Shown here: positions 1-64,000 of the stretch, one piece after another
How positions within the stretch are numbered: position 1 is the stretch's first letter
Layout: each line of letters begins with the position of its first letter
Source of the DNA: Candidatus Saccharimonadota bacterium
GTDB lineage: Bacteria; Patescibacteriota; Saccharimonadia; Saccharimonadales; UBA4665
Length of the DNA stretch: 64,000 nt
NCBI GenBank assembly: GCA_029288365.1
Contig: JARIHI010000005.1
Span: 1 to 64,000, forward strand
Direction of reading: 5' to 3'
Notes under the pieces: model-generated
The model's input: only the letters and a program-made list of their open reading frames with translations
Told to the model about the DNA's origin: nothing
The model's database searches: none
Translations under genes and position numbers: made by a program

Positions 1-1563
1 TATCACACTGACAGCTTGCTTCTGATTTATAACGTATTTGTGCAGTTCGTCCTCGAGATGCAGAAGCGTGCCGCTTTCCTCTTCCGAGGCATGCTGCAGC
101 TTGACACCGACGGAAGATTCGACGCTGCTTTGGACCGTTTCGGCAGTCACATAACCGTCTTTGGCTGCTATCGCGGCGGCCTTCAAGATGGCTAAGGCTG
201 CTCCGGGCATGGACTGGTTGTCTACATATCTGCCTCCGAGCTTGTAGGCTTCTTTCAGGGCCTGGTAATTATAAAGTACCTTCTTCTGATATTCGATAGA
301 CATGATCTTGTCGCGCAAAACGGCCATAGTTTCCTCTTCGGTTGCCGGGCGGACCTGGATAGGCTGGAATTTGCTGGCCAGACTGGCGCTGTTAGAGCCT
401 ATACCCTGCCATTCTTTGGGCGTCAGGGCAAAGATGAGCCGGACTGAACCCGACTCTAGCACCGGTATCAGGATATTGCTGAGGTCGACGCTGGCCGTTC
501 CCTGCCCGAAGAAAACCTGCGCGTCGTCAAAGAATAATATTATGTTCCTAGCCCTTCTAGCTTCTTCCAGTATCTGCAGGACCAGTCTCTCCAGCTCGCC
601 CGGTCCTTTGGCGTGCGCTATCAAAGTAGGCGCGTCCAGCGCGACTACCTGATTATGGCGGATATTCTGCGGAAGCGAGCCGCCTTCGAGTATACGGTCG
701 GCAAAGGCGTAGACGCAGGTAGTCTTACCGACTCCTATATCACCGACCAAAGTTATGGAGCGAGTACCGTTGCTGATCGAGGCTATCATCTGGTCGACTA
801 CCTGGTCATGCATGACGATATCACTAAAGAATCCGCTGTATTGTATGGCTTCGGATACGTTCTGGCCCAGATAGCGGAGTATGGGGGTATAGCCGTAAGC
901 CCAATCCCGGGCCCAGCCGCCGAAGTATTTTTTCTTTTTTGCCAGCTTGTGCTTCTCTATGACATCCTGCAGCCAGAGTATGCCGGACTCCAGATCCTTC
1001 AGCTCTATCTTCAGGTTGCGCAGTATGTTTTCGATCTCGGGAATGGTCCTGAGAAGCGCGATGATAACTACCGGTGCGCTGTAGCCCGCACTGCCGTAAG
1101 CTTTTCGCAGTTGGGCGGATTGTTCCCAGACCGTTCCGGCCGATCCGGGCTCGCGGCTCAATAATTCTTCGAAGGCGGAAGGAGGAACCATATACCGGTT
1201 CTGAAAGAACCACCGCGCGGGCGTATTCTGCGCGGCGGCCCAGACATCGTAAGCCGAGGGGTTCTCCGACCGCAGATTCGCCAGAATACCAGAGTCCAAG
1301 AGCCCGCCGATGCTTCTGTCGTCTGTCTTTTCGTCCAGATTTTTCAGATCGCCGGCTTCCCAGATTTTAATCATAAGCACGAAAATTGCCGGAGCGAACA
1401 AAAGGAAGCCCAGGCTGTTATGAAGAATCAATAGCGCCAGACCGGCCAGAAAAAATACCGTTCCTGCCAGCGCCAACGGAAGTGAAACTTTTTTGGGCCG
1501 GACTTTCGCATAAAATCTGGCTTTCTGCGCCCGAGCACCGTTCAAGTTAAGCAAAGTATCCAT
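1..1563 (-). CDS. Membrane-anchored ClpC/ClpB-like AAA+ ATPase, C-terminus beyond window
   Basis: The frame is open from an ATG at 1563 to the window edge (521 codons), so the C-terminal part is missing. Residues about 27-65 form two hydrophobic segments, absent from soluble ClpC, so the protein probably sits on the membrane with both AAA modules inside. A first AAA module follows: Walker A GDIGVGKTT near 274-282 and Walker B-like ILFFDDAQ near 342-349, where the usual DE is DD. The last visible residues (LHKYVINQKQAV) match the start of a second AAA module. Family role: ATP-driven unfolding of proteins, with or without ClpP. The ATG lies next to the stop of the membrane gene at 1564-1932, so the two are one operon. 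Family assignment is firm; substrate is unknown. Confidence 0.85.
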   Translation of the reverse strand, partial: MDTLLNLNGARAQKARFYAKVRPKKVSLPLALAGTVFFLAGLALLILHNSLGFLLFAPAIFVLMIKIWEAGDLKNLDEKTDDRSIGGLLDSGILANLRSENPSAYDVWAAAQNTPARWFFQNRYMVPPSAFEELLSREPGSAGTVWEQSAQLRKAYGSAGYSAPVVIIALLRTIPEIENILRNLKIELKDLESGILWLQDVIEKHKLAKKKKYFGGWARDWAYGYTPILRYLGQNVSEAIQYSGFFSDIVMHDQVVDQMIASISNGTRSITLVGDIGVGKTTCVYAFADRILEGGSLPQNIRHNQVVALDAPTLIAHAKGPGELERLVLQILEEARRARNIILFFDDAQVFFGQGTASVDLSNILIPVLESGSVRLIFALTPKEWQGIGSNSASLASKFQPIQVRPATEEETMAVLRDKIMSIEYQKKVLYNYQALKEAYKLGGRYVDNQSMPGAALAILKAAAIAAKDGYVTAETVQSSVESSVGVKLQHASEEESGTLLHLEDELHKYVINQKQAVSVI

Positions 1564-1932
1564 TTACCACAGCTCCACGCCGATTACGGACATAGCCGGC
1601 AAGACTAGTATCATAAAAGGCACGAATGGCCACACGACGACAAAAAGCGCGCCTATAACTACCACTAATACCGTGAACATAAGAGCGGCTACCAGCATGA
1701 AGATCCGGATGACCGCGCCGATGAAACGCGAGATGAGATTATCTATCGCCGACTGAAAAAAATTATGGAAGGTCGAGACGGTCTGAATCTGCTTCCAAGG
1801 CGAAAACAAGGTACGTGCCAGAACGTTTACGGAAAACGTTTCTTTGATATCTTTCAGCCTGTCAGCAATACCCCGAAACAACCATGCCCAGCCTGAACCG
1901 TACCACCAGCCTAGGAGCGATACTAAAAACAT
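1564..1932 (-). CDS. Small integral membrane protein upstream of clpC-like gene
   Basis: This 122-residue protein has an aromatic N-terminus (LLGWWYGSGWAWLF), an amphipathic middle (residues 25-75) and a strongly hydrophobic stretch from about 78 to 118, likely two membrane spans. Its stop abuts the ATG of the membrane ClpC-like ATPase, so the two are translated together and may act as one complex. I do not recognise a named family. The start is supported by a TACAAT -10 box at 1940-1945 that ends 7 nt before the ATG, which predicts a leaderless transcript with no Shine-Dalgarno site. Confidence 0.75.
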   Translation of the reverse strand: MFLVSLLGWWYGSGWAWLFRGIADRLKDIKETFSVNVLARTLFSPWKQIQTVSTFHNFFQSAIDNLISRFIGAVIRIFMLVAALMFTVLVVVIGALFVVVWPFVPFMILVLPAMSVIGVELW

Positions 1933-1939
1933 AACAGTT

Positions 1940-1945
1940 ATTGTA
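1940..1945 (-). promoter_or_regulatory. -10 box for the membrane protein / clpC-like operon
   Basis: TACAAT on the minus strand, 7 nt upstream of the ATG at 1932. The -35 region (TGTTAT) is weak. Transcription would start at or next to the A of the ATG. Confidence 0.5.
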
Positions 1946-1972
1946 ACAATAGCGCTGGTTTTATAACAGGCG

Positions 1973-2049
1973 TGGTCGGAGTGGGCGGATTTGAACCGCC
2001 GACCTCACCGTCCCGAACGGTGCGCGCTACCGAGCTGCGCCACACTCCG
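1973..2049 (-). tRNA. tRNA-Pro(CGG)
   Basis: A full cloverleaf can be read on minus: 7-bp acceptor CGGAGTG/CACTCCG, D arm GCGC..GCGC, anticodon stem ACCGT/ACGGT with loop TTCGGGA (anticodon CGG), T arm GGCGG TTCAAAT CCGCC, discriminator A and an encoded CCA. It is followed about 75 bp away by a second proline tRNA. Confidence 0.95.
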
Positions 2050-2100
2050 ATGAATTTAATCTTAACAGAAAATAGCCGGATGAACCGCCGCTGTTCAAAT

Positions 2101-2124
2101 TAAAAAAGCCCGTTGAGGGCTTTT
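2101..2124 (-). terminator. Intrinsic terminator after tRNA-Pro(TGG)
   Basis: On minus, AAAAGCCC and GGGCTTTT arms enclose a 5-nt loop and end in a T run. It starts 2 nt after the CCA of the tRNA-Pro(TGG) gene. Confidence 0.8.
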
Positions 2125-2125
2125 A

Positions 2126-2202
2126 TGGTCGGGGATGCCGGACTCGAACCGGCGACCTCGCGCTCCCAAAGCGCGCGCGCTAGCCAACTGCGCCAATCCC
2201 CG
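2126..2202 (-). tRNA. tRNA-Pro(TGG)
   Basis: Read on minus: acceptor CGGGGAT/ATCCCCG, anticodon arm CGCGC TTTGGGA GCGCG (anticodon TGG), T arm GCCGG TTCGAGT CCGGC, discriminator A, encoded CCA. Together with the neighbouring CGG gene it covers most proline codons. Confidence 0.95.
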
Positions 2203-2284
2203 TAACATTCGCTCTTTTCCCTTCGGTTTGCAGCAGAACGACACGTATTATAACAGATTAGCGCAGTAAAATACTAGCGTAGAA

Positions 2285-2746
2285 TTAGTGTGACTCGCCA
2301 ACGTTATCGGTGTTGAAATTCACACCTATTGTATATTTATCCCACTTGGCAAGTTGATCTTTCTTCAGATCTTTGGCCTTAACAACCCAACTTTTCACAG
2401 CCGATTCTTTAATTTCCACTTTTTGACCCTGTAGCAACTGTGGCGAGTCGGCTTCTTGCGTTAAGTTAGTTTCTGCATAGATAATCTGACTTTTCGATAA
2501 CTTCACTTTGTTCTTAAGGCCATACGTCTGAATAGCCTTGCGCGCAACCTTGCTGTAAGAATCGCTTGGCTGGGCAACGTAAGAATATGATACCTCTTTT
2601 TGTCCTTCAGTTTTCTTTTGATTTTTTGTACTAGATGCTGCGGCATGAGCTGTAGCGACAGACTGCGTTGTGGCAGCAATAACAACCGCTACCACAATCC
2701 CAAAAATGACGGCCAATGGCAATACAGTAAAAGTTTTTATATTCAT
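2285..2746 (-). CDS. Exported LysM-like protein
   Basis: This 153-residue protein begins with a basic n-region and a long hydrophobic stretch (residues 8-26), then TAHAA, a plausible signal peptidase site. A low-complexity Lys/Gln/Ser linker (38-52) leads to a segment (about 53-113) that loosely follows the LysM pattern: a Y-x-V start, helix-rich middle, and LLQGQKVEI at the end where LysM has VGQxLxIP. LysM domains bind N-acetylglucosamine polymers such as peptidoglycan. The start is set by a strong Shine-Dalgarno AAGGAGGG ahead of the ATG. It appears monocistronic. The LysM call is tentative; export is well supported. Confidence 0.7.
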   Translation of the reverse strand: MNIKTFTVLPLAVIFGIVVAVVIAATTQSVATAHAAASSTKNQKKTEGQKEVSYSYVAQPSDSYSKVARKAIQTYGLKNKVKLSKSQIIYAETNLTQEADSPQLLQGQKVEIKESAVKSWVVKAKDLKKDQLAKWDKYTIGVNFNTDNVGESH

Positions 2747-2814
2747 GTAATAAAACCCTCCTTAGCCCACCACTTTTTAATGTTCCCATTTAGTATAGCA
2801 AACGCTTATGGTAT

Positions 2815-3606
2815 TTAGGCAATAATTTTTCGTATATATTCTACATCTGTAGCCAAGCCAGCTTGTGGATTGATTTGCACTAGTAACGCATTAAACTGTG
2901 TACGTCCGACAGTCTCGACTACATTGCGAGTCTGTACCTCATCCCGCCATCGGGGTATTACTGAGTCAAACGTTACTCCCAAAGAAGAGTCAAGTGCGCC
3001 ACACATTCCTACGTCAGTCATATGGGCAGTACCTTTAGGCAGTACAGTAGCATCGGCTGTTGGCACGTGCCAATGATCGCCAATTACTACGCTGACTCGT
3101 CCATCCAAGTAGTACCCAATGATCACTTTTTCGCTACTATAGTCGCCGTGAAAATTTACTATGGTGGCTATACGCTCTGTACTTTGAGTTTCGGCTAAGA
3201 TTTTATCAATAGTGTTCAGTGGATTATCTATAGCTACTTCCCGGCCCACTGTTCCGCCAAGTAATGACACAACCAATATCTTACCTTGCGGCGTATCCGC
3301 ATATTTCCAGCCGCGTCCTGGGCAATCTTTCATATTTGCTGGCCCAATAACTGGTTGGCTATCGTCTTCCAGCAAGGTATTAAGTTCAGGCTTAATAGGA
3401 GTATGATTACCACCCGTAAAAAAATCTACGCCAGCTTTTTGTAGTCGTTCCATATCTGCAGGCACCATACCCTTGCCCTCGGAAACGTTTTCGGCCTGGG
3501 CTACTACAAAATCTATCTGCTTTTCCCGACGTAGCCCAGGTAAAAGCTGCTCAATTACAGCTATACCCATCTCTGCCATTACATCACCGACGTATAGAAT
3601 ATTCAT
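2815..3606 (-). CDS. ymdB: YmdB-family metallophosphoesterase
   Basis: The 263 residues cover the whole YmdB fold. The metal-binding pattern is visible in order: GDVMAEMG at the N-terminus, AENVSEGKG near 38-46, GGNHT near 65-69, VNFHGDYSSEK near 149-159, and GDHWHVPTADATVLPKGTA with a closing DVGMCG. Family knowledge: a dinuclear-metal 2',3'-cyclic nucleotide phosphodiesterase that in Bacillus affects RNase Y-linked regulation. The motif usually written FHAE reads FHGD here, a change close to the metal site. It overlaps the upstream hydrolase by 1 nt (TAATG), and rny is two genes upstream on the same strand, the same association seen in Firmicutes. Confidence 0.9.
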   Translation of the reverse strand: MNILYVGDVMAEMGIAVIEQLLPGLRREKQIDFVVAQAENVSEGKGMVPADMERLQKAGVDFFTGGNHTPIKPELNTLLEDDSQPVIGPANMKDCPGRGWKYADTPQGKILVVSLLGGTVGREVAIDNPLNTIDKILAETQSTERIATIVNFHGDYSSEKVIIGYYLDGRVSVVIGDHWHVPTADATVLPKGTAHMTDVGMCGALDSSLGVTFDSVIPRWRDEVQTRNVVETVGRTQFNALLVQINPQAGLATDVEYIRKIIA

Positions 3607-4154
3607 TAGTTGTCGCGTTTTTCAATAATTTCTAATAATGTGGGGAAAGCTGTAAACCCTGTGTCAGTATTAAGATGACCACCCCCATCAATGACGATAG
3701 GTTTAACCTCTAGACTACTTGCCACATACTTTAACGCCTCTTGAGCCACATACGGATCGTCATTACCATATACCACACTTGACCACTGTAGATTTTTGGC
3801 AACTTTAGAAAAGTCTATATGTTTTTCTTGCAAAAAGTATTCATTTAATTCTGCGCCATAGGCTTCGGCGAATCCAGCAACCGATACTAAGCCTGCCACT
3901 GCTGTATCTTCTATAAGATCCAACGCAGTCGTAACGCCGAGAGAATGACCAACTATGATCAAGTCTTGTGTGTTGATGTCTGCTATTTCCTTCTGGATGA
4001 CTTCTATCCATGTATTTCTATCGGGGTGATCAGCATTTGGTAATTCGGGCATCAAAACCCTATAACCTTTTGCTTGCAGCTGGTCATGAAGCCACTGCTG
4101 CCAATGAATGCCCGCGTGGCCACCGATTCCATGGATAATGAGAACTGTCTTCAT
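3606..4154 (-). CDS. RBBP9/YdeN-type serine hydrolase
   Basis: This is a compact alpha/beta hydrolase of 182 residues, the usual size for the RBBP9/YdeN family. It opens with VLIIHGIGG (oxyanion strand), has the nucleophile elbow GHSLG near 68-72, the acidic residue in YGNDDPYV near 129-136, and the histidine in GGGHLN near 157-162, so the triad is complete. Substrate is unknown; the family contains small esterases. It sits between rny (2 nt upstream) and ymdB (1 nt overlap), so all three are one operon. Confidence 0.85.
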   Translation of the reverse strand: MKTVLIIHGIGGHAGIHWQQWLHDQLQAKGYRVLMPELPNADHPDRNTWIEVIQKEIADINTQDLIIVGHSLGVTTALDLIEDTAVAGLVSVAGFAEAYGAELNEYFLQEKHIDFSKVAKNLQWSSVVYGNDDPYVAQEALKYVASSLEVKPIVIDGGGHLNTDTGFTAFPTLLEIIEKRDN

Positions 4155-4156
4155 AG

Positions 4157-5671
4157 CTACTTGGCGAACTCTACGGCACGGGTTTCGCGAATGACGTTTA
4201 CCTTGATAGTACCTGGATATTGCATGCTTGATTCAATTTTGGTAGCAATGTCTCGAGCCAACTTAATGGCGTTAAGGTCGTCGATCTGCTGTGGTTTTAC
4301 GAATACACGTACTTCACGGCCAGCGCTAATAGCATATGACTTTTCAATGCCCTTGAAACTATTAGCTACGTTCTCAAGGTCTTTCATGCGTTCAACAAAG
4401 TTTTCGGCACTGATATTGCGTGCGCCAGGGCGGGCAGCGCTAATGGCATCAACTACACGCACAATGAGCGATACGGTAGTAGTTGCTTCAACGTCGTCAT
4501 GATGCTGTTCGGCAGCAACAGCTACTTCTTCGGGTGCACCATACTTGCGTAGCATTTCACCAGAAATATGGTGGTGCTTGCCTTCCATTTTGTGTGTCAA
4601 GGCTTTGCCAAGGTCATGTACAAGCGCTGCGTATTTGGCAGTTTTCACATCTGCACCCAACTCTTCAGCAATGATGCCGGCAATATGTGCCATCTCAGTG
4701 CTGTGCTTGAGTACATTCTGGCCATAGCTTGTGCGGTACTTGAGCTCACCAAGCAGATGTAAAACTTCTTTCGGAATACCAAGAACCCCGACTTCACGGG
4801 CCGCGTCTTCTCCGGCTCGTACTACTTCTTTTTCGACATTCTTTTGAGCTTTGGCTACTACTTCTTCGATGCGACCCGGATGAATGCGCCCGTCTTTCAT
4901 GAGCATTTCAATAGTCTGGCGAGCAACTTCGCGGCGTACTGGGTCAAAACTACTAAGTACTACATATCCAGGGGTATCATCCACCATAATATCCACGCCT
5001 GTCGCACGTTGAAGTGCCTGGATATTACGGCCTTCTTTGCCGATAATTCGGCCTTTCATCTCTTCGTCTTCAAGCTTCACACTGGTCACGGTACGTTCAG
5101 CCGTTACTTCACTAGCCATACGCTCCATGGCCGATACAAGCACCTCCGTGGCTTTTTCTTCGGCATTTTCTTTTGCTTCGTTTTGTAACTTAGCCACTAA
5201 ACCAACGAGGTCATTCTTGATATCTCGCTCGGTCATTTGCATTAACTTTTCTGTTGCGTCTGCCTTTGAGAGTTTTGCGACTTTTTCTAATTTTTCTTGC
5301 TGCTTGGCACGAATCTCACGAATTTCATCCTTGAGGCTTTCCACTTCAGCTTCAGCCTTGCGTAATTTTTCGGTTCGCTTGTCTATATCATCAAGTTTTT
5401 TATCCAAAGATTCCTCGCGCTGGATTAAACGACTTTCGATATCTTTAAATTCTCGGCGGCGAACTTGCTCGTCTTTGCGTGCTTCCTCGGCGATTTTTAC
5501 CGCGTCTTCTCGAGCGGCAGTGGTAATTTTGGTTGCTTCACGCTTGGCTTTATCAAGCTCTTTTTTAGCCTCGTCTGCCGCTGAACCGATTTTTTGTTTT
5601 GTAACGTAATTATTGGCACCATAGCCAACACCTGCACCGACCAAAGCCAGTACAATGGCAATTATTTCCAT
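4157..5671 (-). CDS. rny: Ribonuclease Y
   Basis: This is a full-length RNase Y of 504 residues from the ATG at 5671. That ATG follows AAAGGA and gives the standard N-terminal membrane anchor (EIIAIVLALVGAG). A longer in-frame start 16 codons upstream lacks such a context. Order: anchor, long charged coiled coil (about 25-190), KH domain with IIGKEGRNIQ, then HD domain with HDLGKAL and HHDDVE metal ligands. Role: endoribonuclease that starts mRNA decay at the inner membrane. It heads the operon rny-hydrolase-ymdB. Confidence 0.95.
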   Translation of the reverse strand: MEIIAIVLALVGAGVGYGANNYVTKQKIGSAADEAKKELDKAKREATKITTAAREDAVKIAEEARKDEQVRRREFKDIESRLIQREESLDKKLDDIDKRTEKLRKAEAEVESLKDEIREIRAKQQEKLEKVAKLSKADATEKLMQMTERDIKNDLVGLVAKLQNEAKENAEEKATEVLVSAMERMASEVTAERTVTSVKLEDEEMKGRIIGKEGRNIQALQRATGVDIMVDDTPGYVVLSSFDPVRREVARQTIEMLMKDGRIHPGRIEEVVAKAQKNVEKEVVRAGEDAAREVGVLGIPKEVLHLLGELKYRTSYGQNVLKHSTEMAHIAGIIAEELGADVKTAKYAALVHDLGKALTHKMEGKHHHISGEMLRKYGAPEEVAVAAEQHHDDVEATTTVSLIVRVVDAISAARPGARNISAENFVERMKDLENVANSFKGIEKSYAISAGREVRVFVKPQQIDDLNAIKLARDIATKIESSMQYPGTIKVNVIRETRAVEFAK

Positions 5672-5853
5672 GTTTTTCCTTTCTACCGAACAAGCCAAGT
5701 GCCAAACACTCGCTATCACTTCACTAGTTTGGCAAAATCAGCTTGAAAATCGAATTGATGTTATAAATTCCGAAAATTTGGATTTGCTCCCAAAATCTGC
5801 AATTCCTAAAAATTACTATATGCCGAATATACATTTTTAGCAATTGTAAAAAT

Positions 5854-6246
5854 CTACTTTTTCTGCGGAGTAGTATGTACAGGAGAGCCGTAATCAAGCT
5901 GTATAATTTTTTCATTATCTCCCTGCTGTAATCTACGTACTCCTTCTGCTCGCCAATTATTACCTGCCGCACTCACAATGGGCACCTGCACGCTATACGC
6001 CAAAGCCTGGGCCACACTAGCGCCAATACGCAAACCCGTAAAGCTACCTGGTCCCTTATACATCACTATGCTCTGTATATCTGCCGTTCCTAATGATTGC
6101 TGTTCTAATAATTGTTTTATTTTAAGATGAATAGTCTCAGCCAGTTGCTTGTGCGCTTGCCACGTTTCATAACCAAGCTGTTCCTCGTCATTGTATAGTC
6201 CTATTTCGCTTTCGGGTTTGTCGGTGCGGATAGTAAGTATGAGCAT
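5854..6246 (-). CDS. tsaB: Short TsaB, t6A threonylcarbamoyl complex subunit
   Basis: The family hallmark GPGSFTGLRIG is near residues 64-74, preceded by the usual LGTADIQSIVM strand. TsaB scaffolds TsaD and TsaE for t6A formation at position 37 of ANN-decoding tRNAs. The protein is only 130 residues against about 220-230 in most bacteria: the N-terminal ASKHA half is kept and the second half is gone. No frameshifted continuation is obvious in the 5720-5853 gap. It follows tsaE by 28 bp. A TACTAT box at 6254-6259 ends 7 nt before the ATG, with TTGCGC 18 nt further up, so it may also have its own leaderless promoter. Confidence 0.85.
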   Translation of the reverse strand: MLILTIRTDKPESEIGLYNDEEQLGYETWQAHKQLAETIHLKIKQLLEQQSLGTADIQSIVMYKGPGSFTGLRIGASVAQALAYSVQVPIVSAAGNNWRAEGVRRLQQGDNEKIIQLDYGSPVHTTPQKK

Positions 6247-6274
6247 ATGGTAGATAGTAGTTGGTTTACAAGGG

Positions 6275-6733
6275 TTAGCGCAAGCCCTCTAGGAGATAAG
6301 CGGAAGTATCAGGGCAGGTAATATGTAAATTCCGTGTCTGTTCGCCTGTTGCAGTAATCTGAATACGTATGTGCTTCTCTGGCAATACGTATTGCACTAT
6401 ATCTGCCCATTCTATTACTATTATGGCTGCCTGATCTTTTGTTACTTCTGCCAATTCATCAGCAATGATCCCTGCGTCATCCAGACGGTAAAAGTCAAAA
6501 TGATACACACGCAGTCGACCCTTGCTGTACTCCCGGCTAATAGTGAATGTCGGGCTTGCCACAACTTCGTTGCTTCCTAAGCCTGCCACGAGTCCCCTTG
6601 TAAATGTGGTTTTACCGCCACCTAAATCGCTAGTAAGTTCAATCACTTCACCGCCTTTAAGCTTACTTGCAAAGCTTCGGGCAAAAGCTTCGGTTTCTTC
6701 AGCACTTTTTGTGATTAGCTGTAAATCTTTCAT
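6275..6733 (-). CDS. tsaE: TsaE, ATPase of t6A tRNA modification
   Basis: 152 residues from the ATG at 6733, the typical TsaE length. Walker A is SDLGGGKTTFTRG near 32-44 (usually DLGAGKTT), followed by SPTFTISREY and HFDFYRL, and the Walker B-like VIEWAD. TsaE powers the TsaB-TsaD complex that makes t6A in tRNA. An upstream in-frame start would add 51 residues but would run into the promoter of the divergent PRC-barrel gene, so I reject it. tsaE and tsaB are adjacent on the same strand; tsaD is not in the window. Confidence 0.92.
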   Translation of the reverse strand: MKDLQLITKSAEETEAFARSFASKLKGGEVIELTSDLGGGKTTFTRGLVAGLGSNEVVASPTFTISREYSKGRLRVYHFDFYRLDDAGIIADELAEVTKDQAAIIVIEWADIVQYVLPEKHIRIQITATGEQTRNLHITCPDTSAYLLEGLR

Positions 6734-6802
6734 AAGACTTATTCGATAATACGCCATAATAACAGGGAACGTAAAGCTTCGGGCAAAAATAAAAATACGG
6801 CG

Positions 6803-6808
6803 TATAAT
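6803..6808 (+). promoter_or_regulatory. -10 box of the PRC-barrel gene
   Basis: Perfect TATAAT ending 7 nt before the ATG at 6816, so the transcript should be leaderless. The -35 region is weak. Confidence 0.55.
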
Positions 6809-6815
6809 GGAGCTT

Positions 6816-7331
6816 ATGCTCCGTTTAAGTGGAACTCTCTTAAATCGACCTGTTCTGTCGCTGCGTACAGGAGGACTAGTAGCCACAACTACTAACCCTA
6901 TTATTAATCCTGATAACTTGAAGATTGAGGGATTTTACTGTTTTGGTGGCGACGATAAAGTAGCCAGAGTATTACTGTATCAAGATATTCGCGACATTAT
7001 TCCACAGGGATTTGTGGTGGACGACTACAATGTGTTAGCTGAAACGGAGGAACTGGTACGTTTGCAAAAAATTATGAGTATAGGCTTTGACCCTCTTGGC
7101 AAACAAGTAGTAACGGTACGTAAAGAAAAAGTGGGCAAGGTGAGTGATTACGCCACCGAAATGGAGACTATGTATATCCAAAAAATTTACGTTTCGCAGT
7201 CGCTACTCAAAAGTTTTACCGGCGGCAACCTTGGTATAGACCGTTCACAAATCCATGAAATTACCCCGAAGAAAATTATTGTACAAGATCTGATCAAGAC
7301 AGCGCCTGCAGTTACACCTGCGGGGGTTTAA
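6816..7331 (+). CDS. PRC-barrel domain protein
   Basis: 171 residues. Two tandem segments look like PRC barrels: LSLRTGGLVATTTNPIINPD near 17-36 and a second beta-rich block around 91-150 (FDPLGKQVVTVRKEKVGKVSDYA). PRC barrels occur in RimM and in photosynthetic reaction-centre H subunits and bind RNA or protein partners. The 16S-binding RimM N-domain is not visible, so this is not RimM. The first ATG at 6807 lies inside the -10 box, so ATG 6816 is preferred. It ends 4 nt inside the recX stop, tail to tail. Function unknown. Confidence 0.75.
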   Translation: MLRLSGTLLNRPVLSLRTGGLVATTTNPIINPDNLKIEGFYCFGGDDKVARVLLYQDIRDIIPQGFVVDDYNVLAETEELVRLQKIMSIGFDPLGKQVVTVRKEKVGKVSDYATEMETMYIQKIYVSQSLLKSFTGGNLGIDRSQIHEITPKKIIVQDLIKTAPAVTPAGV

Positions 7332-7942
7332 GCATCTTCATTAGCAATAGCTTCAAGAACTGTTTTAATATCGCCGTAGCTAAAGCCTTGACGACTTAGA
7401 TAGGCCATGAGCTTGGTTTTGTCTTGGTACTTCGTCTGTTTACGCTTGCGCATGATAAGCTCTTGTAATACACCTCGCTCATCGGTTTCATCTTCGGCAA
7501 GCGCCTGCTCAATGATTTCGTTATCTATGTGTTTCTGCTTAAGTTCAAGCTGTAAGCGACGCCTTGAAGTCGGGCGGAGCAGGCGACGGCTTTCTATCCA
7601 CGAATGAGCAAAAGCTTCATCATCAATCAGATTATTTATACTTAACTTGTTAAGTATCTTTTCTTGCACCGGAGGAGGGGAGTGCTTACGTGCCAGGTAC
7701 GTTTTAATTTCCCATTTGGACCGTGGGCGAATAGCTATATAACGTAAAACAAGTCCATAGAGCTTATCATCAGCAGATAATTCTTTATACTGGTCTAGTT
7801 CTCCTTTTGTTAGTTCTTGACCGACCCTGAGTTTTGCCTCCAATAATGCGGTATCGCTCAAAGAAAACGCATATTTTTCATCGACAAAAACCGAATACCG
7901 CCCCTTTAGCTTCTCCTGCTGTTTAATCGCCGTAACTTTCAT
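7328..7942 (-). CDS. recX: RecX regulatory protein
   Basis: 204 residues with the three-helix RecX repeats. The first is AIRPRSKWEIKTYLARK followed by NNLIDDEAFAHSWIESR (residues about 71-118), the second RRRLQLELKQKHIDNEIIEQAL, and the third in the C-terminal YLSRQGFSYGDIKTVLEAI. RecX modulates RecA filament growth in the cytoplasm. It lies two genes downstream of recA on the same strand, with a Nudix gene between, overlapping that gene by 4 nt. This supports a recA-nudix-recX operon. Confidence 0.9.
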   Translation of the reverse strand: MKVTAIKQQEKLKGRYSVFVDEKYAFSLSDTALLEAKLRVGQELTKGELDQYKELSADDKLYGLVLRYIAIRPRSKWEIKTYLARKHSPPPVQEKILNKLSINNLIDDEAFAHSWIESRRLLRPTSRRRLQLELKQKHIDNEIIEQALAEDETDERGVLQELIMRKRKQTKYQDKTKLMAYLSRQGFSYGDIKTVLEAIANEDA

Positions 7943-8451
7943 AAATAATAACGGGCAAAAACATCTTCAAGCCCGTCTGTTATAACTTCTGGATAATTTT
8001 TTATCATCTTGTGGACTTCACTAACGGTAAACCATTTGACCTCTGCTACTTCTTCGGGCTGCAGTAGAAATACTGTATCGTCGCTAACTTGAGCTTTATA
8101 GACTTTATTAAAACGGTTTGTCTGCTGATCACCATTGGTCTGATGAGAAATATAAGTACCTACTTCTTCAAGCTGAACATTACGTAATCCGATTTCTTCG
8201 TCCAGCTCCCTATATGCAGCCTGCTCGTACGTTTCCCCTTCATCCACATGTCCGGCAGCGGAGTTATCCCAACAATTCGGGTACGCTACTACTTTATTAT
8301 TGCGGAACTGCAATAATACCCGCCCTTGATTATCTTCTACCATGATTCTGGCAATGCGATGATACAGGCCTTTTTCTCTTGCCTCATCAATAGAGGCTCC
8401 TCCGATGGGCCTATCTTGTTCATCGACAATCTGAATTGGGGGATAAGGCAA
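7939..8451 (-). CDS. Nudix hydrolase, IPP-isomerase-like subgroup
   Basis: 170 residues with one complete Nudix box, GHVDEGETYEQAAYRELDEEIG, at about residues 67-88 (all catalytic Glu and Gly present). The surrounding pattern (VDEQDRPIG near the N-terminus, LQFRNNKVVAYPNCWDNSAAG before the box) resembles the IPP isomerase/YfcD group rather than MutT. Likely hydrolyses a nucleoside diphosphate-linked substrate; the substrate cannot be told from sequence. It lies 4 bp after recA and overlaps recX by 4 nt, so it is translated with both. Confidence 0.85.
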   Translation of the reverse strand: MPYPPIQIVDEQDRPIGGASIDEAREKGLYHRIARIMVEDNQGRVLLQFRNNKVVAYPNCWDNSAAGHVDEGETYEQAAYRELDEEIGLRNVQLEEVGTYISHQTNGDQQTNRFNKVYKAQVSDDTVFLLQPEEVAEVKWFTVSEVHKMIKNYPEVITDGLEDVFARYYL

Positions 8452-8454
8452 ACT

Positions 8455-9468
8455 TTACTCCTTTGAGGCGGCTTCGGTGGCTTTCTTGGCTATCTCATCA
8501 AGAACTTTTGGGTTTTCCTGTAAGTAGGTTTTTGCAGCTTCACGACCCTGGCCAATTTTTTGGTCTTTATAGGCAAACCAGGCGCCAGATTTTTCCACGA
8601 TATTATGCTCTACCGCAAGATCAAGTACGTCGCCGGATTTACTAATGCCTTGATTGTACATGATATCAAATTCAGCCTGACGAAATGGCGGTGCAATTTT
8701 GTTTTTAACTACTTTTACCCGCGTACGATTGCCGATGACTTCATCACCTTGTTTTATTTGCGATACACGACGGATATCCATACGCACGCTAGCGTAGAAT
8801 TTCAATGCGTTACCGCCAGTGGTAGTTTCGGGGTTGCCAAACATCACACCAATTTTCATACGAATTTGGTTGATAAAAATTACCGTTACTTTAGAGCGTG
8901 ATATAACACCGGTAAGCTTGCGGAGCGCCTGGCTCATCAAACGCGCCTGCAAACCCATGTGGCTATCACCCATATCACCTTCAATTTCGGCCCGTGGAGT
9001 CAGTGCTGCCACTGAGTCAACTACAATTAAATCAACAGCGTTGGAACGCACGAGCGTTTCAGTTATTTCTAATGCTTGCTCACCGTTATCCGGTTGGCTC
9101 AAAAGCAAATTATCCACGTCCACACCGATGCGTTTAGCATACGCCGGGTCAAGTGCGTGCTCAGCGTCAATAAATGCCGCAGTGCCACCTTGCTTTTGGA
9201 TTTCGGCAATGGCATGAAGCGTCAATGTAGTTTTACCCGAACTTTCAGGTCCATACACTTCAATGATGCGACCTTTGGGTAAGCCGCCTCCGAGGGCTAA
9301 ATCCAAACTGACCGAGCCTGTAGGTATACATTCCACCTGTACGTTAGTTTGTTCACCCAATTTCATAATTGAGCCTTTGCCAAATTGTTTTTCAATGGTT
9401 TCAAGTGCCAAACCTAGGGCCTTTGCTTTGCCCTCAGCCTGTGCTTTCGTAGCTTTATCGTCAGCCAT
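8455..9468 (-). CDS. recA: Recombinase RecA
   Basis: Full-length RecA, 337 residues from the ATG at 9468, chosen because AGGAGGG lies 6 nt upstream. Walker [10 protein letters not shown], Walker [11 protein letters not shown], and the L1/L2 loop segments ([10 protein letters not shown] and [22 protein letters not shown]) are intact, as is the basic C-terminal region. Role: strand exchange in recombinational repair. It is first in an operon with a Nudix hydrolase and recX. No clear LexA operator could be recognised in the 9469-9587 upstream stretch. Confidence 0.97.
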
Positions 9469-9587
9469 AATTACCCTCCTCAAGATACGTCGGTCTTTAG
9501 ATATTTGTACTATTAATTATATCATGTAACTCCTTAAGTTTCCGTTAACTACAGTCTTTGCGCTGCAATAGTAGGGAGTAGTATTAC

Positions 9588-9616
9588 TTGCTTTTTTATA
9601 CAATTTATGCTATAAT
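9588..9616 (+). promoter_or_regulatory. Promoter of the GC-rich membrane protein gene
   Basis: TTGCTT (9588-9593), 17-nt spacer, TATAAT (9611-9616). Transcription would start near 9623, giving a leader of about 130 nt. Confidence 0.65.
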
Positions 9617-9672
9617 GTAAAACACTTCGTAGAGTAGAGTTGCTCCGAGGTATCTTAAAGATTCTCTGTCAT

Positions 9673-9725
9673 TCCTTGCAGGCTACCAGTTCTCAAATTA
9701 TATGAGAGTTGATAGCCTGTAAGGA
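9673..9725 (+). promoter_or_regulatory. Long 5'-leader hairpin
   Basis: TCCTTGCAGGCTA (9673-9685) pairs with TAGCCTGTAAGGA (9713-9725) with one G-T pair. The stem continues inward through CCAGTTCTCA/TGAGAGTTG after one mismatch. About 22 pairs in total, no T run after it, and it ends 28 nt before the GTG start. It may stabilise the mRNA or control initiation. Confidence 0.55.
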
Positions 9726-9753
9726 CATCGTTAACCACCTACTGGGAGAGACT

Positions 9754-10251
9754 GTGCCGAGCCTGAGTGACATTATTCCCCTGATCGCCCTCCTCACCGG
9801 AACTGGCGCCGTGAAAGCGTACTACGCTGCCTGGACCGTTCAAGACACTGACCCCATGTTCAGACGTCAGTCGACGCAACAGCTGCGCTACCGCTGGGTG
9901 ACTACAGCGTTCGTGATCAGCTTCGTTCCGATCACCACACTCGTCTGCATCAACGGCTGGAGCCAAGTCGTGGCCAGCATGAACGAGTGGAGGAACGTCG
10001 CGCCCATCGGCTGGATCTTCTGGCTCTGCTGCTGGTTCGGCTTTCTGAGCCCAGCGATAGCGTTGATCACAGCGCGTCGCGCCTACACGCATCCATGCAA
10101 GATGGCCAAGTCAGTGCCCGGTGGCGGGTGGGTCTCCACCAGAGACGTGCGCGCCAGAGTGCAACTGAAGACCGTCTACACGCTTGACAGCTACCCCACT
10201 CCTAGCGGGAAGGTCGTCAAGCGATTCGTCTCAACGGGACGTTACGCCTGA
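9754..10251 (+). CDS. GC-rich orphan membrane protein
   Basis: 165 residues from GTG 9754, which follows GGGAGAG; a TTG 15 codons earlier lies inside the leader hairpin. Three hydrophobic spans are visible: IIPLIALLTGTGAV near residues 6-20, WVTTAFVISFVPITTLVCI near 47-65, and WIFWLCCWFGFLSPAIALI near 88-106. A soluble basic tail follows. I recognise no family. Codon use is strikingly different from neighbours (many CTG, GTC, ACC, CGC, AAG), so the gene was probably acquired recently from a GC-rich genome. It has its own promoter, a structured leader and a 3' hairpin, like a self-contained cassette. The 60012-60278 gene has the same character. Confidence 0.75.
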   Translation: MPSLSDIIPLIALLTGTGAVKAYYAAWTVQDTDPMFRRQSTQQLRYRWVTTAFVISFVPITTLVCINGWSQVVASMNEWRNVAPIGWIFWLCCWFGFLSPAIALITARRAYTHPCKMAKSVPGGGWVSTRDVRARVQLKTVYTLDSYPTPSGKVVKRFVSTGRYA

Positions 10252-10254
10252 CAG

Positions 10255-10352
10255 AGAACTTCCGGGAGGGAGAAGATATAAGGAAACTATGCCGAGAAGC
10301 AATACTATGTACTCACATACGTTACCTTTACCTTTCTTTCCTCCCGCAGTTC
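10255..10352 (+). terminator. Imperfect long-range 3' hairpin after the GC-rich gene
   Basis: GAACT and CGGGAGG just after the stop codon (from 10256) can pair with CCTCCCG and AGTTC at 10340-10352. Purine- and pyrimidine-rich arms between them extend the pairing, and a smaller hairpin (TATGT/ACATA) sits in the loop. Only a weak T-rich stretch is present, so it may protect the 3' end rather than terminate. Confidence 0.4.
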
Positions 10353-10459
10353 CCTAAGATTGTAAAGTGATTTATAGTTTTGGTGAACTGACAAAAACAA
10401 GCTGGGAATATCCCCTCTTTATAATGCTCGTGGTTTTCCTATATAATGCCTAGCAAGAA

Positions 10460-12283
10460 ATGCGCATACCAGATTTATTAGTAGAGAAATTGCTAGAGGG
10501 CACCGGCAAAGTAACTGCTGAGCAGTTAAAGTCGCTCCGTGAACAGGTAAAAAGCGAAAAACGTCCAATGCAAGATCTTGTCATCAAAAACAATATCTTA
10601 TCTGAGAAAGATCTGACAAAACTGTATGCTGAAGAGGTTGATGTACCATTTATTGAATTGAATCCTCGTGAAATCAAACGCCAGCACCTGAAACTCATAC
10701 CCGAACGAGTAGCGCACCAGTATCGCGCTGTCGTATTTGACATTGATAAAGACGGCAATAATATGCTAGCCATGGAAGATCCTGATGACATCCAAGCAGT
10801 CAGTTTTTTACAAAAAAAGCTTGGCACCAATCTGAAGCTGCATGTCGCGATGGCTAGTCAGATCCAAGGTGCGCTAGAGCAATATCGGGGCAATATTAGC
10901 AATGAACTTACAAAAGTTATTGAAAATGACCAAGGATCAGAAGAGGTCACCGACGAAGAGGTAAGCGAAGAGGACTTGGCCGAAGATTCACCGATAGCCC
11001 AAACGGTAAACTTGATTATTGAATATGGTGTAAAGTCCGGTGCTAGCGATATTCATATTGAGCCACGAGAAAACTACGTGGTTATTCGTTATCGTATCGA
11101 CGGTATTCTGCGCGAAGCCAATAAACTGCCCCGCAAAGTGCTTGCTTCTTTAGTATCGCGTATCAAAATTTTGTCTAACTTAAAGATCGACGAACACCGG
11201 GCGCCTCAGGACGGACGCTTTAAGATAAGATTTGCCGGCCAAGTGTTTGCTTTGCGCGTATCTACTTTGCCGATTGTTGATGGCGAAAAAGTAGTTATGC
11301 GCGTACTGAACGAAAACGGTAAAGCTGCCACGCTAGAAGAGCTTGGTTATTGGGGTAGCTCACTCAACAGTATTAAGCACGCAATTCTACAACCACACGG
11401 CATGATTCTGGTAACTGGTCCAACTGGCTCTGGCAAATCAACTAGTCTATTTAGCGTATTGAGTATGCTTAATAATCCGACTGTCAATATCTCTACTATC
11501 GAAGATCCTATCGAATATAAAGTGGTGGGGGCTAATCAAACGCAGGTCAATCCGCAAGCTGGTATGACATTTACAAATGGCCTGCGTGCCTTGCTCCGAC
11601 AAGATCCTAATATCATTATGGTCGGCGAGATTCGTGACGGTGAAACCGCCGGACTGGGCGTTCAGGCGGCCCTGACCGGACACCTGGTATTTAGTACGCT
11701 ACATACTAATAATGCCGCTACTTGCTTGCCCCGACTTTTGGATATGAATATAGAACCGTTTCTGATTGCATCTACCGTACGTGTCGTGGTGGGCCAGCGT
11801 TTGGTTCGCCGTCTCTGCGTAGACTGTCGTGAAATCTACGAGCCCGATACGGCAACACTTAACGACCTTGTCAAAGCATTTCAATTGACAGAAGCCGGCG
11901 ATATGAAGCGCATCTACGAGCTTGAAAAACAAGCACTGAGTGAAGGAATCGGCAAAACTAACCCCTCCAAGACTAACAAAGCCTCAACTGCTGATTTATC
12001 CACCAATGAAAAGGGTATCACTAAGCTTTGGAAGGCACACAAAGACGGGTGTGAAAGCTGTGGACATACTGGCTATAAAGGAAGGGCTGGCATCTACGAG
12101 GTACTGGATAATTCCGAAGCTATCCAAAAACTTATCGTAGCCGGTGCAACAAGCGAAGAAATCCAAAATACTGCCGTTAAGAACGGTATGATGACTATGC
12201 AGATTGATGGACTTATCAAAGCTCTGCGTGGCCAGACGAGTATTGAAGAAATTTTACGTGTGACTGCCAGCGGAGATTCATAA
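10460..12283 (+). CDS. pilB: Type IV pilus assembly ATPase PilB
   Basis: 607 residues, a full PilB/GspE. The N-terminal MshEN-like domain (1-140) is followed by an acidic linker (160-178) and then the ATPase. It shows SGASDIHIEP near 193-202, Walker A GPTGSGKST at 320-328, Asp box TIEDPIEY, Walker B IIMVGEIRD near 385-393, the His box, and a zinc tetra-Cys set (CVDC near 457, CESCG near 538). An insert rich in Lys/Thr/Ser separates the two Cys pairs. It drives pilus extension at the membrane. A TATAAT at 10442-10447 lies 12 nt before the ATG. It is followed 3 nt later by pilC. Confidence 0.95.
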   Translation: MRIPDLLVEKLLEGTGKVTAEQLKSLREQVKSEKRPMQDLVIKNNILSEKDLTKLYAEEVDVPFIELNPREIKRQHLKLIPERVAHQYRAVVFDIDKDGNNMLAMEDPDDIQAVSFLQKKLGTNLKLHVAMASQIQGALEQYRGNISNELTKVIENDQGSEEVTDEEVSEEDLAEDSPIAQTVNLIIEYGVKSGASDIHIEPRENYVVIRYRIDGILREANKLPRKVLASLVSRIKILSNLKIDEHRAPQDGRFKIRFAGQVFALRVSTLPIVDGEKVVMRVLNENGKAATLEELGYWGSSLNSIKHAILQPHGMILVTGPTGSGKSTSLFSVLSMLNNPTVNISTIEDPIEYKVVGANQTQVNPQAGMTFTNGLRALLRQDPNIIMVGEIRDGETAGLGVQAALTGHLVFSTLHTNNAATCLPRLLDMNIEPFLIASTVRVVVGQRLVRRLCVDCREIYEPDTATLNDLVKAFQLTEAGDMKRIYELEKQALSEGIGKTNPSKTNKASTADLSTNEKGITKLWKAHKDGCESCGHTGYKGRAGIYEVLDNSEAIQKLIVAGATSEEIQNTAVKNGMMTMQIDGLIKALRGQTSIEEILRVTASGDS

Positions 12284-12286
12284 ACC

Positions 12287-13501
12287 ATGCCCGATTTTTC
12301 CTACACTGCCCGTACCGCTGGTAACGCCACGCAAACTGGCACGGTAAGCGCTCAAAACAAAGCTGTCGCCATAGAGAGTCTGAAGCAAAAAGGATTACAC
12401 CCGCTCGTTGTAAAGTCGGCCAAAAAAACTGGCCTGCAAATGGAAATCAAGCTGCCCGGAGGAGGTAGTATCAAGCCAAAAGCTCTCGTAGTTTTTACTC
12501 GTCAATTTTCTACTATGATCAGTGCTGGCGTACCTATCCTCAAAGCTCTATCTACCCTAAAAGACCAATCCGACTCGCCAGCACTTAAAGTCGCGCTCGA
12601 ACAAGTCACTGCAGACGTACAGGGTGGCATGTCTTTATCTGACGCACTTGCAAAGCACCCGAAAGCATTTTCGGAAATCTACGTAAATATGGTGCGAGCT
12701 GGCGAAGAAGGCGGCATCTTGGATCAAATATTAAATCGTCTGGCCACGCAGCAAGAAAAAGACAGCACCATTAGGAGCAAATTCAAAGGTGCGATGATCT
12801 ATCCGGCTGTTGTGACTACTGTTGCTATCATTGCCGTAGTTTTTTTGATGGTAGGAGTTATCCCGAAGCTTACTTCTATATTGATAGAGAATGGCGGTCA
12901 ATTGCCCATCCAAACTAAAATTATCATTGGCATCAGTGATCTGCTTATTCATAAATGGCCCATTATTTTACTGGTGGGTGGGGGTGGTTTATTTATATTT
13001 CGACGCTGGGCCAAAACCCCTAAAGGACATCGAAATCTACATAGATTTTTCTTAAAAATGCCAATCTTCGGCAAAATTATTCTAAAAGTAAACGTGGCTC
13101 GGTTTGCTCGTATTTTTAGTTCTTTGCTCGGCGCCGGTGTATCGGTCAACGAAGCACTCGAGACTACCGCAGGCGCTTTATCTAATGTAGTTATACGGGA
13201 TTCACTCATAGAAGCAAGTAAAATGATACGCAACGGTCACACCGTTTCAGAAAGCTTGGCAGCCAGTAATATCTTGCCCGAAATAATTATCCAAATGGCT
13301 GCCGTCGGTGAAGAAACTGGCCAACTTGATACAGTGCTCAATAAAGTTGCTGAATTTTATGAAGAAGAAGTTGACACTATCATCAATAGCTTGTCGTCTA
13401 TTATAGAACCTATACTTATCGTGGGGCTCGGCACCATTGTTGGCTTTATTGTGGCAAGTGTATTGGGACCGATCACCGCCCTACAAGGTTCCATCAAATA
13501 A
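12287..13501 (+). CDS. pilC: Type IV pilus inner-membrane platform PilC
   Basis: 404 residues with the two T2SSF repeats. The first cytoplasmic domain (about 70-170, with FTRQFSTMISAGVPILKALSTL) is followed by a membrane span (YPAVVTTVAIIAVVFLMVGVIPKL). A second span and the second cytoplasmic repeat (FARIFSSLLGAGVSVNEAL) come next, with a final C-terminal span (IVGLGTIVGFIVASVLGPI). PilC couples PilB to pilin assembly. It starts 3 nt after pilB and its last 21 nt overlap the 3' end of the convergent gene on minus. Confidence 0.95.
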   Translation: MPDFSYTARTAGNATQTGTVSAQNKAVAIESLKQKGLHPLVVKSAKKTGLQMEIKLPGGGSIKPKALVVFTRQFSTMISAGVPILKALSTLKDQSDSPALKVALEQVTADVQGGMSLSDALAKHPKAFSEIYVNMVRAGEEGGILDQILNRLATQQEKDSTIRSKFKGAMIYPAVVTTVAIIAVVFLMVGVIPKLTSILIENGGQLPIQTKIIIGISDLLIHKWPIILLVGGGGLFIFRRWAKTPKGHRNLHRFFLKMPIFGKIILKVNVARFARIFSSLLGAGVSVNEALETTAGALSNVVIRDSLIEASKMIRNGHTVSESLAASNILPEIIIQMAAVGEETGQLDTVLNKVAEFYEEEVDTIINSLSSIIEPILIVGLGTIVGFIVASVLGPITALQGSIK

Positions 13502-14092
13502 CCGGTCTGGGCCGTAGAGTATTTTCAAAATATCCAAGAAATGCTTGGCTTCCTCTTCACTTCTGGCTTGCCGGGATTGTTCTCTCCACAAAACGTAATC
13601 CTCTTCTTCGTCTCTACGAAAATCTACGAGGCCGCTCAACGTTGGTAGAGCATCAGGTCGGCTTTCAAAAGCCTCTATCTTGATAGTCTCCCTTACTTCT
13701 CCTGAAGTGTCATCTTTCCAGCAAAACCGCACGTATACCGCACTGACCCAGTCACGTTGATTGCCGCGCAAAATTGGTACTTGAGACGCTCCAAGCACTA
13801 CGGGCTCCAGGTTTTCAATATTGCGAACTGCGTATAAAGGCCACGGGATTTCACAATACTGTCCAGGCATCCGCAATAAGCTCTGCGGACCAAGGGTTAG
13901 GTCTGCTACAGAGGCAGTGAGAAAAGCGCTCCTGACATTTGCTGGAGGTTGCCCCATTATTTCACATTCATCAACTCTATAGCGTGGAGATCCAATGAGC
14001 TGCTCTGATAGATCTCTAACTTCTCTATTGCAGCCTATTACTAAGTGCTCTGGGGGCACACTGCTTGCCGCTTCCCTTGCTTGCTCTGCCAT
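13481..14092 (-). CDS. Unrecognised soluble protein inside the pilus cluster
   Basis: 203 residues, no signal peptide or membrane span, acidic C-terminus (RRDEEEDYVLWREQ). I do not recognise a family. It lies on the strand opposite to the pilus genes, between pilC and the major pilin, and overlaps the pilC 3' end by 21 nt. Codon use is similar to its neighbours, and the reading frame is long and uninterrupted, so it is likely real. Its position splits the pilus cluster into pilBC and pilin-pilMNO transcription units. Confidence 0.65.
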   Translation of the reverse strand: MAEQAREAASSVPPEHLVIGCNREVRDLSEQLIGSPRYRVDECEIMGQPPANVRSAFLTASVADLTLGPQSLLRMPGQYCEIPWPLYAVRNIENLEPVVLGASQVPILRGNQRDWVSAVYVRFCWKDDTSGEVRETIKIEAFESRPDALPTLSGLVDFRRDEEEDYVLWREQSRQARSEEEAKHFLDILKILYGPDRLFDGTL

Positions 14093-14209
14093 AGGTTATG
14101 TCCTTTTATGCAAAGTTTAATTATACCATTTTAAAACTACTAAATCAAACTGCCTGATTTCTCCACTACACTTTTCCACTGACACCAATATGGTGGATAA
14201 GAATGGGTA

Positions 14210-14236
14210 TTGACAGACAAGCATGAGCAGTATAAG
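14210..14236 (+). promoter_or_regulatory. Candidate promoter of the major pilin gene
   Basis: TTGACA (14210-14215) and TATAAG (14231-14236) with a short 15-nt spacer, about 52 nt before the pilin ATG. A GTGGATAAG motif sits just upstream (14193-14201). Confidence 0.4.
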
Positions 14237-14287
14237 TTTAAGGGGTACATATTAAAATTAAGTTCGCCATTAGGGGGGCACCATATA

Positions 14288-14701
14288 ATGCGAAAAACTA
14301 ATCAAAAAGGTTTTACGATCATCGAGCTTTTAGTCGTAATCGTAATTATCGGTATCTTGGTAGCACTTGCTCTGCCACAGCTGTTTGCAGCACAGGCGCG
14401 AGGTCGCGATACTGATCGAAAGAACGACCTTAAGAATGTTCAGCAAAAGCTTGAAACATACTTTAACGACAATGACGCCTATCCAGCAGCAGATGATATA
14501 GACGCTGCAAAAGTGACTACTGCTGATATGCAAGGGCCACGTAATACTACTTACACCTATACTCCGAGTCCAAGCGGTTGTGATAGTGACTCATGTCAAT
14601 CATATGAATTGAGCGCGACACTTGAGAACTCTGATGATCCTTCAGCAGATAGCTCAGGCAACTACGTACTGAAGAGCGTAAACCAAGAAACTACTCCTTA
14701 G
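14288..14701 (+). CDS. pilA: Major type IV pilin (PilA-like)
   Basis: 137 residues from ATG 14288, preceded by a G-rich Shine-Dalgarno stretch. It has a short basic leader, the prepilin peptidase site KG-FTIIELLVV with Glu at mature position 5, and the long hydrophobic N-terminal helix. The globular domain contains DRKNDLKNVQQKLETYFNDN, typical of Gram-positive and CPR pilins. Two cysteines near the C-terminus (CDSDSC) may form a disulfide. A terminator follows directly, so the major pilin can be expressed more highly than the minor pilins behind it. Confidence 0.93.
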   Translation: MRKTNQKGFTIIELLVVIVIIGILVALALPQLFAAQARGRDTDRKNDLKNVQQKLETYFNDNDAYPAADDIDAAKVTTADMQGPRNTTYTYTPSPSGCDSDSCQSYELSATLENSDDPSADSSGNYVLKSVNQETTP

Positions 14702-14718
14702 TCGTTACTCAAATTAAT

Positions 14719-14749
14719 AAAAACCGGCTGTAATTCATAGCCGGTTTTT
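14719..14749 (+). terminator. Intrinsic terminator after the major pilin gene
   Basis: AAAACCGGCT pairs with AGCCGGTTTT around an 11-nt loop and is followed by a T-rich tract. It separates pilA from the minor pilin genes. Confidence 0.85.
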
Positions 14750-14771
14750 ATATGATAAAATAAACGTAAGC

Positions 14772-15164
14772 ATGAACAAAGATGAGGGTGGCTTTACTAT
14801 CGTTGAGTTAATAGTAACTATTGTGGTTACTGGTCTCGTCGTGGCAGCGATTGCACAAGTGTTTCTCACTATTGAACGCACACAGCATAGCACCCAATTA
14901 CTTGAAACCGCTACTAGAGCTGGGGAACAAGAAGTTGAAGCCTTGCGTAATAATAACTACGCCTCCTTAACCCCAGGTTCTACCATTACATTTACTAATA
15001 ACTTGCCCGCTGCCCTACCTGCGCCCAGAGTCGGTAGTGTAACAGTTAGCGAACCTGTAGCCGGCATACGGCGAGTAGACGTAACCATAACATATCGTGA
15101 CGGCAGTGATCAGAAAAATGTAAAACTTAGCTCACTTATTGGGCAGATAGGTATAGGCCAATGA
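14772..15164 (+). CDS. Minor pilin (PilV/GspI-like)
   Basis: 130 residues. Prepilin signal GG-FTIVELIVTIVVTGLV at residues 6-23 with Glu5, followed by the amphipathic pilin helix (TQLLETATRAGEQEVEALRN) and a small beta-rich domain ending in a predicted strand pair (RRVDVTITYRDG). The pattern fits PilV/GspI-type pseudopilins that prime pilus assembly. It overlaps the next minor pilin gene by 4 nt. Confidence 0.85.
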   Translation: MNKDEGGFTIVELIVTIVVTGLVVAAIAQVFLTIERTQHSTQLLETATRAGEQEVEALRNNNYASLTPGSTITFTNNLPAALPAPRVGSVTVSEPVAGIRRVDVTITYRDGSDQKNVKLSSLIGQIGIGQ

Positions 15165-15829
15165 AACGCTTATACACTGATCAACAAGGCTTAACGTTGA
15201 TAGAGATAACTACTGCCACAGCTATTGCTGGATTATTGATTATTATTATCATGACCTTCGCCGTTAACTCATTTGCGCAAATAAGTATTGATAGTGCTCG
15301 AAGTGACCTGCTGCGTGAAGCGGAGATTGGGCTGGATACTGCCACACGAGACATCCGCCTGTCCTCGGGAGCTGACGACAACAACCGCATACCTGACGAA
15401 CACGCACCCGGCAGCAATGATTTTGGCTGGGCTTCTGACAACTCTAATTTGGTATTAGCAGCGGCGGCGCAAGATCAAAATCATAAAATTTTATTTGAAG
15501 ACCCGCTGCACTATACCAGCTGGAAGAACAACGTGATCTATTTTGTGCAAAATGGGACACTCTATAGACGCTCGCTTGCTGCGGATGTGCCGAATAACAA
15601 AGCTCCTACCACTTGCCCGGCATCAGCGGCTACCAGCAGTTGCCCAGCTGATGCTGTATTGGTAAATAACGTGGCTAGTTTTACGGTAAAATACATTGAT
15701 GGCAATGGCGACGAAGTTGACCCTACAGACGCTCGGTCTGTTGAGTTGACCTTACATTTGCAAGCAACAAAATATGGCCAAGATATTCGAGCCGATTATA
15801 CGACAAGGACGGTATTCCGCAATGAGTAG
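15161..15829 (+). CDS. Minor pilin (PilW/GspJ-like)
   Basis: 222 residues. The leader ends with QQG-LTLIEITTATAIAGLLIIIIM, a class III signal with Glu5. The extracytoplasmic part contains RSDLLREAEIGLDTATRDIRLSSG, the helix typical of PilW/GspJ, and a cysteine pair region (CPASAATSSCPAD). It starts within the stop of the previous minor pilin and overlaps the next gene by 8 nt, so the three minor pilins are translated as a unit. Confidence 0.85.
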   Translation: MKRLYTDQQGLTLIEITTATAIAGLLIIIIMTFAVNSFAQISIDSARSDLLREAEIGLDTATRDIRLSSGADDNNRIPDEHAPGSNDFGWASDNSNLVLAAAAQDQNHKILFEDPLHYTSWKNNVIYFVQNGTLYRRSLAADVPNNKAPTTCPASAATSSCPADAVLVNNVASFTVKYIDGNGDEVDPTDARSVELTLHLQATKYGQDIRADYTTRTVFRNE

Positions 15830-17258
15830 CTTACCAACTAAACTGCTCCGAAAGCCCGCTGATCAACAAGGCATAGTACTTATCACAATATTAGTTGTAG
15901 CGATGATCTTAACATTTGTAGGCATGTCTCTTGCTGATTTAACCATTGGCCAATACAGCCGTACTAGGGGCAATGTCTATCGTACGAATGCTTTACTAGT
16001 CGCCGAAGCTGGTGTTGAACGAAGTTTGTATCAAATTAATAACTCCAGCAGCTTCACGGGTTACAGTACCGAACAAGAATTTTTTAATAATGACGACCAA
16101 GGACGAGGCACTTATGTCACCGCGATCACTGCTGGCACAAGTACCAATGAGCGTGTCATTACGTCTACCGGCAAAGTTTATCGTAGCAATGGCAAGCTAG
16201 AAGGCGAACGATCCGTTAAGGTAACAATTGTTGGCACCACTTCACAAGGCTATTCAGTATATACGGGAGTAGGCGGTTTGATTTTAGGTGGTAGTGCAAA
16301 CATTACTAATTCAGAAATTTTTGTAAACGGTAAAATTTCTCTAAGCGGTTCAGCGCGTATCGGCTCGCAGAATCAACCGCTTAACGTCAAGGTTGCCAAT
16401 CAGGCTTGCCCTAGCGGTACCAACCCTGGCCCTACCTATCCTCAGGTGTGTACGACAGGTGAGCCTATTAGCCTCGACTGGAGCACAATGATTTATGGTA
16501 GCGTCTGTGCTACAGGTCAAACGAGCATAACTAATTCTCCTTATAACTCGCCGCGCATTGTCGGTGGCAATGGTGGTCAAGGTTTGATTGCAGGCTGCAC
16601 CACGGCGCCTGTGACAATGCCTAGCTATCCTAGAACAACCCAGCTTTCCGCTATACAAACTGGCAGCTACACCAGCGGCGCCGGTAATAGCAACACTTAC
16701 GTTTGTAATAGCTGGCCATTTGACCGTAGCTGGCCAGCCAAGCTGTACCTCACCGGCAACGTCAGTGTTGATGGCAGCTGTAATGTTACTATTAATGGCA
16801 ACGCTCATATCACCGGTGATTTGAACATCGGTGGGGCTGCTACTATCAAAGTAGCTGATAGCGTGGGTACAACGCGACCAATTGTTACCGTAGATGGCAA
16901 GATTACTGTAGGCGGTTCAGCCAGAATTTTAGCTAACAGCTCGGGTACGGGTATCCATTTTATAAGCTATAAGAGCGCAGATACCTGTGGGGCCACTTGT
17001 ACCAATATCACCGGAACTGCCTTATATAACTCGAAAAACCTTGAAACTATCAATGTCGGTGGAGCAGTCAACCTACCAGGCATGGTCTTTCAAGCTTATT
17101 GGGGTAAATTAAAAGTAGCAGGCAGTGGGAACATTGGTTCAGCGCTCGGACAAACCGTCGACCTCAGTGGTGCAGGTACCATAACTTTTGGAACGACGCT
17201 TTCATCTGGAGCAAGCACCTGGACAATCAGAAGTTACCAGCAAGTTTTTAATAACTAG
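15822..17258 (+). CDS. Large PilX-like minor pilin with beta-helical repeat domain
   Basis: 478 residues from ATG 15822, which overlaps the previous stop. The start carries a PilX-type leader (DQQGIVLITILVVAMILTFVGM) without Glu5, as usual for PilX/GspK. The pilin helix with VAEAGVERSLYQINN follows. From about residue 160 the protein changes to short beta repeats (SANITNSEIFVNGKISLSGSARIG, NVTINGNAHITGDLNIGG), suggesting a right-handed beta-helix like bactofilin or adhesin domains. Scattered cysteines may form disulfides. Such a large passenger on a tip pilin suggests an adhesin presented at the pilus tip. Confidence 0.8.
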   Translation: MSSLPTKLLRKPADQQGIVLITILVVAMILTFVGMSLADLTIGQYSRTRGNVYRTNALLVAEAGVERSLYQINNSSSFTGYSTEQEFFNNDDQGRGTYVTAITAGTSTNERVITSTGKVYRSNGKLEGERSVKVTIVGTTSQGYSVYTGVGGLILGGSANITNSEIFVNGKISLSGSARIGSQNQPLNVKVANQACPSGTNPGPTYPQVCTTGEPISLDWSTMIYGSVCATGQTSITNSPYNSPRIVGGNGGQGLIAGCTTAPVTMPSYPRTTQLSAIQTGSYTSGAGNSNTYVCNSWPFDRSWPAKLYLTGNVSVDGSCNVTINGNAHITGDLNIGGAATIKVADSVGTTRPIVTVDGKITVGGSARILANSSGTGIHFISYKSADTCGATCTNITGTALYNSKNLETINVGGAVNLPGMVFQAYWGKLKVAGSGNIGSALGQTVDLSGAGTITFGTTLSSGASTWTIRSYQQVFNN

Positions 17259-17308
17259 TTACTTGTTATGGTTACCTGTTATACTGATACTAAGGAATTT
17301 ATGCTTTG

Positions 17309-18385
17309 ATGGGCACCGCAAGAACAACTCTTTTCTTTAAAGATAGACCATTATTTGGACTGGATATTGGCACCGGCTCGATTAAAGTCATGCAGATTGG
17401 TCCAGAAACCAGGAAAAAACGGCCTGTAATTGGTTACGGCATGACGCGATTTGACCCGAATGTTATGAAAGAAGGTGAGATCGTTGACATGAAAACCGTG
17501 GCAAAAGCTGCAAAGGACCTTTTTCAGCACCAACTCATAGGAGATATAACGACCCGTCGTGTTGCGCTTTCGGTTCCGACGTTTCGTACGTATACCCGTG
17601 AAATGCAACTACCAAAAATGAACGAAAAGGAGCTAGCCGAGGCCATCCAGACCGAAGCGGAGCAATATATCCCTCGACCTCTCGACGAACTGTACCTGGA
17701 CTACACTATTACTGATCGTACTGAAAATGAGGTTATGGTGTACATGGTAGCCGTGTCGAAGAATATCGTCGACTCATATACAAATCTTATGCATGTGCTG
17801 GGACTTGAGGTGGTATTTATTGAGCCGAGTATTATCGCATCTACCCGATTACTGGGGCTGGATGCCCACAATGAATTACCTGGTGTACTTGTCGACTTTG
17901 GTACGCGCTCGGCAGATATTTCAATTTTCGACAATCAGCACGTCACCGTAACTGGTACCGTAGAATCTGGTGGTGATCTATTTACTGAAAATATCAAAGA
18001 TGCTTTGACGGTAAGTCACGCCGAGGCTGCGCTTATTAAAACTAAATACGGTCTTAGTCTGAGTAAAAAACAAGGCGAGATTCGCAAAGCTGTAGAGCCT
18101 CTCTTAAGTCAAACTATAAAAGAAGTCAGGCGCATGGTGCGCTACTACGAAGAACGTGGCGACGGCAGCAATAAAATCGGCCAAATTATTACTATGGGTG
18201 GTGGCGCTAATATGCCGGGCTTGAACGATTACTTAACCGAGCACTTGCGCATGCCTGTACGTATGTTTGACCCCTGGCAAGTATTGGATTATGGCAAATT
18301 ACAACCTCCTAGCTATGCTGAACGATCAATGTATATGACGGTAGCAGGACTCGGGCTCGTTCAGTCAAAAGGAGTAATAGCATGA
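17309..18385 (+). CDS. pilM: Type IV pilus protein PilM
   Basis: 358 residues from ATG 17309 (AAGGA upstream; an adjacent TTG is less likely). Actin-like fold: phosphate-1 motif GLDIGTGSIKVMQIG near residues 17-31, VDFGTRSADISIFD near 195-208, and the adenosine motif MGGGANMPGLNDYL near 297-310. PilM is a cytoplasmic ring protein that binds the N-terminus of PilN. It overlaps pilN by 4 nt. Confidence 0.93.
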   Translation: MGTARTTLFFKDRPLFGLDIGTGSIKVMQIGPETRKKRPVIGYGMTRFDPNVMKEGEIVDMKTVAKAAKDLFQHQLIGDITTRRVALSVPTFRTYTREMQLPKMNEKELAEAIQTEAEQYIPRPLDELYLDYTITDRTENEVMVYMVAVSKNIVDSYTNLMHVLGLEVVFIEPSIIASTRLLGLDAHNELPGVLVDFGTRSADISIFDNQHVTVTGTVESGGDLFTENIKDALTVSHAEAALIKTKYGLSLSKKQGEIRKAVEPLLSQTIKEVRRMVRYYEERGDGSNKIGQIITMGGGANMPGLNDYLTEHLRMPVRMFDPWQVLDYGKLQPPSYAERSMYMTVAGLGLVQSKGVIA

Positions 18386-18990
18386 TCAATTTACTGCCTT
18401 CTGAGCTCAAGCAATCTTTGGCGTTTGCCCACCATAACACCAAACTTATAAAAGTCATCATCGGACTAGGCGTTGGCATAATCGGTATTATCATAGTGGT
18501 TATCGGTAGCTTAATCTACTTACAGCAAGAAACAAATATTTATAAGGACTCCACTGCTAAGGCAGCCATTACTCTTGAGGAGCAACACGAAAAAGAAACC
18601 ATGGGACGCGTACAAGACATTGGTAATAGTCTTAAATTAGTTGTAGATGTACTTTCTCAAGAAATTCTTTTTTCTAAGTTATTGCGCCAAGTGGGCTCAG
18701 CTATGCCACCCGATACTGTCTTGCAGGACCTTAAGCTTAGCAGCGAGCTGGACGGAGCCATTGAACTGCAAGCTGGCGCAAAAGATTATAACTCTGCCAC
18801 TCAAATCCAGGTTAATCTTGAGCAAGGCTCAGACAGTGTCTTTGCAAAAGCCGACCTTATAGGAGTAAATTGCTCTTCGCCGACTGACGGAAAAAGTGAT
18901 CCATATCCATGCAAAGCCTCTTTGACCGCTGTTTTTAGTAAAGACAGTGACTTTAAACTTCTGGACAAAGCCAAGAAGGGAAATAATTAA
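18382..18990 (+). CDS. pilN: Type IV pilus protein PilN
   Basis: 202 residues. It starts with INLLPSELKQS, the conserved PilM-binding N-terminus of PilN, followed by a single span (VIIGLGVGIIGIIIVVIGSLIYL), a coiled-coil stretch and a ferredoxin-like extracytoplasmic domain with two cysteines. PilN links PilM inside with PilO outside the membrane. Overlaps pilM by 4 nt and is immediately followed by pilO. Confidence 0.9.
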   Translation: MINLLPSELKQSLAFAHHNTKLIKVIIGLGVGIIGIIIVVIGSLIYLQQETNIYKDSTAKAAITLEEQHEKETMGRVQDIGNSLKLVVDVLSQEILFSKLLRQVGSAMPPDTVLQDLKLSSELDGAIELQAGAKDYNSATQIQVNLEQGSDSVFAKADLIGVNCSSPTDGKSDPYPCKASLTAVFSKDSDFKLLDKAKKGNN

Positions 18991-19608
18991 ATGAATACGA
19001 GTAAGCGTACTTTCTTTGGCCTTATGGGATTAGTCGCTTTACTGGTAGTGATAGCTGGCGGTACAACCTATTTCGGCATTGGTATGTTGCAAAAAAAGGG
19101 CAATGAGCTTATACGCCTTAAGGAAAAGCAGCAAATTCTGAAGAGTCGTCAAGATGCGCTGGCAAGTGCGGAGCGTGATGTAAAGGATTATGCTGAATTG
19201 GAAAAAATCAGCAAAGCAATCGTACCACAAGAAAAAGATCAAGCACGTACTGTACGCGAAATTGTATCAATAGCCGACCAAACCGGTGTGCCTTTGGAGT
19301 CAGTACAATTTCCCGCCTCCACACTTGGTGGTAAAAAAAATTCAAGCTCTGCAAAAGTATCTACCACCGATCCTAATAAAACTCAACTTACCGAGGTACC
19401 CGGCATAAAGGGCTTGTACGCAATGGAGATTACTGTTTTGTCAGATACCAAAAACCCTGTACCGTACAGCCGGGTCTTGGGCTTTTTGGAAAAACTTGAA
19501 CAAAATCGTCGGACCGCTCATGTAACGAACATTTCCATACAGCCCGAACAAGATAATCGTAATTTAGTTACTTTCACTGTTATGCTAAATGTATACATAA
19601 AGCCATGA
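18991..19608 (+). CDS. pilO: Type IV pilus protein PilO
   Basis: 205 residues with a single N-terminal span (FFGLMGLVALLVVIAGGTTYFGIGML), a coiled coil rich in Lys/Gln/Glu (residues 34-85), and a C-terminal domain with the PilO pattern YSRVLGFLEKLEQNRRTAHVTNISIQP. It starts directly after the pilN stop and overlaps the next gene by 4 nt. With PilM and PilN it forms the alignment complex of the pilus machine. Confidence 0.88.
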   Translation: MNTSKRTFFGLMGLVALLVVIAGGTTYFGIGMLQKKGNELIRLKEKQQILKSRQDALASAERDVKDYAELEKISKAIVPQEKDQARTVREIVSIADQTGVPLESVQFPASTLGGKKNSSSAKVSTTDPNKTQLTEVPGIKGLYAMEITVLSDTKNPVPYSRVLGFLEKLEQNRRTAHVTNISIQPEQDNRNLVTFTVMLNVYIKP

Positions 19609-19904
19609 ATATAGATAAAGATAGCCTCACCGCCTATAAAGACAAAGTATTGATCTATCTGCAACGCCATGCGCTATTTTTAGGTATAGCAGCCTTTGGT
19701 ATACTGTATGTGTACATTGTTTTGCAGGCAACTTCACTGGCCACTAAGAAGCCTGACGAGGCTGTTGTCTCCAAGCAGTTCCAGTCTGTACCTCACCCTA
19801 AAGTCAACAAAGATGTCGCCAAAACTATTGAGGGACTCGAATCTCAAAATATACACGTACAAGCGATCTTTGATCAAGCCCGTGACAATCCCTTCAGTGA
19901 GTAG
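19605..19904 (+). CDS. Small single-span protein at the end of the pilMNO operon (PilP-like?)
   Basis: 99 residues with one span (LFLGIAAFGILYVYIVLQ near 25-42) and an outside tail ending in ARDNPFSE, which recalls the RNPF/RDPF motif of GspC/PilP. It overlaps pilO by 4 nt. No secretin gene is present and the cell is probably monoderm, so a classical PilP role is doubtful. It may be a fourth alignment-complex subunit. The PilP link is inference only. Confidence 0.7.
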   Translation: MNIDKDSLTAYKDKVLIYLQRHALFLGIAAFGILYVYIVLQATSLATKKPDEAVVSKQFQSVPHPKVNKDVAKTIEGLESQNIHVQAIFDQARDNPFSE

Positions 19905-19906
19905 TT

Positions 19907-20677
19907 TTAGTCATTATCAATATTTGCAACTGGACGACCATTTTTAAACGCTTCCACGGCGTTGTTGAGTAGCGCAATTTGTTTTTTAGGGTTTGTAACG
20001 TAGTTGAATCGATAGGTAGTTTCATCACCCTGCGTTGAAAGCCGTATCGAGCCGTAGTTGAATAGTTGCTGGATAATATTTTCTTGGCGATAGCTCGCAT
20101 CTTCAATATTTGAAAGACTTACAGTTTGCTCATGTTTAGAAAAGAGACTAAGCTGAATTTCCTGAATAACGCTTTCATTCGTCAAATAAAATCTATTTTG
20201 AATATATACGTATGTAGCAATAAGCCCACCAATTACAAAAAGAGTACCGAGTAGTAGTGCAAGCACACTAACTACAAGAACAGATGGCAATCCTCCCGGA
20301 TTAGACGCAGAACTTCGAAAAGACTCATAAAAAGGTATCGCTCCAATTAAAAGTACGAGCATAAGACCAACAAAACCAAAAATCGGCACCAAGCCAATTG
20401 GATGACGACGTACGGCACTAATAATATATTCACCTTCGCTCAAGTTAAGGTTGGGATATTGCTTGCGCGAGGCTTCATATTTTGCCTGAACTTCAGGAGT
20501 TAATTGCGGCGCTGCTGGATCAAATGGACGCGTGACATGGATTGTTTGATTAGTTGACTCTTGGGCAGATTGCTGCTGGTCTTCTGCAGGGCGTAAGTAT
20601 AGTGGGCGCCCTTCGGTATCGTATGCTACCGGCTTAGTATAATCTTGCTCTTCGGGTTGTTGTGTTTCTGGCTGCAT
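19907..20677 (-). CDS. Membrane protein with bacterial PH domain (YdbS/bPH2-like)
   Basis: 256 residues. A Gln/Pro-rich cytoplasmic N-terminus (1-75) is followed by EGEYIISAVRRHPIG, two membrane spans (IGLVPIFGFVGLMLVLLIGAIPFY and VLVVSVLALLLGTLFVIGGLIATYVYI), and then the bPH2 core (RFYLTNESVIQEIQLSLFSKHEQTVSLSNIEDASYRQ). The family is widespread in Saccharibacteria and Gram-positives with unclear function. It lies 11 bp after ruvB on the same strand and converges with the pilus operon, stop codons 2 nt apart. Confidence 0.85.
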   Translation of the reverse strand: MQPETQQPEEQDYTKPVAYDTEGRPLYLRPAEDQQQSAQESTNQTIHVTRPFDPAAPQLTPEVQAKYEASRKQYPNLNLSEGEYIISAVRRHPIGLVPIFGFVGLMLVLLIGAIPFYESFRSSASNPGGLPSVLVVSVLALLLGTLFVIGGLIATYVYIQNRFYLTNESVIQEIQLSLFSKHEQTVSLSNIEDASYRQENIIQQLFNYGSIRLSTQGDETTYRFNYVTNPKKQIALLNNAVEAFKNGRPVANIDND

Positions 20678-20688
20678 GTACGGATGTA

Positions 20689-21729
20689 TTATAGCAGGTT
20701 CGTTTGTGGAGTTTTCTCATTTGCCGGTTGCTTTTTACCCAAATGCTCGTAGGCTTTATGGGTAACTTTCCGTCCGCGCGGTGTACGCTCCAGCATACCT
20801 ATTTGCATAAGGTACGGTTCAAAAAAATCTTCAATAGTTGAACGTTCGTCACCAGTTATTGCTGCTAGAGTTTCTACGCCTACTGGACCACCGCTGTGAT
20901 TAGTGATAATCGTTTCGAGTATTCTACGATCAGCCGGATCTAAACCAATGGCATCAATTTCTAGCAAATTCAACGCACCATGAGCAACAACCGTATCGAT
21001 AATTCCGTCACCATTAATGTCAGCGTAATCACGCACTCGCTTAAGTAGCCTGTTGGCAATACGAGGCGTAAGCCGTGCGCGCGTAGCAATAATATCAGCA
21101 GCTTCTGGGTGAATTGTAACATCTAAAATACCGGCAGATCGATTAACAATTTTAGTAATTTCTCCAGGAGTATAAAATTCTAGCCGATGCATAATGCCAA
21201 ATCTATCACGCAAAGGAGCTGCGAGCGCTCCAGTACGAGTTGTGGCGCCGATAATTGTAAACTTGGGCAAATCTAAACGTAAGCTTTTGGCGCTTGGCCC
21301 CTTGCCTAGCATAATATCCAGCTTGAAATCTTCCATAGCCGAATATAAGACTTCTTCAACACTACGATTCAGACGATGAATTTCATCGATAAATAAAATG
21401 TCACCGTTTTGCAAGTTCGTTAGTAAGCTCGCTAGATCTGCTGCTCGTCCCACTGCCGGACCACTAGTAATTCTAATTTGAGCTCCCATTTCGTGTGCAA
21501 TCACGCTTGCCATCGTTGTTTTGCCAAGTCCCGGTGGCCCATATAAAAGCACATGATCAAGTGGTTCACCGCGCTTCTTAGCAGCGTCAATTGCTAGCTT
21601 AATATTTCTCTTGAGTCGTTCTTGGCCAATGTAGCTCGCGAAGTCCTTTGGACGTAAACTATTTTCAAGCTGCTGCTCATCTTGGTTGTCGTCTGACACA
21701 CTTGTATTTACAATTCGCTCAATCGCCAT
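20689..21729 (-). CDS. ruvB: Holliday junction helicase RuvB
   Basis: Full-length RuvB, 346 residues. It begins with [29 protein letters not shown], then Walker [10 protein letters not shown] near 65-73, Walker [11 protein letters not shown], sensor 1 GATTRTG, the arginine finger region APLRDRFGI, and the winged-helix C-domain ending with RTPRGRKVT. It forms the hexameric motor that branch-migrates Holliday junctions with RuvA. It lies at the downstream end of a yebC-ruvC-ruvA-ruvB string interrupted by a UbiB-like kinase. Confidence 0.97.
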
Positions 21730-21753
21730 GTGTTTTCATTATACCAGTTATAC

Positions 21754-21936
21754 TTATCGAGCTGATCGGAAGCCAATAAACGCCAGTATCAGACTAATAA
21801 CCACATCTACAAATATCAGCGGTACGATAGGCAAATTGGGATCAGCCTGATAAAGTCCCAACGTACCAAGCCAGATAACAATAATCGTACCAGCGGTGTA
21901 GGGGTGTTTAATATACAGATATAAATCTTTAAACAT
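21754..21936 (-). CDS. Small two-span membrane protein
   Basis: 60 residues with two hydrophobic spans (YTAGTIIVIWLGTLGLY and LPIVPLIFVDVVISLILAFIGF). The start overlaps the 3' end of the UbiB-like kinase gene by 8 nt, and ruvB starts 24 bp after its stop, so it is part of the ruv operon. No family recognised. Confidence 0.65.
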   Translation of the reverse strand: MFKDLYLYIKHPYTAGTIIVIWLGTLGLYQADPNLPIVPLIFVDVVISLILAFIGFRSAR

Positions 21937-23395
21937 AGCTTAAGCCTCCTTGCATAATGCGACGATGTAATTGTGGATTTTTGTACGAAATCTGATCTAA
22001 CCAGCTAGCCAAAATTTCAAATGCTGTTTCCGGATGTAACAAGTTATCGGGCGCGTTCATATTTACACTTTGCACATTATCCATCACAATTTCATAAATT
22101 TCTTTCAGAACTTCTTTTTTCATACCAAGCTCACTCACAAGTGCAATACATAGATTTGCGGCCCTCATTAGCTCTGGCCCGTCTAATTCGTACTGCAAAC
22201 AAAATTGGTTATTCTTATTAATGATCGAGCCAAATAGCGCCATCATCTTATTGTTGTCTAGAAGATATTGGATTCTATTGCTTTGTTCGTACAATTTTTG
22301 TTCAGCCACCGCAATCATACCATCTACAATGCGTAAATCTGCCGAGAAGTATTCGTCTAAGCTTTTTGCGGCTTTTATAATATCACCGCCATACATTTCT
22401 AATATTGCTTGACTATAGCTCCGCATATCAAACTGATCGTGATAGATATTGTAGTACTGCTTAATAAGCGCGTAAAATCCGGTCATATTACGTGGCGCTG
22501 GCGCCTGTAGGCCATAGTCGATCAGGCCAACTTTATTGCCCGGTAAAAACTTTACATTTCCTGGGTGAGGATCGCCATACGTAGTACCATTGCGGAAAAT
22601 ACTTGTTAAGATCTCTGCGCCAAATGCAACTAATTGCGCATGTAAGTCACTGCCAGTTACCTGGTAAATATATCCTTGAGGATCAGTCCCCTGCTTGGTC
22701 ACCCGCAGTAAATCAGTTGCAGCAACACCACCTACATACTCTTGGCAAATAAGGTGTTTGGTAGAAAGATTACGAAACGTGTATGGAATGTAAATATTTT
22801 TATGATCTTTATATCTTTCGTGCAAGGTAACAGCATATTCTGCTTCTAAGATATAATTCGTTTCGGCCCTGGTAGCTTTTGCCAGTTCTTTGTGCAGTCG
22901 TGAAGTACTCACAGCGCCACCTATAGAAAAAACGTCTATAATTCTGCTGATCCAGCCTAGCATCCTTAAATCAAATGGCAAGGTCCGTGCAATACTGGGT
23001 CGTAAAACTTTAATGATCACATCTGTGTCATTATGTCGCGCCAGGTAGACCTGCCCAAAAGAGCCTGCGGCAAACGGTTCAGTACTCTGCAACTGGAGTT
23101 GATATGCTGAATTTCCAAGCTCGCTTTTTAGTAGCGCATGGATATTTATCGGGTCATACGTAACGTGGTCATATACTTCGTATAGGTCATACTCCTGAAG
23201 GGACTGGAAAATTTCGGATTGCAAAACGAGAAGTTGCAGGAATTTTATATATACCCCACCAAGTTTTCGAAACTCCATATAAAACAACGTGGGTATTTCT
23301 GCTCGGCGGCCTTGCAGTGCCAGCACAGCACAAGTAACACATAGTTTACTTACCAACAAAAAGCGTTTGGTTCGCCAAAAAATCTGGCGTTTCAT
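21929..23395 (-). CDS. UbiB/ABC1 (ADCK)-family atypical kinase
   Basis: 488 residues. The ABC1 signature is visible in order: GGVYIKFLQLLVLQSEIF near 46-63 (the KxGQ loop reads KFLQ), AAGSFGQVYLAR near 109-120 in place of a classical P-loop, IIKVLRP with the catalytic lysine, GDPHPGNVKF near 275-284, and LIDYGL near 291-296. Family members are ATPases/kinases involved in isoprenoid-lipid biology. No quinone pathway is visible here, so its substrate is unknown. It overlaps its neighbours on both sides and lies inside the ruvC-ruvA-ruvB operon. Confidence 0.85.
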   Translation of the reverse strand: MKRQIFWRTKRFLLVSKLCVTCAVLALQGRRAEIPTLFYMEFRKLGGVYIKFLQLLVLQSEIFQSLQEYDLYEVYDHVTYDPINIHALLKSELGNSAYQLQLQSTEPFAAGSFGQVYLARHNDTDVIIKVLRPSIARTLPFDLRMLGWISRIIDVFSIGGAVSTSRLHKELAKATRAETNYILEAEYAVTLHERYKDHKNIYIPYTFRNLSTKHLICQEYVGGVAATDLLRVTKQGTDPQGYIYQVTGSDLHAQLVAFGAEILTSIFRNGTTYGDPHPGNVKFLPGNKVGLIDYGLQAPAPRNMTGFYALIKQYYNIYHDQFDMRSYSQAILEMYGGDIIKAAKSLDEYFSADLRIVDGMIAVAEQKLYEQSNRIQYLLDNNKMMALFGSIINKNNQFCLQYELDGPELMRAANLCIALVSELGMKKEVLKEIYEIVMDNVQSVNMNAPDNLLHPETAFEILASWLDQISYKNPQLHRRIMQGGLSYV

Positions 23396-23556
23396 GATTT
23401 CCTCGTAGTAAACCCGATTACATACATACCAAGAGTAAAAGTCATGAGCGCTACATACAACAGAAGCCTATCAGTTGTTGCCAACTTAAAGTGTGCCAGA
23501 GCAATTCCCACAATCCACGCTACACATATAGTTAAAAGAATGAAATAATAGCGCAT
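23392..23556 (-). CDS. 54-residue two-span membrane protein
   Basis: A short frame of 54 codons from ATG 23556: MRYYFILLTICVAWIVGIAL then a charged turn, a second span (LLLYVALMTFTLGMYVIGF) and a basic end (TTRKS). Its TGA overlaps the ATG of the UbiB-like kinase gene in ATGA, a strong sign of translational coupling. It is likely a membrane partner of the kinase. Confidence 0.7.
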   Translation of the reverse strand: MRYYFILLTICVAWIVGIALAHFKLATTDRLLLYVALMTFTLGMYVIGFTTRKS

Positions 23557-23600
23557 ATTATCTGCATTATAGCAAACAACCTTCGACTTAGATAGTGTTA

Positions 23601-24173
23601 TTACTTCTTAAGAGCCCGCCTAATTCGTTCTTCGGTCGGGAGGGTTATATCTATTTTATCAAGAGCCATTTGCGCATCAGCTTCGGTAAAGCCAAGCGCT
23701 ACCAGAGCCTGCCAGGCTTCGTCATGTTGCCTAACACCAGCTCGGGCCACTAAACCTTCAGCCGCTTCGCCAACAGGTGCACCCATTTTATCCCGAAGCT
23801 CTACCACAATCTGTTCAGCTGCACGCTTACCTACACCTTTAGCGCTTTGTAAATACTTTACCTCTCCATTAGCAATAGCAGCGCGTACTGTATCGCTCGA
23901 ACCAATGTCCAAAATTGCTAAAGCTACCTTTGGCCCAACGTTTTTTACACTTAATAATTGTTCAAAAAGCGACTTTGTCTCAAAATTAACAAAACCATAT
24001 AAATCATGTACATCTTCTTTGATATGTTCATAAATATATAGTTTTATTTCTTTGCCAAGCTGCAGACTGTCTGCATCGGAACTGCTCACAGATACACCAT
24101 ATCCTACGCCGGCACACTCTAGAACAACTCCGTGCAAATTTTCCGTAACAATTCCTCGCAATGTTGCTATCAT
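23601..24173 (-). CDS. ruvA: Holliday junction protein RuvA
   Basis: 190 residues. Domain I OB fold (MIATLRGIVTENLHGVVLECAGVGYGV), domain II with two helix-hairpin-helix motifs (LLSVKNVGPKVALAIL and LQSAKGVGKRAAEQIVVELRDK), and domain III (EAWQALVALGFTEADAQMALDKI) that binds RuvB. It follows ruvC by 38 bp in the usual ruvC-ruvA order. Confidence 0.96.
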   Translation of the reverse strand: MIATLRGIVTENLHGVVLECAGVGYGVSVSSSDADSLQLGKEIKLYIYEHIKEDVHDLYGFVNFETKSLFEQLLSVKNVGPKVALAILDIGSSDTVRAAIANGEVKYLQSAKGVGKRAAEQIVVELRDKMGAPVGEAAEGLVARAGVRQHDEAWQALVALGFTEADAQMALDKIDITLPTEERIRRALKK

Positions 24174-24211
24174 CGTTTACCAGTATATCGTAAGCTGCCT
24201 TTATCTGAGTA

Positions 24212-24685
24212 TCAAAAACGCATACTCTGCACATACATAAGTGCGGCAGCAAGGGCATCGGCGCAATCGTCAGGCTTGGGTACTTCTTGCAAACCGAGCG
24301 TTATGCGCACCATTTCTTGCACTTGTTTTTTATCAGCCCGGCCATAACCAGTTAAAGCCTGCTTAATTTGTAAAGGCGTATATTCATATATCTCTAAGTT
24401 GGCCTGTTTACCGCATAAAAGCACTACGCCGCGAGCCTGAGCTACTGTCATGGCAGTCGTAACATTTTGAGCAAAGAATAGCTTCTCTACTGACATAACT
24501 GTGGGCTTTGTATTCGTAATAATATCTGTTAACTCTTCATAGATGGTTTGCAAACGTACTGCATCATCCTCCTTTACAGGTGTCCGAATAACGCCGGCAT
24601 CAACTAACTGGGCATTGCCTTTTGTAAACTCAATGACCCCAAACCCCAAAATACCTGTACCTGGATCAATACCTAGGACTCTCAT
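24212..24685 (-). CDS. ruvC: Holliday junction resolvase RuvC
   Basis: 157 residues, normal RuvC length. The catalytic acidic residues are visible: GIDPGTG at the N-terminus, VEKLFF near 66-71 and the C-terminal PDDCADALAAAL. It cuts Holliday junctions processed by RuvAB. It overlaps the upstream phosphatase gene by 4 nt. Confidence 0.96.
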   Translation of the reverse strand: MRVLGIDPGTGILGFGVIEFTKGNAQLVDAGVIRTPVKEDDAVRLQTIYEELTDIITNTKPTVMSVEKLFFAQNVTTAMTVAQARGVVLLCGKQANLEIYEYTPLQIKQALTGYGRADKKQVQEMVRITLGLQEVPKPDDCADALAAALMYVQSMRF

Positions 24686-25449
24686 AGTAACTTCAATAGC
24701 TCCTCATGGATATGGCCGTTACTCATAACAGCACCGTTTATTTGTCTATCGTACCGCTGCTCTTTGCCTTCTAAGTCTGTTACTTTGCCGCCCGCTTCCT
24801 CAATAATCAGTTTTATAGCCGCAATATCGTGAGCGCCACTATGCAAAAAAATGCGTCCGTCTAATGAACCCTCTGCGACTAAACAGCCTTTGAATACAGC
24901 GCCATAAGATTGTATTACTTTTACACCACCTTGCCTTACACGAGTTTCTTGTAGGGCAGCTACCCCATCAATCGTGCCGCTACTTGATCCCGCTAGTCTG
25001 AGTCCTGGCCCCCATTTTCTGTTAGAGACGTGAATTGTTTCTCCATTTAACCTTGCTCCTCTCCCAACGGTCGCTTCGTAGACGTCACCAGTAAACGGAT
25101 TATACGTAACTGCAACCACTGGCATGCCGTCAATAACGAGGGCTAAAGAAAACATTGATGTAGGAATATGGAAAATGAATGCCGGGGTACCGTCTATCGG
25201 GTCACACACCCACAGTCGATTGCGATCCGCCTCCCAGCTTGCCTCTTCTCCCAGAAGCCCATACTTTGGAAACTTGGCTTGAACTGCTTCGATAATAGCG
25301 TCATTAACTTCTATGTCAGCTGTAGTTATTGGCGTGTTATCGGCTTTCGTTTCCACGTGTTGGTCAATACGATAATATTTTTTCATTATCCTGCCAGCTT
25401 TATAGGCAAACTCTTTTGCAAAAGCCAATTCTTTATCGTATTTAGCCAT
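24682..25449 (-). CDS. Inositol monophosphatase-family phosphatase
   Basis: 255 residues with the complete Mg-dependent FIG motif set: GEEASWE near 62-68, WVCDPIDGTPAF near 79-90, and the C-terminal SGAHDIAAIKLIIEEAGG near 206-223. It could act on inositol monophosphate, histidinol phosphate (HisN) or PAP (CysQ). No histidine or sulfate genes are nearby, so the substrate remains open. It overlaps ruvC by 4 nt and the membrane gene upstream by 8 nt. Confidence 0.88.
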   Translation of the reverse strand: MAKYDKELAFAKEFAYKAGRIMKKYYRIDQHVETKADNTPITTADIEVNDAIIEAVQAKFPKYGLLGEEASWEADRNRLWVCDPIDGTPAFIFHIPTSMFSLALVIDGMPVVAVTYNPFTGDVYEATVGRGARLNGETIHVSNRKWGPGLRLAGSSSGTIDGVAALQETRVRQGGVKVIQSYGAVFKGCLVAEGSLDGRIFLHSGAHDIAAIKLIIEEAGGKVTDLEGKEQRYDRQINGAVMSNGHIHEELLKLL

Positions 25450-25834
25450 TTTGAGACATCTTTCCGATATGTTTCCTTGCTCCTAAATACAAAATGTACG
25501 CCGCTAGCAACGTCAGAAAATAGGCGACAAAGTTCTTAAAAATAGTCTTTTGTTTATTGAAATTATATTCGTCCAGTGATTGTTCATATTGAGCTTGAGG
25601 CACGCCATCATATAAGCTATATTTTGGTGCATTGGCTGCAAAAGTATACGGCCACCCCCCAATCTCTTCTGGGAGAGGTGCGCACATACCAGCTGACACG
25701 TCATTATCTGAGCACGGTAAATAAGTAGGTGCCCGTTTCCACTCACTAGCAATAAGAGACAAGAGAGCACTGAGCAGAAAAGTTATTACAAATACTTTGA
25801 GAAATTTTACGTAGGCCCCCTTTTGTACAGACAT
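25442..25834 (-). CDS. Two-span membrane protein of unknown function
   Basis: 130 residues. A span near residues 11-27 (FVITFLLSALLSLIASEW), then an extracytoplasmic loop with two cysteines (PCSDNDVSAGMC) and a Tyr-rich segment, then a second span (IFKNFVAYFLTLLAAYILYLGA). The cysteine pair outside the membrane may be disulfide-bonded. It sits 4 bp after yebC and overlaps the phosphatase gene. Confidence 0.7.
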   Translation of the reverse strand: MSVQKGAYVKFLKVFVITFLLSALLSLIASEWKRAPTYLPCSDNDVSAGMCAPLPEEIGGWPYTFAANAPKYSLYDGVPQAQYEQSLDEYNFNKQKTIFKNFVAYFLTLLAAYILYLGARKHIGKMSQNG

Positions 25835-25838
25835 ATCT

Positions 25839-26567
25839 CTAACCTAGCAGCTCTTCGGGTATATCAAAATTAACGTGAGTATTTACGACATCGTCAAGCG
25901 ACTCAAGCGCATCCATCATGCGCATGATTTTACCGGCTGTGGCTTCATCGGTTACGGCTACTGTGTTGTTCGGTACAAACGTTTGTTCGGTCTCTATAAT
26001 ATCCAGTCCAACCCCTTTCAGCGTATCACGGATTTTCGTAAGTTCTTTGGGGTCGGTATAGATGACCGATTCGCCATCTTCTTCCTGTACGTCCTCGGCG
26101 CCAGCATCAAGAGCCGCTAGCATTATTTCATCACCTACACCTTGAATGCGAATCATTCCTTTGCGATCAAATTGAAATGCTACGGCACCTTTTTCGGCAA
26201 TATTGCCGCCATGCTTGCTAAAAGCCAGCTTAACGTCCGGATATGTACGATTCAGGTTATCTGTTGCACATTCCACCAGGACCGCCACGCCACCTGAGCC
26301 ATAGCCTTCATACATAACTTCCTGGATTTGTGCACCACCCAGCTTACCCGAACCACGGTCAATTGAACGCTGGATATTGGTATTTGGCATATTTGCAGCC
26401 CGAGCCTTTTCTATGGCTAAAGCCAAAACCGGATTCATGGCCGGATCAGTACCGTTTTTAGCGGCCAGTGCAATTTGATTGCCAATTTTTGTAAATACCG
26501 CACCGCGCTTGGCATCCTCTACAGCTTTACCGCGTTTAATTTTTGACCATTTATTATGTCCTGCCAC
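25839..26567 (-). CDS. yebC: YebC/TACO1-family translation or transcription factor
   Basis: 242 residues from GTG 26567, which gives the family start (M)AGHNKWSKIKRGKAVEDAKRG and follows GGAG with an 8-nt gap; a TTG two codons upstream is less likely. NMPNTNIQRSIDRGSG and YEGYGSGGVAVLVECATDN are family signatures. YebC proteins are reported as DNA-binding regulators and, more recently, as factors easing ribosome stalling at proline stretches. It heads the ruvCAB string, a classic arrangement. Confidence 0.95.
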   Translation of the reverse strand: MAGHNKWSKIKRGKAVEDAKRGAVFTKIGNQIALAAKNGTDPAMNPVLALAIEKARAANMPNTNIQRSIDRGSGKLGGAQIQEVMYEGYGSGGVAVLVECATDNLNRTYPDVKLAFSKHGGNIAEKGAVAFQFDRKGMIRIQGVGDEIMLAALDAGAEDVQEEDGESVIYTDPKELTKIRDTLKGVGLDIIETEQTFVPNNTVAVTDEATAGKIMRMMDALESLDDVVNTHVNFDIPEELLG

Positions 26568-26646
26568 AATCAAAACTCCATGAAAGTAATCTATTTCTTA
26601 TCTGTTATTATACTAGCTTCCAGCATTTTCGCTAGTTGCAAACAAT

Positions 26647-26672
26647 AAAAAAGGGGCTCTTTTAGCCCCTTG
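26647..26672 (-). terminator. Intrinsic terminator for the KGG-protein gene
   Basis: On minus, AAGGGGCT and AGCCCCTT flank a 5-nt loop and run into TTTTTT. It lies about 28 nt after the stop of the 38-residue gene. Confidence 0.85.
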
Positions 26673-26699
26673 TCATATGTCTTTCTGGCATCCAGGTTG

Positions 26700-26816
26700 T
26701 TACATATCCCCTATATCGGCGTCCAGGTTGCTTTGCCCACGTTTCTTGTGGGGCGCTTCACCGCCCTTCTTGCCTGCATCTTGTGGCGACATCTTGTTAT
26801 CATTTCTCTTTGCCAT
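26700..26816 (-). CDS. Small KGG-motif stress protein
   Basis: 38 codons from ATG 26816 behind a very strong Shine-Dalgarno (GGGGAGGAAAT). The product is highly charged and contains AGKKGGEAPHKKRGQ, the KGG motif of YciG/Con-10/GsiB-type stress proteins, though only one copy is present. An own terminator follows. The strong ribosome site suggests an abundant protein. Likely a stress-induced hydrophilic protein; the family link rests on the short motif. Confidence 0.75.
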   Translation of the reverse strand: MAKRNDNKMSPQDAGKKGGEAPHKKRGQSNLDADIGDM

Positions 26817-26905
26817 GTAATTTCCTCCCCTTACATGTACGTATATAGTACGGCTAAAAACATGCCAAGGATAGGAAATATCTTACACCGCTGCGTTTTT
26901 GCTAG

Positions 26906-27511
26906 TTATTTACGCCAGTCGCCACCGTTGCGCCGGTTGCGGTCGCTAAAAACATGCCAATCATGGGGATTAGTTTGTAGTAGCTGTGCGTACATATTTT
27001 TAGCAGTTTCAGTATATAGTTTCTTTTCAGAGACAAATTTTCGATTTGATTGCCAGTGCTTTTGTAGCTGTCCGCCCTTTTCAGCTTGTTCTGCGAGCTC
27101 AAAGTCAACATCAAGATTATCAGCGTCTTTCACGATCTTTGCTTCCAGAGATTCACGCCTTTCATACTCTTCCCACAAAGCAAAAAATTCTGATTCAATT
27201 GCAGTGCCACTTAACATGTCCCTCATGCCCATTTCTTCGTTACGCTCCACGTACTGTCGAGCTAAATAGTCAACGTCACCCGTACGACTTTCGGCAACGT
27301 CATGTAAGATAGCCATCTTTGCAACCTTGCCCGTATCAACATTTTTTTCATAAGCGGCGATAACCATCGCAATCCAAAACACACGAAAATGATGTTCTGC
27401 TAAATTTGCGAAGTCGTCGCGTAAAAATCGTTTCCACATCCGCTCAATAAAGCGGATATTGCCCATTTCAAATAAAAAGTTGACGTCTTTGTATAAGTCT
27501 TTCTTTGTCAT
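26906..27511 (-). CDS. HD-domain phosphohydrolase (YfbR/HDDC2-like)
   Basis: 201 residues. Metal-binding HD pattern: LAEHHFRVFWIAMVIA (His near 38-41), ILHDVAESRTGDVDY (His-Asp near 69-70) and KDADNLDVDFELAEQAEKGG (Asp near 134). This fits YfbR/HDDC2-type nucleotidases, which remove phosphate from nucleoside 5'-monophosphates. A TAGTAT box at 27518-27523 ends 6 nt before the ATG, predicting a leaderless transcript. A second HD protein with similar layout is encoded at 57171-57767. Confidence 0.85.
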   Translation of the reverse strand: MTKKDLYKDVNFLFEMGNIRFIERMWKRFLRDDFANLAEHHFRVFWIAMVIAAYEKNVDTGKVAKMAILHDVAESRTGDVDYLARQYVERNEEMGMRDMLSGTAIESEFFALWEEYERRESLEAKIVKDADNLDVDFELAEQAEKGGQLQKHWQSNRKFVSEKKLYTETAKNMYAQLLQTNPHDWHVFSDRNRRNGGDWRK

Positions 27512-27517
27512 AGTGCC

Positions 27518-27523
27518 ATACTA
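27518..27523 (-). promoter_or_regulatory. -10 box of the HD-domain gene
   Basis: TAGTAT on minus, 6 nt before the ATG at 27511; no convincing -35. Confidence 0.4.
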
Positions 27524-27576
27524 CCACAAGACTACAATTAAAAAGCAGCTGTTTTGATACATATCTTTGGCAAACC

Positions 27577-28062
27577 TTAAACTTGCAGTGTGTTTTGCGT
27601 ATAAAACGATCCGTATTCCAAACAATGATCTTCAATGAAGCGTAAAAATTTCTGAGCACTCTTTGGGCTAACCCAGCGTAACGCATAATCTCCCACACGC
27701 GTATGAAGCGTTATGGTTGCAAGCGGGCCGATCCTACCATAGGTTATACCACTCACTACGTCGTATGTTACCTCATCAGAGTTTGCGTAACCTGGTTTTT
27801 TATCAAGATAAATCATATGCCTGTCTGTAGCTGCCAACATTGCAAAACCATCTTTGCCATAACCAAATACCGCTGCTCTTATATGCTCATGCGGATGAAT
27901 GAGTTTATACAGATACTTAGTTTCCGCATTAAGCTTTGTGCCTAATAACGGCGCTCCTGCGTCCATAAGCTCCTGCCGAACACGTGTTTTAATACGGTTA
28001 CTATCCTCTTCTTGCGGGGACGCATCATTTGTATTTGCAGACATGTTATATGGTGAAGTCAT
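27577..28062 (-). CDS. Soluble bacterial PH-domain protein
   Basis: 161 residues. After a polar N-terminus (1-45) comes the bPH pattern: LIHPHEHIRAAVFGYGKDGFAMLAATDRHMIYLDKKPG, then DEVTYDVVSGITYGRIGPLATITLHTRVGDYALRWV. This is the YokE-like bPH_3 family, cytoplasmic, function unknown. The ATG follows AGGAGG. The start faces the PPOX gene divergently across 135 bp that holds a Crp-type operator (28132-28147), so it may share that control. Confidence 0.8.
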   Translation of the reverse strand: MTSPYNMSANTNDASPQEEDSNRIKTRVRQELMDAGAPLLGTKLNAETKYLYKLIHPHEHIRAAVFGYGKDGFAMLAATDRHMIYLDKKPGYANSDEVTYDVVSGITYGRIGPLATITLHTRVGDYALRWVSPKSAQKFLRFIEDHCLEYGSFYTQNTLQV

Positions 28063-28131
28063 ATAGCTTCCTCCTAAATATATCTAATCACGCTCCCGGT
28101 CTTCTGACAGTAAGCAAGTTCACGCATTGAC

Positions 28132-28174
28132 GGTGAGCAACGTCACAGCCATAGTAAACTACGAAGCGTATAGT
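28132..28174 (+). promoter_or_regulatory. Crp/Fnr-type operator and class II promoter of the PPOX gene
   Basis: GGTGA (28132-28136), 6 nt, TCACA (28143-28147) matches the CRP pattern TGTGA-N6-TCACA except at the first base. A TATAGT -10 box lies at 28169-28174 with no recognisable -35. The predicted start (about 28181) puts the operator centre at -41.5, the exact class II activator position. Confidence 0.6.
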
Positions 28175-28197
28175 TGAAATTGCCAAAAGGAGAAACT

Positions 28198-28635
28198 ATG
28201 GCCGTAGACCAAAAAGAACAACTTTTTACCTTTCTAAGAAATCATCCCACCGCAATAATTGCTACGGTCAATGAGCACAACCAGCCGCATACGAGCGTTA
28301 TTTACTACGCCATGAGCAAAGCAGGCAATGTCTTGTTTATCACCAAAGAAGCAACGCAAAAACATACTAATATACAACACAATGCTCATGTTGCGTTGCT
28401 TGTGTACGATTCCCAAAATCGCATAGTTGTTCAGATCACCGGCGAAGCCACGTTGCTCACCGATATCAAAGCGAGTGAGACCGCTTTTTCAGAAGTATTG
28501 AGAGCCTCCATGGAAGACAGCCGTGACTACCCCTTTTCGCCGTTAAGTAAATTGCGCGCTGGGGAATATGTCGCCTATGAGATTAAACATCCGCATATAC
28601 GCAAGACAGAATATGCTCACCAATCCAGCAGCTAG
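28198..28635 (+). CDS. Pyridoxamine 5'-phosphate oxidase-family flavin protein
   Basis: 145 residues from ATG 28198 behind AAGGAGAAACT. PPOX split-barrel pattern: LRNHPTAIIATVNEHNQPHTSVIYYAMSKAGNVLFITKEATQKHTNIQHNAHVALLVYDSQNRIVVQITGEATLL. Such small proteins bind FMN, F420 or heme and act as redox enzymes. The true pyridoxine oxidase C-terminal signature is missing, so it is not PdxH. The divergent layout with a Crp-type operator and the nearby flavodoxin suggest a redox regulon. Confidence 0.85.
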   Translation: MAVDQKEQLFTFLRNHPTAIIATVNEHNQPHTSVIYYAMSKAGNVLFITKEATQKHTNIQHNAHVALLVYDSQNRIVVQITGEATLLTDIKASETAFSEVLRASMEDSRDYPFSPLSKLRAGEYVAYEIKHPHIRKTEYAHQSSS

Positions 28636-28643
28636 CCGAAATA

Positions 28644-29285
28644 TTACGTTTTCGCAATTTGTTTTTCTAAAGCAACCATGTCATTAATAACGATGCTGCT
28701 TCGGGTAACAGTCACTAGCTTGGTAGCTTTTAACTTGCTCATTTCCCTATTTACCGTCTCTCGTGACAATCCAGCTCGTGCGCCTAGATCTTTTTCGCTC
28801 AGCTGAATGGTCAACTTGCCAGCTTCTTCTCGCCCAAATCGCCGAGCCTGGGTAATCAATTCGTATATAAGCCGGTCTTTAGCGGTGCTTGTCATGAGAT
28901 GGACTACTCTGCCTAAAACTCCATCTAGCCCCCGATAGACACGAGTAAGTAAATCATATACAACGTCCGGATTAGCTTTAAAAAAATCTACTGTTTCTTG
29001 TACCGGTGCCTGATAAAGCTCTACGGCAGTGTCTGCCTCAAAAAAATATTTGTTAGGTATACCAGTCATTACAGGCAGCATGGGGAAAAAGGCTGGAGGT
29101 TTAAACAAGTTCACAATCACCTCATCACCCCGATATGAAATGACGTACTGCTTCACTACGCCAGACTTTAAATAATATAAATACTCTGGCATATCGTCTG
29201 CAAAAATAAAAATTTGTCCCTTTGTATAACGGCGAAGTTTGTGCTTGCTAAAATATTGCTCAACCTTATCTTGGGTTTCCGACAT
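28644..29285 (-). CDS. Crp/Fnr-family transcription regulator
   Basis: 213 residues. An N-terminal cupin sensor domain (15-115) is followed by a dimer helix and a winged HTH, SEKDLGARAGLSRETVNREMSKLK, near 163-186. The recognition helix keeps the Arg-Glu and later Arg that in CRP read GTGA half-sites, unlike FNR's E-S-R. The phosphate-binding cassette of CRP (GE...RSA) is absent, so cAMP binding is unlikely. There is no cysteine in the protein, ruling out an FNR-type iron-sulfur cluster. The signal is unknown. Start behind AAGGAG. It converges with the PPOX gene and is divergent from the flavodoxin gene. Confidence 0.92.
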   Translation of the reverse strand: MSETQDKVEQYFSKHKLRRYTKGQIFIFADDMPEYLYYLKSGVVKQYVISYRGDEVIVNLFKPPAFFPMLPVMTGIPNKYFFEADTAVELYQAPVQETVDFFKANPDVVYDLLTRVYRGLDGVLGRVVHLMTSTAKDRLIYELITQARRFGREEAGKLTIQLSEKDLGARAGLSRETVNREMSKLKATKLVTVTRSSIVINDMVALEKQIAKT

Positions 29286-29302
29286 ACGTTCTCCTTGCCT
29301 TG

Positions 29303-29365
29303 ACTATATAAGGTGAGGCTTGATCAATCAATGAATCTTTGCTCTTCAAGGTGAGAAATATCACC
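29303..29365. promoter_or_regulatory. Divergent control region with Crp-type operator
   Basis: GGTGA (29350-29354), 6 nt, TCACC (29361-29365) is a perfect palindrome of the Crp class. For the regulator (minus), TTGATT (29326-29331), 17-nt spacer and TATAGT (29303-29308) form a promoter; the operator centre is at about -61.5. For the flavodoxin gene (plus), a TTTTAT/TATATC region near 29388-29396 puts the operator at about -42 to -45. A related direct repeat (GAAATATC..CCCTTT) occurs at 29355 and 29379. Confidence 0.6.
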
Positions 29366-29439
29366 CTTTATGTATAGGAAATATCCCTTTTATATCTCTG
29401 TTGTCATGTCACACTGCATATGAGGCAGGAGTGTTTTGC

Positions 29440-29943
29440 ATGAAGATACTTGTAGCAGCCGCTAGCAAACACGGCGCAACCCACGAAATAGCACAGTTTA
29501 TTGCCAAAACTTTAGCCGAACAAGGGCATAAAGCCACATATAGTGATATCGAGAAATTACCGAAACTTTCCCATTATGATGCAGTAGTTCTGGGTAGTGC
29601 TGTGTATATGGGAAAGTGGCTCAGAACTGCCCGGATGTACGTAAAAGTAAATCATAAACAACTTTCCTCTTTGCCTGTTTGGATTTTTAGCAGTGGACCC
29701 ATAGATAAGCAAACGACCATTAGCAAAGATGAAGGTGTTGTCATTAATGAAATTTTACGTGACACCAAAGCCCGAGAACACAAGGTATTTTCCGGCAAAC
29801 TGTACAAACACAATTTGAGTATATTTGAACGAGCCGTTATGCGAGCCGTGCGCGCCCAAGAGGGAGATTTTCGCAACTGGGTCGAAATTACTGCTTGGGC
29901 AGTTGATATCGCTAACGAGCTCAAGATGGAAGAAAGTACATAA
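29440..29943 (+). CDS. Flavodoxin-like protein (HemG/protoporphyrinogen oxidase type)
   Basis: 167 residues from ATG 29440 behind AGGAG. The FMN phosphate loop is AAASKHGATHEIAQFIAK near 7-24, followed by YDAVVLGSAVYMGKWL and SLPVWIFSSGPIDKQ. The spacing matches HemG/flavodoxin_5, which transfers electrons, for example in heme synthesis. No heme genes are in the window, so it may serve as a general redox carrier. It shares the Crp-type control region with the regulator gene; the small membrane gene behind it follows by 21 bp. Confidence 0.85.
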   Translation: MKILVAAASKHGATHEIAQFIAKTLAEQGHKATYSDIEKLPKLSHYDAVVLGSAVYMGKWLRTARMYVKVNHKQLSSLPVWIFSSGPIDKQTTISKDEGVVINEILRDTKAREHKVFSGKLYKHNLSIFERAVMRAVRAQEGDFRNWVEITAWAVDIANELKMEEST

Positions 29944-29964
29944 CACAAGGGGAAAGAGGCGCAT

Positions 29965-30147
29965 ATGGCACAAAACAAAAGATCTTCGAATGGTGGCGGC
30001 AACGCCGTTTATTTTTTCGGATTCATCGGTGCGCTGGTGTATTACATCCAACAAGCCGAAGGGTTCTGGGTAATTATACTAGCCATCTTAAAAGCTTTTG
30101 TGTGGCCAGCATTTGTAGTGTATGATCTTCTCAAGTTTATAACGTAA
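29965..30147 (+). CDS. Small conserved-type membrane protein
   Basis: 60 residues. A polar Ser/Gly/Asn-rich start (MAQNKRSSNGGGN) precedes two hydrophobic stretches, AVYFFGFIGALVYYIQ and FWVIILAILKAFVWPAFVVYDLL. A Shine-Dalgarno (GGGGAAAGAGG) lies upstream. The sequence pattern (GFIGALVYYIQ...KAFVWPAFVVYDLLKF) is one I associate with short proteins common in Saccharibacteria. It probably shares the flavodoxin transcript. Confidence 0.7.
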   Translation: MAQNKRSSNGGGNAVYFFGFIGALVYYIQQAEGFWVIILAILKAFVWPAFVVYDLLKFIT

Positions 30148-30148
30148 G

Positions 30149-30658
30149 TTAGTTTTTAATTTTTGTACTAGCTTCGGTAAGTTCTTGGGCACCGATATCA
30201 AGCGAAGTATGGTCAAAGAATTTCGCTTCGCGGTTGTGGGCGCCAAACCATAACGAAATCCATGCGTGACCTGGATTGCTCTGTCTTTCCCATGTATATT
30301 GAGAATTTTTGAAAAAGTTTTCTAAATCCACAATATTTTCGCAGTAAAACGCTACGTGATCTAAGCCTATAGGGTCAGATGACCCTGGGCGAAGTTGCAT
30401 AACTTGCAAAATTGGTATTGTCTCTACTGGTTTTTTGAGTGCCAATAAAATTATTTTTCGATTATCGACTGTACCTATATGGCCTTGTTCTGTAAAAGGC
30501 AAAAGACTCGCCACTTTTTGCCCTAGAGTACTCTCATCAGCTACTTTCCATCCGACATGCATCGGCTTTAGCTCGGCAAACGCATACTCTTCTACTTCAG
30601 CACACCAATCTGCCCAATCTGCTAAAAATACAGCTAGTGCCTCTTGAATATCTTGCAT
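30149..30658 (-). CDS. VOC/glyoxalase-like protein
   Basis: 169 residues. The C-terminal part holds a VOC pattern (IGLDHVAFYCENIVDLENFFK near 104-124 and WISLWFGAHNREAKFFDHTSLDIGAQEL near 137-164) with possible metal ligands His and Glu. The N-terminal half (EYAFAELKPMHVGWKVAD...) resembles a first, degenerate VOC module, as in YecM-like proteins. Activity unknown. A TACTAT box at 30665-30670 ends 6 nt before the ATG. Confidence 0.65.
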   Translation of the reverse strand: MQDIQEALAVFLADWADWCAEVEEYAFAELKPMHVGWKVADESTLGQKVASLLPFTEQGHIGTVDNRKIILLALKKPVETIPILQVMQLRPGSSDPIGLDHVAFYCENIVDLENFFKNSQYTWERQSNPGHAWISLWFGAHNREAKFFDHTSLDIGAQELTEASTKIKN

Positions 30659-30664
30659 ATGCTT

Positions 30665-30670
30665 ATAGTA
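30665..30670 (-). promoter_or_regulatory. -10 box of the VOC-like gene
   Basis: TACTAT on minus, 6 nt before the ATG at 30658; weak -35. Predicts a leaderless transcript. Confidence 0.4.
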
Positions 30671-30701
30671 CTGCCCGAGGTTTTATTTGGGAAGCCCTCC
30701 G

Positions 30702-31265
30702 TTACCCTGTGAGCGCTTTTTCGCCTGCCTTCATAAACAAATGTGCACCAATAAATATAGCAGTCAAAGCCGTAGCACCAATAGCAACTTGGGTTACTTG
30801 CTTTAGCTTTCCTAACTCCATATAACTCACTGCCACATTTAGCAGCGTAAACATAATTCCCAAAATGGAAACGATAATCTCTGAAGGCCCGGTACCTAAA
30901 TCATACACAGCAACCCAACAATCAATAGCAGCAATACAAAGCATGGTATTTAGGGCTGTCCGTTTAGCTTGTGGCACACCCCATGCCTTAAAGCAAAGGT
31001 ATACGAATAAACTGATCCCGCCGATAACGATCAGCAGAGGCACAGAGAAAATTATAGCCGAGACAATGGGTATAAGTTGCCTGGAGCGTATTATAAATTC
31101 AAAATTTGCGGCGATTGAGGAGAAACTATACATAAAAGCCCCTATGAGGAAAAAGATAAATACGGTAGGTGTTACGAGACCAAGCATTGCCGCCTTAACC
31201 CACGGTGGTTTAACAATTTTAATCTCTGAAGGCTGAGTAGGTAAGCTAGTTGAGTCCATTTTCAA
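30702..31265 (-). CDS. Four-to-five-span membrane protein, unknown
   Basis: 187 residues. After a short cytoplasmic start come spans around residues 27-47 (MLGLVTPTVFIFFLIGAFMY), 65-85 (IPIVSAIIFSVPLLIVIGGISL), 100-122, 130-150 and 158-175. No motif identifies a transporter or enzyme. Possibly an integral protein of the Yip1/DUF type. Neighbours give no functional hint. Confidence 0.6.
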   Translation of the reverse strand: MKMDSTSLPTQPSEIKIVKPPWVKAAMLGLVTPTVFIFFLIGAFMYSFSSIAANFEFIIRSRQLIPIVSAIIFSVPLLIVIGGISLFVYLCFKAWGVPQAKRTALNTMLCIAAIDCWVAVYDLGTGPSEIIVSILGIMFTLLNVAVSYMELGKLKQVTQVAIGATALTAIFIGAHLFMKAGEKALTG

Positions 31266-31325
31266 TGTTTTTAGATACTAACGTATAGCAATTGTTACAA
31301 TATTTGGCATTATATCAAAGAATTA

Positions 31326-31589
31326 CTAGTCCCATATTATACCGCTATCTATTTCCGGTGCTCGTTTATAGCCAGCAGGGTGACAGCCTTCTTTTATAGC
31401 ATAGTACTTTACTTGACCAGTAAGCCGATTTTTATAAGCCCCCGGATGAGTATTAGTAAATTTACTGGTATCACAAGAGGAGCTTCCGACAGGCAACCTA
31501 ATAAATACCGCCCAGTATATGGCCAGTATTAGAGCAAGGCTTCCCCCAAAGGCCAGCAACGCTAGCCGAACCCATGATTTTTTTAACAT
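31326..31589 (-). CDS. Small membrane-anchored protein with external cysteines
   Basis: 87 residues from ATG 31589. The first possible start codons overlap the -10 box (TATAAT at 31596-31601), and this ATG lies 6 nt after it, so it fits a leaderless transcript. One span (LALLAFGGSLALILAIYWAVFI) is followed by an outside domain with two cysteines (SSSCDTSKF and KEGCHPAGY) and the phrase TNTHPGAYKNRLTGQVKYYAIKEGC. No family recognised. Confidence 0.6.
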   Translation of the reverse strand: MLKKSWVRLALLAFGGSLALILAIYWAVFIRLPVGSSSCDTSKFTNTHPGAYKNRLTGQVKYYAIKEGCHPAGYKRAPEIDSGIIWD

Positions 31590-31706
31590 AAGCATATTAT
31601 ACAATAAATATTAATATTTTCTGATTATTTTTTTAAAAGTGGATAAGTATGGGCTGTATTTTTGACAGCATAGTGTATAATTAAAGCTAACGCTTAACAA
31701 AGAACT

Positions 31707-33398
31707 GTGGAAAATAAAATGCTCGCAAACAAACACGGGAAAAACTTAAGCACTCTACTCCTACGCACAGCGTATATCTTTTGCCTATTATTGGTACTAG
31801 CACTACCTTTTTCAATTGTTTTTGGGGCCAAGTCAGCTCTAGCAGCTACACCCTATAATGCAAGTGACGTACTGGGGCAGGTAGATTTTGATAGTATAAC
31901 TTCAGGAACTACGGCTGACACTTTTAGTGGGGTGACCGGTGTTACCATGGACAAGACAGGCCATCGACTGTTCGTATCAGACATCGGTAATGCAAGAGTC
32001 TTAGTATTTAATCTAGATAACTCTAATAAGCTTATTGATAAAACTGCAGATAATGTTTTAGGGCAGACAGATTTTATATCTGGGACACCTGATGTTACCC
32101 AGTCAACGTTCGCAGGCCCGACAGGGCTTGCATTCGATGACACTAACGACAGACTATTCGTATCCGACGGCTATAGCGCAAATAACAGAATACTAGTCTT
32201 TGACCTTTCTGGTGGTATCACTGATGGGATGGATGCTAGCTGGGTGTTGGGACAAGAAGATTTTACGAGTAATGGCGACGATACTACAGCAGATACCTTT
32301 GATAGTAATGGTGGTATTAATTTTGACTCAGCAAATAACAGGTTGTTCGTCGGTGACTATGGCAATGATAGGGTCTTGGTCTTTGACCTTTCTGGTGGTA
32401 TCACTGATGGGATGGATGCTAGCTGGGTGTTGGGACAAGAAGATTTTGTGACTGACGACGCGAATACTACCCAGGATGGGATGAATGGCCCATGGGGAGT
32501 ACACTTTAATAGCAACACAAATCGTTTATACGTACCTGATTGGGGTAACAGCCGGGTCTTGGTCTTTGACCTTTCTGGTGGTATCACTGATGGGATGGAT
32601 GCTAGCTGGGTGTTGGGACAAGAAGATTTTACGAGTGGCGGCGGTAGCACAAGTATAAATAAAATGGCAGGACCCATATCTGCTAAGACAGATGAGACTG
32701 GAAGCTTGCTGTTTGTCCATGAAGACCTTAATACTAGGGTATCGATATTTGACACCACGTCACTTAGTAACGGCGAAGATGCCATCGGCGTATTAGGCGA
32801 ATCAAGCTTTGACACCAGCAACTGTGAGACTTCAATATCCGGTATGTGTGGAGATGGTACTGATGCAGCAATGTACTTCGACGATGATAATCGAACCTTA
32901 TACGTTAGCGATGCTGGGAATACGCGCATTTTACTATTTAATTTTGTAAATATTACCCTGGGTAATACTGGCGGTAATCCTGTTGCTTTACCAAATGCCT
33001 CTCCTGGGCAACCATACTCCTATACCGTACCTGTTAGTGGCGACCAAGGGACCTTATCTTGTCAGGTTACCAGTGGTAGTTTACCTCCCGGACTTACTCT
33101 CGGCAATGGCTGCTCTATCAACGGAACGCCCACAACAAATGGTACATATAGTTTCACTATAACTGCCACAGATGATAATGGTATTTCAGGAACCTTTAGT
33201 GATTCTCAGGCTCTTACTTTGATGGTGGGTACCAGTAGTAGTGGTGGTAGCTCTGAGTCTCTTGCTGATACGGGCAATGATCCTACAACCATACAGTACG
33301 CAGCCCTCGTACTTATAATTGTGTCCTCTATTACAGTCCTTAAGTATAACTCCCAAGCAAAAAAGAGAAGAACTTTCTCTCGAACCACCCTTAGATAG
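31707..33398 (+). CDS. Sortase-anchored NHL/beta-propeller surface protein
   Basis: 563 residues from GTG 31707 (ATG 31719 is an equally possible start). Signal peptide (YIFCLLLVLALPFSIVFGAKSALAA), then NHL-type propeller repeats (residues 50-410; each with DRLFVSD...N.RVLVFDL...ASWVLGQEDF), then a He_PIG immunoglobulin-like domain (NASPGQPYSYTVPVSGDQGTLSC...TFTITATD, about 430-520). The end carries SLADTG, a hydrophobic span and KKRR, an LPxTG-like sorting signal. Three exact 69-bp DNA repeats lie inside. The sortase gene follows 7 bp later, almost surely its dedicated enzyme. Likely binds host or matrix molecules. Confidence 0.88.
   Translation: MENKMLANKHGKNLSTLLLRTAYIFCLLLVLALPFSIVFGAKSALAATPYNASDVLGQVDFDSITSGTTADTFSGVTGVTMDKTGHRLFVSDIGNARVLVFNLDNSNKLIDKTADNVLGQTDFISGTPDVTQSTFAGPTGLAFDDTNDRLFVSDGYSANNRILVFDLSGGITDGMDASWVLGQEDFTSNGDDTTADTFDSNGGINFDSANNRLFVGDYGNDRVLVFDLSGGITDGMDASWVLGQEDFVTDDANTTQDGMNGPWGVHFNSNTNRLYVPDWGNSRVLVFDLSGGITDGMDASWVLGQEDFTSGGGSTSINKMAGPISAKTDETGSLLFVHEDLNTRVSIFDTTSLSNGEDAIGVLGESSFDTSNCETSISGMCGDGTDAAMYFDDDNRTLYVSDAGNTRILLFNFVNITLGNTGGNPVALPNASPGQPYSYTVPVSGDQGTLSCQVTSGSLPPGLTLGNGCSINGTPTTNGTYSFTITATDDNGISGTFSDSQALTLMVGTSSSGGSSESLADTGNDPTTIQYAALVLIIVSSITVLKYNSQAKKRRTFSRTTLR
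32196..32630 (+). repeat. Three identical 69-bp repeats at exact 183-bp period
   Basis: Copies at 32196-32264, 32379-32447 and 32562-32630 read identically by eye and encode VFDLSGGITDGMDASWVLGQEDF. The 183-bp (61-codon) period keeps frame, so copies can be gained or lost by recombination without breaking the protein. Confidence 0.9.
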
Positions 33399-33405
33399 AT
33401 AAAGT

Positions 33406-33999
33406 ATGTTGCGGGTTAGATATAGAATCGGCAAAAGAACTTTTTATAGACGCAAAAAGCGTATAAGACGAGCAAGTATAGCCATAGTCTTGGCATCCAT
33501 TGGAGTAATTGCTGGTATATATATAATCTCTATACCTTTAGCACCGAAATTTGCCGATAATCACGCAAAAGAAGCAGCCGCCAGCCAACCTAGCGATAAT
33601 CGCGTAATTATCCCTTCGGCAGATATAAACACACCTTACTTCGCAGGAAGCAGAGCAGTACTGCACAAAGGTGCATGGTATCGCTTCCCAGAACGAGGAA
33701 ATCCGGAAAAAGGAGGAAACTTTATATTGGCGGGTCATCGCTTCGTAATGACGGGCTTACATAGGCGCACTATGACTGAGTCGAGATTTTACAATATTAA
33801 TAAAATTAAAAAGGGTGACTTGGTGATTATTCATTGGAATCATAAAAAATACGAGTACAAAGTAGTCAGAAAATACACCGTCAAGCCCAACCAGACAGAA
33901 ATAGAAAACCCTAGCAAAGAGCCTAAGCTAACAATGTATACCTGCACACTCGGCGGCACCTACGACGGCCGCGAAGTAGTCGAAGCTACTCAAATTTAA
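33406..33999 (+). CDS. Sortase (class E/D-like)
   Basis: 197 residues. A basic N-terminus and a single span (IAIVLASIGVIAGIYIISIPL near 25-45) anchor the enzyme. The catalytic set is visible: His111 in FILAGHRF, Cys180 in MYTCTLGG and Arg189 in GREVVEA. The TCT pattern fits class D/E. It would cleave between Thr and Gly of the LADTG signal of the upstream protein and join it to the cell wall. Presence supports a Gram-positive-like envelope. Confidence 0.92.
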   Translation: MLRVRYRIGKRTFYRRKKRIRRASIAIVLASIGVIAGIYIISIPLAPKFADNHAKEAAASQPSDNRVIIPSADINTPYFAGSRAVLHKGAWYRFPERGNPEKGGNFILAGHRFVMTGLHRRTMTESRFYNINKIKKGDLVIIHWNHKKYEYKVVRKYTVKPNQTEIENPSKEPKLTMYTCTLGGTYDGREVVEATQI

Positions 34000-34024
34000 C
34001 ATAAGCTGCTATACAATACCCCGG

Positions 34025-35986
34025 CTATTTACTTGTAGATACCATGATCGTACGCTCAATATCTATAGTGTTTCTTGGAGGCCTTTTGTATGAATGTTCT
34101 ATTTCGTTAAACGTCGCCCTGCTCACAACCTTTGCCGTGTCAGTAATTGATTTTGGCAATGAAGTCTTATCTTCTTCATAAAACCCAAAATATATCTTTT
34201 TACCCTGCTGATCTGCTTTAGTTTGTATTACCTGCAAAGTCAGATCATCTGTATCCCTTAGCCCCACTGAGTCAATACCGCATATTGATCGGGTGGGTTG
34301 TGTAGCAAAATTCTGCGCGCTTCCAAGCCATATTACCGCCGTATCTTTCGGAACAGCATTGCATACAGACTGTACTTGTTGGTATTCCGGAACGTACAAT
34401 CTCCGTACTAAAAATGGGTATGATATCACTAACGGGCTCACGACACATAAAGTTACAAGGATACTTGCCAAAATGTCAGTCCTATAAAAGTTCCCAAATA
34501 CGCTTACTTTTTTACGCGCTATAAAGTGCTGGGTAAAGTAAAAAGCTAAAAACACCATTCCCGGCATAACTATCGGCAGTAATCGCCGGGTCGCCCACGG
34601 ATGGTCGCCAGTGATATTTGGCTGATACAGATATATTAATGCGGTGGCACAAAAGCCAAGAATAAACGGTAACATATCAAGTTGGCGTTTTTGTATATGG
34701 TCCTGCAAAGCTTTAATGAGTCCCAAAATACCAAGCATTACCGTGACTGGGCCAAAATACCACCAAAGCCAGTTGACGGACTGTTCTGCAAAATTTCTAG
34801 CGATCACTCCATCCATGTTTGGTGACATGCCCGTAAACCACAGTTGTCGAAACGCTAAATACCCAAAGACTGTGCAAACAAGAATGGGTAGCGCCCTCGC
34901 GCTGCGTTTAGGAACAGTACTACCAAACTTTTTCCATATATCAAACCTGCTATTTACGACAATCAGCATACTGCTCGCTAGGGTTATCGCGATCATCATA
35001 TATAACTCTGGCTTGATAAATCTGCTATGGCTTATAAAGTAACTATGAGATAGAAGATAGACGTCAAATAATGCTACTGCACTAACGGTAAACAAACCCA
35101 CAGCGAAAAGGCAGAGGATACTCAATGCTCTTTTTGTATGATCGCGATAAATGCTCATCATATATAAGGCAATTGCAAAAATAACACCGATAAAAGTAAT
35201 ATACGCGTCAATACGAGCCAGTGCAGATGCGCCCAAGACAAAACCTGCTGTAAAGTACAGCAATAATTGCTTGTTACGCATTGCGAGCGTCAGAATTGTT
35301 AACCCACCAAATATCAGAGCAATTGATAACGCTTCACTGTACGCATCACGTGCCACAAAAATAAATGGTAACGACAATGACAAAATGAGCGCGCTTATAT
35401 ATGCCCAGCCAGGCTTTATGTATAAGCGGCAAAACCCGTAAAAAACTATAAGGGCCAAGCCACAGATAATAATATTAGTCTTTAAAATACCCTGGATACC
35501 AAATAATTTTCCAAATAACGCTTGTATTACAGGTAGTACGTGGGCTCCTTGCGCGTGTAATTGATTTGGATTTTTTTCATATGTAGTAAATCCTAAACTT
35601 TCAGCTGTAAGCGAGGGGTTGTGTATGCTCTTAATAATGTTTGGTTCAGGGATCCGTACACTTGAATGGTTCGTAAGCCAAATTGCAGCATTGTTGTAAG
35701 TAGCAGGATCACGATTTGTAAATAAATGTTGGCTGGAGAAAAAGAGATTACAAACAACCCATATACATACAGACGCAATCAACCAACCATCAAACTTGCT
35801 TGGCTCTGTGTAGCTCTTTCCTGCTTTTTTACATATATAATAAGTTGTCAAAAGTGATATGGGTAACACCGTTATTACGACAAGGTCAACGATAAACGCG
35901 TCAAAAAGCAAAAATATTAATGCCAAAAAGCACAACGTAGACAAAAATACTGGTAGTCCCACAAATATGTGTCGTAAGGAAATCAT
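34025..35986 (-). CDS. Large polytopic GT-C-like membrane glycosyltransferase
   Basis: 653 residues with about 12-14 hydrophobic spans. After the second span comes LFTNRDPATYNNAAIWLTNH (near 87-106), where GT-C glycosyltransferases carry the catalytic Asp in the first outside loop. A soluble C-terminal domain (about 525-653) follows the last span. The layout fits the PMT/ArnT-like (GT39/GT83) superfamily that transfers sugars from lipid-linked donors to proteins or polymers outside the cell. It lies convergent to the sortase gene, so surface-protein glycosylation is a reasonable guess. Confidence 0.7.
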   Translation of the reverse strand: MISLRHIFVGLPVFLSTLCFLALIFLLFDAFIVDLVVITVLPISLLTTYYICKKAGKSYTEPSKFDGWLIASVCIWVVCNLFFSSQHLFTNRDPATYNNAAIWLTNHSSVRIPEPNIIKSIHNPSLTAESLGFTTYEKNPNQLHAQGAHVLPVIQALFGKLFGIQGILKTNIIICGLALIVFYGFCRLYIKPGWAYISALILSLSLPFIFVARDAYSEALSIALIFGGLTILTLAMRNKQLLLYFTAGFVLGASALARIDAYITFIGVIFAIALYMMSIYRDHTKRALSILCLFAVGLFTVSAVALFDVYLLSHSYFISHSRFIKPELYMMIAITLASSMLIVVNSRFDIWKKFGSTVPKRSARALPILVCTVFGYLAFRQLWFTGMSPNMDGVIARNFAEQSVNWLWWYFGPVTVMLGILGLIKALQDHIQKRQLDMLPFILGFCATALIYLYQPNITGDHPWATRRLLPIVMPGMVFLAFYFTQHFIARKKVSVFGNFYRTDILASILVTLCVVSPLVISYPFLVRRLYVPEYQQVQSVCNAVPKDTAVIWLGSAQNFATQPTRSICGIDSVGLRDTDDLTLQVIQTKADQQGKKIYFGFYEEDKTSLPKSITDTAKVVSRATFNEIEHSYKRPPRNTIDIERTIMVSTSK

Positions 35987-36009
35987 TTATATTTAGTATC
36001 TTAACAAAT

Positions 36010-36030
36010 AAAGCCCTTGACAAGGGCTTT
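36010..36030 (-). terminator. Terminator-like hairpin
   Basis: AAAGCCCTT and AAGGGCTTT pair around GAC. On minus it is followed by ATTTG. It would end a transcript covering the structured element at 36051-36207. Confidence 0.6.
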
Positions 36031-36050
36031 GCATAATTTATTTCATTTTT

Positions 36051-36072
36051 GTGGAGGGACCACTGGGACTCG
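36051..36072. repeat. 22-bp direct repeat of the tRNA-Lys 3' end (att-like)
   Basis: GTGGAGGGACCACTGGGACT plus CG is identical to 36240-36261, which covers the CCA end, acceptor and part of the T arm of tRNA-Lys. Duplication of a tRNA 3' end is the mark of integrase attachment sites. Confidence 0.6.
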
Positions 36073-36207
36073 GTCACGTTCCGCGACCCCGTCGCAACAT
36101 CTTTCAAAACAAGTTTTGAAGAGTTGACTCCCTTGCAGATTGTCACAGGCAATCTTCACCCCGGACACCCTTTGGCGTGTCCTAGCCTGAAATCAATGCT
36201 CCTCCAC
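36051..36207 (-). ncRNA. Candidate structured RNA or tRNA-Lys-linked integration scar
   Basis: No gene fits here, but the stretch folds into a closed multi-branch structure. Outer stem GTGGAGG/CCTCCAC (36051-36057 with 36201-36207). Inside are GGACAC/GTGTCC, GATTG/CAATC, TTCAAAAC/GTTTTGAA and GCGAC/GTCGC hairpins in a row. Its first 22 bases on plus repeat the 3' end of the adjacent tRNA-Lys gene. Terminators flank both sides on minus. It may be an ncRNA gene, or the remnant of an element that used the tRNA as attachment site. Confidence 0.45.
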
Positions 36208-36209
36208 GC

Positions 36210-36233
36210 AAAAGCCCCACACAAAGGTGGGGC
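36210..36233 (-). terminator. Intrinsic terminator of tRNA-Lys
   Basis: On minus, GCCCCAC and GTGGGGC pair around 6 nt and end in TTTT, about 8 nt after the tRNA CCA. Confidence 0.85.
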
Positions 36234-36240
36234 ATTCACG

Positions 36241-36317
36241 TGGAGGGACCACTGGGACTCGAACCCAGGACACCCTGCTTAAAAGGCAGGTGCTCTAACC
36301 AGCTGAGCTATGGTCCC
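36241..36317 (-). tRNA. tRNA-Lys(TTT)
   Basis: Read on minus: acceptor GGGACCA/TGGTCCC, D arm AGCTCAGCTGGTTAGAGC, anticodon arm CCTGC CTTTTAA GCAGG (anticodon TTT), T arm TCCTGGGTTCGAGTCCCAG, discriminator T, encoded CCA. Its 3' end is repeated at 36051-36072. Confidence 0.95.
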
Positions 36318-36379
36318 GCGATTTTCCCTTTAGCGCAGGGAAATTAACTCCTTACATTATGCTTATTTTGCAAAAAAAG

Positions 36380-36868
36380 TCAATGGTGTTTACCATGTGC
36401 GCCATCAATTTTCTTGCGCATGCGTAACAAGGCCAAACTTACAGCTGTACCCCCTACTACAATTGCTGCTTTGTACGTTTCGATATTTTTCCATACTTCA
36501 CTGGCTTCGACACTGTGGCGCAGTTCTGGCGTAAGAAATGGTACTGATAAAAGCGCCCCTAGTAAACCTACAGCGAGAGCAGGCAACAAATTAATCAAGC
36601 GCTGTTTAGGTGCAATAGTTTTCATCATAAAAATTGCCACCAACACCACCGGTAGCCACAACAAAACTAGACTGGCTATAGTGTCAGTTACCTGAGTTGC
36701 CGGAGCAATATAACCACGCAACGTCGTAACCAAATCTTTTGCCACAAAACTACCTAGTACACTGCCCAAACATAATGCTAAAAACGCCGTTGCCGCATTA
36801 GCACGCAAAAGCGTTAGGATAACCACCGGTGAAAGCACCAGCATTGCTAAGATAACATTCGCATCCAT
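36380..36868 (-). CDS. Four-span membrane protein ending the rimK operon
   Basis: 162 residues with hydrophobic spans near 4-22, 25-45, 63-83 (IASLVLLWLPVVLVAIFMM) and 91-110, then an amphipathic stretch, a last span and a basic His-rich tail (RMRKKIDGAHGKHH). No family recognised; the layout recalls CvpA-like proteins. It starts 20 bp after the DUF192 gene, so it is probably the last gene of that operon. Confidence 0.65.
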   Translation of the reverse strand: MDANVILAMLVLSPVVILTLLRANAATAFLALCLGSVLGSFVAKDLVTTLRGYIAPATQVTDTIASLVLLWLPVVLVAIFMMKTIAPKQRLINLLPALAVGLLGALLSVPFLTPELRHSVEASEVWKNIETYKAAIVVGGTAVSLALLRMRKKIDGAHGKHH

Positions 36869-36888
36869 TATGCTTATGATAACACGTT

Positions 36889-37365
36889 CTAAAAATTAAG
36901 CCGTTGCCCTGTTTTGAGACCATATTTTTGCACACTGCCTGCACTGAGCTCCAGCACGTATTTCGTATTGGGGCTACAAAATGTTTGTGGGTACGTATCG
37001 GGTGAAATTTTTTGTACCATTTTAACGATCTGCTTACTATTATTGAGCCACACTATGTCGAGCGCAAACCGCATATCTTTCATCCACATACATTCTTCGT
37101 TTACATCCGGAAAAACAAAAAGCATTGCGTTATTTGTACCTAAGCTTTTACGATCACTCAAGCCCTGCACTCGTTCAGCTTCGGTGTCAGCCACTTCAAG
37201 GTTGAGTAATCTGTCGCCTAGCATCACCTCCGGCTTGTTATCTTCTTGTCGATTTACCAAGAGGAAGGCCAGAACTAATAAAAGAGCTATGCTGACAAGA
37301 CAAACAGTTAGACTACGCCCCAACCTTATCTTTGCGTCGTTTGCCTTTGGCATTTTGTTCGACAT
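36889..37365 (-). CDS. DUF192 membrane-anchored protein
   Basis: 158 residues. One N-terminal span (LTVCLVSIALLLVLAFLLV) and a DUF192 domain outside, with the hallmarks VADTEAERVQGLSDRKSLGTNNAMLFVF and CMWMKDMRFALDIVWLN. DUF192 function is unknown. As drawn, its start overlaps the rimK 3' end by 53 nt; a TTG inside rimK's last codons could shorten this. The overlap indicates coupling to rimK. Confidence 0.85.
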   Translation of the reverse strand: MSNKMPKANDAKIRLGRSLTVCLVSIALLLVLAFLLVNRQEDNKPEVMLGDRLLNLEVADTEAERVQGLSDRKSLGTNNAMLFVFPDVNEECMWMKDMRFALDIVWLNNSKQIVKMVQKISPDTYPQTFCSPNTKYVLELSAGSVQKYGLKTGQRLNF

Positions 37366-38215
37366 AATCTATTATTTTAGCGGCAACGTTACGATTCGTC
37401 ACCTTTTCTATAGCAAATCCGGGGCTTGCGTTGACTTCCAATACAAGTGGCCCTCGTTCGCTACGAAGCATATCCACGCCACATATCGGTAAGCCCATTG
37501 CCTTGGCAGCTTTTTGGGCAATTTTACGTTCTTCATCTGTTAATTTGATTGGTGTGCCCGTTGCCCCTTGGTGTAAATTAGAACGAAAGTCGTCGTCTAG
37601 ACTCTGTCTCTGCATGCTAGCAACTACCTTACCATTTACTACCAACGCACGAATATCTGTGCCAGCACTTTCAGCAATATATTCTTGCACTAAAAAGTTC
37701 ACGCCTTCAACATAAAATGCTTGCATCACTGCTTTCGCTGCCTTGTGAGTCTCAGCCAACACCACCCCATTGCCATGTGTACCACGTGCCACTTTAATAA
37801 TTACCGGCGCGCCACCTACCTGTTTTAGTACGTCTTCTACATCAGCAGTTTCTCGAGCAAATACTGTTTTAGGTATCCCTACTCCGGCTTTTGCAAGCAG
37901 TTGCATACTGCGTAACTTGTCGCGTGCACGTACAGTAGCTATTGAACTGGTGGTAGTGAAAACATTTTGCATTTCAAATTGCCGTACCATAGAGCTACCG
38001 TATTTTGTAAGGCTTGAGGCAATACGTGGAATAATTGCGTCAACATTACCTAAATCCTTACCTTTATACCGTACGACTGGATTGCCACGCTCTAAAGTCA
38101 CATAGCATTTAGCGTAATTAACTACGCGCACAGTATGCCCCCGACTCAGCGCTTCTTCTTTGAGGCGCTTCGTTGAGTAGTTGCCTGGTCCCTTCGATAA
38201 GATTACTATGTTCAT
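37313..38215 (-). CDS. rimK: Ribosomal protein S6-L-glutamate ligase RimK
   Basis: 300 residues, the same length as E. coli RimK. Diagnostic stretches: IVILSKGPGNYSTKRLKEEA at the start, NVDAIIPRIASSLTKYGSSMVRQFEM near 57-82, RARDKLRSMQLLAKAG near 96-111, GGAPVIIKVARGTHGNGVVLAE with the ATP-grasp lysine and glycine loop near 134-155, VQEYI, DIRALVV, DFRSNLHQG and PLVLEVNASPGF. RimK adds glutamates to the C-terminus of ribosomal protein S6 and, in Pseudomonas, is stimulated by c-di-GMP. It overlaps the upstream ATP-grasp/protease gene by 4 nt. Confidence 0.92.
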   Translation of the reverse strand: MNIVILSKGPGNYSTKRLKEEALSRGHTVRVVNYAKCYVTLERGNPVVRYKGKDLGNVDAIIPRIASSLTKYGSSMVRQFEMQNVFTTTSSIATVRARDKLRSMQLLAKAGVGIPKTVFARETADVEDVLKQVGGAPVIIKVARGTHGNGVVLAETHKAAKAVMQAFYVEGVNFLVQEYIAESAGTDIRALVVNGKVVASMQRQSLDDDFRSNLHQGATGTPIKLTDEERKIAQKAAKAMGLPICGVDMLRSERGPLVLEVNASPGFAIEKVTNRNVAAKIIDYVEQNAKGKRRKDKVGA

Positions 38216-39618
38216 ACATTGTCCTTTGTTATGCTCTTTAGATCTTTTTGTAGTTGTTTTGTGCTTTGTCGTTCTTCACCCTTGAGCGGGTCACCTTGCG
38301 ATACATCTACTAAAAATTTCTTCTGCAACATACGCCGACCCAACAGTATAGGGTATTTCTTCAGAGATCGGTCAGATAGCGTAAATGTAGTCCGAATAAG
38401 TTTTCCCTTTATTCTTATACTCAGTTTAATCTTATAACGCAATTCTTTTTGCCCAAATGAATTCGCTACCCTCGTGAGTTGATAGCTACTGGGTGGTATC
38501 AGAACAGTCTCACCTGTGTAAAAGCGGCTTCCCTTATCAAAAAATACACACTCTAAACCTTTCGAAGTTTTTTTGATTCTGCTCGCCCAAATAGAACTAC
38601 TATCAGCTCCAGTATCTACCTTGGCAGGCACAGATGTAAGGGCATATGCAGGTATATCAATGCGTTCCGCCCTACCAAGAACTGTTAAGCTATCGGGATT
38701 AGCTGGACCAGATGTATCTAAATACTCTTTTATCATGTTTGCGTAGGCTGCCATTTTCTCATTAGCAAAAGCACCTGTAGGGATTTGCGGAGCACGATTT
38801 ACTTCGAGAAAATAATGGCTGTTAGTTTTAGCACTTACCACTATATCGACTCCGGCAACCTCTAGTCGTTCAATTTTGGCCGCTTGTATTGATGCTTCTA
38901 GTATAGCCTTGTCAACTTCCTCTACGGCAACTTGTATAGCCTCGCCGCCCTTTGAGGTGTTATTGAGGTGTGAGCCTGTAGAACTTTTACGAAAAAGTGC
39001 AAATACGGGTTTTCCGTGTAGCACTAGAATTCTATAGTCTCCATTATTCGGAATAAATTCTTGAGCAATCATGTCAACATCGCGTTCTGCAGTTGCGGCA
39101 AGTGTTTCTTTAAGCTCAGATTCAGACGAAATCAGATAATTGTCATTCCCCTTTTTGCCAAGATCAGCTTTTAATATTAACGGATATTTTAGCTGCGCAG
39201 CTAATAAAGCCTTGGGTAGGAGGTGCGGCCTGGCATATACCGTCTGCGGTACTGGTAAGCCATTGGTAACGCGTGCAAACGAACATGAAAGCTTACCACG
39301 ACCTTGTGCTACTAAGTAACTATCGGTGAAAGGCACATTTTTTGCCCTCAAGTAATGGGCGGCAGCTACAGCACGCTCAAACTCCTTGCCAACTGTACGC
39401 ATTATCACAAAGTCAAAGTCTGCTAAGTCATACATCTTGTTGGGGTCGTAAATTGCAGAATGCTTCCCGGCAACATACACCAGATCGTCCAATGCAGATA
39501 TTTCCACCGTAGCGTTCTTGTCCAGCAACTTTTGTAACCAATCACTTAACCCACGCCAATTCATTCCCTCTTGGCGTGCTGGGCGTTGACTTACTAAAAT
39601 TAATACTCTTTTGCTCAT
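38212..39618 (-). CDS. ATP-grasp ligase fused to RimB-like retropepsin/zinc protease domain
   Basis: 468 residues in two parts. Residues 1-300: RimK-type ATP-grasp with KYPLILKADLGKKGNDNYLI near 144-163, AQEFIP near 185-190, DYRILVLHGKPVFALFR and the Mg site YFLEVNRAPQIP near 269-280. Residues 310-445: a domain of the PF05618 (putative ATP-dependent zinc protease, retropepsin-like) family, with the aspartic motif VDTGADSSS near 334-342 and LLGRRMLQKKFLVDV near 425-439. The relative RimB in Pseudomonas works on RimK-modified S6. One protein thus unites a ligase and a hydrolase. It lies 10 bp after the metallopeptidase gene. Confidence 0.88.
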   Translation of the reverse strand: MSKRVLILVSQRPARQEGMNWRGLSDWLQKLLDKNATVEISALDDLVYVAGKHSAIYDPNKMYDLADFDFVIMRTVGKEFERAVAAAHYLRAKNVPFTDSYLVAQGRGKLSCSFARVTNGLPVPQTVYARPHLLPKALLAAQLKYPLILKADLGKKGNDNYLISSESELKETLAATAERDVDMIAQEFIPNNGDYRILVLHGKPVFALFRKSSTGSHLNNTSKGGEAIQVAVEEVDKAILEASIQAAKIERLEVAGVDIVVSAKTNSHYFLEVNRAPQIPTGAFANEKMAAYANMIKEYLDTSGPANPDSLTVLGRAERIDIPAYALTSVPAKVDTGADSSSIWASRIKKTSKGLECVFFDKGSRFYTGETVLIPPSSYQLTRVANSFGQKELRYKIKLSIRIKGKLIRTTFTLSDRSLKKYPILLGRRMLQKKFLVDVSQGDPLKGEERQSTKQLQKDLKSITKDNV

Positions 39619-39628
39619 ATATTGTTAC

Positions 39629-40939
39629 CTATACTGCTCCGTAGTGACCTAAGTCCTTCAAGTATCTAACGTGTCGATCATTAGTGGGGTCAAATCGTGC
39701 TGAGAGCAAGTAATCCAGAATTACATCAACACTGTAGCCTTGTTCAAGTTGCCCCTGAATAAAATGAGCGATTTTTATGAAACCCTGATGATACGCTATA
39801 TCTTTGGTATTAACAGCAATAACATCGTTCCCTAGAGAGCCTCGATAGATCCTGTTTACATGGCTCCATGACTTAGATAGGAGGTCTTCGTAGTCTACCT
39901 CTTCTCCTTGCGCTTGTTGCTCTACTATTAATTTATCTAAGTAAATCTGCTGTAACTCACGTCGTGTAAGAGGAGGTTGCCCTAACTGACCAAGGGCAAA
40001 TCCTATATCCATATATAGATCGTTTGTAATGGGTTGTCTATCCTCACTTACTGCCGTCTGCACAAATTTAGCAAGTCCCTCCTCAGCAATTAAGTAATTA
40101 GGCATACCATGTTCTGCCATGTAACTACCGCTTTGACTGCCATTTACTGCTCTTTGAGCATGTACCAAAACTTCGTGAGCAAACAACGGAAAGAGCCTCT
40201 CTGCAGACCTTTCTATATTACCAACGCTTACAACTTTGTCTTTGTCGTTTGCCTTCATACCTCTACTTTTACCCACTTTTGTGCTCCAGCCTTGCCAGAC
40301 TGTATCTCTTTTTGCAAGTAGAGCTATGCCTTGAGCAAACAACTCAGCTGTTTGTTCAGCAGTCACCTTTTTACCAGATCTTGTAACACCTTCAAACACT
40401 TCGCAGACTGCCGCATAACGCTTTATTAACGCATCTCTCACTTTATCTAAAGTATCTGCAAAGTTGACGTCCAGCTCGCTAGCTGCGGGCTTATGATCGC
40501 CTAACTGTTTTCTATAAAAAGCTGTGAGTCGTTCTACTCTCTCTTGATCTATATCTGGTCTATCTTCGTAACTTTCAACCCGCTGTAAATCATTAGCAAC
40601 AAGTAAGGCAACTTGCTCAGTATCTGGACTTCCGTATAGCTCAATAGATGCCTGCGTAAAGCGCCCAGAAATAGCTTCACGAGCAGGTCCTTCTGCATGC
40701 TGTAGTTGTCGACCAGTTAGTACAAGATAACATACAGCTGCAGCTCTTGCTCGATCTTCCTCTTCGACACTACCTTCAGCACTTTCTGTAAATGCATTGA
40801 AAATTTTGCCTTCTCGTTCTTTAGCTTCTTGCTCAATCAGCTCAAGATTAGGATAATACAGCACTTCTGCTGTTTTGAGAGCTTCATCACGCTCAAAAGC
40901 TTTGAGCATTGACACTGGTTCAACTTGTGGTTCTATCAC
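39629..40939 (-). CDS. DUF1704/MATCAP-like zinc metallopeptidase
   Basis: 436 residues from GTG 40939. The metal motif HEVLVH (His255-Glu256...His260) and the following AEEGLAKF near 285-292 match the HExxxH...EEGLA signature of DUF1704 (QEGLA family). Eukaryotic members (MATCAP/TMCP) remove C-terminal tyrosine or glutamate from tubulin. An N-terminal helical region of about 200 residues precedes it. The start is set by a strong promoter (TTGAAA-17-TATAAT) whose -10 ends 6 nt before the GTG, so the mRNA should be leaderless. It is first in the operon with two RimK-type ligases. Confidence 0.82.
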   Translation of the reverse strand: MIEPQVEPVSMLKAFERDEALKTAEVLYYPNLELIEQEAKEREGKIFNAFTESAEGSVEEEDRARAAAVCYLVLTGRQLQHAEGPAREAISGRFTQASIELYGSPDTEQVALLVANDLQRVESYEDRPDIDQERVERLTAFYRKQLGDHKPAASELDVNFADTLDKVRDALIKRYAAVCEVFEGVTRSGKKVTAEQTAELFAQGIALLAKRDTVWQGWSTKVGKSRGMKANDKDKVVSVGNIERSAERLFPLFAHEVLVHAQRAVNGSQSGSYMAEHGMPNYLIAEEGLAKFVQTAVSEDRQPITNDLYMDIGFALGQLGQPPLTRRELQQIYLDKLIVEQQAQGEEVDYEDLLSKSWSHVNRIYRGSLGNDVIAVNTKDIAYHQGFIKIAHFIQGQLEQGYSVDVILDYLLSARFDPTNDRHVRYLKDLGHYGAV

Positions 40940-40945
40940 CTAATA

Positions 40946-40974
40946 ATTATATCATATAATCGACTGTTTTTCAA
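40946..40974 (-). promoter_or_regulatory. Promoter of the rimK-type operon
   Basis: On minus, TTGAAA (40969-40974), 17-nt spacer, TATAAT (40946-40951), then 6 nt to GTG 40939. A near-consensus promoter driving a leaderless mRNA. Confidence 0.7.
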
Positions 40975-40976
40975 TA

Positions 40977-41090
40977 TCACTGTGCGTTAGCGACACGAAG
41001 ATAGGCTAATATCACTATCCCTACAACTACTGCAAGAATAACTAAAAGCAGAGGAATAAAGCCCTTTTGATCTGGCATAAGCATTTTCAT
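40977..41090 (-). CDS. 37-residue pilin-leader-like membrane peptide
   Basis: A short frame from ATG 41090: a polar start MKMLMPDQKG, then FIPLLLVILAVVVGIVILAYL and RVANAQ. The KG-F junction looks like a prepilin peptidase site, but Glu5 is absent and there is no globular part. Its stop lies just upstream of the rimK-operon promoter. Ribosome site is weak. Possibly a small membrane subunit of the neighbouring system, or an isolated single-span peptide. Confidence 0.5.
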   Translation of the reverse strand: MKMLMPDQKGFIPLLLVILAVVVGIVILAYLRVANAQ

Positions 41091-41262
41091 TTATCTTTAT
41101 TATTAAGTACTTGTTAAATTTTGTACAGTATCTGCACTGATTTGATGGATATAATGAATTCTTGTATCTGTTACACGAGCAGCTACGATTAATTTTCCAT
41201 GTGCAGTCAATGTTTGTTTTTCTAATTATTTATGTTATAATTAAGAAAATCGGAGTATTGCT

Positions 41263-41937
41263 ATGAGTACAATTCATCACGATCCCATGCAACGAGTGGT
41301 GCAAGAAGTTCTCGGAGGAAGTAACCCTCCTTCAATAGAACAGCTTGTTCGCGAACGGCATACCGATCAGCTCACCGGTCTCCCTAATCGAGACTGGCTT
41401 GACCGTTGTTTGCCTCAAATGCTTGAAGAATACCCCGGTGAGGTTGCTTTGCTGGCTTTAGATCTCGACGGATTCAAAGAAATAAACGATACCCAAGGCC
41501 ATCCTGCTGGTGATCAGCACTTACAGGAAGTTGCTACTAACCTACGAACATCTACCGAAGACAGACCAGGCGACGTGGTAGTGCGACTAAGTGGCGATGA
41601 GTTTTTCATTGTTCTGTTGGGCATCCATACTCAAGAAGATCTTTTGGCGGTAACTGGTCGAGTCCAGACTGCTTTAGACGCTGTCGGTAATGGCGGCTCA
41701 GTCGGTAGCGTACGTCACGACGGTGAAAACGCTCAAGCATTGCGACACAGAGCCGACCAGTCAATGCTCGCAGTTAAAAAGAAAAAGAAACTAGAAAAGG
41801 CCACCCCAGAACAGCGAGCAGCATGTCAAGACATTGGGGCTCTTGCTACAAGGGCGGGCCTAAACTTACGAGACGTACCCCTACTGCTAGTAGCGCTTGA
41901 AGAAGAGGGTGAACAGCCTTCTGAAGAATTAGAATAA
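41263..41937 (+). CDS. GGDEF-domain diguanylate cyclase
   Basis: 224 residues, soluble. Complete GGDEF domain: TDQLTGLPNRDWL near 34-46, LDLDGFKEINDTQGHPAGDQHL near 66-87, and catalytic RLSGDEFF near 108-115 (SGDEF, a known active variant). RPGD at 101-104 lies 5 residues before SGDEF, exactly the product-inhibition I-site. No sensor domain is attached; a charged C-terminal tail of about 55 residues follows. It makes c-di-GMP. It is divergent from the rimK operon. TATAAT at 41236-41241 and a GGAG ribosome site set the start. The last 9 nt overlap dnaJ tail to tail. Confidence 0.88.
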   Translation: MSTIHHDPMQRVVQEVLGGSNPPSIEQLVRERHTDQLTGLPNRDWLDRCLPQMLEEYPGEVALLALDLDGFKEINDTQGHPAGDQHLQEVATNLRTSTEDRPGDVVVRLSGDEFFIVLLGIHTQEDLLAVTGRVQTALDAVGNGGSVGSVRHDGENAQALRHRADQSMLAVKKKKKLEKATPEQRAACQDIGALATRAGLNLRDVPLLLVALEEEGEQPSEELE

Positions 41938-43032
41938 GCCACGTTTTTTGGATTGATCTTGAGCGAATGTTTCAAGCAGTTCTTTTTGTTTTTTAGTAAG
42001 CTTGGTAGGAATATCTACAATAACAGTTACAATATGAGCGCCCCGGGTTGAGCCGCGCATGTGTGGCACGCCATGGTTCGATAGCTTGAAGTCAGAGCCG
42101 CTCTGGGTACCTGCCGGGATTTTCATAATTACAGGGCCGTCTACAGTTTCCACCTCTACTTCTGCACCGAGTGTCGCTTCGACCATACTAATATGTTCTT
42201 GGCTCAGTATCAAGTCACCTTCACGAGTAAATTTTTTGTGTGGTTTCACCCGAATACCTACATATAAATCACCCTTCGGACCGTTTGCTATGGCCTCACC
42301 ATGTTCACGCAGACGAATTGTTGCGCCGTCATCAATACCAGCTGGGATTTTAAGTTCAATTTTTTGATTTTTCTTTTGTGTACCTTTACCGTGGCAAACT
42401 GTACAAGTTTTTTCTGGCACTTTACCCGTGCCTTTGCACTTTGGGCACACTACGGCTTGTTGGATATTGCCAAACACGGTTCGCATTACATTGGTTACCT
42501 GGCCTGCGCCCTCGCAATTATCACACGTTTTAAGTTCGTACCCTGGCTCAGCAGTTGTACCCTTACAATGTTCACAAACATCTTCAAGACTTAGGTTTAG
42601 AGTAGCGTCAGTGCCAAATACAGCCTGCTCAAAGGTAATTTCCACACGAGTTTCTACGTCATTGCCGCGAGTCTGTCTGCTGCTGCGACCTCCTTGTTGG
42701 CCACCCCCAAAGAAGCTGTTGAAAATATCACCCAAACCCAGGTCACCAAAATCAAAATGCATTTCCTGGCCAGCACCGCCAAATCCACCAAATGGACCTC
42801 CCCCCGCACCGTTACTGCCACCTACACCAGCATGACCAAATTGATCATATCGCTGGCGTTTACTTGGGTCTTTCAATACTTCATAGGCTTCATTGATTTC
42901 TTTAAACTGCGCTTCATTTCCGCCACGATCTGGGTGATGTTCAATAGCCTTACGCCGAAAAGCCTTCTTAATTTCATCGGCACTAGCATCTTTTTTTACG
43001 CCTAAAGTTTCGTAGTAATCTCGTTTAGCCAT
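41929..43032 (-). CDS. dnaJ: Chaperone DnaJ
   Basis: 367 residues. J domain with HHPDRGGNEAQFKEINEAYEVL, Gly-rich linker (GGSNGAGGGPFGGFGGAG), four CxxCxGxG zinc motifs (CEHCKG, CDNCEGAG, CPKCKGTG, CVCHGKG) and C-terminal substrate domains. It stimulates DnaK. It ends the dnaK-cutA-dnaJ run. A TAAAAT box (43039-43044) 6 nt before the ATG could give an extra leaderless transcript. Confidence 0.96.
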   Translation of the reverse strand: MAKRDYYETLGVKKDASADEIKKAFRRKAIEHHPDRGGNEAQFKEINEAYEVLKDPSKRQRYDQFGHAGVGGSNGAGGGPFGGFGGAGQEMHFDFGDLGLGDIFNSFFGGGQQGGRSSRQTRGNDVETRVEITFEQAVFGTDATLNLSLEDVCEHCKGTTAEPGYELKTCDNCEGAGQVTNVMRTVFGNIQQAVVCPKCKGTGKVPEKTCTVCHGKGTQKKNQKIELKIPAGIDDGATIRLREHGEAIANGPKGDLYVGIRVKPHKKFTREGDLILSQEHISMVEATLGAEVEVETVDGPVIMKIPAGTQSGSDFKLSNHGVPHMRGSTRGAHIVTVIVDIPTKLTKKQKELLETFAQDQSKKRGLF

Positions 43033-43049
43033 TATTTTATTTTAACCAA

Positions 43050-43367
43050 TTACTTTCCTAAAATCTCTTTTAGCCAAAGTTTCGCCTTTTTAGAGACGTG
43101 TAAAACGGGGATCGCTTGCAACACAAACGTCTCATAGCCATGAAGTTGCTTGATCTCAGTTTCAACAGCGTCAAATAAATGTTCGACGCTATGCATAATA
43201 AGCTTTACTTCATTCGCAGTCTCGAGCTCGCCTTGCCAGTGATATTTAGATTTTGTCTCAAAAAATTCGACACATGCCACAAGCTTTTTCTCGAGCAAAG
43301 AATCGGCAATTTTCTGTGCTTCTTGCCAGCTCCCGCAACTCAAAACCAGTTCTACGAACTGAGCCAT
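43050..43367 (-). CDS. cutA: CutA-like divalent cation tolerance protein
   Basis: 105 residues with the CutA pattern: ADSLLEKKLVACVEFF, SKYHWQGELETANEVKLIMHS and YETFVLQAIPVLHVSKKAKLWL. CutA1 is a trimeric, ferredoxin-like fold protein linked to copper tolerance; its exact role is unclear. It overlaps the dnaK stop by 1 nt and sits between dnaK and dnaJ, so it should be heat-shock induced. Confidence 0.88.
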   Translation of the reverse strand: MAQFVELVLSCGSWQEAQKIADSLLEKKLVACVEFFETKSKYHWQGELETANEVKLIMHSVEHLFDAVETEIKQLHGYETFVLQAIPVLHVSKKAKLWLKEILGK

Positions 43368-45292
43368 TATTTTTCTTTCTTGTCAGAATCTTTATCGTCG
43401 ACGACTTCACCTTCGATTGGTTCCTCTTTGTTGGCTTTTTTCTTTTCAGATTTTTTGTCATCAGTTTTTTCAGCTTCTTTGGCTGCTGCTTCGTACATTT
43501 TGGCACCAATAGGCATTAGTTTATCGTTGAGTTCTTTGGCTGCTGCTTCAAGCTTTTCTTTATCGGCATCGGTATCGGCGACAACTTTTTTGGCTGCCTC
43601 TACAGCTTCGTCGAGCGCCTTTTTGTCTTCGTCAGAAATTTTATCACCGTTATCACTCTTGAGCTTTTCGGCTTGATATACTGCACTATCTAACTGATTG
43701 CGAGCTTCAACGGCTTCACGCTTTTTCTTGTCTTCTTCGGCGTGGGCTTCAGCGTCTTTGGCCATCTTTTCAACTTCGGCTTTATCGAGACTGCCCGAAC
43801 CCTGTATGGTAATATGCTGTTCCTTACCCGTACCCTTGTCTTTGGCAGTTACATTCAAAATGCCGTTTGCATCAATGTTAAAGGTCACTTCAATCTGGGG
43901 GATACCACGTGGTGCTGGCGGAATACCATCAAGCACGAAACGCCCTAAACTTTTGTTGCCTTCGATCATTTCACGCTCACCTTGACCTACGTGAATTTCT
44001 ACCTGTGGCTGGTTATCGGCAGCTGTCGAGAATACTTCGCTCTTGGAAGTTGGAATGGTAGTGTTGCGCTCAATCAGTTTGGTCATGACGCCGCCCATGG
44101 TTTCAATACCAAGGCTTAGCGGTGTTACATCAAGCAGCAACACATCTTTCACATCGCCCTGTAATACCCCACCTTGGATTGCCGCACCAATCGCTACAAC
44201 TTCGTCTGGGTTAACGCCTTTCATGGGAACTTTGCCAAAGATTTTCTTAACTTTTTCTTGTACTGCTGGCATACGAGTCATGCCACCCACAAGTACTACA
44301 GCGTTTATATCGCTTGCTTTTAGGCCAGCATCTTTCAGAGCTTTCTCGCAGGGAACAGCAGTCTTATCGATAAGGTCTGCCACCAAGCTCTCAAGTTTAG
44401 CACGTGTCAACTTGTGTTCGAAATGTTTTGGACCATCAGCGTCAGCTGTCAAGAATGGTAGGTTTACATCGACTTCTTGGGCTGTTGAGAGTTCAATCTT
44501 GGCTTTTTCGGCTTCATCGCGCAAGCGTTGCATAGCAGCGTTGTCTTCACGGATATCAATGCCGTGTTCTTTTTTGAATTCATCGGCAAAGTAATTGACC
44601 AGCACGCGGTCAAAGTCGGCGCCGCCCAGATGGGTATCGCCGTTAGTTGCCTTTACTTCGAATACACCATCACCAAGCTCAAGAATTGATACGTCAAACG
44701 TACCGCCGCCAAGGTCGTATACTGCAATCTTTTCGTCAGCTTTTTCTTTGTCCAAACCATATGCCAACGCTGCCGCTGTTGGTTCGTTAATAATGCGCTT
44801 TACTTCTAGACCGGCGATTTTACCGGCGTCTTTAGTAGCATGACGCTGTGAATCATCAAAGTAAGCAGGTACGGTAATAACTGCTTCGGTCACGCTGTCA
44901 CCTAAGAAAGCTTCTGCATCTGCTTTAAGCTTCGAGAGCACCATGGCGCTGATTTCCTCAGGGCTATATTCTTTGTCGCCCATTTTCACTTTCACGCCAT
45001 TGCCACTTTTGACAATTTCGTAGCCCATGAGCTTGAGGTCGCGCTGGACTTCTTTGTCATTAAAGTTGCGTCCAATGAGACGCTTTACTTCATAAATAGT
45101 ATTTTTAGAGTTAGTTACTTGTTGGCGCCGTGCCACTTGCCCGACTAAGCGTTCTTTATTTTTGTTGATAGCTACAACCGAAGGAGTCGTACGGTTGCCC
45201 TCTGAATTTGCAATAATTTCTGGTTTGCCCGACTGCATGACAGCCATAGCGCTGTTGGTGGTTCCTAAGTCAATTCCGATAATTTTACTCAT
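43367..45292 (-). CDS. dnaK: Chaperone DnaK (Hsp70)
   Basis: Full-length Hsp70, 641 residues. Phosphate motifs [14 protein letters not shown] at the start and [14 protein letters not shown] near 191-204, [15 protein letters not shown]-type segment near 165-180, interdomain linker [16 protein letters not shown] and a C-terminal lid rich in Lys/Glu/Asp. ATP-driven folding chaperone, works with GrpE and DnaJ. A CIRCE operator and promoter lie upstream; Shine-Dalgarno AAAGGAAC. Confidence 0.98.
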
Positions 45293-45347
45293 AAAATTTT
45301 GTTCCTTTCCTTTAGCAGATAGCTCGTTAGAGTGCTAATACTATTCT

Positions 45348-45376
45348 AGCATAAAAAATTAGCACTCACATGTCAA
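45348..45376 (-). promoter_or_regulatory. dnaK promoter overlapping the CIRCE operator
   Basis: On minus, TTGACA (45371-45376), 17-nt spacer, TATGCT (45348-45353). The -35 box lies in the centre of CIRCE, so HrcA binding would block polymerase directly. Confidence 0.7.
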
Positions 45377-45385
45377 GAGTGCTAA
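45359..45385. promoter_or_regulatory. CIRCE operator (HrcA site), perfect
   Basis: TTAGCACTC, 9 nt, GAGTGCTAA: an exact match to the CIRCE consensus. An extra half-site (GAGTGCTAA at 45330-45338) lies downstream in the dnaK leader. The operator overlaps the stop codon of the sugar transferase gene. Confidence 0.95.
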
Positions 45386-46044
45386 TTAGGTGCAGCCATG
45401 GCAACTGCAGCTCTGTGGCCAGCCACTATAAGATCCACTGGAGTTTGCGCCAATATTTTTAGATCTGTAGCCACTGAGGCAGAGCCAGCATACTCCAGAT
45501 CAAGCTCCATAGATCTCTTGAGTATATCCGGCGAGGAGTCTTCTGGTCGGCCTCTGCGCATTATTTGGCTCAAGCCGCACAAACCAGACGGAATAAGTGC
45601 ACATACATCATCCCACTCTCTAAATAGTGCTGGATCAGCTGCTTCGTAACGTTCAAGGTGAGGCTCAGGCAAGGGCCGCGGCCCGACAAAAGACATACTC
45701 CCAGTAGCGACGCTAAGCAACTGAGGTATTTCATCCAGGCCATACCGTCGAACAAAGTTGCCCATCACCCCTGCTCGGGCGTCAAAAGTGCTATTTGGCT
45801 TCCCTACAGGAGCGCCTTCGCTCAAAGCTCTTCTAATAGTCCGAAGTTTAGGGATAGTTATGATGCCGCCAGATGCCACTCTTTGTTGCGTGAAAATAAC
45901 GTCTTTCAGGCTACCTATCTCCCGCTGTAAGGCTATAGCCGTTAAGCCACCGATGGCTACAGCAGGCAAAACCACTACTGCTAGTACTAGATCATCTAGT
46001 CTTTCTTTGTCGGAACCCTGTAAATAATCTAGTCCTTTTGCCAT
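45382..46044 (-). CDS. Bacterial sugar transferase (undecaprenyl-phosphate type)
   Basis: 220 residues from ATG 46044, 7 bp after grpE. One N-terminal span (LVLAVVVLPAVAIGGLTAIAL) and the conserved C-terminal core: RVASGGIITIPKLRTIRRA, FVRRYGLDEIPQLLSVATGSMSFVGPRPLPE and a following acidic/basic helix. The family transfers the first sugar phosphate to undecaprenyl phosphate in capsule or glycan synthesis. It lies between grpE and the dnaK promoter, so it is transcribed with hrcA-grpE under CIRCE control, an unusual place. Confidence 0.88.
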   Translation of the reverse strand: MAKGLDYLQGSDKERLDDLVLAVVVLPAVAIGGLTAIALQREIGSLKDVIFTQQRVASGGIITIPKLRTIRRALSEGAPVGKPNSTFDARAGVMGNFVRRYGLDEIPQLLSVATGSMSFVGPRPLPEPHLERYEAADPALFREWDDVCALIPSGLCGLSQIMRRGRPEDSSPDILKRSMELDLEYAGSASVATDLKILAQTPVDLIVAGHRAAVAMAAPN

Positions 46045-46051
46045 TGCCAAT

Positions 46052-46549
46052 CTACGTCTTGACCTTAACAACAGCATGCCGAATAACTTCATCACCTAAC
46101 TTGTAGCCAGACTGTAGCTCTTCACTAACAATCTCCTTGTCTCCATCGCCTTCTTCCATGGCTACAGCTTCGTGATATTTCGGATCAAACTCCTCACCCT
46201 TAGTTTTAATACGCTCCACGCCAATATCTGCAAGTGTTTTTTCAAACTGCTTGACAATTGCTTGAACACCTTTAATGTAGTCATGCTCTTCGAGATCTTT
46301 GGGGACATGCTTGAGTGCACGTTCAAAATTATCAACAATAGGTAGCAGTTCTTTTACTACCTGGGCTTTGGTTGTATTTTTGAGTCCGGTAATTTGCGTT
46401 TCGTGTCGTCGACGAATATTAGCCGCATCAGCACGCTCTCGTTGTAAAGCATCGGTGAGTTCGGTGACTTGTTGCTGCAATTCACCAATTTGAGTCTCTA
46501 ATAGCTCAACGTTTATTTTTGCTTTCGGGTGCCCTGATTTCTTATTCAT
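46052..46549 (-). CDS. grpE: Nucleotide exchange factor GrpE
   Basis: 165 residues. Long N-terminal coiled coil (LLETQIGELQQQVTELTDALQRERADAANIRRRHE), the head helices (VVKELLPIVDNFERALKHVP) and the C-terminal beta domain (EFDPKYHEAVAMEEGDGDKEIVSEELQSGYKLGDEVIRHAVVKV). It releases ADP from DnaK. It overlaps hrcA by 8 nt. Confidence 0.96.
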   Translation of the reverse strand: MNKKSGHPKAKINVELLETQIGELQQQVTELTDALQRERADAANIRRRHETQITGLKNTTKAQVVKELLPIVDNFERALKHVPKDLEEHDYIKGVQAIVKQFEKTLADIGVERIKTKGEEFDPKYHEAVAMEEGDGDKEIVSEELQSGYKLGDEVIRHAVVKVKT

Positions 46550-47249
46550 ATAATGCTTCCTCTAAAGCCTCACCGGCATGGCGGACAAACGTCATAACTT
46601 CACGATAACTTTGGCGAGTCGGGCCAAGTGTACCAATATAGCTCCGTTCACTATATGGACTTCTAAATCGACTAATGATGAGACTTACTCCGGCACTACG
46701 GCCGATAGGGTTTTCGCTGCCAATATAGACACTGAGCGGTTCGTTCGGTGCAGCTTCTCGTAGCCACGGCTCCAGATTGTCCAGTAGTTGCGCGACTTGC
46801 TGTACTTGGCCTTTTTGCATAAATTCTGGCTGACCAAACAAATTGGAAAGCCCGCTCATATACAGCTGGTTGCCAATAGTAGCCAGTCCTAGATTATGCG
46901 TAAGCTCGACAAGCGTATCTACCGCGTTACGGATAGTTCGCTCTGGCAATCCACCACTCTCCACGCGTGCAGTTAAAGCGCGCTCTGCCCGACGATCCGG
47001 CAATTTTGGCTGATCTTGTTCGGTCAAGTTATTTACGTAATAGCGATAGCCCTTATCAGTAGGGATCCGGCCAGCGCTCGTATGTGGCTGCGTAATATAG
47101 CCGTGGCGCTCCAGCTCCGCCATCTCAGCTCGAATAGTAGCCGAACTGACATTAAAAACTTTAGCCATCAGGCTAGACCCCACAGGCGCAGCCACTTCGG
47201 CATATTGCTCAACTATAGCAAAAAGGATTTGCTTTTGTCGCTCTGTCAT
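46542..47249 (-). CDS. hrcA: Heat-shock repressor HrcA (short form)
   Basis: 235 residues from ATG 47249, against about 340 in Bacillus. The DNA-binding winged helix is intact (ERQKQILFAIVEQYAEVAAPVGSSLMAKVFNVSSATIRAEMAELERHGYITQPHTSAGRIPTDKGYRYYV), and a shortened GAF-like effector domain follows. HrcA binds CIRCE and is matured by GroEL. An imperfect CIRCE at its own promoter predicts autorepression. Confidence 0.93.
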   Translation of the reverse strand: MTERQKQILFAIVEQYAEVAAPVGSSLMAKVFNVSSATIRAEMAELERHGYITQPHTSAGRIPTDKGYRYYVNNLTEQDQPKLPDRRAERALTARVESGGLPERTIRNAVDTLVELTHNLGLATIGNQLYMSGLSNLFGQPEFMQKGQVQQVAQLLDNLEPWLREAAPNEPLSVYIGSENPIGRSAGVSLIISRFRSPYSERSYIGTLGPTRQSYREVMTFVRHAGEALEEALYE

Positions 47250-47255
47250 GGCCCT

Positions 47256-47293
47256 AGTATAACTTTTTAGCACTCAAGTATCAAGACTGCTAG
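47256..47293 (-). promoter_or_regulatory. hrcA promoter with degenerate CIRCE
   Basis: On minus, TTGATA (47279-47284), 17-nt spacer, TATACT (47256-47261), 6 nt, ATG 47249. TTAGCACTC-N9-GACTGCTAG (47267-47293) is a CIRCE with two mismatches in the second half-site. The transcript would begin at the start codon. Confidence 0.75.
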
Positions 47294-47300
47294 ATACTAG

Positions 47301-47330
47301 TTGGAGAGATGCGGTAATTTTCGATATAAT
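47301..47330 (+). promoter_or_regulatory. Promoter of the nucleotide-kinase-like gene
   Basis: TTGGAG (47301-47306), 18-nt spacer, TATAAT (47325-47330), then 6 nt to GTG 47337. Divergent to hrcA with only 7 bp between the CIRCE and the -35. Confidence 0.6.
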
Positions 47331-47336
47331 GCTTTG

Positions 47337-47984
47337 GTGAATAATGTAGACACAACTCAGATACAAAAAATTAAGACATGGCTTGGTGCCGGCTCAATTA
47401 ATATTTTTGGCATACCGTTTGCTGGAAAGGACACCCAGGGCAAACGCTTGGCGGAAATACTTAACGGGGTACTACTGGGCGGAGGCGATATTTTACGAGG
47501 AAGTGTCATTCCAGAACACGTCCAGAAAGAACTGGATGCAGGGCACCTTATACCAACTGACGATTATCTTCAGATCGTACTCCCCTATTTAAGTCAGGAT
47601 AACTTCAAGGGAAAGCCGCTTATCTTAAGCTCCGTAGGTAGGTGGCACGGCGAGGAAGCTGGCGTGCTGGAAGCAACCGCAGCAGCAAAACATCCACTAC
47701 GTGTTGTGATCTACTTGCACCTTAAGGAGGGGGAGGAGCGCAAGCGCTGGGAAATGTCACAGGCAACCCAGGACCGTGGCGCACGAGCAGACGACTCTGC
47801 AGATAAGCTTTCGATACGTCTCGAAGAATTTAAAACTAAAACTATGCCAGTGATTAACTTTTACCGTGACCAGGGGATGGTAATAGAGATCAATGGCAAC
47901 CAGAGCCCTGACCAAGTTACCGCTGACATTATTTTTGCACTGCTTGAGTGCATACGAGAACAAGAAGCACTACAAAGCGACTAA
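47337..47984 (+). CDS. Nucleoside monophosphate kinase-like P-loop protein
   Basis: 215 residues from GTG 47337, chosen from its position 6 nt after TATAAT. The P-loop is FGIPFAGKDTQGKRLAE near 21-37, a variant of GxPGxGKxT. GDILRGS, TDDYLQIVLPYL and a lid-like segment (RDQGARAD-type: QDRGARADDSADKLSIRLEEFKTKT) follow as in adenylate kinases. It probably phosphorylates a nucleotide; the precise substrate is unknown. It ends 1 bp before lepA's stop. Confidence 0.75.
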   Translation: MNNVDTTQIQKIKTWLGAGSINIFGIPFAGKDTQGKRLAEILNGVLLGGGDILRGSVIPEHVQKELDAGHLIPTDDYLQIVLPYLSQDNFKGKPLILSSVGRWHGEEAGVLEATAAAKHPLRVVIYLHLKEGEERKRWEMSQATQDRGARADDSADKLSIRLEEFKTKTMPVINFYRDQGMVIEINGNQSPDQVTADIIFALLECIREQEALQSD

Positions 47985-47985
47985 A

Positions 47986-49764
47986 TTAGTCTCTTTTGAG
48001 CATGACTGTGAAGGCTTCGGCAGGGATTTCGACTTTACCGAATTTTTTGAGGCGTTTTTTGCCTTTTGCTTGCTTTGCTAAGACTTTTTTCTTGCGCGAG
48101 ACATCGCCGCCATACAGTCCAGTTGTCACGTCCTTACGATAAGCAGAAATATCTTCGCGGGCAATGAACTTGCCGCCAATAGCCGCCTGCAAAGCCACCT
48201 GGAAATTTTGGCGCGGAATAACGTCCTTGAGTTTTTGAACGGTTTCACGACCCAGGCTTTGGGCTTCGCTGCGGTGCACCATAATACTAAGCGCACCGAC
48301 GATATCACCCGCCACATAAAAATCTAACCGTACTAAATCTTCTGCACGGTAATTATCCAACTCATAATTAAATGACCCATACCCAGATGTAATACTTTTT
48401 AGCTGATCGTAAAAGTCAGTCAGCAGATTTGCTAGCGGCGCCTCAAAGCTTACTAACGCCCGAGAGTCAACGTAGCTTAAGTTTTTATGGACACCACGTT
48501 TGCTGGCAATAAGCTGAATAACGCTGCCCACGTAACTGTCCGGTACTACAATTTCACCTTTGATCCACGGCTCGCGTATTTCTCTAATTTTTGCTGGATC
48601 AGGTAATTCGCTGGCGCTTTTAATATCTAGCTCCTCACCGCTTAATAAGCTCACCTGGTAGTCGGTTGACGGATTCGTTACGACAAGCTCTAAGTTATAT
48701 TCCCTTTCTAATCGCTCTCGGACAATATCCATATGAAGAAGTCCCAGAAAACCAATGCGGACGCCAAAACCTAAAACAGGAGAATTTTCGGGTGCAAATT
48801 GTAGCGCTGAATCGCTCAAAGATAATTTTTCAATAGCATCTTTGAGAAGTTGATAATTTTCGTTGCTATCGGGGAAAAATCCTGCGTAAACAAATGGTTT
48901 TACATCCTTGTAGCCAGGCAAGGGCTCTGTAATTTTTTGATTGGCAAGTGTTACTGTATCCCCAACTTTCGCTTCACGTGTGGTTTTAAGGTTGGTCACG
49001 ATGTAGCCAATCTCACCAGTATTAAGAGCTCTGTTTGGCTGCATGCCTGGTTTTAAAGCACCAACTTCCAGCGCAGTTCCAGACACGTCTGTGGCAAACA
49101 TTTTTATTTGCGCATTCTTCGCAATTTCTCCATCAAAGATTCGAACATACAGAATAACACCACGATAATCATCATAGTAAGAATCAAAAATAAGCGCACG
49201 AGTCTCCGCCGACTGTGATTGTTTTGGCGGTGGAATATTAGAAACTATTTGTTCCAACACCTGGTCTACGCCCTGGCCGGTTTTAGCGGAAATATGTAAA
49301 ATTTCATCTTTATCACAGCCGAGTAAATTAATCACCTCGGCACTGGCTCGCTCAACATCAGCCGCAGGTAAATCTATTTTGTTGAGTACTGGAATAATTT
49401 TCAGGTTGGCGGCCATTGCTAAGTACACATTGGCGAGTGTTTGTGCCTGAATACCTTGCGTTGCATCCACTACCAATAATGCCCCTTCGCAAGCTTCAAG
49501 GCTCCGTGATACTTCATAGCTAAAATCCACGTGCCCCGGCGTATCGATAAGGTTCAGTTCGTGGTCTTTATATTCCATGCGCACTGGAGCAAGCTTTATA
49601 GTAATGCCCTTTTCGCGTTCCAGATCCATTTTATCCAGCAACTGGGCTTTCATATTGCGCTTTTCAACCGTTCCAGTCATTTCCAATAAACGGTCAGCAA
49701 GTGTTGACTTGCCATGATCAATATGCGCAATAATACAGAAGTTCCTGATTTTTTCTAAAGTCAT
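47986..49764 (-). CDS. lepA: Elongation factor 4 (LepA)
   Basis: 592 residues from ATG 49764. G domain with AHIDHGKSTLADRLLE, DTPGHVDFSYE, NKIDLPAA and SAKTGQG, then domains II, III, V and the LepA-specific C-terminal domain ending in basic KRLKKFGKVEIPAEAFTVML. It back-translocates stalled ribosomes. A GTG two codons earlier would fall 2 nt from the -10 box (TATAAT 49773-49778), so the ATG is preferred; the transcript would have almost no leader. Confidence 0.96.
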   Translation of the reverse strand: MTLEKIRNFCIIAHIDHGKSTLADRLLEMTGTVEKRNMKAQLLDKMDLEREKGITIKLAPVRMEYKDHELNLIDTPGHVDFSYEVSRSLEACEGALLVVDATQGIQAQTLANVYLAMAANLKIIPVLNKIDLPAADVERASAEVINLLGCDKDEILHISAKTGQGVDQVLEQIVSNIPPPKQSQSAETRALIFDSYYDDYRGVILYVRIFDGEIAKNAQIKMFATDVSGTALEVGALKPGMQPNRALNTGEIGYIVTNLKTTREAKVGDTVTLANQKITEPLPGYKDVKPFVYAGFFPDSNENYQLLKDAIEKLSLSDSALQFAPENSPVLGFGVRIGFLGLLHMDIVRERLEREYNLELVVTNPSTDYQVSLLSGEELDIKSASELPDPAKIREIREPWIKGEIVVPDSYVGSVIQLIASKRGVHKNLSYVDSRALVSFEAPLANLLTDFYDQLKSITSGYGSFNYELDNYRAEDLVRLDFYVAGDIVGALSIMVHRSEAQSLGRETVQKLKDVIPRQNFQVALQAAIGGKFIAREDISAYRKDVTTGLYGGDVSRKKKVLAKQAKGKKRLKKFGKVEIPAEAFTVMLKRD

Positions 49765-49772
49765 TGCCACCT

Positions 49773-49778
49773 ATTATA
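49773..49778 (-). promoter_or_regulatory. -10 box of lepA
   Basis: TATAAT on minus, 8 nt before ATG 49764. The -35 is weak. Confidence 0.45.
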
Positions 49779-49800
49779 ACAGAGGTAGGGTGAAAGTATA

Positions 49801-51384
49801 TTACTGGAACTTAATCGGACGAAATACAACGCGCTTCAGCCATCTGAATATTGGCCTAGACTCATCTAGCCCAAACATGCCTGACACGACTATATGCACT
49901 ATAGCGGTTACGCCCGCAATGGCGGCAAATTTCGTGCCAAGTGCAAAGAAGCCAGTGTCGCCTGCACCGAGGGGCAAAAATGAAATCATGGTGTATCCGG
50001 CAATGACGCTAAATCCAGTCACTGATACAATTTTGACTATGCCATTTATAAAGTCCGGGTCAAATAACTTATGGTCACGCCATACCATAATAATACTGAG
50101 CGAAAGAACTTCTATTGCGGCTACTATTGACTGTGCGAAAGCCAAGCCTGCCGCACCATAACTCGTCCGAACCAAGTGATATGACAATACGATGTTTAGG
50201 ATAATAACAATTACCGATACGATCAAAGGTGTCCACGTATCTTTTTGAGAATAAAACCACCGAGAAAGTAGTGCGTATACCACCCTGAAAAATATTGCTG
50301 CGGTAAAGAATCCAAAAATTAAAGCAATTTCCGGTGCGTTTTTAGCAAATAGTAATCGTGCCAAATAGCCGCGTGTAAAAAAACAAACCACTGCTACCGG
50401 CATAACGATCCATATCATTACTCGAAGCGTTCTTAAGAATTCTTTGCGAAATAAATCTGGTCGGCCTTGCGATAAGCGATTATTCATAGAAGGGAAAGCG
50501 GCTGTTGCAATAGCAGTACCGATTAGCATAATCGGCGCGTTATGGAGCGTAAATGCGTTGTTGTAGTGGCTGATTGCCCCAGTTCCTAACCGGCTGGCTA
50601 GGTTAGTTTCAACGATGGTGTTGATCTGATCTACCCCCTGGTCAATGGAGCGAGACGGTAGTTGACGTAGTATTAGGCGAAAATCTGCGTTCTTCCATAG
50701 AATTCGGTGGCTCCACTTAAAACCCGTGCCATACAAACCAATAATGGCAATCAGAAGCTGTATGACTCCCCCGGCTAAGGCCCCAATACCCAGACCAACT
50801 AAACCAATGTTGTTTCGAAAGATGAATATACTGGCAATGATACTAAGGTTATACAGCAGCGGCGCAATTGCATAAAAGAAAAATCTGCCTAACGTCTGCT
50901 GTACGCTCATAATAATGCCCGAAATAGTAAACAGCAGAGGGCTGAATGCCAAGAAACGCATAATTACAACTGTGTTATGCAACTGATCTGGTGACAAATG
51001 CGGAGCTACTACATATCTAATTAGTTGTTCGGCAAAAATAAAAATCAATACTCCTACCACAAACATAATAAGAGCCAATAAGTTTAATAAGCTGCTTGAG
51101 AGTCGCCATATGCCTCGCTTGTCACCCTTTTGCAGATGGTCCGCTAGTACTGGCATAAACGCTACGCCGAGTGCTCCGGCAGATAACGTGAAAAAAACTA
51201 AGTCAGGTATATTGAAGGCTGCGAAGTAAGCGTCGGTACTGTGCGGGCCTAGCGCATCAAAGTTAGCGTTAACTAAACGTGTACGCAATAACCCAAGCAG
51301 CTGACCCACGAAAGCCGTGGCTGCCAGTAAAGCTGCAATGCCGCCGATTGATACTCGTTTTTTTACCCTTGTGGTTGTTTGCAT
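49801..51384 (-). CDS. murJ: Lipid II flippase MurJ (MviN)
   Basis: 527 residues with 14 predicted spans in the MATE-like MurJ layout. Conserved segments: ATAFVGQLLGLLRTRLVNANFDALGPHSTDAYFAAFNIPDL near the N-terminus, GALGVAFMPVLADHLQKGD, and ALARLGTGAISHYNNA-type region near 270-290 (SRLGTGAISHYNNAFTLHNAP). It flips lipid II to the outside for peptidoglycan assembly. TAGAAT at 51391-51396 ends 6 nt before the ATG. Confidence 0.93.
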   Translation of the reverse strand: MQTTTRVKKRVSIGGIAALLAATAFVGQLLGLLRTRLVNANFDALGPHSTDAYFAAFNIPDLVFFTLSAGALGVAFMPVLADHLQKGDKRGIWRLSSSLLNLLALIMFVVGVLIFIFAEQLIRYVVAPHLSPDQLHNTVVIMRFLAFSPLLFTISGIIMSVQQTLGRFFFYAIAPLLYNLSIIASIFIFRNNIGLVGLGIGALAGGVIQLLIAIIGLYGTGFKWSHRILWKNADFRLILRQLPSRSIDQGVDQINTIVETNLASRLGTGAISHYNNAFTLHNAPIMLIGTAIATAAFPSMNNRLSQGRPDLFRKEFLRTLRVMIWIVMPVAVVCFFTRGYLARLLFAKNAPEIALIFGFFTAAIFFRVVYALLSRWFYSQKDTWTPLIVSVIVIILNIVLSYHLVRTSYGAAGLAFAQSIVAAIEVLSLSIIMVWRDHKLFDPDFINGIVKIVSVTGFSVIAGYTMISFLPLGAGDTGFFALGTKFAAIAGVTAIVHIVVSGMFGLDESRPIFRWLKRVVFRPIKFQ

Positions 51385-51390
51385 ACGAAA

Positions 51391-51396
51391 ATTCTA
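51391..51396 (-). promoter_or_regulatory. -10 box of murJ
   Basis: TAGAAT on minus, 6 nt before the ATG at 51384; predicts a leaderless mRNA. Confidence 0.45.
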
Positions 51397-51449
51397 TCTT
51401 GCTTTAGTATAAAGGGTATCCTTTGCACTGAACAGTGCTAACGATTTTT

Positions 51450-53981
51450 TTACAATTTTACAGTGCTGTCTTGTTTGAGATCTTGTGGATTTTTAGCAGT
51501 CGACTCATTGGCAGGTTTTGATTTGCGCTTACGAGTACGTTTACGTTTTTTAGGATTTTCAGTTTGTTCAAGGCTAATTTCAGTTGCTGCGATTAAGGAG
51601 CCTGGCGTTTTAGGAGCAGCGGTATTTGTTTCAGATTTTTTTGCTATTTGCTTTTCTTTCGGTGCTGGCGGCTTGGCTTGCGTAGGCTGATTTGTTGGCG
51701 TATCAAATAAGTAGCGCTCACCAACGTATCGCTCAACAAAATCGCGGCTTGAAGCATAGGATGCTCGGCTACGGTCAACGATTGCTTGGGTGTGGTTTTC
51801 GCCATAAGGAGGCAAGTTAAGGCTGGTTGCAGAAAAAGCCTGTACTTTTTCACCCTCGATAGTCATACTCAAAACAAAGTTTCGGTTGTGCATATGTACC
51901 AGGTCGTGATCAGTAAATTTCGGTTCAAAATATTTTTGCATAAAGCCGGCGTCATCGGCACTCATACGAAACGCGATGATTGAGCCAACGTTACCAAAGA
52001 CCGCGTCTTTTACCTCAATAGGCATCTGGGCAGTGTACTGGTTAGCTACGGTAAGGTTTAGCCCGTACTTACGAGCCTCGGACAAAATAGTAGCAAAACT
52101 ATCAGTCGCGAAGTTCTGGAACTCATCGACGTACAGATAAAACGGACTACGCACATCCGCTGGTATATCCGCCCGGCTCATGGCAGCTAATTGCATTTTG
52201 GTCACAAACAACGCGCCGAGCAACGATGCGTTATCTTCGCCTACCAAACCACGACTCAAATTGACTACAAGAATTTTCCGCTCATCCATAATTTGCCGGA
52301 TATTAAAGCTGCTTTTTGGCTGACCGATGATATTGCGTACCAGCGGATTAGCCGTGAAGGCACCGACTTTGTTCAGCACCGGCGCAACGGCCTCGGCTGC
52401 AAACTTGTCATTCCAACTGGCGAATTCTACGGTCCAAAAATTTCGTACTACCGGGTCTTGAACATGCTTGAGCACATCGTTACGAAACTTTTTATCGGTG
52501 AGAATACGCGTGATATCAAGCATGGTGGCTTCGGGGTAATCAAGCAGCGCCAAAATACTGTAGCGCAAAATATATTCCAGGCGCGGCCCCCAACTATCAA
52601 ACATGCGCTTTAGCACACCTACCAGTTCAGAGCTGGTATGCGTCTTGAGCTTTGGATCAAGCACTTCCATAGGATTAAAGGCAATTGGGTAAGCAGTATC
52701 AGCAGGGTTAAAGTACAACACATCGTTCACGCGTTCTGGCGGGATACGTCGAAGGATATTTTGGGCATAGTCACCGTGAGGGTCAATTACCGCAAAACCG
52801 TACGGGCTGTAAATATCCGATATTGTCAAAAGCTCTAACAAACCGGACTTACCCACACCGGTTTGACCAATGATATACAGGTGGCGTCCGCGATCAATCC
52901 GCGGCAAGCCAAACATAGTGTTGTGCCCGCGGAAATTTGTAGTAGCAGCGGGGCTTACGTCGTCGCGCGGTTCGGATCCAATTATTGGCAAATTAGCTGG
53001 CGGCTCGGCAGTCTGAGCATTGGCCCACAAAATAAACGGTGTTTCTACATTAGTGTGTGGCAGGTGGTACAGTGTAGCGGCTTCTTCGATATTACAAGTA
53101 AAACCTTTTTGGAACATGCGAGCCTGATACTTATGCGGCGCATGCAGGTCTTCTAAAACACGCCGTGACTCAAATCCGTTAAGATACGTGGTATTAAACT
53201 GTTTATAGCTCGCAACGATTGACTGCACACGCAGCCGAGCTTGCTGGGGCGTGACGTTGCCGCGATACACTATCTTTACCTGGGCTTCAAAGGCCAGTTT
53301 CTGACTTTTTTCTTCTGCACCTTTGATACGTATTTGCTCATAATCAGCCGGCTTGGCTGCATTGCCATTACTATTTTCTGGAGGCGCCCATAATGCGCCT
53401 AACAAACCTGTCATGTTGCTACCGCCGCCACCGCCTCGTAAACCTGCAATATATTTCTCACTTTTACGGTGCCAATTTGCGGCTGCCGGGCGAATAAGCA
53501 TCTGTATCCATGCTTCTTCATCGTCCTCAAACTTGGCCAGCGTTGCGGTAATGGCAGCCAATGGGTCGACTTCAAAGCTCTGAAATGTCTTAATAGGCAA
53601 AGTCTCGTTAGAAATGAGCTGCAATTCAGTGCTTAATACCGTGTGAAACTGCTGTTCATTATGGGTGACGTAGTCTTCAACTTCCGATATATGTACCGTG
53701 GGATATTGGGCATATATTTGCTCTTCAACAAAATTTTTCAAATATTCCGGCACCCATACATAAAAGCCTATACGTTTTTTGAGCACCGCGATTTCAAAGC
53801 TAATACGTTCCCGCTCAGCCGGACGAAAACGACTTTTGGCAGGCATAGTTAGAAGGCCATGCAAGCTGGCAAACATTTGTTCAGCGGCAAGCTCCTTTTT
53901 TTCGTTCGTACGAGGCACCTGAAGTAGCAATACTACGCCAGGCGTTACTTCTGTTATAGTCTGTTTTGCAAGTCGTACCAT
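51450..53981 (-). CDS. VirD4/HerA-type DNA or protein translocase ATPase
   Basis: 843 residues. The first 330 residues form an unknown region with a Gly-rich linker (LRGGGGGSNM). The ATPase core follows: HLYIIGQTGVGKSGLLELL (Walker A at 372-379), IDPHGDYAQNIL near 399-410, FYLYVDEFQNFAT (Walker B at 614-626), NQYTAQMP and the arginine finger zone. The tail is Lys/Pro-rich (RKRTRKRKSKPANE). The core resembles VirD4/TraG-type coupling proteins and DUF87/HerA. No relaxase or other type IV secretion genes are next to it. Such lone ATPases occur in CPR; the role could be DNA uptake or protein export. Confidence 0.82.
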   Translation of the reverse strand: MVRLAKQTITEVTPGVVLLLQVPRTNEKKELAAEQMFASLHGLLTMPAKSRFRPAERERISFEIAVLKKRIGFYVWVPEYLKNFVEEQIYAQYPTVHISEVEDYVTHNEQQFHTVLSTELQLISNETLPIKTFQSFEVDPLAAITATLAKFEDDEEAWIQMLIRPAAANWHRKSEKYIAGLRGGGGGSNMTGLLGALWAPPENSNGNAAKPADYEQIRIKGAEEKSQKLAFEAQVKIVYRGNVTPQQARLRVQSIVASYKQFNTTYLNGFESRRVLEDLHAPHKYQARMFQKGFTCNIEEAATLYHLPHTNVETPFILWANAQTAEPPANLPIIGSEPRDDVSPAATTNFRGHNTMFGLPRIDRGRHLYIIGQTGVGKSGLLELLTISDIYSPYGFAVIDPHGDYAQNILRRIPPERVNDVLYFNPADTAYPIAFNPMEVLDPKLKTHTSSELVGVLKRMFDSWGPRLEYILRYSILALLDYPEATMLDITRILTDKKFRNDVLKHVQDPVVRNFWTVEFASWNDKFAAEAVAPVLNKVGAFTANPLVRNIIGQPKSSFNIRQIMDERKILVVNLSRGLVGEDNASLLGALFVTKMQLAAMSRADIPADVRSPFYLYVDEFQNFATDSFATILSEARKYGLNLTVANQYTAQMPIEVKDAVFGNVGSIIAFRMSADDAGFMQKYFEPKFTDHDLVHMHNRNFVLSMTIEGEKVQAFSATSLNLPPYGENHTQAIVDRSRASYASSRDFVERYVGERYLFDTPTNQPTQAKPPAPKEKQIAKKSETNTAAPKTPGSLIAATEISLEQTENPKKRKRTRKRKSKPANESTAKNPQDLKQDSTVKL

Positions 53982-54109
53982 ATAAAACCTAAGCCACTAT
54001 AAATGTGGTTGTACTTATTGTCGCATTTTTATAGCGCGAAATATAGACCTTTACCGCTTTAGCGTGTAGCGAGACTTTTCGGGCTGAACACAGAGCAAGC
54101 CTCAAGTAA

Positions 54110-55978
54110 CTAATACAAAGCAGCGGCTTTGGGCATGGTTGTACCGTGAAGCACTTCGCTAACTTCATCGGCATCAACCGTTTCTTTTTCGAGCAAACGA
54201 TCTTTCAGTGCGTCCAGTTTGTGCAGGTTAGCCTTGATCACTATTCGTGCACGATGTGCCGCTTCACTAATGAGCGATTCAACTTCTTTATCAATGAGTT
54301 TCGCAGTTTCTTCGGAGTATTCGCGCTCGTGCATCATGCGATCCATCATCATGCCGCTCTCTACGTGGAATACTTGGTTGCGCAATTTATCACCCATACC
54401 TTGATTTATAACCATGTCACGAGCTAATTCAGCAGCTTTGGGTAAGTCTGAGCCTGCACCAGTCGTCACCCGGTCTTCACCATATACGACTTCTTCGGCG
54501 ATACGTCCGCCAAGCATACGCGCCAGTACATCTTTAAACTCAATGATCGAATGATAGCTTTTATCCTCAGGTGGAATGGCCCAGGTTACGCCACCAGTAC
54601 CGCCGCGCGGAATGATGGTTACTTTATGGATCGGATCACTATCAGGCAGCACATGGCCGACAAGTGCATGACCGGCTTCGTGATATGCGGTCAACTCTTT
54701 CTCTTTATCACTCATAATTTTACTCTTGCGCTCCGGACCGATAGCTACACGCTCAAAAGCTTCCGTCACATCACCTTGGGTAATTTCTTTGCGGTTATTG
54801 CGAGCAGCTACAATAGCCGCTTCGTTGGCAATATTTGACAGATCAGCGCCACTGCTACCGGCAGACTTAGCTGCTAGTGCATCAAGATCGACGCTTTTAC
54901 TCAGAGGTTTCTTGCCAAAGTGTACCTTCAGGATAGCTTCACGGTCTTTACGATCTGGTAAACCGATATTCACACGGCGGTCAAAACGGCCTGGACGTAA
55001 TAGTGCCGGATCAAGTACATCTGCGCGGTTCGTTGCTGCCAAAACTATGACATTTTGACCCTGCTCAAAGCCGTCCATTTCTACCAAAATCTGATTCAAC
55101 GTCTGCTCGCGCTCGTCATGGCCTCCGCCCATACCGCTACCGCGACGTCGGCCTACAGCGTCAATTTCATCAACAAAGATAATACATGGCGCGTTTTTCT
55201 TGGCCTTAGCAAAGAGATCGCGCACTCGTGAGGCGCCAACACCGACAAACATTTCTACGAATTCCGAGCCAGATATACTAAAGAATGGCACATCGGCCTC
55301 GCCCGCTACCGCTCGAGAAAGCATGGTCTTACCAGTACCTGGAGGTCCAACCAACAATACTCCCTTTGGTATGCGTGCACCTACTGCGTTAAATTTCTTG
55401 GGATACTTCAAAAACTCCACGACTTCTTGTAAATCTTGTTTCGCTTCATCGCTACCGGCAATATCTTTGAAGACTACTTTGTCTTTTTCGTTACCGTACA
55501 AACGAGCGCGTGATTTACCAAAGCTCAAAGCCTGGTTGCCCTGGCCTTGAGCGCTGCGCATCATAAAGACCAAGAGCCCGCCAATCAAGATAACTGGCAG
55601 CAATGACAGTAACAGACTAGACCATAAAGAATTTTGAGCGGCCTTTTCGTACTCAACCGTTACCTTAGAAGTATTAAGCCCTTCGTCTTTTAACGAAGCA
55701 CTCGGGTCTTTAAACGACTTCAGTGTTGGGTCTTTTTTGCCCTTTTCGGTTATAGTCATTTCATTACCGTTACCTGAAACTACGATTTCTGAAAGTTTAC
55801 CTTGGTTAGCTTTCGTAACAACTTCAGAAAAAGGAATTTGCTTGAGGCTATTCGGCTGGTTGTATGACGCCAATATAACAAGTGCAAACAATGTTATAAG
55901 GGCTATGAAGCCAAAAGTGCGAAAGCCTTTACGATTGTTCTTGGGTTTTTGAGGAGGTCTAAATGCGTTATTCTTCAT
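54110..55978 (-). CDS. ftsH: ATP-dependent zinc metalloprotease FtsH
   Basis: 622 residues. Two N-terminal spans ([18 protein letters not shown] and [23 protein letters not shown]) flank an outside domain. AAA module: Walker [10 protein letters not shown], Walker [13 protein letters not shown], pore loop FVGVGA and second region of homology [20 protein letters not shown]. Protease: [10 protein letters not shown] and the third zinc ligand in [17 protein letters not shown]. It degrades membrane and regulatory proteins. TATAAT near 55990 lies about 9 nt before the ATG. Confidence 0.97.
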
Positions 55979-56013
55979 GTAAATCTCATTATATAATGCG
56001 TGATCATTTTTGG

Positions 56014-56916
56014 CTAGCGGTCTCGTGGCTCGAGTGCCAAATTACCCTTATTGACCTTCAAAATGTGGTCTTTATTAATATCAATAACTTGTCCAGGCGC
56101 AAAGGTTTTTGCAGCCACAACTATATGCTCTAGCTGCTTGCTGTCAAAGTTACGGATATCGTGATGCCGTAGCCATTGCGCTAGCAGTTCTTTAGAAATG
56201 TCATGAGGCAGAATCAAGAAAAATCGCCGATCTAAGTGGTTGGCATGAGGCTGGATGTGCAATAAATTAATAAGCTCCTTGTCTATCTGATGATTGAGGT
56301 CGTGTAGATGCGCAATGTGATTAACTAAATCTTTACGTTGCGCAGGTGTAAGTTTTGCCACAATGTCATACCGCATTCGGTTGCGTTTATAAGCTTTGTT
56401 GGCATTGGTACTGTCCTCGCGCCATGCCAGGTTTTGAGTTTTGGCATAGGCAAGGATGGCTTGTTTCGGCACATGTAGCAGAGGTCTGAGTATGCCGTCG
56501 ACAGAGCGCAAAGAAGTAACACCTTTTCTACCAGTGCCACGAAGCAGGTTCAGCAGTGCCGTCTCGATAACATCGTCTTGGTGGTGCGCAGTGATAATGG
56601 CGTGGGCATCACTACCCTTCTGAGCACTACGCAAAAATTTATAGCGTGCATCGCGGGCAGTGGCTTCACTTGCTTGCCTGCCTAAGCGTCCTTCATCATA
56701 CACAAACGGCACACCATATATGGCACTGAGTTCCTGTACAAACTTTCTGTCCTGAGCTGAATCCCCTCTTATGCCGTGATCATAATGTGCCACAATAAAC
56801 TGATACTTATTATCTAATGATCGATACTGAGTATGCAGCAAATGCAGTAACGCCACAGAATCGACTCCGCCACTGATCGCTACCACATATCGTCCAGGTT
56901 GCACCGTAATATCCAT
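56014..56916 (-). CDS. tilS: tRNA(Ile)-lysidine synthase TilS (short form)
   Basis: 300 residues. PP-loop YVVAISGGVDSVALLHLLH near 12-30, VAHYDHGIRGDSAQDRKFV near 42-60, ITAHHQDDVIETALLNLLRGTG near 109-130 and RPLLHVPK near 144-151. It makes lysidine at position 34 of tRNA-Ile(CAT) so that ATA is read as isoleucine. The C-terminal domains of E. coli TilS are missing, as in other compact genomes. TACAAT (56926-56931) lies 9 nt before the ATG, overlapping the -10 of the divergent gene. Confidence 0.94.
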   Translation of the reverse strand: MDITVQPGRYVVAISGGVDSVALLHLLHTQYRSLDNKYQFIVAHYDHGIRGDSAQDRKFVQELSAIYGVPFVYDEGRLGRQASEATARDARYKFLRSAQKGSDAHAIITAHHQDDVIETALLNLLRGTGRKGVTSLRSVDGILRPLLHVPKQAILAYAKTQNLAWREDSTNANKAYKRNRMRYDIVAKLTPAQRKDLVNHIAHLHDLNHQIDKELINLLHIQPHANHLDRRFFLILPHDISKELLAQWLRHHDIRNFDSKQLEHIVVAAKTFAPGQVIDINKDHILKVNKGNLALEPRDR

Positions 56917-56927
56917 ATCTGTACTAT
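56899..56927 (+). promoter_or_regulatory. Promoter of the small membrane gene, interlocked with the tilS -10
   Basis: TTGCAC (56899-56904), 17-nt spacer, TACTAT (56922-56927), 7 nt, ATG 56935. The tilS -10 (TACAAT on minus, 56926-56931) overlaps it by 2 bp, and the two start codons are only 18 bp apart. Confidence 0.6.
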
Positions 56928-56934
56928 TGTAACA

Positions 56935-57174
56935 ATGACCGACATAAAAGACTTAGAGCAACGCAATAAACAGGTTGAGGGTGATAAAGCATGGGAAATC
57001 AGCTGGACTCGAAAAATTGCTATTGTGGCCCTGATTTACTTGGTTGTAATCTCTTGCCTCACAATCGCGGTACACATTGACCCATGGGTTAACGCAATTG
57101 TGCCGGTACTCGGATTTTTTCTTTCGACACTCACTATTTCAGTACTTAAAAAATACTGGCTAAGCCCACGATGA
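56935..57174 (+). CDS. Small two-span membrane protein
   Basis: 79 residues from ATG 56935. A charged N-terminus (TDIKDLEQRNKQVEGDKAWEISW) precedes spans IAIVALIYLVVISCLTIAVHI and AIVPVLGFFLSTLTISVL. The layout resembles small 'double-TM' proteins common in Saccharibacteria. The stop overlaps the ATG of the HD gene (ATGA), so the two are coupled. Confidence 0.75.
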   Translation: MTDIKDLEQRNKQVEGDKAWEISWTRKIAIVALIYLVVISCLTIAVHIDPWVNAIVPVLGFFLSTLTISVLKKYWLSPR

Positions 57175-57767
57175 AAAAGCCAGATATTTATCGTCTTATA
57201 GAATTTCAACAGTTTTTAGTGCAATTTAGCCAAATAGAGCGGATGACCCATCGGTTTCACAAAGACAAACACGTACAGGAAAATGATACTGAACACAGCT
57301 ACAACCTCGCCCTGACTGCTTGGTTTTTGGCACCCCACTTCCCTGAGTTAGATCGTGATTTACTCCTCAGGTTGGCACTTGTCCATGATTTGGTAGAAGT
57401 TCATGCCGGAGATACCTATATTTATGGCAGCCAGAAAGACCTTGCCTCAAAAGCCAAAAGAGAGGCAGAAGCACTCAAAAAACTTGAAGTTGACTGGCCG
57501 GATTTCTCCGAAATGACTACGCTTATTAAAGATTACGAAGAAAAGAATACCCCTGAAGCAAAATTTATTTATGCGCTGGATAAAATTATGCCCATTATGC
57601 TGATTTATGTGCACAAAGGCTACACTTGGAAGCAAGAAAAAATTACTGTTAAGATGCTTGATGCAGCAAAACGCGAAAAAGTCGCCCTTTCTCCCGAAAT
57701 CAAGCCCTATTTCGATGAACTATACAATTTGCTCCTTGATTCGCCTCATTTCATTAACGCGGCTTAA
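57171..57767 (+). CDS. HD-domain phosphohydrolase (YfbR/HDDC2-like)
   Basis: 198 residues. RMTHRFHKDKHVQENDTEHSYNLALTAWFLAPHF near 24-57 contains the first His, LALVHDLVEVHAGDTY near 68-83 the HD pair and the catalytic acid, and KFIYALDKIMPIMLIY near 126-141 the last Asp. Same family as the 26906-27511 gene, acting on nucleoside monophosphates or related compounds. Coupled to the membrane gene before it. Confidence 0.87.
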   Translation: MKKPDIYRLIEFQQFLVQFSQIERMTHRFHKDKHVQENDTEHSYNLALTAWFLAPHFPELDRDLLLRLALVHDLVEVHAGDTYIYGSQKDLASKAKREAEALKKLEVDWPDFSEMTTLIKDYEEKNTPEAKFIYALDKIMPIMLIYVHKGYTWKQEKITVKMLDAAKREKVALSPEIKPYFDELYNLLLDSPHFINAA

Positions 57768-57799
57768 GTGGTATATTTGTCACTAAAGCAGGGGCAGCT

Positions 57800-58189
57800 A
57801 TGAAAATTCTGAATATCGAACCAATTTCTTTCAAAGGCCGTATCACTCGCAAAACATTTTGGTTGGCGAATGCTCTGCTGCTACTTATAAGCTTTGCATT
57901 ATATTTTGGCTTTTTATTAATAATGCTCTTACTCCCTGATGATTCTTCGGGTAATGCTGTCGTCATTATGAATCTTGTGGTCATCATTATGTTAGTTTTA
58001 GCAATTTTTGCTTTTTGGATTATATCTCTTTTAGTTTACGCTTCTCTGATCATTCGACGAGCACACGATATCAACTCCTCAGGTATTTTATGGTTGATTG
58101 GCTGGTTTTTAATAGGTTTACCTGCCTTTATATTGGGCTTGATACCTGGCAAAGACAAGTCTAATCAATATGGTTCAGCTCGCCAGTAG
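57800..58189 (+). CDS. DUF805 membrane protein
   Basis: 129 residues. It starts with the DUF805 signature FKGRITRKTFWLANALLLL near 11-29, then three further spans and the loop ASLIIRRAHDINSSGILWLIG near 81-101, and ends in GKDKSNQYGSAR, the family's C-terminal pattern. Function unknown, inner membrane. GGGGC lies before the ATG. Confidence 0.9.
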   Translation: MKILNIEPISFKGRITRKTFWLANALLLLISFALYFGFLLIMLLLPDDSSGNAVVIMNLVVIIMLVLAIFAFWIISLLVYASLIIRRAHDINSSGILWLIGWFLIGLPAFILGLIPGKDKSNQYGSARQ

Positions 58190-58226
58190 GTTATACTAGA
58201 GTAAGTACTCTTACAAAACAAACACC

Positions 58227-58979
58227 ATGATAGAAATTGCCTTATTCACAACTGGCATATTATGCGGCATCGTCAATGCAGTCGCTGGCGGCGGTATATT
58301 GTTTGTATTTCCAGTGCTATTAGCTGCAGGTTTATCGCCATTAACGGCTGCTATGACCAGTACATTTGCTGGTTGGCCGGGCGCACTGATGTCCGCGCAA
58401 GGTTACAGCAAAGATTTGCGCCGTGCTCCAAAACAATATTTTTGGCTGGTTGTGCCTTGTGTAGCTGGCGCAGCTGTGGGAGCCTACACCCTAACCCAGA
58501 CACCGCCTACCACCTTTGAAACCATTGTGCCGTGGCTCATACTCTTTTCAGTACTGCTTTTTGCGTTCCAACCGCAACTGCACAAGCATATCCATCGCCC
58601 AGCACATATGCGCCAGACTTCGCCGTTTCTTTTGTTGGCTTTGGCGTTGCTGCCAGTGGCCGTGTACGGCGGTTATTTTGGTGCCGGTTTTGGGTTTATT
58701 GTGCTGGCGCTTATGAGTTTTACTCACCTTAAAAATATCTACCAGATAAATGGTATGAAAAACGTCATATCCGCGGCTATTTCTTTTACTTGCGCTATTA
58801 CTTTTACGCTGAACGGCGGTATTGCGTGGGAATATGCACTGGCGCCACTCTTTGGCTCAATGCTGGGTGGCTTTATTGGCGCACGTCTAGCACATCATCT
58901 TTCACCACACGTTAGCCGCACAGCCGTAGTAAGTACTGGCTTATGCGTGGTTGGGCTACTTTTCTTTAAGGTTTTTTGA
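58227..58979 (+). CDS. TSUP (TauE/SafE) family anion exporter
   Basis: 250 residues with 8 predicted spans in two halves. Typical start GILCGIVNAVAGGGILFVFPVLLAAGLSPLTAAMTSTFAGWPG and the second-half match YGGYFGAGFGFIVLALMSFTHLKNIYQINGMKNVISA. TSUP members move sulfite, sulfonates or related anions across the membrane. The substrate is unknown here. Confidence 0.9.
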   Translation: MIEIALFTTGILCGIVNAVAGGGILFVFPVLLAAGLSPLTAAMTSTFAGWPGALMSAQGYSKDLRRAPKQYFWLVVPCVAGAAVGAYTLTQTPPTTFETIVPWLILFSVLLFAFQPQLHKHIHRPAHMRQTSPFLLLALALLPVAVYGGYFGAGFGFIVLALMSFTHLKNIYQINGMKNVISAAISFTCAITFTLNGGIAWEYALAPLFGSMLGGFIGARLAHHLSPHVSRTAVVSTGLCVVGLLFFKVF

Positions 58980-59044
58980 GTACCACCCCTAGCCAACAGG
59001 TATGAAAAATGTTATATTTATCCCTGCTGTTTTAAAAATTCAAC

Positions 59045-59169
59045 CAAAATTTCAAACCAGGCAACTTGTTTGCCGTTTGGAATTTTGTAAGGAAGAGCAA
59101 TCGAGAGCTAGAGGCAATGAGCAGAAACCTTAGTTTACTGCTCGTTGACACAAGCCAAAGCTTAGCTCT
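59045..59169 (+). ncRNA. Candidate structured RNA upstream of tRNA-Met
   Basis: Non-coding by eye. Hairpin 1 (59045-59087): CAAAATT/AATTTTG, CAAAC/GTTTG and GGCAA/TTGCC stacked with one wobble and a 2-nt bulge. Hairpin 2 (59104-59169): AGAGCTA/TAGCTCT outside and GAGCAG/CTGCTC inside (59119-59143). A TATATT lies at about 59013. It ends 5 nt before tRNA-Met, so it could be an ncRNA, a leader of the tRNA transcript or a processing signal. Confidence 0.4.
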
Positions 59170-59174
59170 GACGT

Positions 59175-59251
59175 GGCGGCGTAGCTCAGTTGGTTAGAGC
59201 ACAGGACTCATAAGCCTGGGGTCAGTGGTTCAAGTCCACTCGCCGCTACCA
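59175..59251 (+). tRNA. tRNA-Met(CAT), elongator type
   Basis: Acceptor GGCGGCG/CGCCGCT (closing G-T pair), D arm GCTCAGTTGGTTAGAGC, anticodon arm CAGGA CTCATAA GCCTG (anticodon CAT), T arm AGTGG TTCAAGT CCACT, discriminator A, encoded CCA. The paired first position and sequence favour elongator tRNA-Met over initiator; the lysidine-bearing tRNA-Ile(CAT) cannot be fully excluded. Confidence 0.9.
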
Positions 59252-59260
59252 TAAAGAATC

Positions 59261-59285
59261 AATGGCGTCTTCGGACGCTATTTTG
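59261..59285 (+). terminator. Intrinsic terminator after tRNA-Met
   Basis: GCGTC TTCG GACGC hairpin with a stable UUCG tetraloop, flanked by AATG and ATTTTG. Confidence 0.75.
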
Positions 59286-59371
59286 TAGCAACAAATACCT
59301 GCTAAAGTCACAGTATTAACCAGTTCAGCCTTAATTAAGTCCTAATTTGTTTCATTGATGGTATCCATTTC

Positions 59372-59399
59372 TTGCATTTTATTATTTATATGTTAAAAT
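59372..59399 (+). promoter_or_regulatory. Promoter of the Cys-containing orphan gene
   Basis: TTGCAT (59372-59377), 16-nt spacer, TAAAAT (59394-59399), 7 nt, ATG 59407: leaderless prediction. Confidence 0.5.
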
Positions 59400-59406
59400 T
59401 ATCTAA

Positions 59407-59766
59407 ATGAATTACCCCCGTTTTTGCGAAGGATGTACATGCATGCCCGAAGGGGTAATAGCGGAAGTCAGGCTTGTCACCTTGCCCTCTCAGTCAGAAG
59501 TGGATTTGCTCGCCGACGCAAGTGGCACAAAGCCCGAAGCAGATTACGCTAGACTCACCTGCGTCGTCGTCGAGTCAACTACCCCCTCAGCGGAAGTAGG
59601 CGAAACAACAACTGCAACAATGGAGTCACAAGGACGTGACGCTGAACAAATCCGAGATGACATAAGAAATTGCCAAGGGCCTAAGAAAGGGCTTGCTAAA
59701 GCCTTGGGATCTCTAACGGGCAAAGGTTCCTGCCCAGCCGTAAAATTAATCACAACTGGTAGGTAG
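59407..59766 (+). CDS. Orphan soluble protein with N-terminal cysteines
   Basis: 119 residues. Cysteines in FCEGCTC near residues 6-12 could bind metal, then a beta-rich middle (VIAEVRLVTLPSQ, ARLTCVVVEST), a Thr/Glu-rich stretch and a helical, basic C-terminus (GPKKGLAKALGSLTGKGSCPA). No family recognised. It stands alone between tRNA-Met and the GC-rich cassette. Confidence 0.6.
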   Translation: MNYPRFCEGCTCMPEGVIAEVRLVTLPSQSEVDLLADASGTKPEADYARLTCVVVESTTPSAEVGETTTATMESQGRDAEQIRDDIRNCQGPKKGLAKALGSLTGKGSCPAVKLITTGR

Positions 59767-60011
59767 TAGGGGTAGCCTTAGAGGTAGCCTTTTTCCTAAT
59801 TACTTTAACTACTTCCCACATGGCTATCAGTTCAGCCTTGATACTGCCCCATTCATCGTAGGCACTACTGCCATAAGAAGAATTTATCTACACAAATACA
59901 ACCCGTAGAGTTAGTGTTCGACACAACACTGCATATATTGACTTTTTGTATTTTTATGGCACTATTAAGTGAGTGCTGGTTACTATTGTAGTCAAACTAG
60001 TGGGAGGCAGG
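59767..60011. other. Intergenic stretch with cassette promoter
   Basis: No gene seen. GGTAGCC occurs twice as a direct repeat at 59771-59790. A possible promoter for the next gene is TTGACT (59938-59943) with CTATTA (59962-59967), 18 nt apart. Confidence 0.5.
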
Positions 60012-60278
60012 ATGTTCACCCCCGGCGCGAAGCCCAGATACGCGGTGTACCCCAAACGGTTCGTGGATCGAGTCAGAGCCGCTACCGGCAACGGTTCGCT
60101 GGCCCACAAGCTGGCCTGGAACATGACCACCGACCTGGAGGAGAGCTTCCAGAGACAGGTGCTGGAGTGCCCCCAGGCCAGAGTCGCGCACGTACGAGCG
60201 CTGTACGACGAGTACAAGGAGTTCACCGCAGCACACGAGCGCGAGCTCGAAGCGCAGGACGCTGTCGCAGTCGCCTGA
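60012..60278 (+). CDS. GC-rich orphan helical protein
   Basis: 88 residues from ATG 60012 behind GGGAGG. It is highly charged and mostly helical, with FVDRVRAATGNGSLAHKLAW and TDLEESFQRQVLECPQARVAHVRALYDEYKEF. No membrane span or signal, no family recognised. Codon use (CTG, GTC, CGC, GAG, AAG) is far from the surroundings and like that of the 9754-10251 gene. This points to transfer from a GC-rich organism, perhaps an actinobacterial host. A structured tail follows. Confidence 0.7.
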   Translation: MFTPGAKPRYAVYPKRFVDRVRAATGNGSLAHKLAWNMTTDLEESFQRQVLECPQARVAHVRALYDEYKEFTAAHERELEAQDAVAVA

Positions 60279-60293
60279 TCACACCCGAAGCAT

Positions 60294-60409
60294 CCATACG
60301 CCGTATGGCCACACACGGCGCACGTCAAGACGGCACTGAGCGAGGGATTGAGGTCCGGTAAAAGTTTGGCCATACGGCTACATCTACTTTTACCACCTCT
60401 CCCTCGCTC
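60294..60409 (+). promoter_or_regulatory. Structured 3' region with competing pairings
   Basis: Large hairpin 60338-60409: GAGCGAGGGA/TCCCTCGCTC, GAGGT/ACCTC and GGTAAAAGT/ACTTTTACC. Its loop carries GGCCATACGG (60368-60377), the exact complement of CCGTATGGCC (60301-60310). The latter can instead pair with CCATACG (60294-60300) just upstream. The arrangement allows a pseudoknot or two exclusive folds. There is no T run directly after the hairpin. Confidence 0.6.
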
Positions 60410-60458
60410 GATACACCCTACTAAACTTTAGAATGTTGAAGTCCTAGCTACGTAAAAC

Positions 60459-60475
60459 GCAGAGTAAATCTCTGC
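60459..60475 (+). terminator. Terminator-like hairpin
   Basis: GCAGAG TAAAT CTCTGC followed by TATTTTATT, about 50 nt after the structured tail. Confidence 0.6.
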
Positions 60476-60482
60476 TATTTTA

Positions 60483-60511
60483 TTGACTTTTTAGCAATAC
60501 TGTGCTAGAAT
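60483..60511 (+). promoter_or_regulatory. Promoter of the 60543 gene
   Basis: TTGACT (60483-60488), 17-nt spacer, TAGAAT (60506-60511). Start near 60518, leader about 25 nt. Confidence 0.65.
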
Positions 60512-60542
60512 TTATATACTAAACAACGCTGAAACAAAAACT

Positions 60543-61265
60543 ATGATTACAGAAACTGCTCCCTTACAAACTGAGCCTCAATCTCGACCTCCACGAGTCG
60601 AGCAATTACATACAGGTACGTTTACAAATAGGTTTGGTGAGACGTTTGAGCAACCGGATACAGCAGCACTACAACAGCTGGCAGAGGCAGACCCACGTAT
60701 TACTTACTTCATGGCTCCTAACCCAAGTCCGACTCTCGGAGAAGTAATTATGGACGGGGCGGCAGACGAAAGCGAAAAACCCACGCGTACATCTGGCGAC
60801 ATGATAGATATGATGCGCCACGCCTTAGCCGAGCAAGTCGCTAAAGACTTTCCAGGAAGAAACTTGATAATACGCGGAGCAATGACTTCCATTAATGGTG
60901 CAATGCGCCTAAGGGAAGGTGGCGCAGTGCTCGATACTGCAGACGTTGTAGCTCTGGGCGAAGAAAGAGGCCAAGGATGGTTTCGGGGAACACGTTTCCA
61001 ACAAGGTAGCGAAACTAGAGGACCTAGTATTGACTATCTGAGTATGCAAGCTGCTCTTGAAGCAAAACCATTTGAGGAGGCCATGGCAGAAGGTGGCCCA
61101 GGAGCTAGTCATGAGAGTGTCTTCCCTACTTTGCTTGTCTATGACGCAGAGCAGTTAGAGCGACCTGATGGCGCGTACTACGAGTACACTATACCTCCAG
61201 GCAATGACGCCGTTTTAGCAGCGTACGTTATGGATCGCCCTGCAGACTTTTCCCTCTTAGCATAA
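60543..61265 (+). CDS. Orphan soluble protein, unknown
   Basis: 240 residues, no signal peptide or membrane span, acidic. A Pro/Gln-rich start (residues 1-20) precedes a compact part with repeated acidic helices (DMIDMMRHALAEQVAKDF) and a C-terminal beta/helix domain (FPTLLVYDAEQLERPDGAYYEYTIPPGNDAVLAAYVMD). I recognise no family. It has its own promoter and stands before the giant adhesin. Confidence 0.65.
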   Translation: MITETAPLQTEPQSRPPRVEQLHTGTFTNRFGETFEQPDTAALQQLAEADPRITYFMAPNPSPTLGEVIMDGAADESEKPTRTSGDMIDMMRHALAEQVAKDFPGRNLIIRGAMTSINGAMRLREGGAVLDTADVVALGEERGQGWFRGTRFQQGSETRGPSIDYLSMQAALEAKPFEEAMAEGGPGASHESVFPTLLVYDAEQLERPDGAYYEYTIPPGNDAVLAAYVMDRPADFSLLA

Positions 61266-61404
61266 AATTAAGAAGTAAAATAAGTGATACCAACGCTTTT
61301 CTGAAATACGCATTTGCGAGCCTATAGACAAAGAGTTAAAACGCTTGTGTATATCTGATATCTGCTCTATACTTAACGTATTAAAGCTTAGTTAGTGGGT
61401 TAAC

Positions 61405-64000
61405 ATGAACACAAACAGCGGCCAATGGCAGCCATCTCGCAAGGCTGGCATTGGCCGAAAAATACATACCACTGTTTTATCACTAACGCGCGCAGGCTTG
61501 GTGCGTGGTTTTTTTACGACAACAAAATTAACAAAGCGCCTGGCAGTAAAGTCTTGGTATTTATTCAAAAATATCCCTTATAAACCAATCGCCCACAAGG
61601 TATATTTTGCGGTGTTGGTCAGCAGCTATATATTGCTTGGCGTATTGCAGCGTGCGAAAGTGTTTTATGTAAAACTACACGCTAAGTCTCTGGCTCGTTT
61701 GCATATTCATTTGCACACAAATGTACGTTGGTACAACGCTTGGCACAACTGGCAATGGCATCGCCTCACGCATGTGGGAGTGCTGGCGGTATATGTCATG
61801 TCAGTAGGCAGCCTGCTGCTCATAAACGTCGCGAGGACATTTGCAGCCGATAGCTACAATACTTGGGATTTTTCAAACTCAAGTGATTATACAGTGGACA
61901 ACGGCCTAGAAATTCAAAGCCAGCAAGCTCGAATGAAAGCCCAAAATTATGCTGACGACAGTAATACGAAGGCTCTCTATCACCTTGATGAAGCAAGCGG
62001 AACAAACGCCACTGACTCTTCTAGTCATGCGAACGACGGCACGGTAAGCTCGGGCACCTTTGGCAGCGGCAACTTAAACAACGGTCTGTCTTTCAACGGC
62101 ACTAATAGTTCGGTATCAGTGCCAGATAGCTCTTCTTTGTCACTATCACAAGCTAATACGATTGAAGGTTGGTCAAAACTTTCTAGTGCATTTAGTGCGG
62201 GTTCAAGCGCACAACGCCAACCAATTGTCGACAAGGGCGACTACGCTCTGTACTACGATAATGAAACCGGCAAAGTGGCCTATGAACTTGCTAATGGCAC
62301 CGATACAGGATGGACGCGCGCCGCAGGCAACGATGTAAACGGTAGCTGGGATACTGATGGTAAGTCTGCTGTCACTGCTTCAGTGGCAATGGGGGGCAAC
62401 CTGTACGCAGGGCTGGGTGCAGGGATCGGTGATGCAGAGGTTTGGCGATGGAATGGTAGTACGTGGAGTATGATCGGTGGTGATGGTGTCAATGACAGCT
62501 GGGCCGATCAAACATATGAGTATGTCTATGCTATAGAAAGTGACGGTACAAATATTTATGCTGGATTGGGTACAACTGCTGGTGATGCGGAGGTGTGGAA
62601 GTGGAACGGAAGTAGCTGGACGAAGATCGGTGGTGATGCTGTAAACAGCAGTTGGGCAGTGGGTACCTATGAAATAGTGGGAGCACTTAATTATTTCGGT
62701 GGCAACCTATACGCCGGCCTCGGTAATAGCGCCAACGATGCTGAAGTGTGGCGGTGGAATGGCACGAGTTGGACGAAGATTGGTGGTGATTCTACGAATA
62801 GTGGTTGGACGACGAATTATGAACTAGTAGGTTCCCTGGTAAATGATGGCACTAATCTATATGCTGGATTGGGTACAACTGCTGGTGACGGTGAAGTCTG
62901 GCGGTGGAATGGTAGTACGTGGAGTATGATCGGTGGTGATGGTGTTAGTAGTAGCTGGAATACAAACTACGAAACTGTACGTTCACTATACTGGGCCGGC
63001 GGAGCCTTGTACGCTGGGCTAGGAGACTCTGCTGACGATGCCGAAGTGTGGCGGTTTTCTAGCGGCAGCTGGACACAAATAGGCGGCGATAGCCTAAACA
63101 GCAGTTGGGGCGCAGGATACGAAGGTATTTATGGTTTTTCCTATAATAGCGGTACATTATACGCCGGTCTTGGTACAAGCAATGGTGACGGCGAGGTATA
63201 CAGCTGGAATGGCACGAGTTGGACGAAGATTGGTGGTGACGGTGTGAATAGCAGTTGGGCGACTGCAGCGGGCGACACAGTATATTCTCTGACAAATATC
63301 AGTGGCACTATATACGCAAGTTTATATGATTCAGCCGGCGGTAGTTACGTATACAGCTGGAATGGTAGTACGTGGACACTCGTGGGGGGGCAGTACGTTA
63401 ATGACAGTTGGGGTTATTATGGCGAAGGGTCAGTTGAAACCCTGTTTACCGCAAGAGGCAATCTGTACGCTGGCATGGGTAGTACAGCCGGCAATGCGCA
63501 AGTATGGGAATACAACGGTGATACGGGCCGATGGCACATAGTAGGTGGTCAAGGACTTAATAATAGCTGGGCAGCAAATACGTACGAGCTTATCACTTCA
63601 ATGAATAGCTACAACGGTAATTTAGTAGTAGGTGTTGGCAATACGGCAAACGATGCGGAGGTGTGGTCATACGACGGAAGTAGTTGGACGAAGATTGGTG
63701 GAGATTCTACGAATAGTGGTTGGACGACGAATTATGAAGAAGTCAATTCCCTGGCAAGCTATGGCGGATATCTATACGCCGGCCTCGGTAATAGCGCCAA
63801 CGATGCTGAAGTGTGGCGGTGGAATGGCACGAGTTGGACGAAGATTGGTGGTGATTCTACGAATAGTGGTTGGACGACGAATTATGAACGGGTATCTTCA
63901 ATGACAATCTATAACGGAATGCTCTACGTTGGACTGGGAGCATCTGCTGGTGATGGTGAAGTCTGGCGGTGGAGCGGGTCTTCATGGGCAAAGGTAGGAG
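61405..64000 (+). CDS. Giant repeat surface protein, C-terminus beyond window
   Basis: Open from ATG 61405 to the edge (865 codons). A long basic N-terminus (1-125) leads to one span (HVGVLAVYVMSVGSLLLINVARTFAA near 131-156), then an extracellular LamG/concanavalin-like domain (ALYHLDEASGTNATDSSSHANDG...LSFNGTNSSVSVPDSSSLS, about 190-260). From about residue 315 there are at least 11 propeller-like repeats of about 55 residues with the core NLYAGLG...GDAEVWRWNG.SW..IGGD..NSSW. Such proteins are typical CPR adhesins or fibres, likely contacting host cells. Anchor and end are unseen. Confidence 0.85.
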   Translation, partial: MNTNSGQWQPSRKAGIGRKIHTTVLSLTRAGLVRGFFTTTKLTKRLAVKSWYLFKNIPYKPIAHKVYFAVLVSSYILLGVLQRAKVFYVKLHAKSLARLHIHLHTNVRWYNAWHNWQWHRLTHVGVLAVYVMSVGSLLLINVARTFAADSYNTWDFSNSSDYTVDNGLEIQSQQARMKAQNYADDSNTKALYHLDEASGTNATDSSSHANDGTVSSGTFGSGNLNNGLSFNGTNSSVSVPDSSSLSLSQANTIEGWSKLSSAFSAGSSAQRQPIVDKGDYALYYDNETGKVAYELANGTDTGWTRAAGNDVNGSWDTDGKSAVTASVAMGGNLYAGLGAGIGDAEVWRWNGSTWSMIGGDGVNDSWADQTYEYVYAIESDGTNIYAGLGTTAGDAEVWKWNGSSWTKIGGDAVNSSWAVGTYEIVGALNYFGGNLYAGLGNSANDAEVWRWNGTSWTKIGGDSTNSGWTTNYELVGSLVNDGTNLYAGLGTTAGDGEVWRWNGSTWSMIGGDGVSSSWNTNYETVRSLYWAGGALYAGLGDSADDAEVWRFSSGSWTQIGGDSLNSSWGAGYEGIYGFSYNSGTLYAGLGTSNGDGEVYSWNGTSWTKIGGDGVNSSWATAAGDTVYSLTNISGTIYASLYDSAGGSYVYSWNGSTWTLVGGQYVNDSWGYYGEGSVETLFTARGNLYAGMGSTAGNAQVWEYNGDTGRWHIVGGQGLNNSWAANTYELITSMNSYNGNLVVGVGNTANDAEVWSYDGSSWTKIGGDSTNSGWTTNYEEVNSLASYGGYLYAGLGNSANDAEVWRWNGTSWTKIGGDSTNSGWTTNYERVSSMTIYNGMLYVGLGASAGDGEVWRWSGSSWAKVG
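62340..64000 (+). repeat. Tandem ~165-bp repeats of the surface protein
   Basis: At least 11 diverged copies in frame. Two segments, 62707-62824 and 63772-63889, read identically over 118 bp at 1065 bp distance, while the copies between them have drifted. This indicates recent gene conversion or duplication. Confidence 0.85.

Follow-up and report, generated by a model that had tools for sequence, protein, structure and literature searches.

A predicted CRP-type class-II activator and its GTGA-N6-TCAC operators at flavin-protein genes in a Saccharibacteria genome

SdrP acts without cAMP, recognizes a TGTRA-N6-TYACA site at a class-II position and serves stress and redox genes (PMC8465061, PMC12937710). 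In a rhizosphere Saccharibacteria genome, five FNR-family regulators have been counted and O2 sensing has been suggested (PMC6031116). In our literature searches, we came across no account of a regulon or operator belonging to a Saccharibacteria or Patescibacteria Crp/Fnr regulator. Here, we analyzed a stretch of 64,000 nucleotides (the window) from a Saccharibacteria (Patescibacteria) MAG, whose 908 kb genome encodes four Crp/Fnr paralogues. Judging from sequence, we consider it likely that the paralogue in the window is a CRP-type class-II activator of a PPOX gene and an autoregulator, with probable control of a flavodoxin, which would make a small local regulon of flavin proteins.

The genes are arranged in the order HD-domain protein (minus strand), bPH-domain protein (minus), PPOX (plus), Crp/Fnr-type regulator (minus), flavodoxin-like protein (plus) and small membrane protein (plus). 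The bPH gene (27577-28062, minus strand; PF14470, 30.4 bits) is divergent from the gene for a PPOX-class flavin-binding split-barrel protein (PNPOx_N; 28198-28635, plus strand; Pfam PF01243, 64.6 bits), with a common intergenic region. The regulator gene (28644-29285, minus strand) encodes 213 amino acids. The flavodoxin-like protein (Flavodoxin_5, HemG-like fold; 29440-29943, plus strand) matches PF12724 at 93.7 bits; HemG identity was rejected, the HemG NCBIfam model scoring 48.9 bits, below its cut-off of 142. The small membrane protein (29965-30147, plus strand), which matched no Pfam family, is probably co-transcribed with the flavodoxin. It is present at 8 of 66 orthologous loci and adjoins a flavodoxin in L097.

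The regulator matches PF00027 (51.8 bits) and PF13545 (48.9 bits), both above cut-off, giving a cNMP-type sensor domain and a Crp-type HTH of the CRP/FNR superfamily. Its AlphaFold model (pLDDT 93) has the CRP fold, with VIA-align Z scores of 24 for cAMP-bound Vfr and CRP (22-24 for CRP), 21.3 for DdrI and 21.2 for SdrP. The CRP-like recognition helix SRETVNREM (residues 174-182; 28740-28766, minus strand) reported in the first-pass annotation is present, and its RETxxR pattern is conserved, with RET in 65/65 orthologues (100%) and the following R in 63/65 (97%). In an alignment-based comparison, the CRP contacts E72, R82, S83, T127, and S128 correspond to M69, K79 (variable), Y80, V123, and L124. 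No class III adenylate cyclase (PF00211; the search covered class III only) was found in 93 genomes of the family. With all five contact positions replaced and this enzyme lacking, cAMP is unlikely to be the signal. Iron-sulfur sensing of the FNR type was also rejected: the window protein has no cysteine, and the 65 orthologues, 21 of which wholly lack cysteine, have no conserved cysteine cluster. The earlier claim that the regulator lacks both cAMP-binding residues and cysteines is thus borne out.

Two predicted palindromic operators flank this gene, at the coordinates first given for them. The main one, GGTGAGCAACGTCACA (28132-28147), lies 70 bp upstream of the divergent bPH gene, and the other, GGTGAGAAATATCACC (29350-29365), lies between the regulator and the flavodoxin. 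When the 64 kb were scored with a matrix derived from 32 relatives' sites, with the window left out, they ranked first and second. The outer bases of the window sites are G/C, which occur in only ~5% of the relatives' half-sites. From the genomic density of the motif, simple arithmetic gives a chance of ~4e-6 that the two short intergenic regions on either side of one regulator would each contain a site.

The genome scan proposed in the first-pass annotation returned one exact copy of GGTGA-N6-TCACC in the 908 kb, and the core GTGA-N6-TCAC was not enriched (13 copies, against 12 for a reversed control). The genome was covered by pattern searches together with the stretches surrounding each match. 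A scan of this genome alone would therefore not validate the motif, and genome-wide enrichment was dropped as evidence. Most of the remaining 11 copies fall within coding or ribosomal RNA-like sequence; of the three or four intergenic ones, none has a good -10 box at class-II distance. The genome holds a single copy of the full class-II pattern, GTGA-N6-TCAC-N22/23-TANNNT, and it is the one at PPOX.

Comparison with relatives was more informative. The sample comprised 66 distinct orthologous loci of the regulator, and at each the 250 bases preceding the regulator gene were compared for 1792 palindromes (256 half-sites at 7 spacings). Of these, GTGA-N6-TCAC showed the strongest enrichment, found at 14 loci against 0.21 expected, so that a TGTGA-N6-TCACA type operator is recovered by comparison; the GTGA/TCAC palindrome was found at no other spacing from 0 to 14 upstream of the regulator. 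In the flanks of these loci, noncoding copies outnumbered coding ones 34 to 2 (density ratio ~60), and control palindromes showed no similar noncoding bias there. The spacers all differ between sites, which points to retained function and not to recent common descent. The regulator has an orthologue in 28 of the 93 family genomes, and the Saccharibacteria genome YM_S32 carries one (L117). The same operator design recurs in dozens of related genomes, so that an activator of neighbouring flavin-protein genes is a solid prediction. Flavodoxin orthologues were too rare among relatives for a similar footprint (2/99). Some regulator orthologues (L078, L094, L096, and L102) sit on contigs labelled Nomurabacteria, Levybacteria, and Daviesbacteria, reflecting either lateral transfer or binning error.

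The promoter register is the second line of comparative evidence; calls were made with a simple custom -10 matrix. At PPOX, the operator centre (28139.5) lies 29 positions from the hexamer TATAGT (28169-28174, plus strand), which has no -35 box and predicts a start near 28181. The operator thereby falls at exactly -41.5, agreeing with the first-pass annotation and with the position of SdrP-type operators, the -10 box itself being a prediction. Among relatives, TATAAT-like hexamers gene-ward of the site centre occur at offset 29 in 17 cases and at offset 30 in 8, against ~1.9 per other offset. A -10 box thus stands at centre+29/30 in 25/51 site-to-gene directions, with a -35 match of at most 3/6 in 24 of those 25. 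After reduction to one locus per 60%-identity group, 18/37 non-redundant loci retain this register, against 2.7 ± 1.6 (maximum 8) in 1000 dinucleotide shuffles. Because this register at -41.5 recurs across loci without a -35 box, the regulator clade most likely consists of class-II activators, with PPOX as a textbook case. On the bPH side, a possible -10 box, TATATT (28077-28082, minus strand), is weak and would put the operators of the common intergenic region at the non-canonical positions -69.5 and -46.5.

One of these operators had been overlooked in the first-pass annotation. An imperfect site, AGTAAGCAAGTTCACG (28109-28124), lies exactly 23 bp upstream of the main operator as its tandem partner, centred at about -64.5 of PPOX. 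Among relatives, nine site pairs have this spacing of 23 bp, where other distances average 0.28 pairs each. L177 repeats the tandem of the window, with its proximal site at -41.5. L162, which belongs to a different family within the order, combines a pair of exact sites at the 23-bp spacing with the same arrangement of divergent bPH and PPOX genes with a convergent regulator; this pair has no clear -10 box at class-II distance. Sites, DNA code, promoter register, and their conservation are direct results of these computations.

PPOX, bPH, and the regulator belong together as a conserved module. In 20/66 loci, the regulator has a PPOX or bPH gene nearby, usually in the tail-to-tail orientation seen in the window. 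The two are fused in one protein in L086 (3352-4260), and in L062 and L065 both queries match one ORF, apparently another fusion; such fusions imply a functional link between the two divergent genes of the window. The bPH gene as a regulon partner had also escaped earlier notice. A site with at most one mismatch is held by 24/28 PPOX/bPH operon upstream regions, the background of this count being non-neutral, since many neighbours are themselves targets. Near orthologues, class-II sites also precede genes for VKOR, dihydroorotate dehydrogenase, ribonucleotide reductase, cytochrome b, a fumarase-type lyase, acetate kinase with phosphoketolase, and a PspC-like protein with flavodoxin (acetate kinase, phosphoketolase, and PspC being named by eye from sequence). 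We infer from this list a theme of redox and energy metabolism, which is the sole basis of the label "redox". Of the small redox regulon originally proposed, the small regulon is supported, while the redox response derives solely from the target genes. Upstream of PPOX at six tail-to-tail loci (L076, L079, L089, L095, L098, and L135), we also observed an asymmetric TTGA-N6-TCAC, an FNR-like half joined to a CRP-like half, at a similar distance from the PPOX start.

On the other side of the regulator, the operator centre (29357.5) lies 49 positions from TATAGT on the minus strand (29308-29303), at the class-I position -61.5 of the regulator promoter. This supports the local autoregulation claimed earlier, which may be positive or negative, and the -61.5 position is plausible for it. 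The autoregulatory site varies in position among relatives, some lying at about -33, which suits repression. The same palindrome had been placed at -42 to -45 for the flavodoxin. This is possible, but the -10 candidates are poor: TTTTAT (+30) and TATATC (+33), within 29388-29396 on the plus strand, score only 1.8 and 2.1 and give -42.5 to -45.5.

The genome has three further Crp/Fnr paralogues, which the first-pass annotation did not consider; two carry RETxxR helices (RETTSRE and RETTGRE), and none adjoins a GTGA site. The class-II GTGA motif is about twofold enriched both in relatives with an orthologue (44 vs 21) and in those without (75 vs 36), so the presence of the orthologue was rejected as the specific cause. 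The enrichment without an orthologue suggests that paralogues use the same DNA code and, together with the RETxxR helices, makes cross-talk possible. Several relatives' paralogue genes have their own GTGA-N6-TCAC nearby, often as GTGA(C/G)TATTTTCAC (G013:C2:57250, G009:C47:7172, G005:C5:60411, G030:C27:8824, and G003:C22:9034), as expected if the code is common to paralogues within a genome. A different paralogue group lies within ~5-15 kb of a cytochrome-oxidase subunit I gene in many relatives (G005:C2, G017:C5, G014:C2, G020:C44, G032:C2, G019:C3, G026:C39, and others); the oxidase contig (C5) of the window's genome carries no Crp/Fnr paralogue. The joint occurrence of orthologue and terminal oxidase is uninformative, since 83/93 family genomes have a COX1-type gene.

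Against this background, other accounts of the sites can be weighed. That the palindromes are chance matches would explain why the core motif shows no genome-wide excess, but the footprint, flank placement, -10 register, matrix ranking, PPOX/bPH sites, and 23-bp pairs all contradict it; this reading is barely credible, and on comparative grounds the two window palindromes are not chance. It is quite improbable, though less so, that the sites mainly serve one of the other three paralogues instead of the neighbouring regulator. The two matching helices and the equal motif enrichment of paralogue-only genomes would fit this, but throughout the 66-locus sample the sites are concentrated around this orthologue, and in the window's genome the paralogues stand apart from GTGA sites. 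We find it rather doubtful that the 29350 site serves mainly for autorepression of the regulator and that the flavodoxin lies outside the regulon. No good -10 box serves the flavodoxin at class-II distance, and some relatives have a site that overlaps the regulator promoter in its -35 region; yet the only good regulator -10 box in the window sets the site at an activating position, and in L085 a flavodoxin sits behind a class-II site.

The signal allows more than one reading. The first-pass annotation held it to be new or unknown; its newness is not established, since an effector-free regulator like SdrP or Deinococcus DdrI also fits, and an SdrP-like mode and a new ligand are equally likely. 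In its strict form, with the protein always in the DNA-binding state and output set by its own abundance through autoregulation, effector independence is a serious candidate that falls somewhat short of an even chance. It would account for the replaced cAMP contacts, including the variable K79, and for the missing class III cyclase; the hydrophobic residues at 127/128 resemble T127L/I alleles, which are common in CRP* (PMC2743635). SdrP itself is an effector-free class-II activator of oxidative-stress genes with a near-identical consensus (PMC8465061, PMC12937710), and the model fits SdrP and DdrI. However, it fits cAMP-bound Vfr and CRP somewhat better, and residues of the pocket region conserved among orthologues (N59, N78, Y80, and FFPM) could bind something. 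A wider proposal builds on this pocket: the clade, spread through Saccharibacteria and some other Patescibacteria MAGs, might sense redox or flavin/heme status through pocket chemistry (FFPM...N..YF), using neither cyclic nucleotide nor iron-sulfur, and control a flavoprotein, quinone, and fermentation regulon via -41.5 sites and 23-bp tandems. We regard this as unlikely.

Under the favoured reading of a local class-II activator, the product of 28644-29285 would be a CRP-type dimer reading GTGA-N6-TCAC. Bound at -41.5 of the PPOX promoter, it would recruit RNA polymerase, with help from the weaker operator that lies one dimer (23 bp) farther upstream. From 29350-29365, it would control its own gene, probably as an activator acting at -61.5, and probably also the divergent flavodoxin operon. 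The outcome would be a very small local regulon of flavin proteins, with activity set by some ligand or simply by the amount of the regulator, and by neither cAMP nor an FNR iron-sulfur cluster. Binding, activation, and the redox role are what we infer here from sequence. For a subfamily in 28/93 family genomes, the analysis supplies a concrete operator, a promoter register, and a list of targets, and makes it possible to test in vitro how these reduced genomes, the majority with a terminal oxidase gene, respond.

Compared with known systems, the regulator shares with FNR the superfamily and a proposed role with redox genes, but differs in lacking the cysteine cluster, in its RExxxR helix, and in a GTGA site instead of TTGAT. 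NtcA is the best sequence match among solved structures; NtcA identity was rejected, at 53 bits against a cut-off of 244.95. The DNA site of NtcA also differs from that of the regulator. E. coli CRP is alike in fold, RExxxR recognition helix, TGTGA-N6-TCACA site, and class-II and class-I positions. It differs in its cAMP contacts, all five of which are replaced here. No class III adenylate cyclase was found in this family, and the CRP equivalog was rejected at 48.8 bits against 266. For the FNR-family regulators of the rhizosphere genome, no sites, targets or subfamily were described (PMC6031116). SdrP (TTHA1359) of Thermus thermophilus is similar in its CRP/FNR fold, near-identical site, class-II position, and independence of cAMP (PMC8465061, PMC12937710), but it is only a distant sequence relative with a larger regulon in a free-living thermophile. 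Its effector independence may extend to the present regulator. The proposed mechanism is ordinary CRP biology and, as far as our searches reached, new as a described case in Saccharibacteria.
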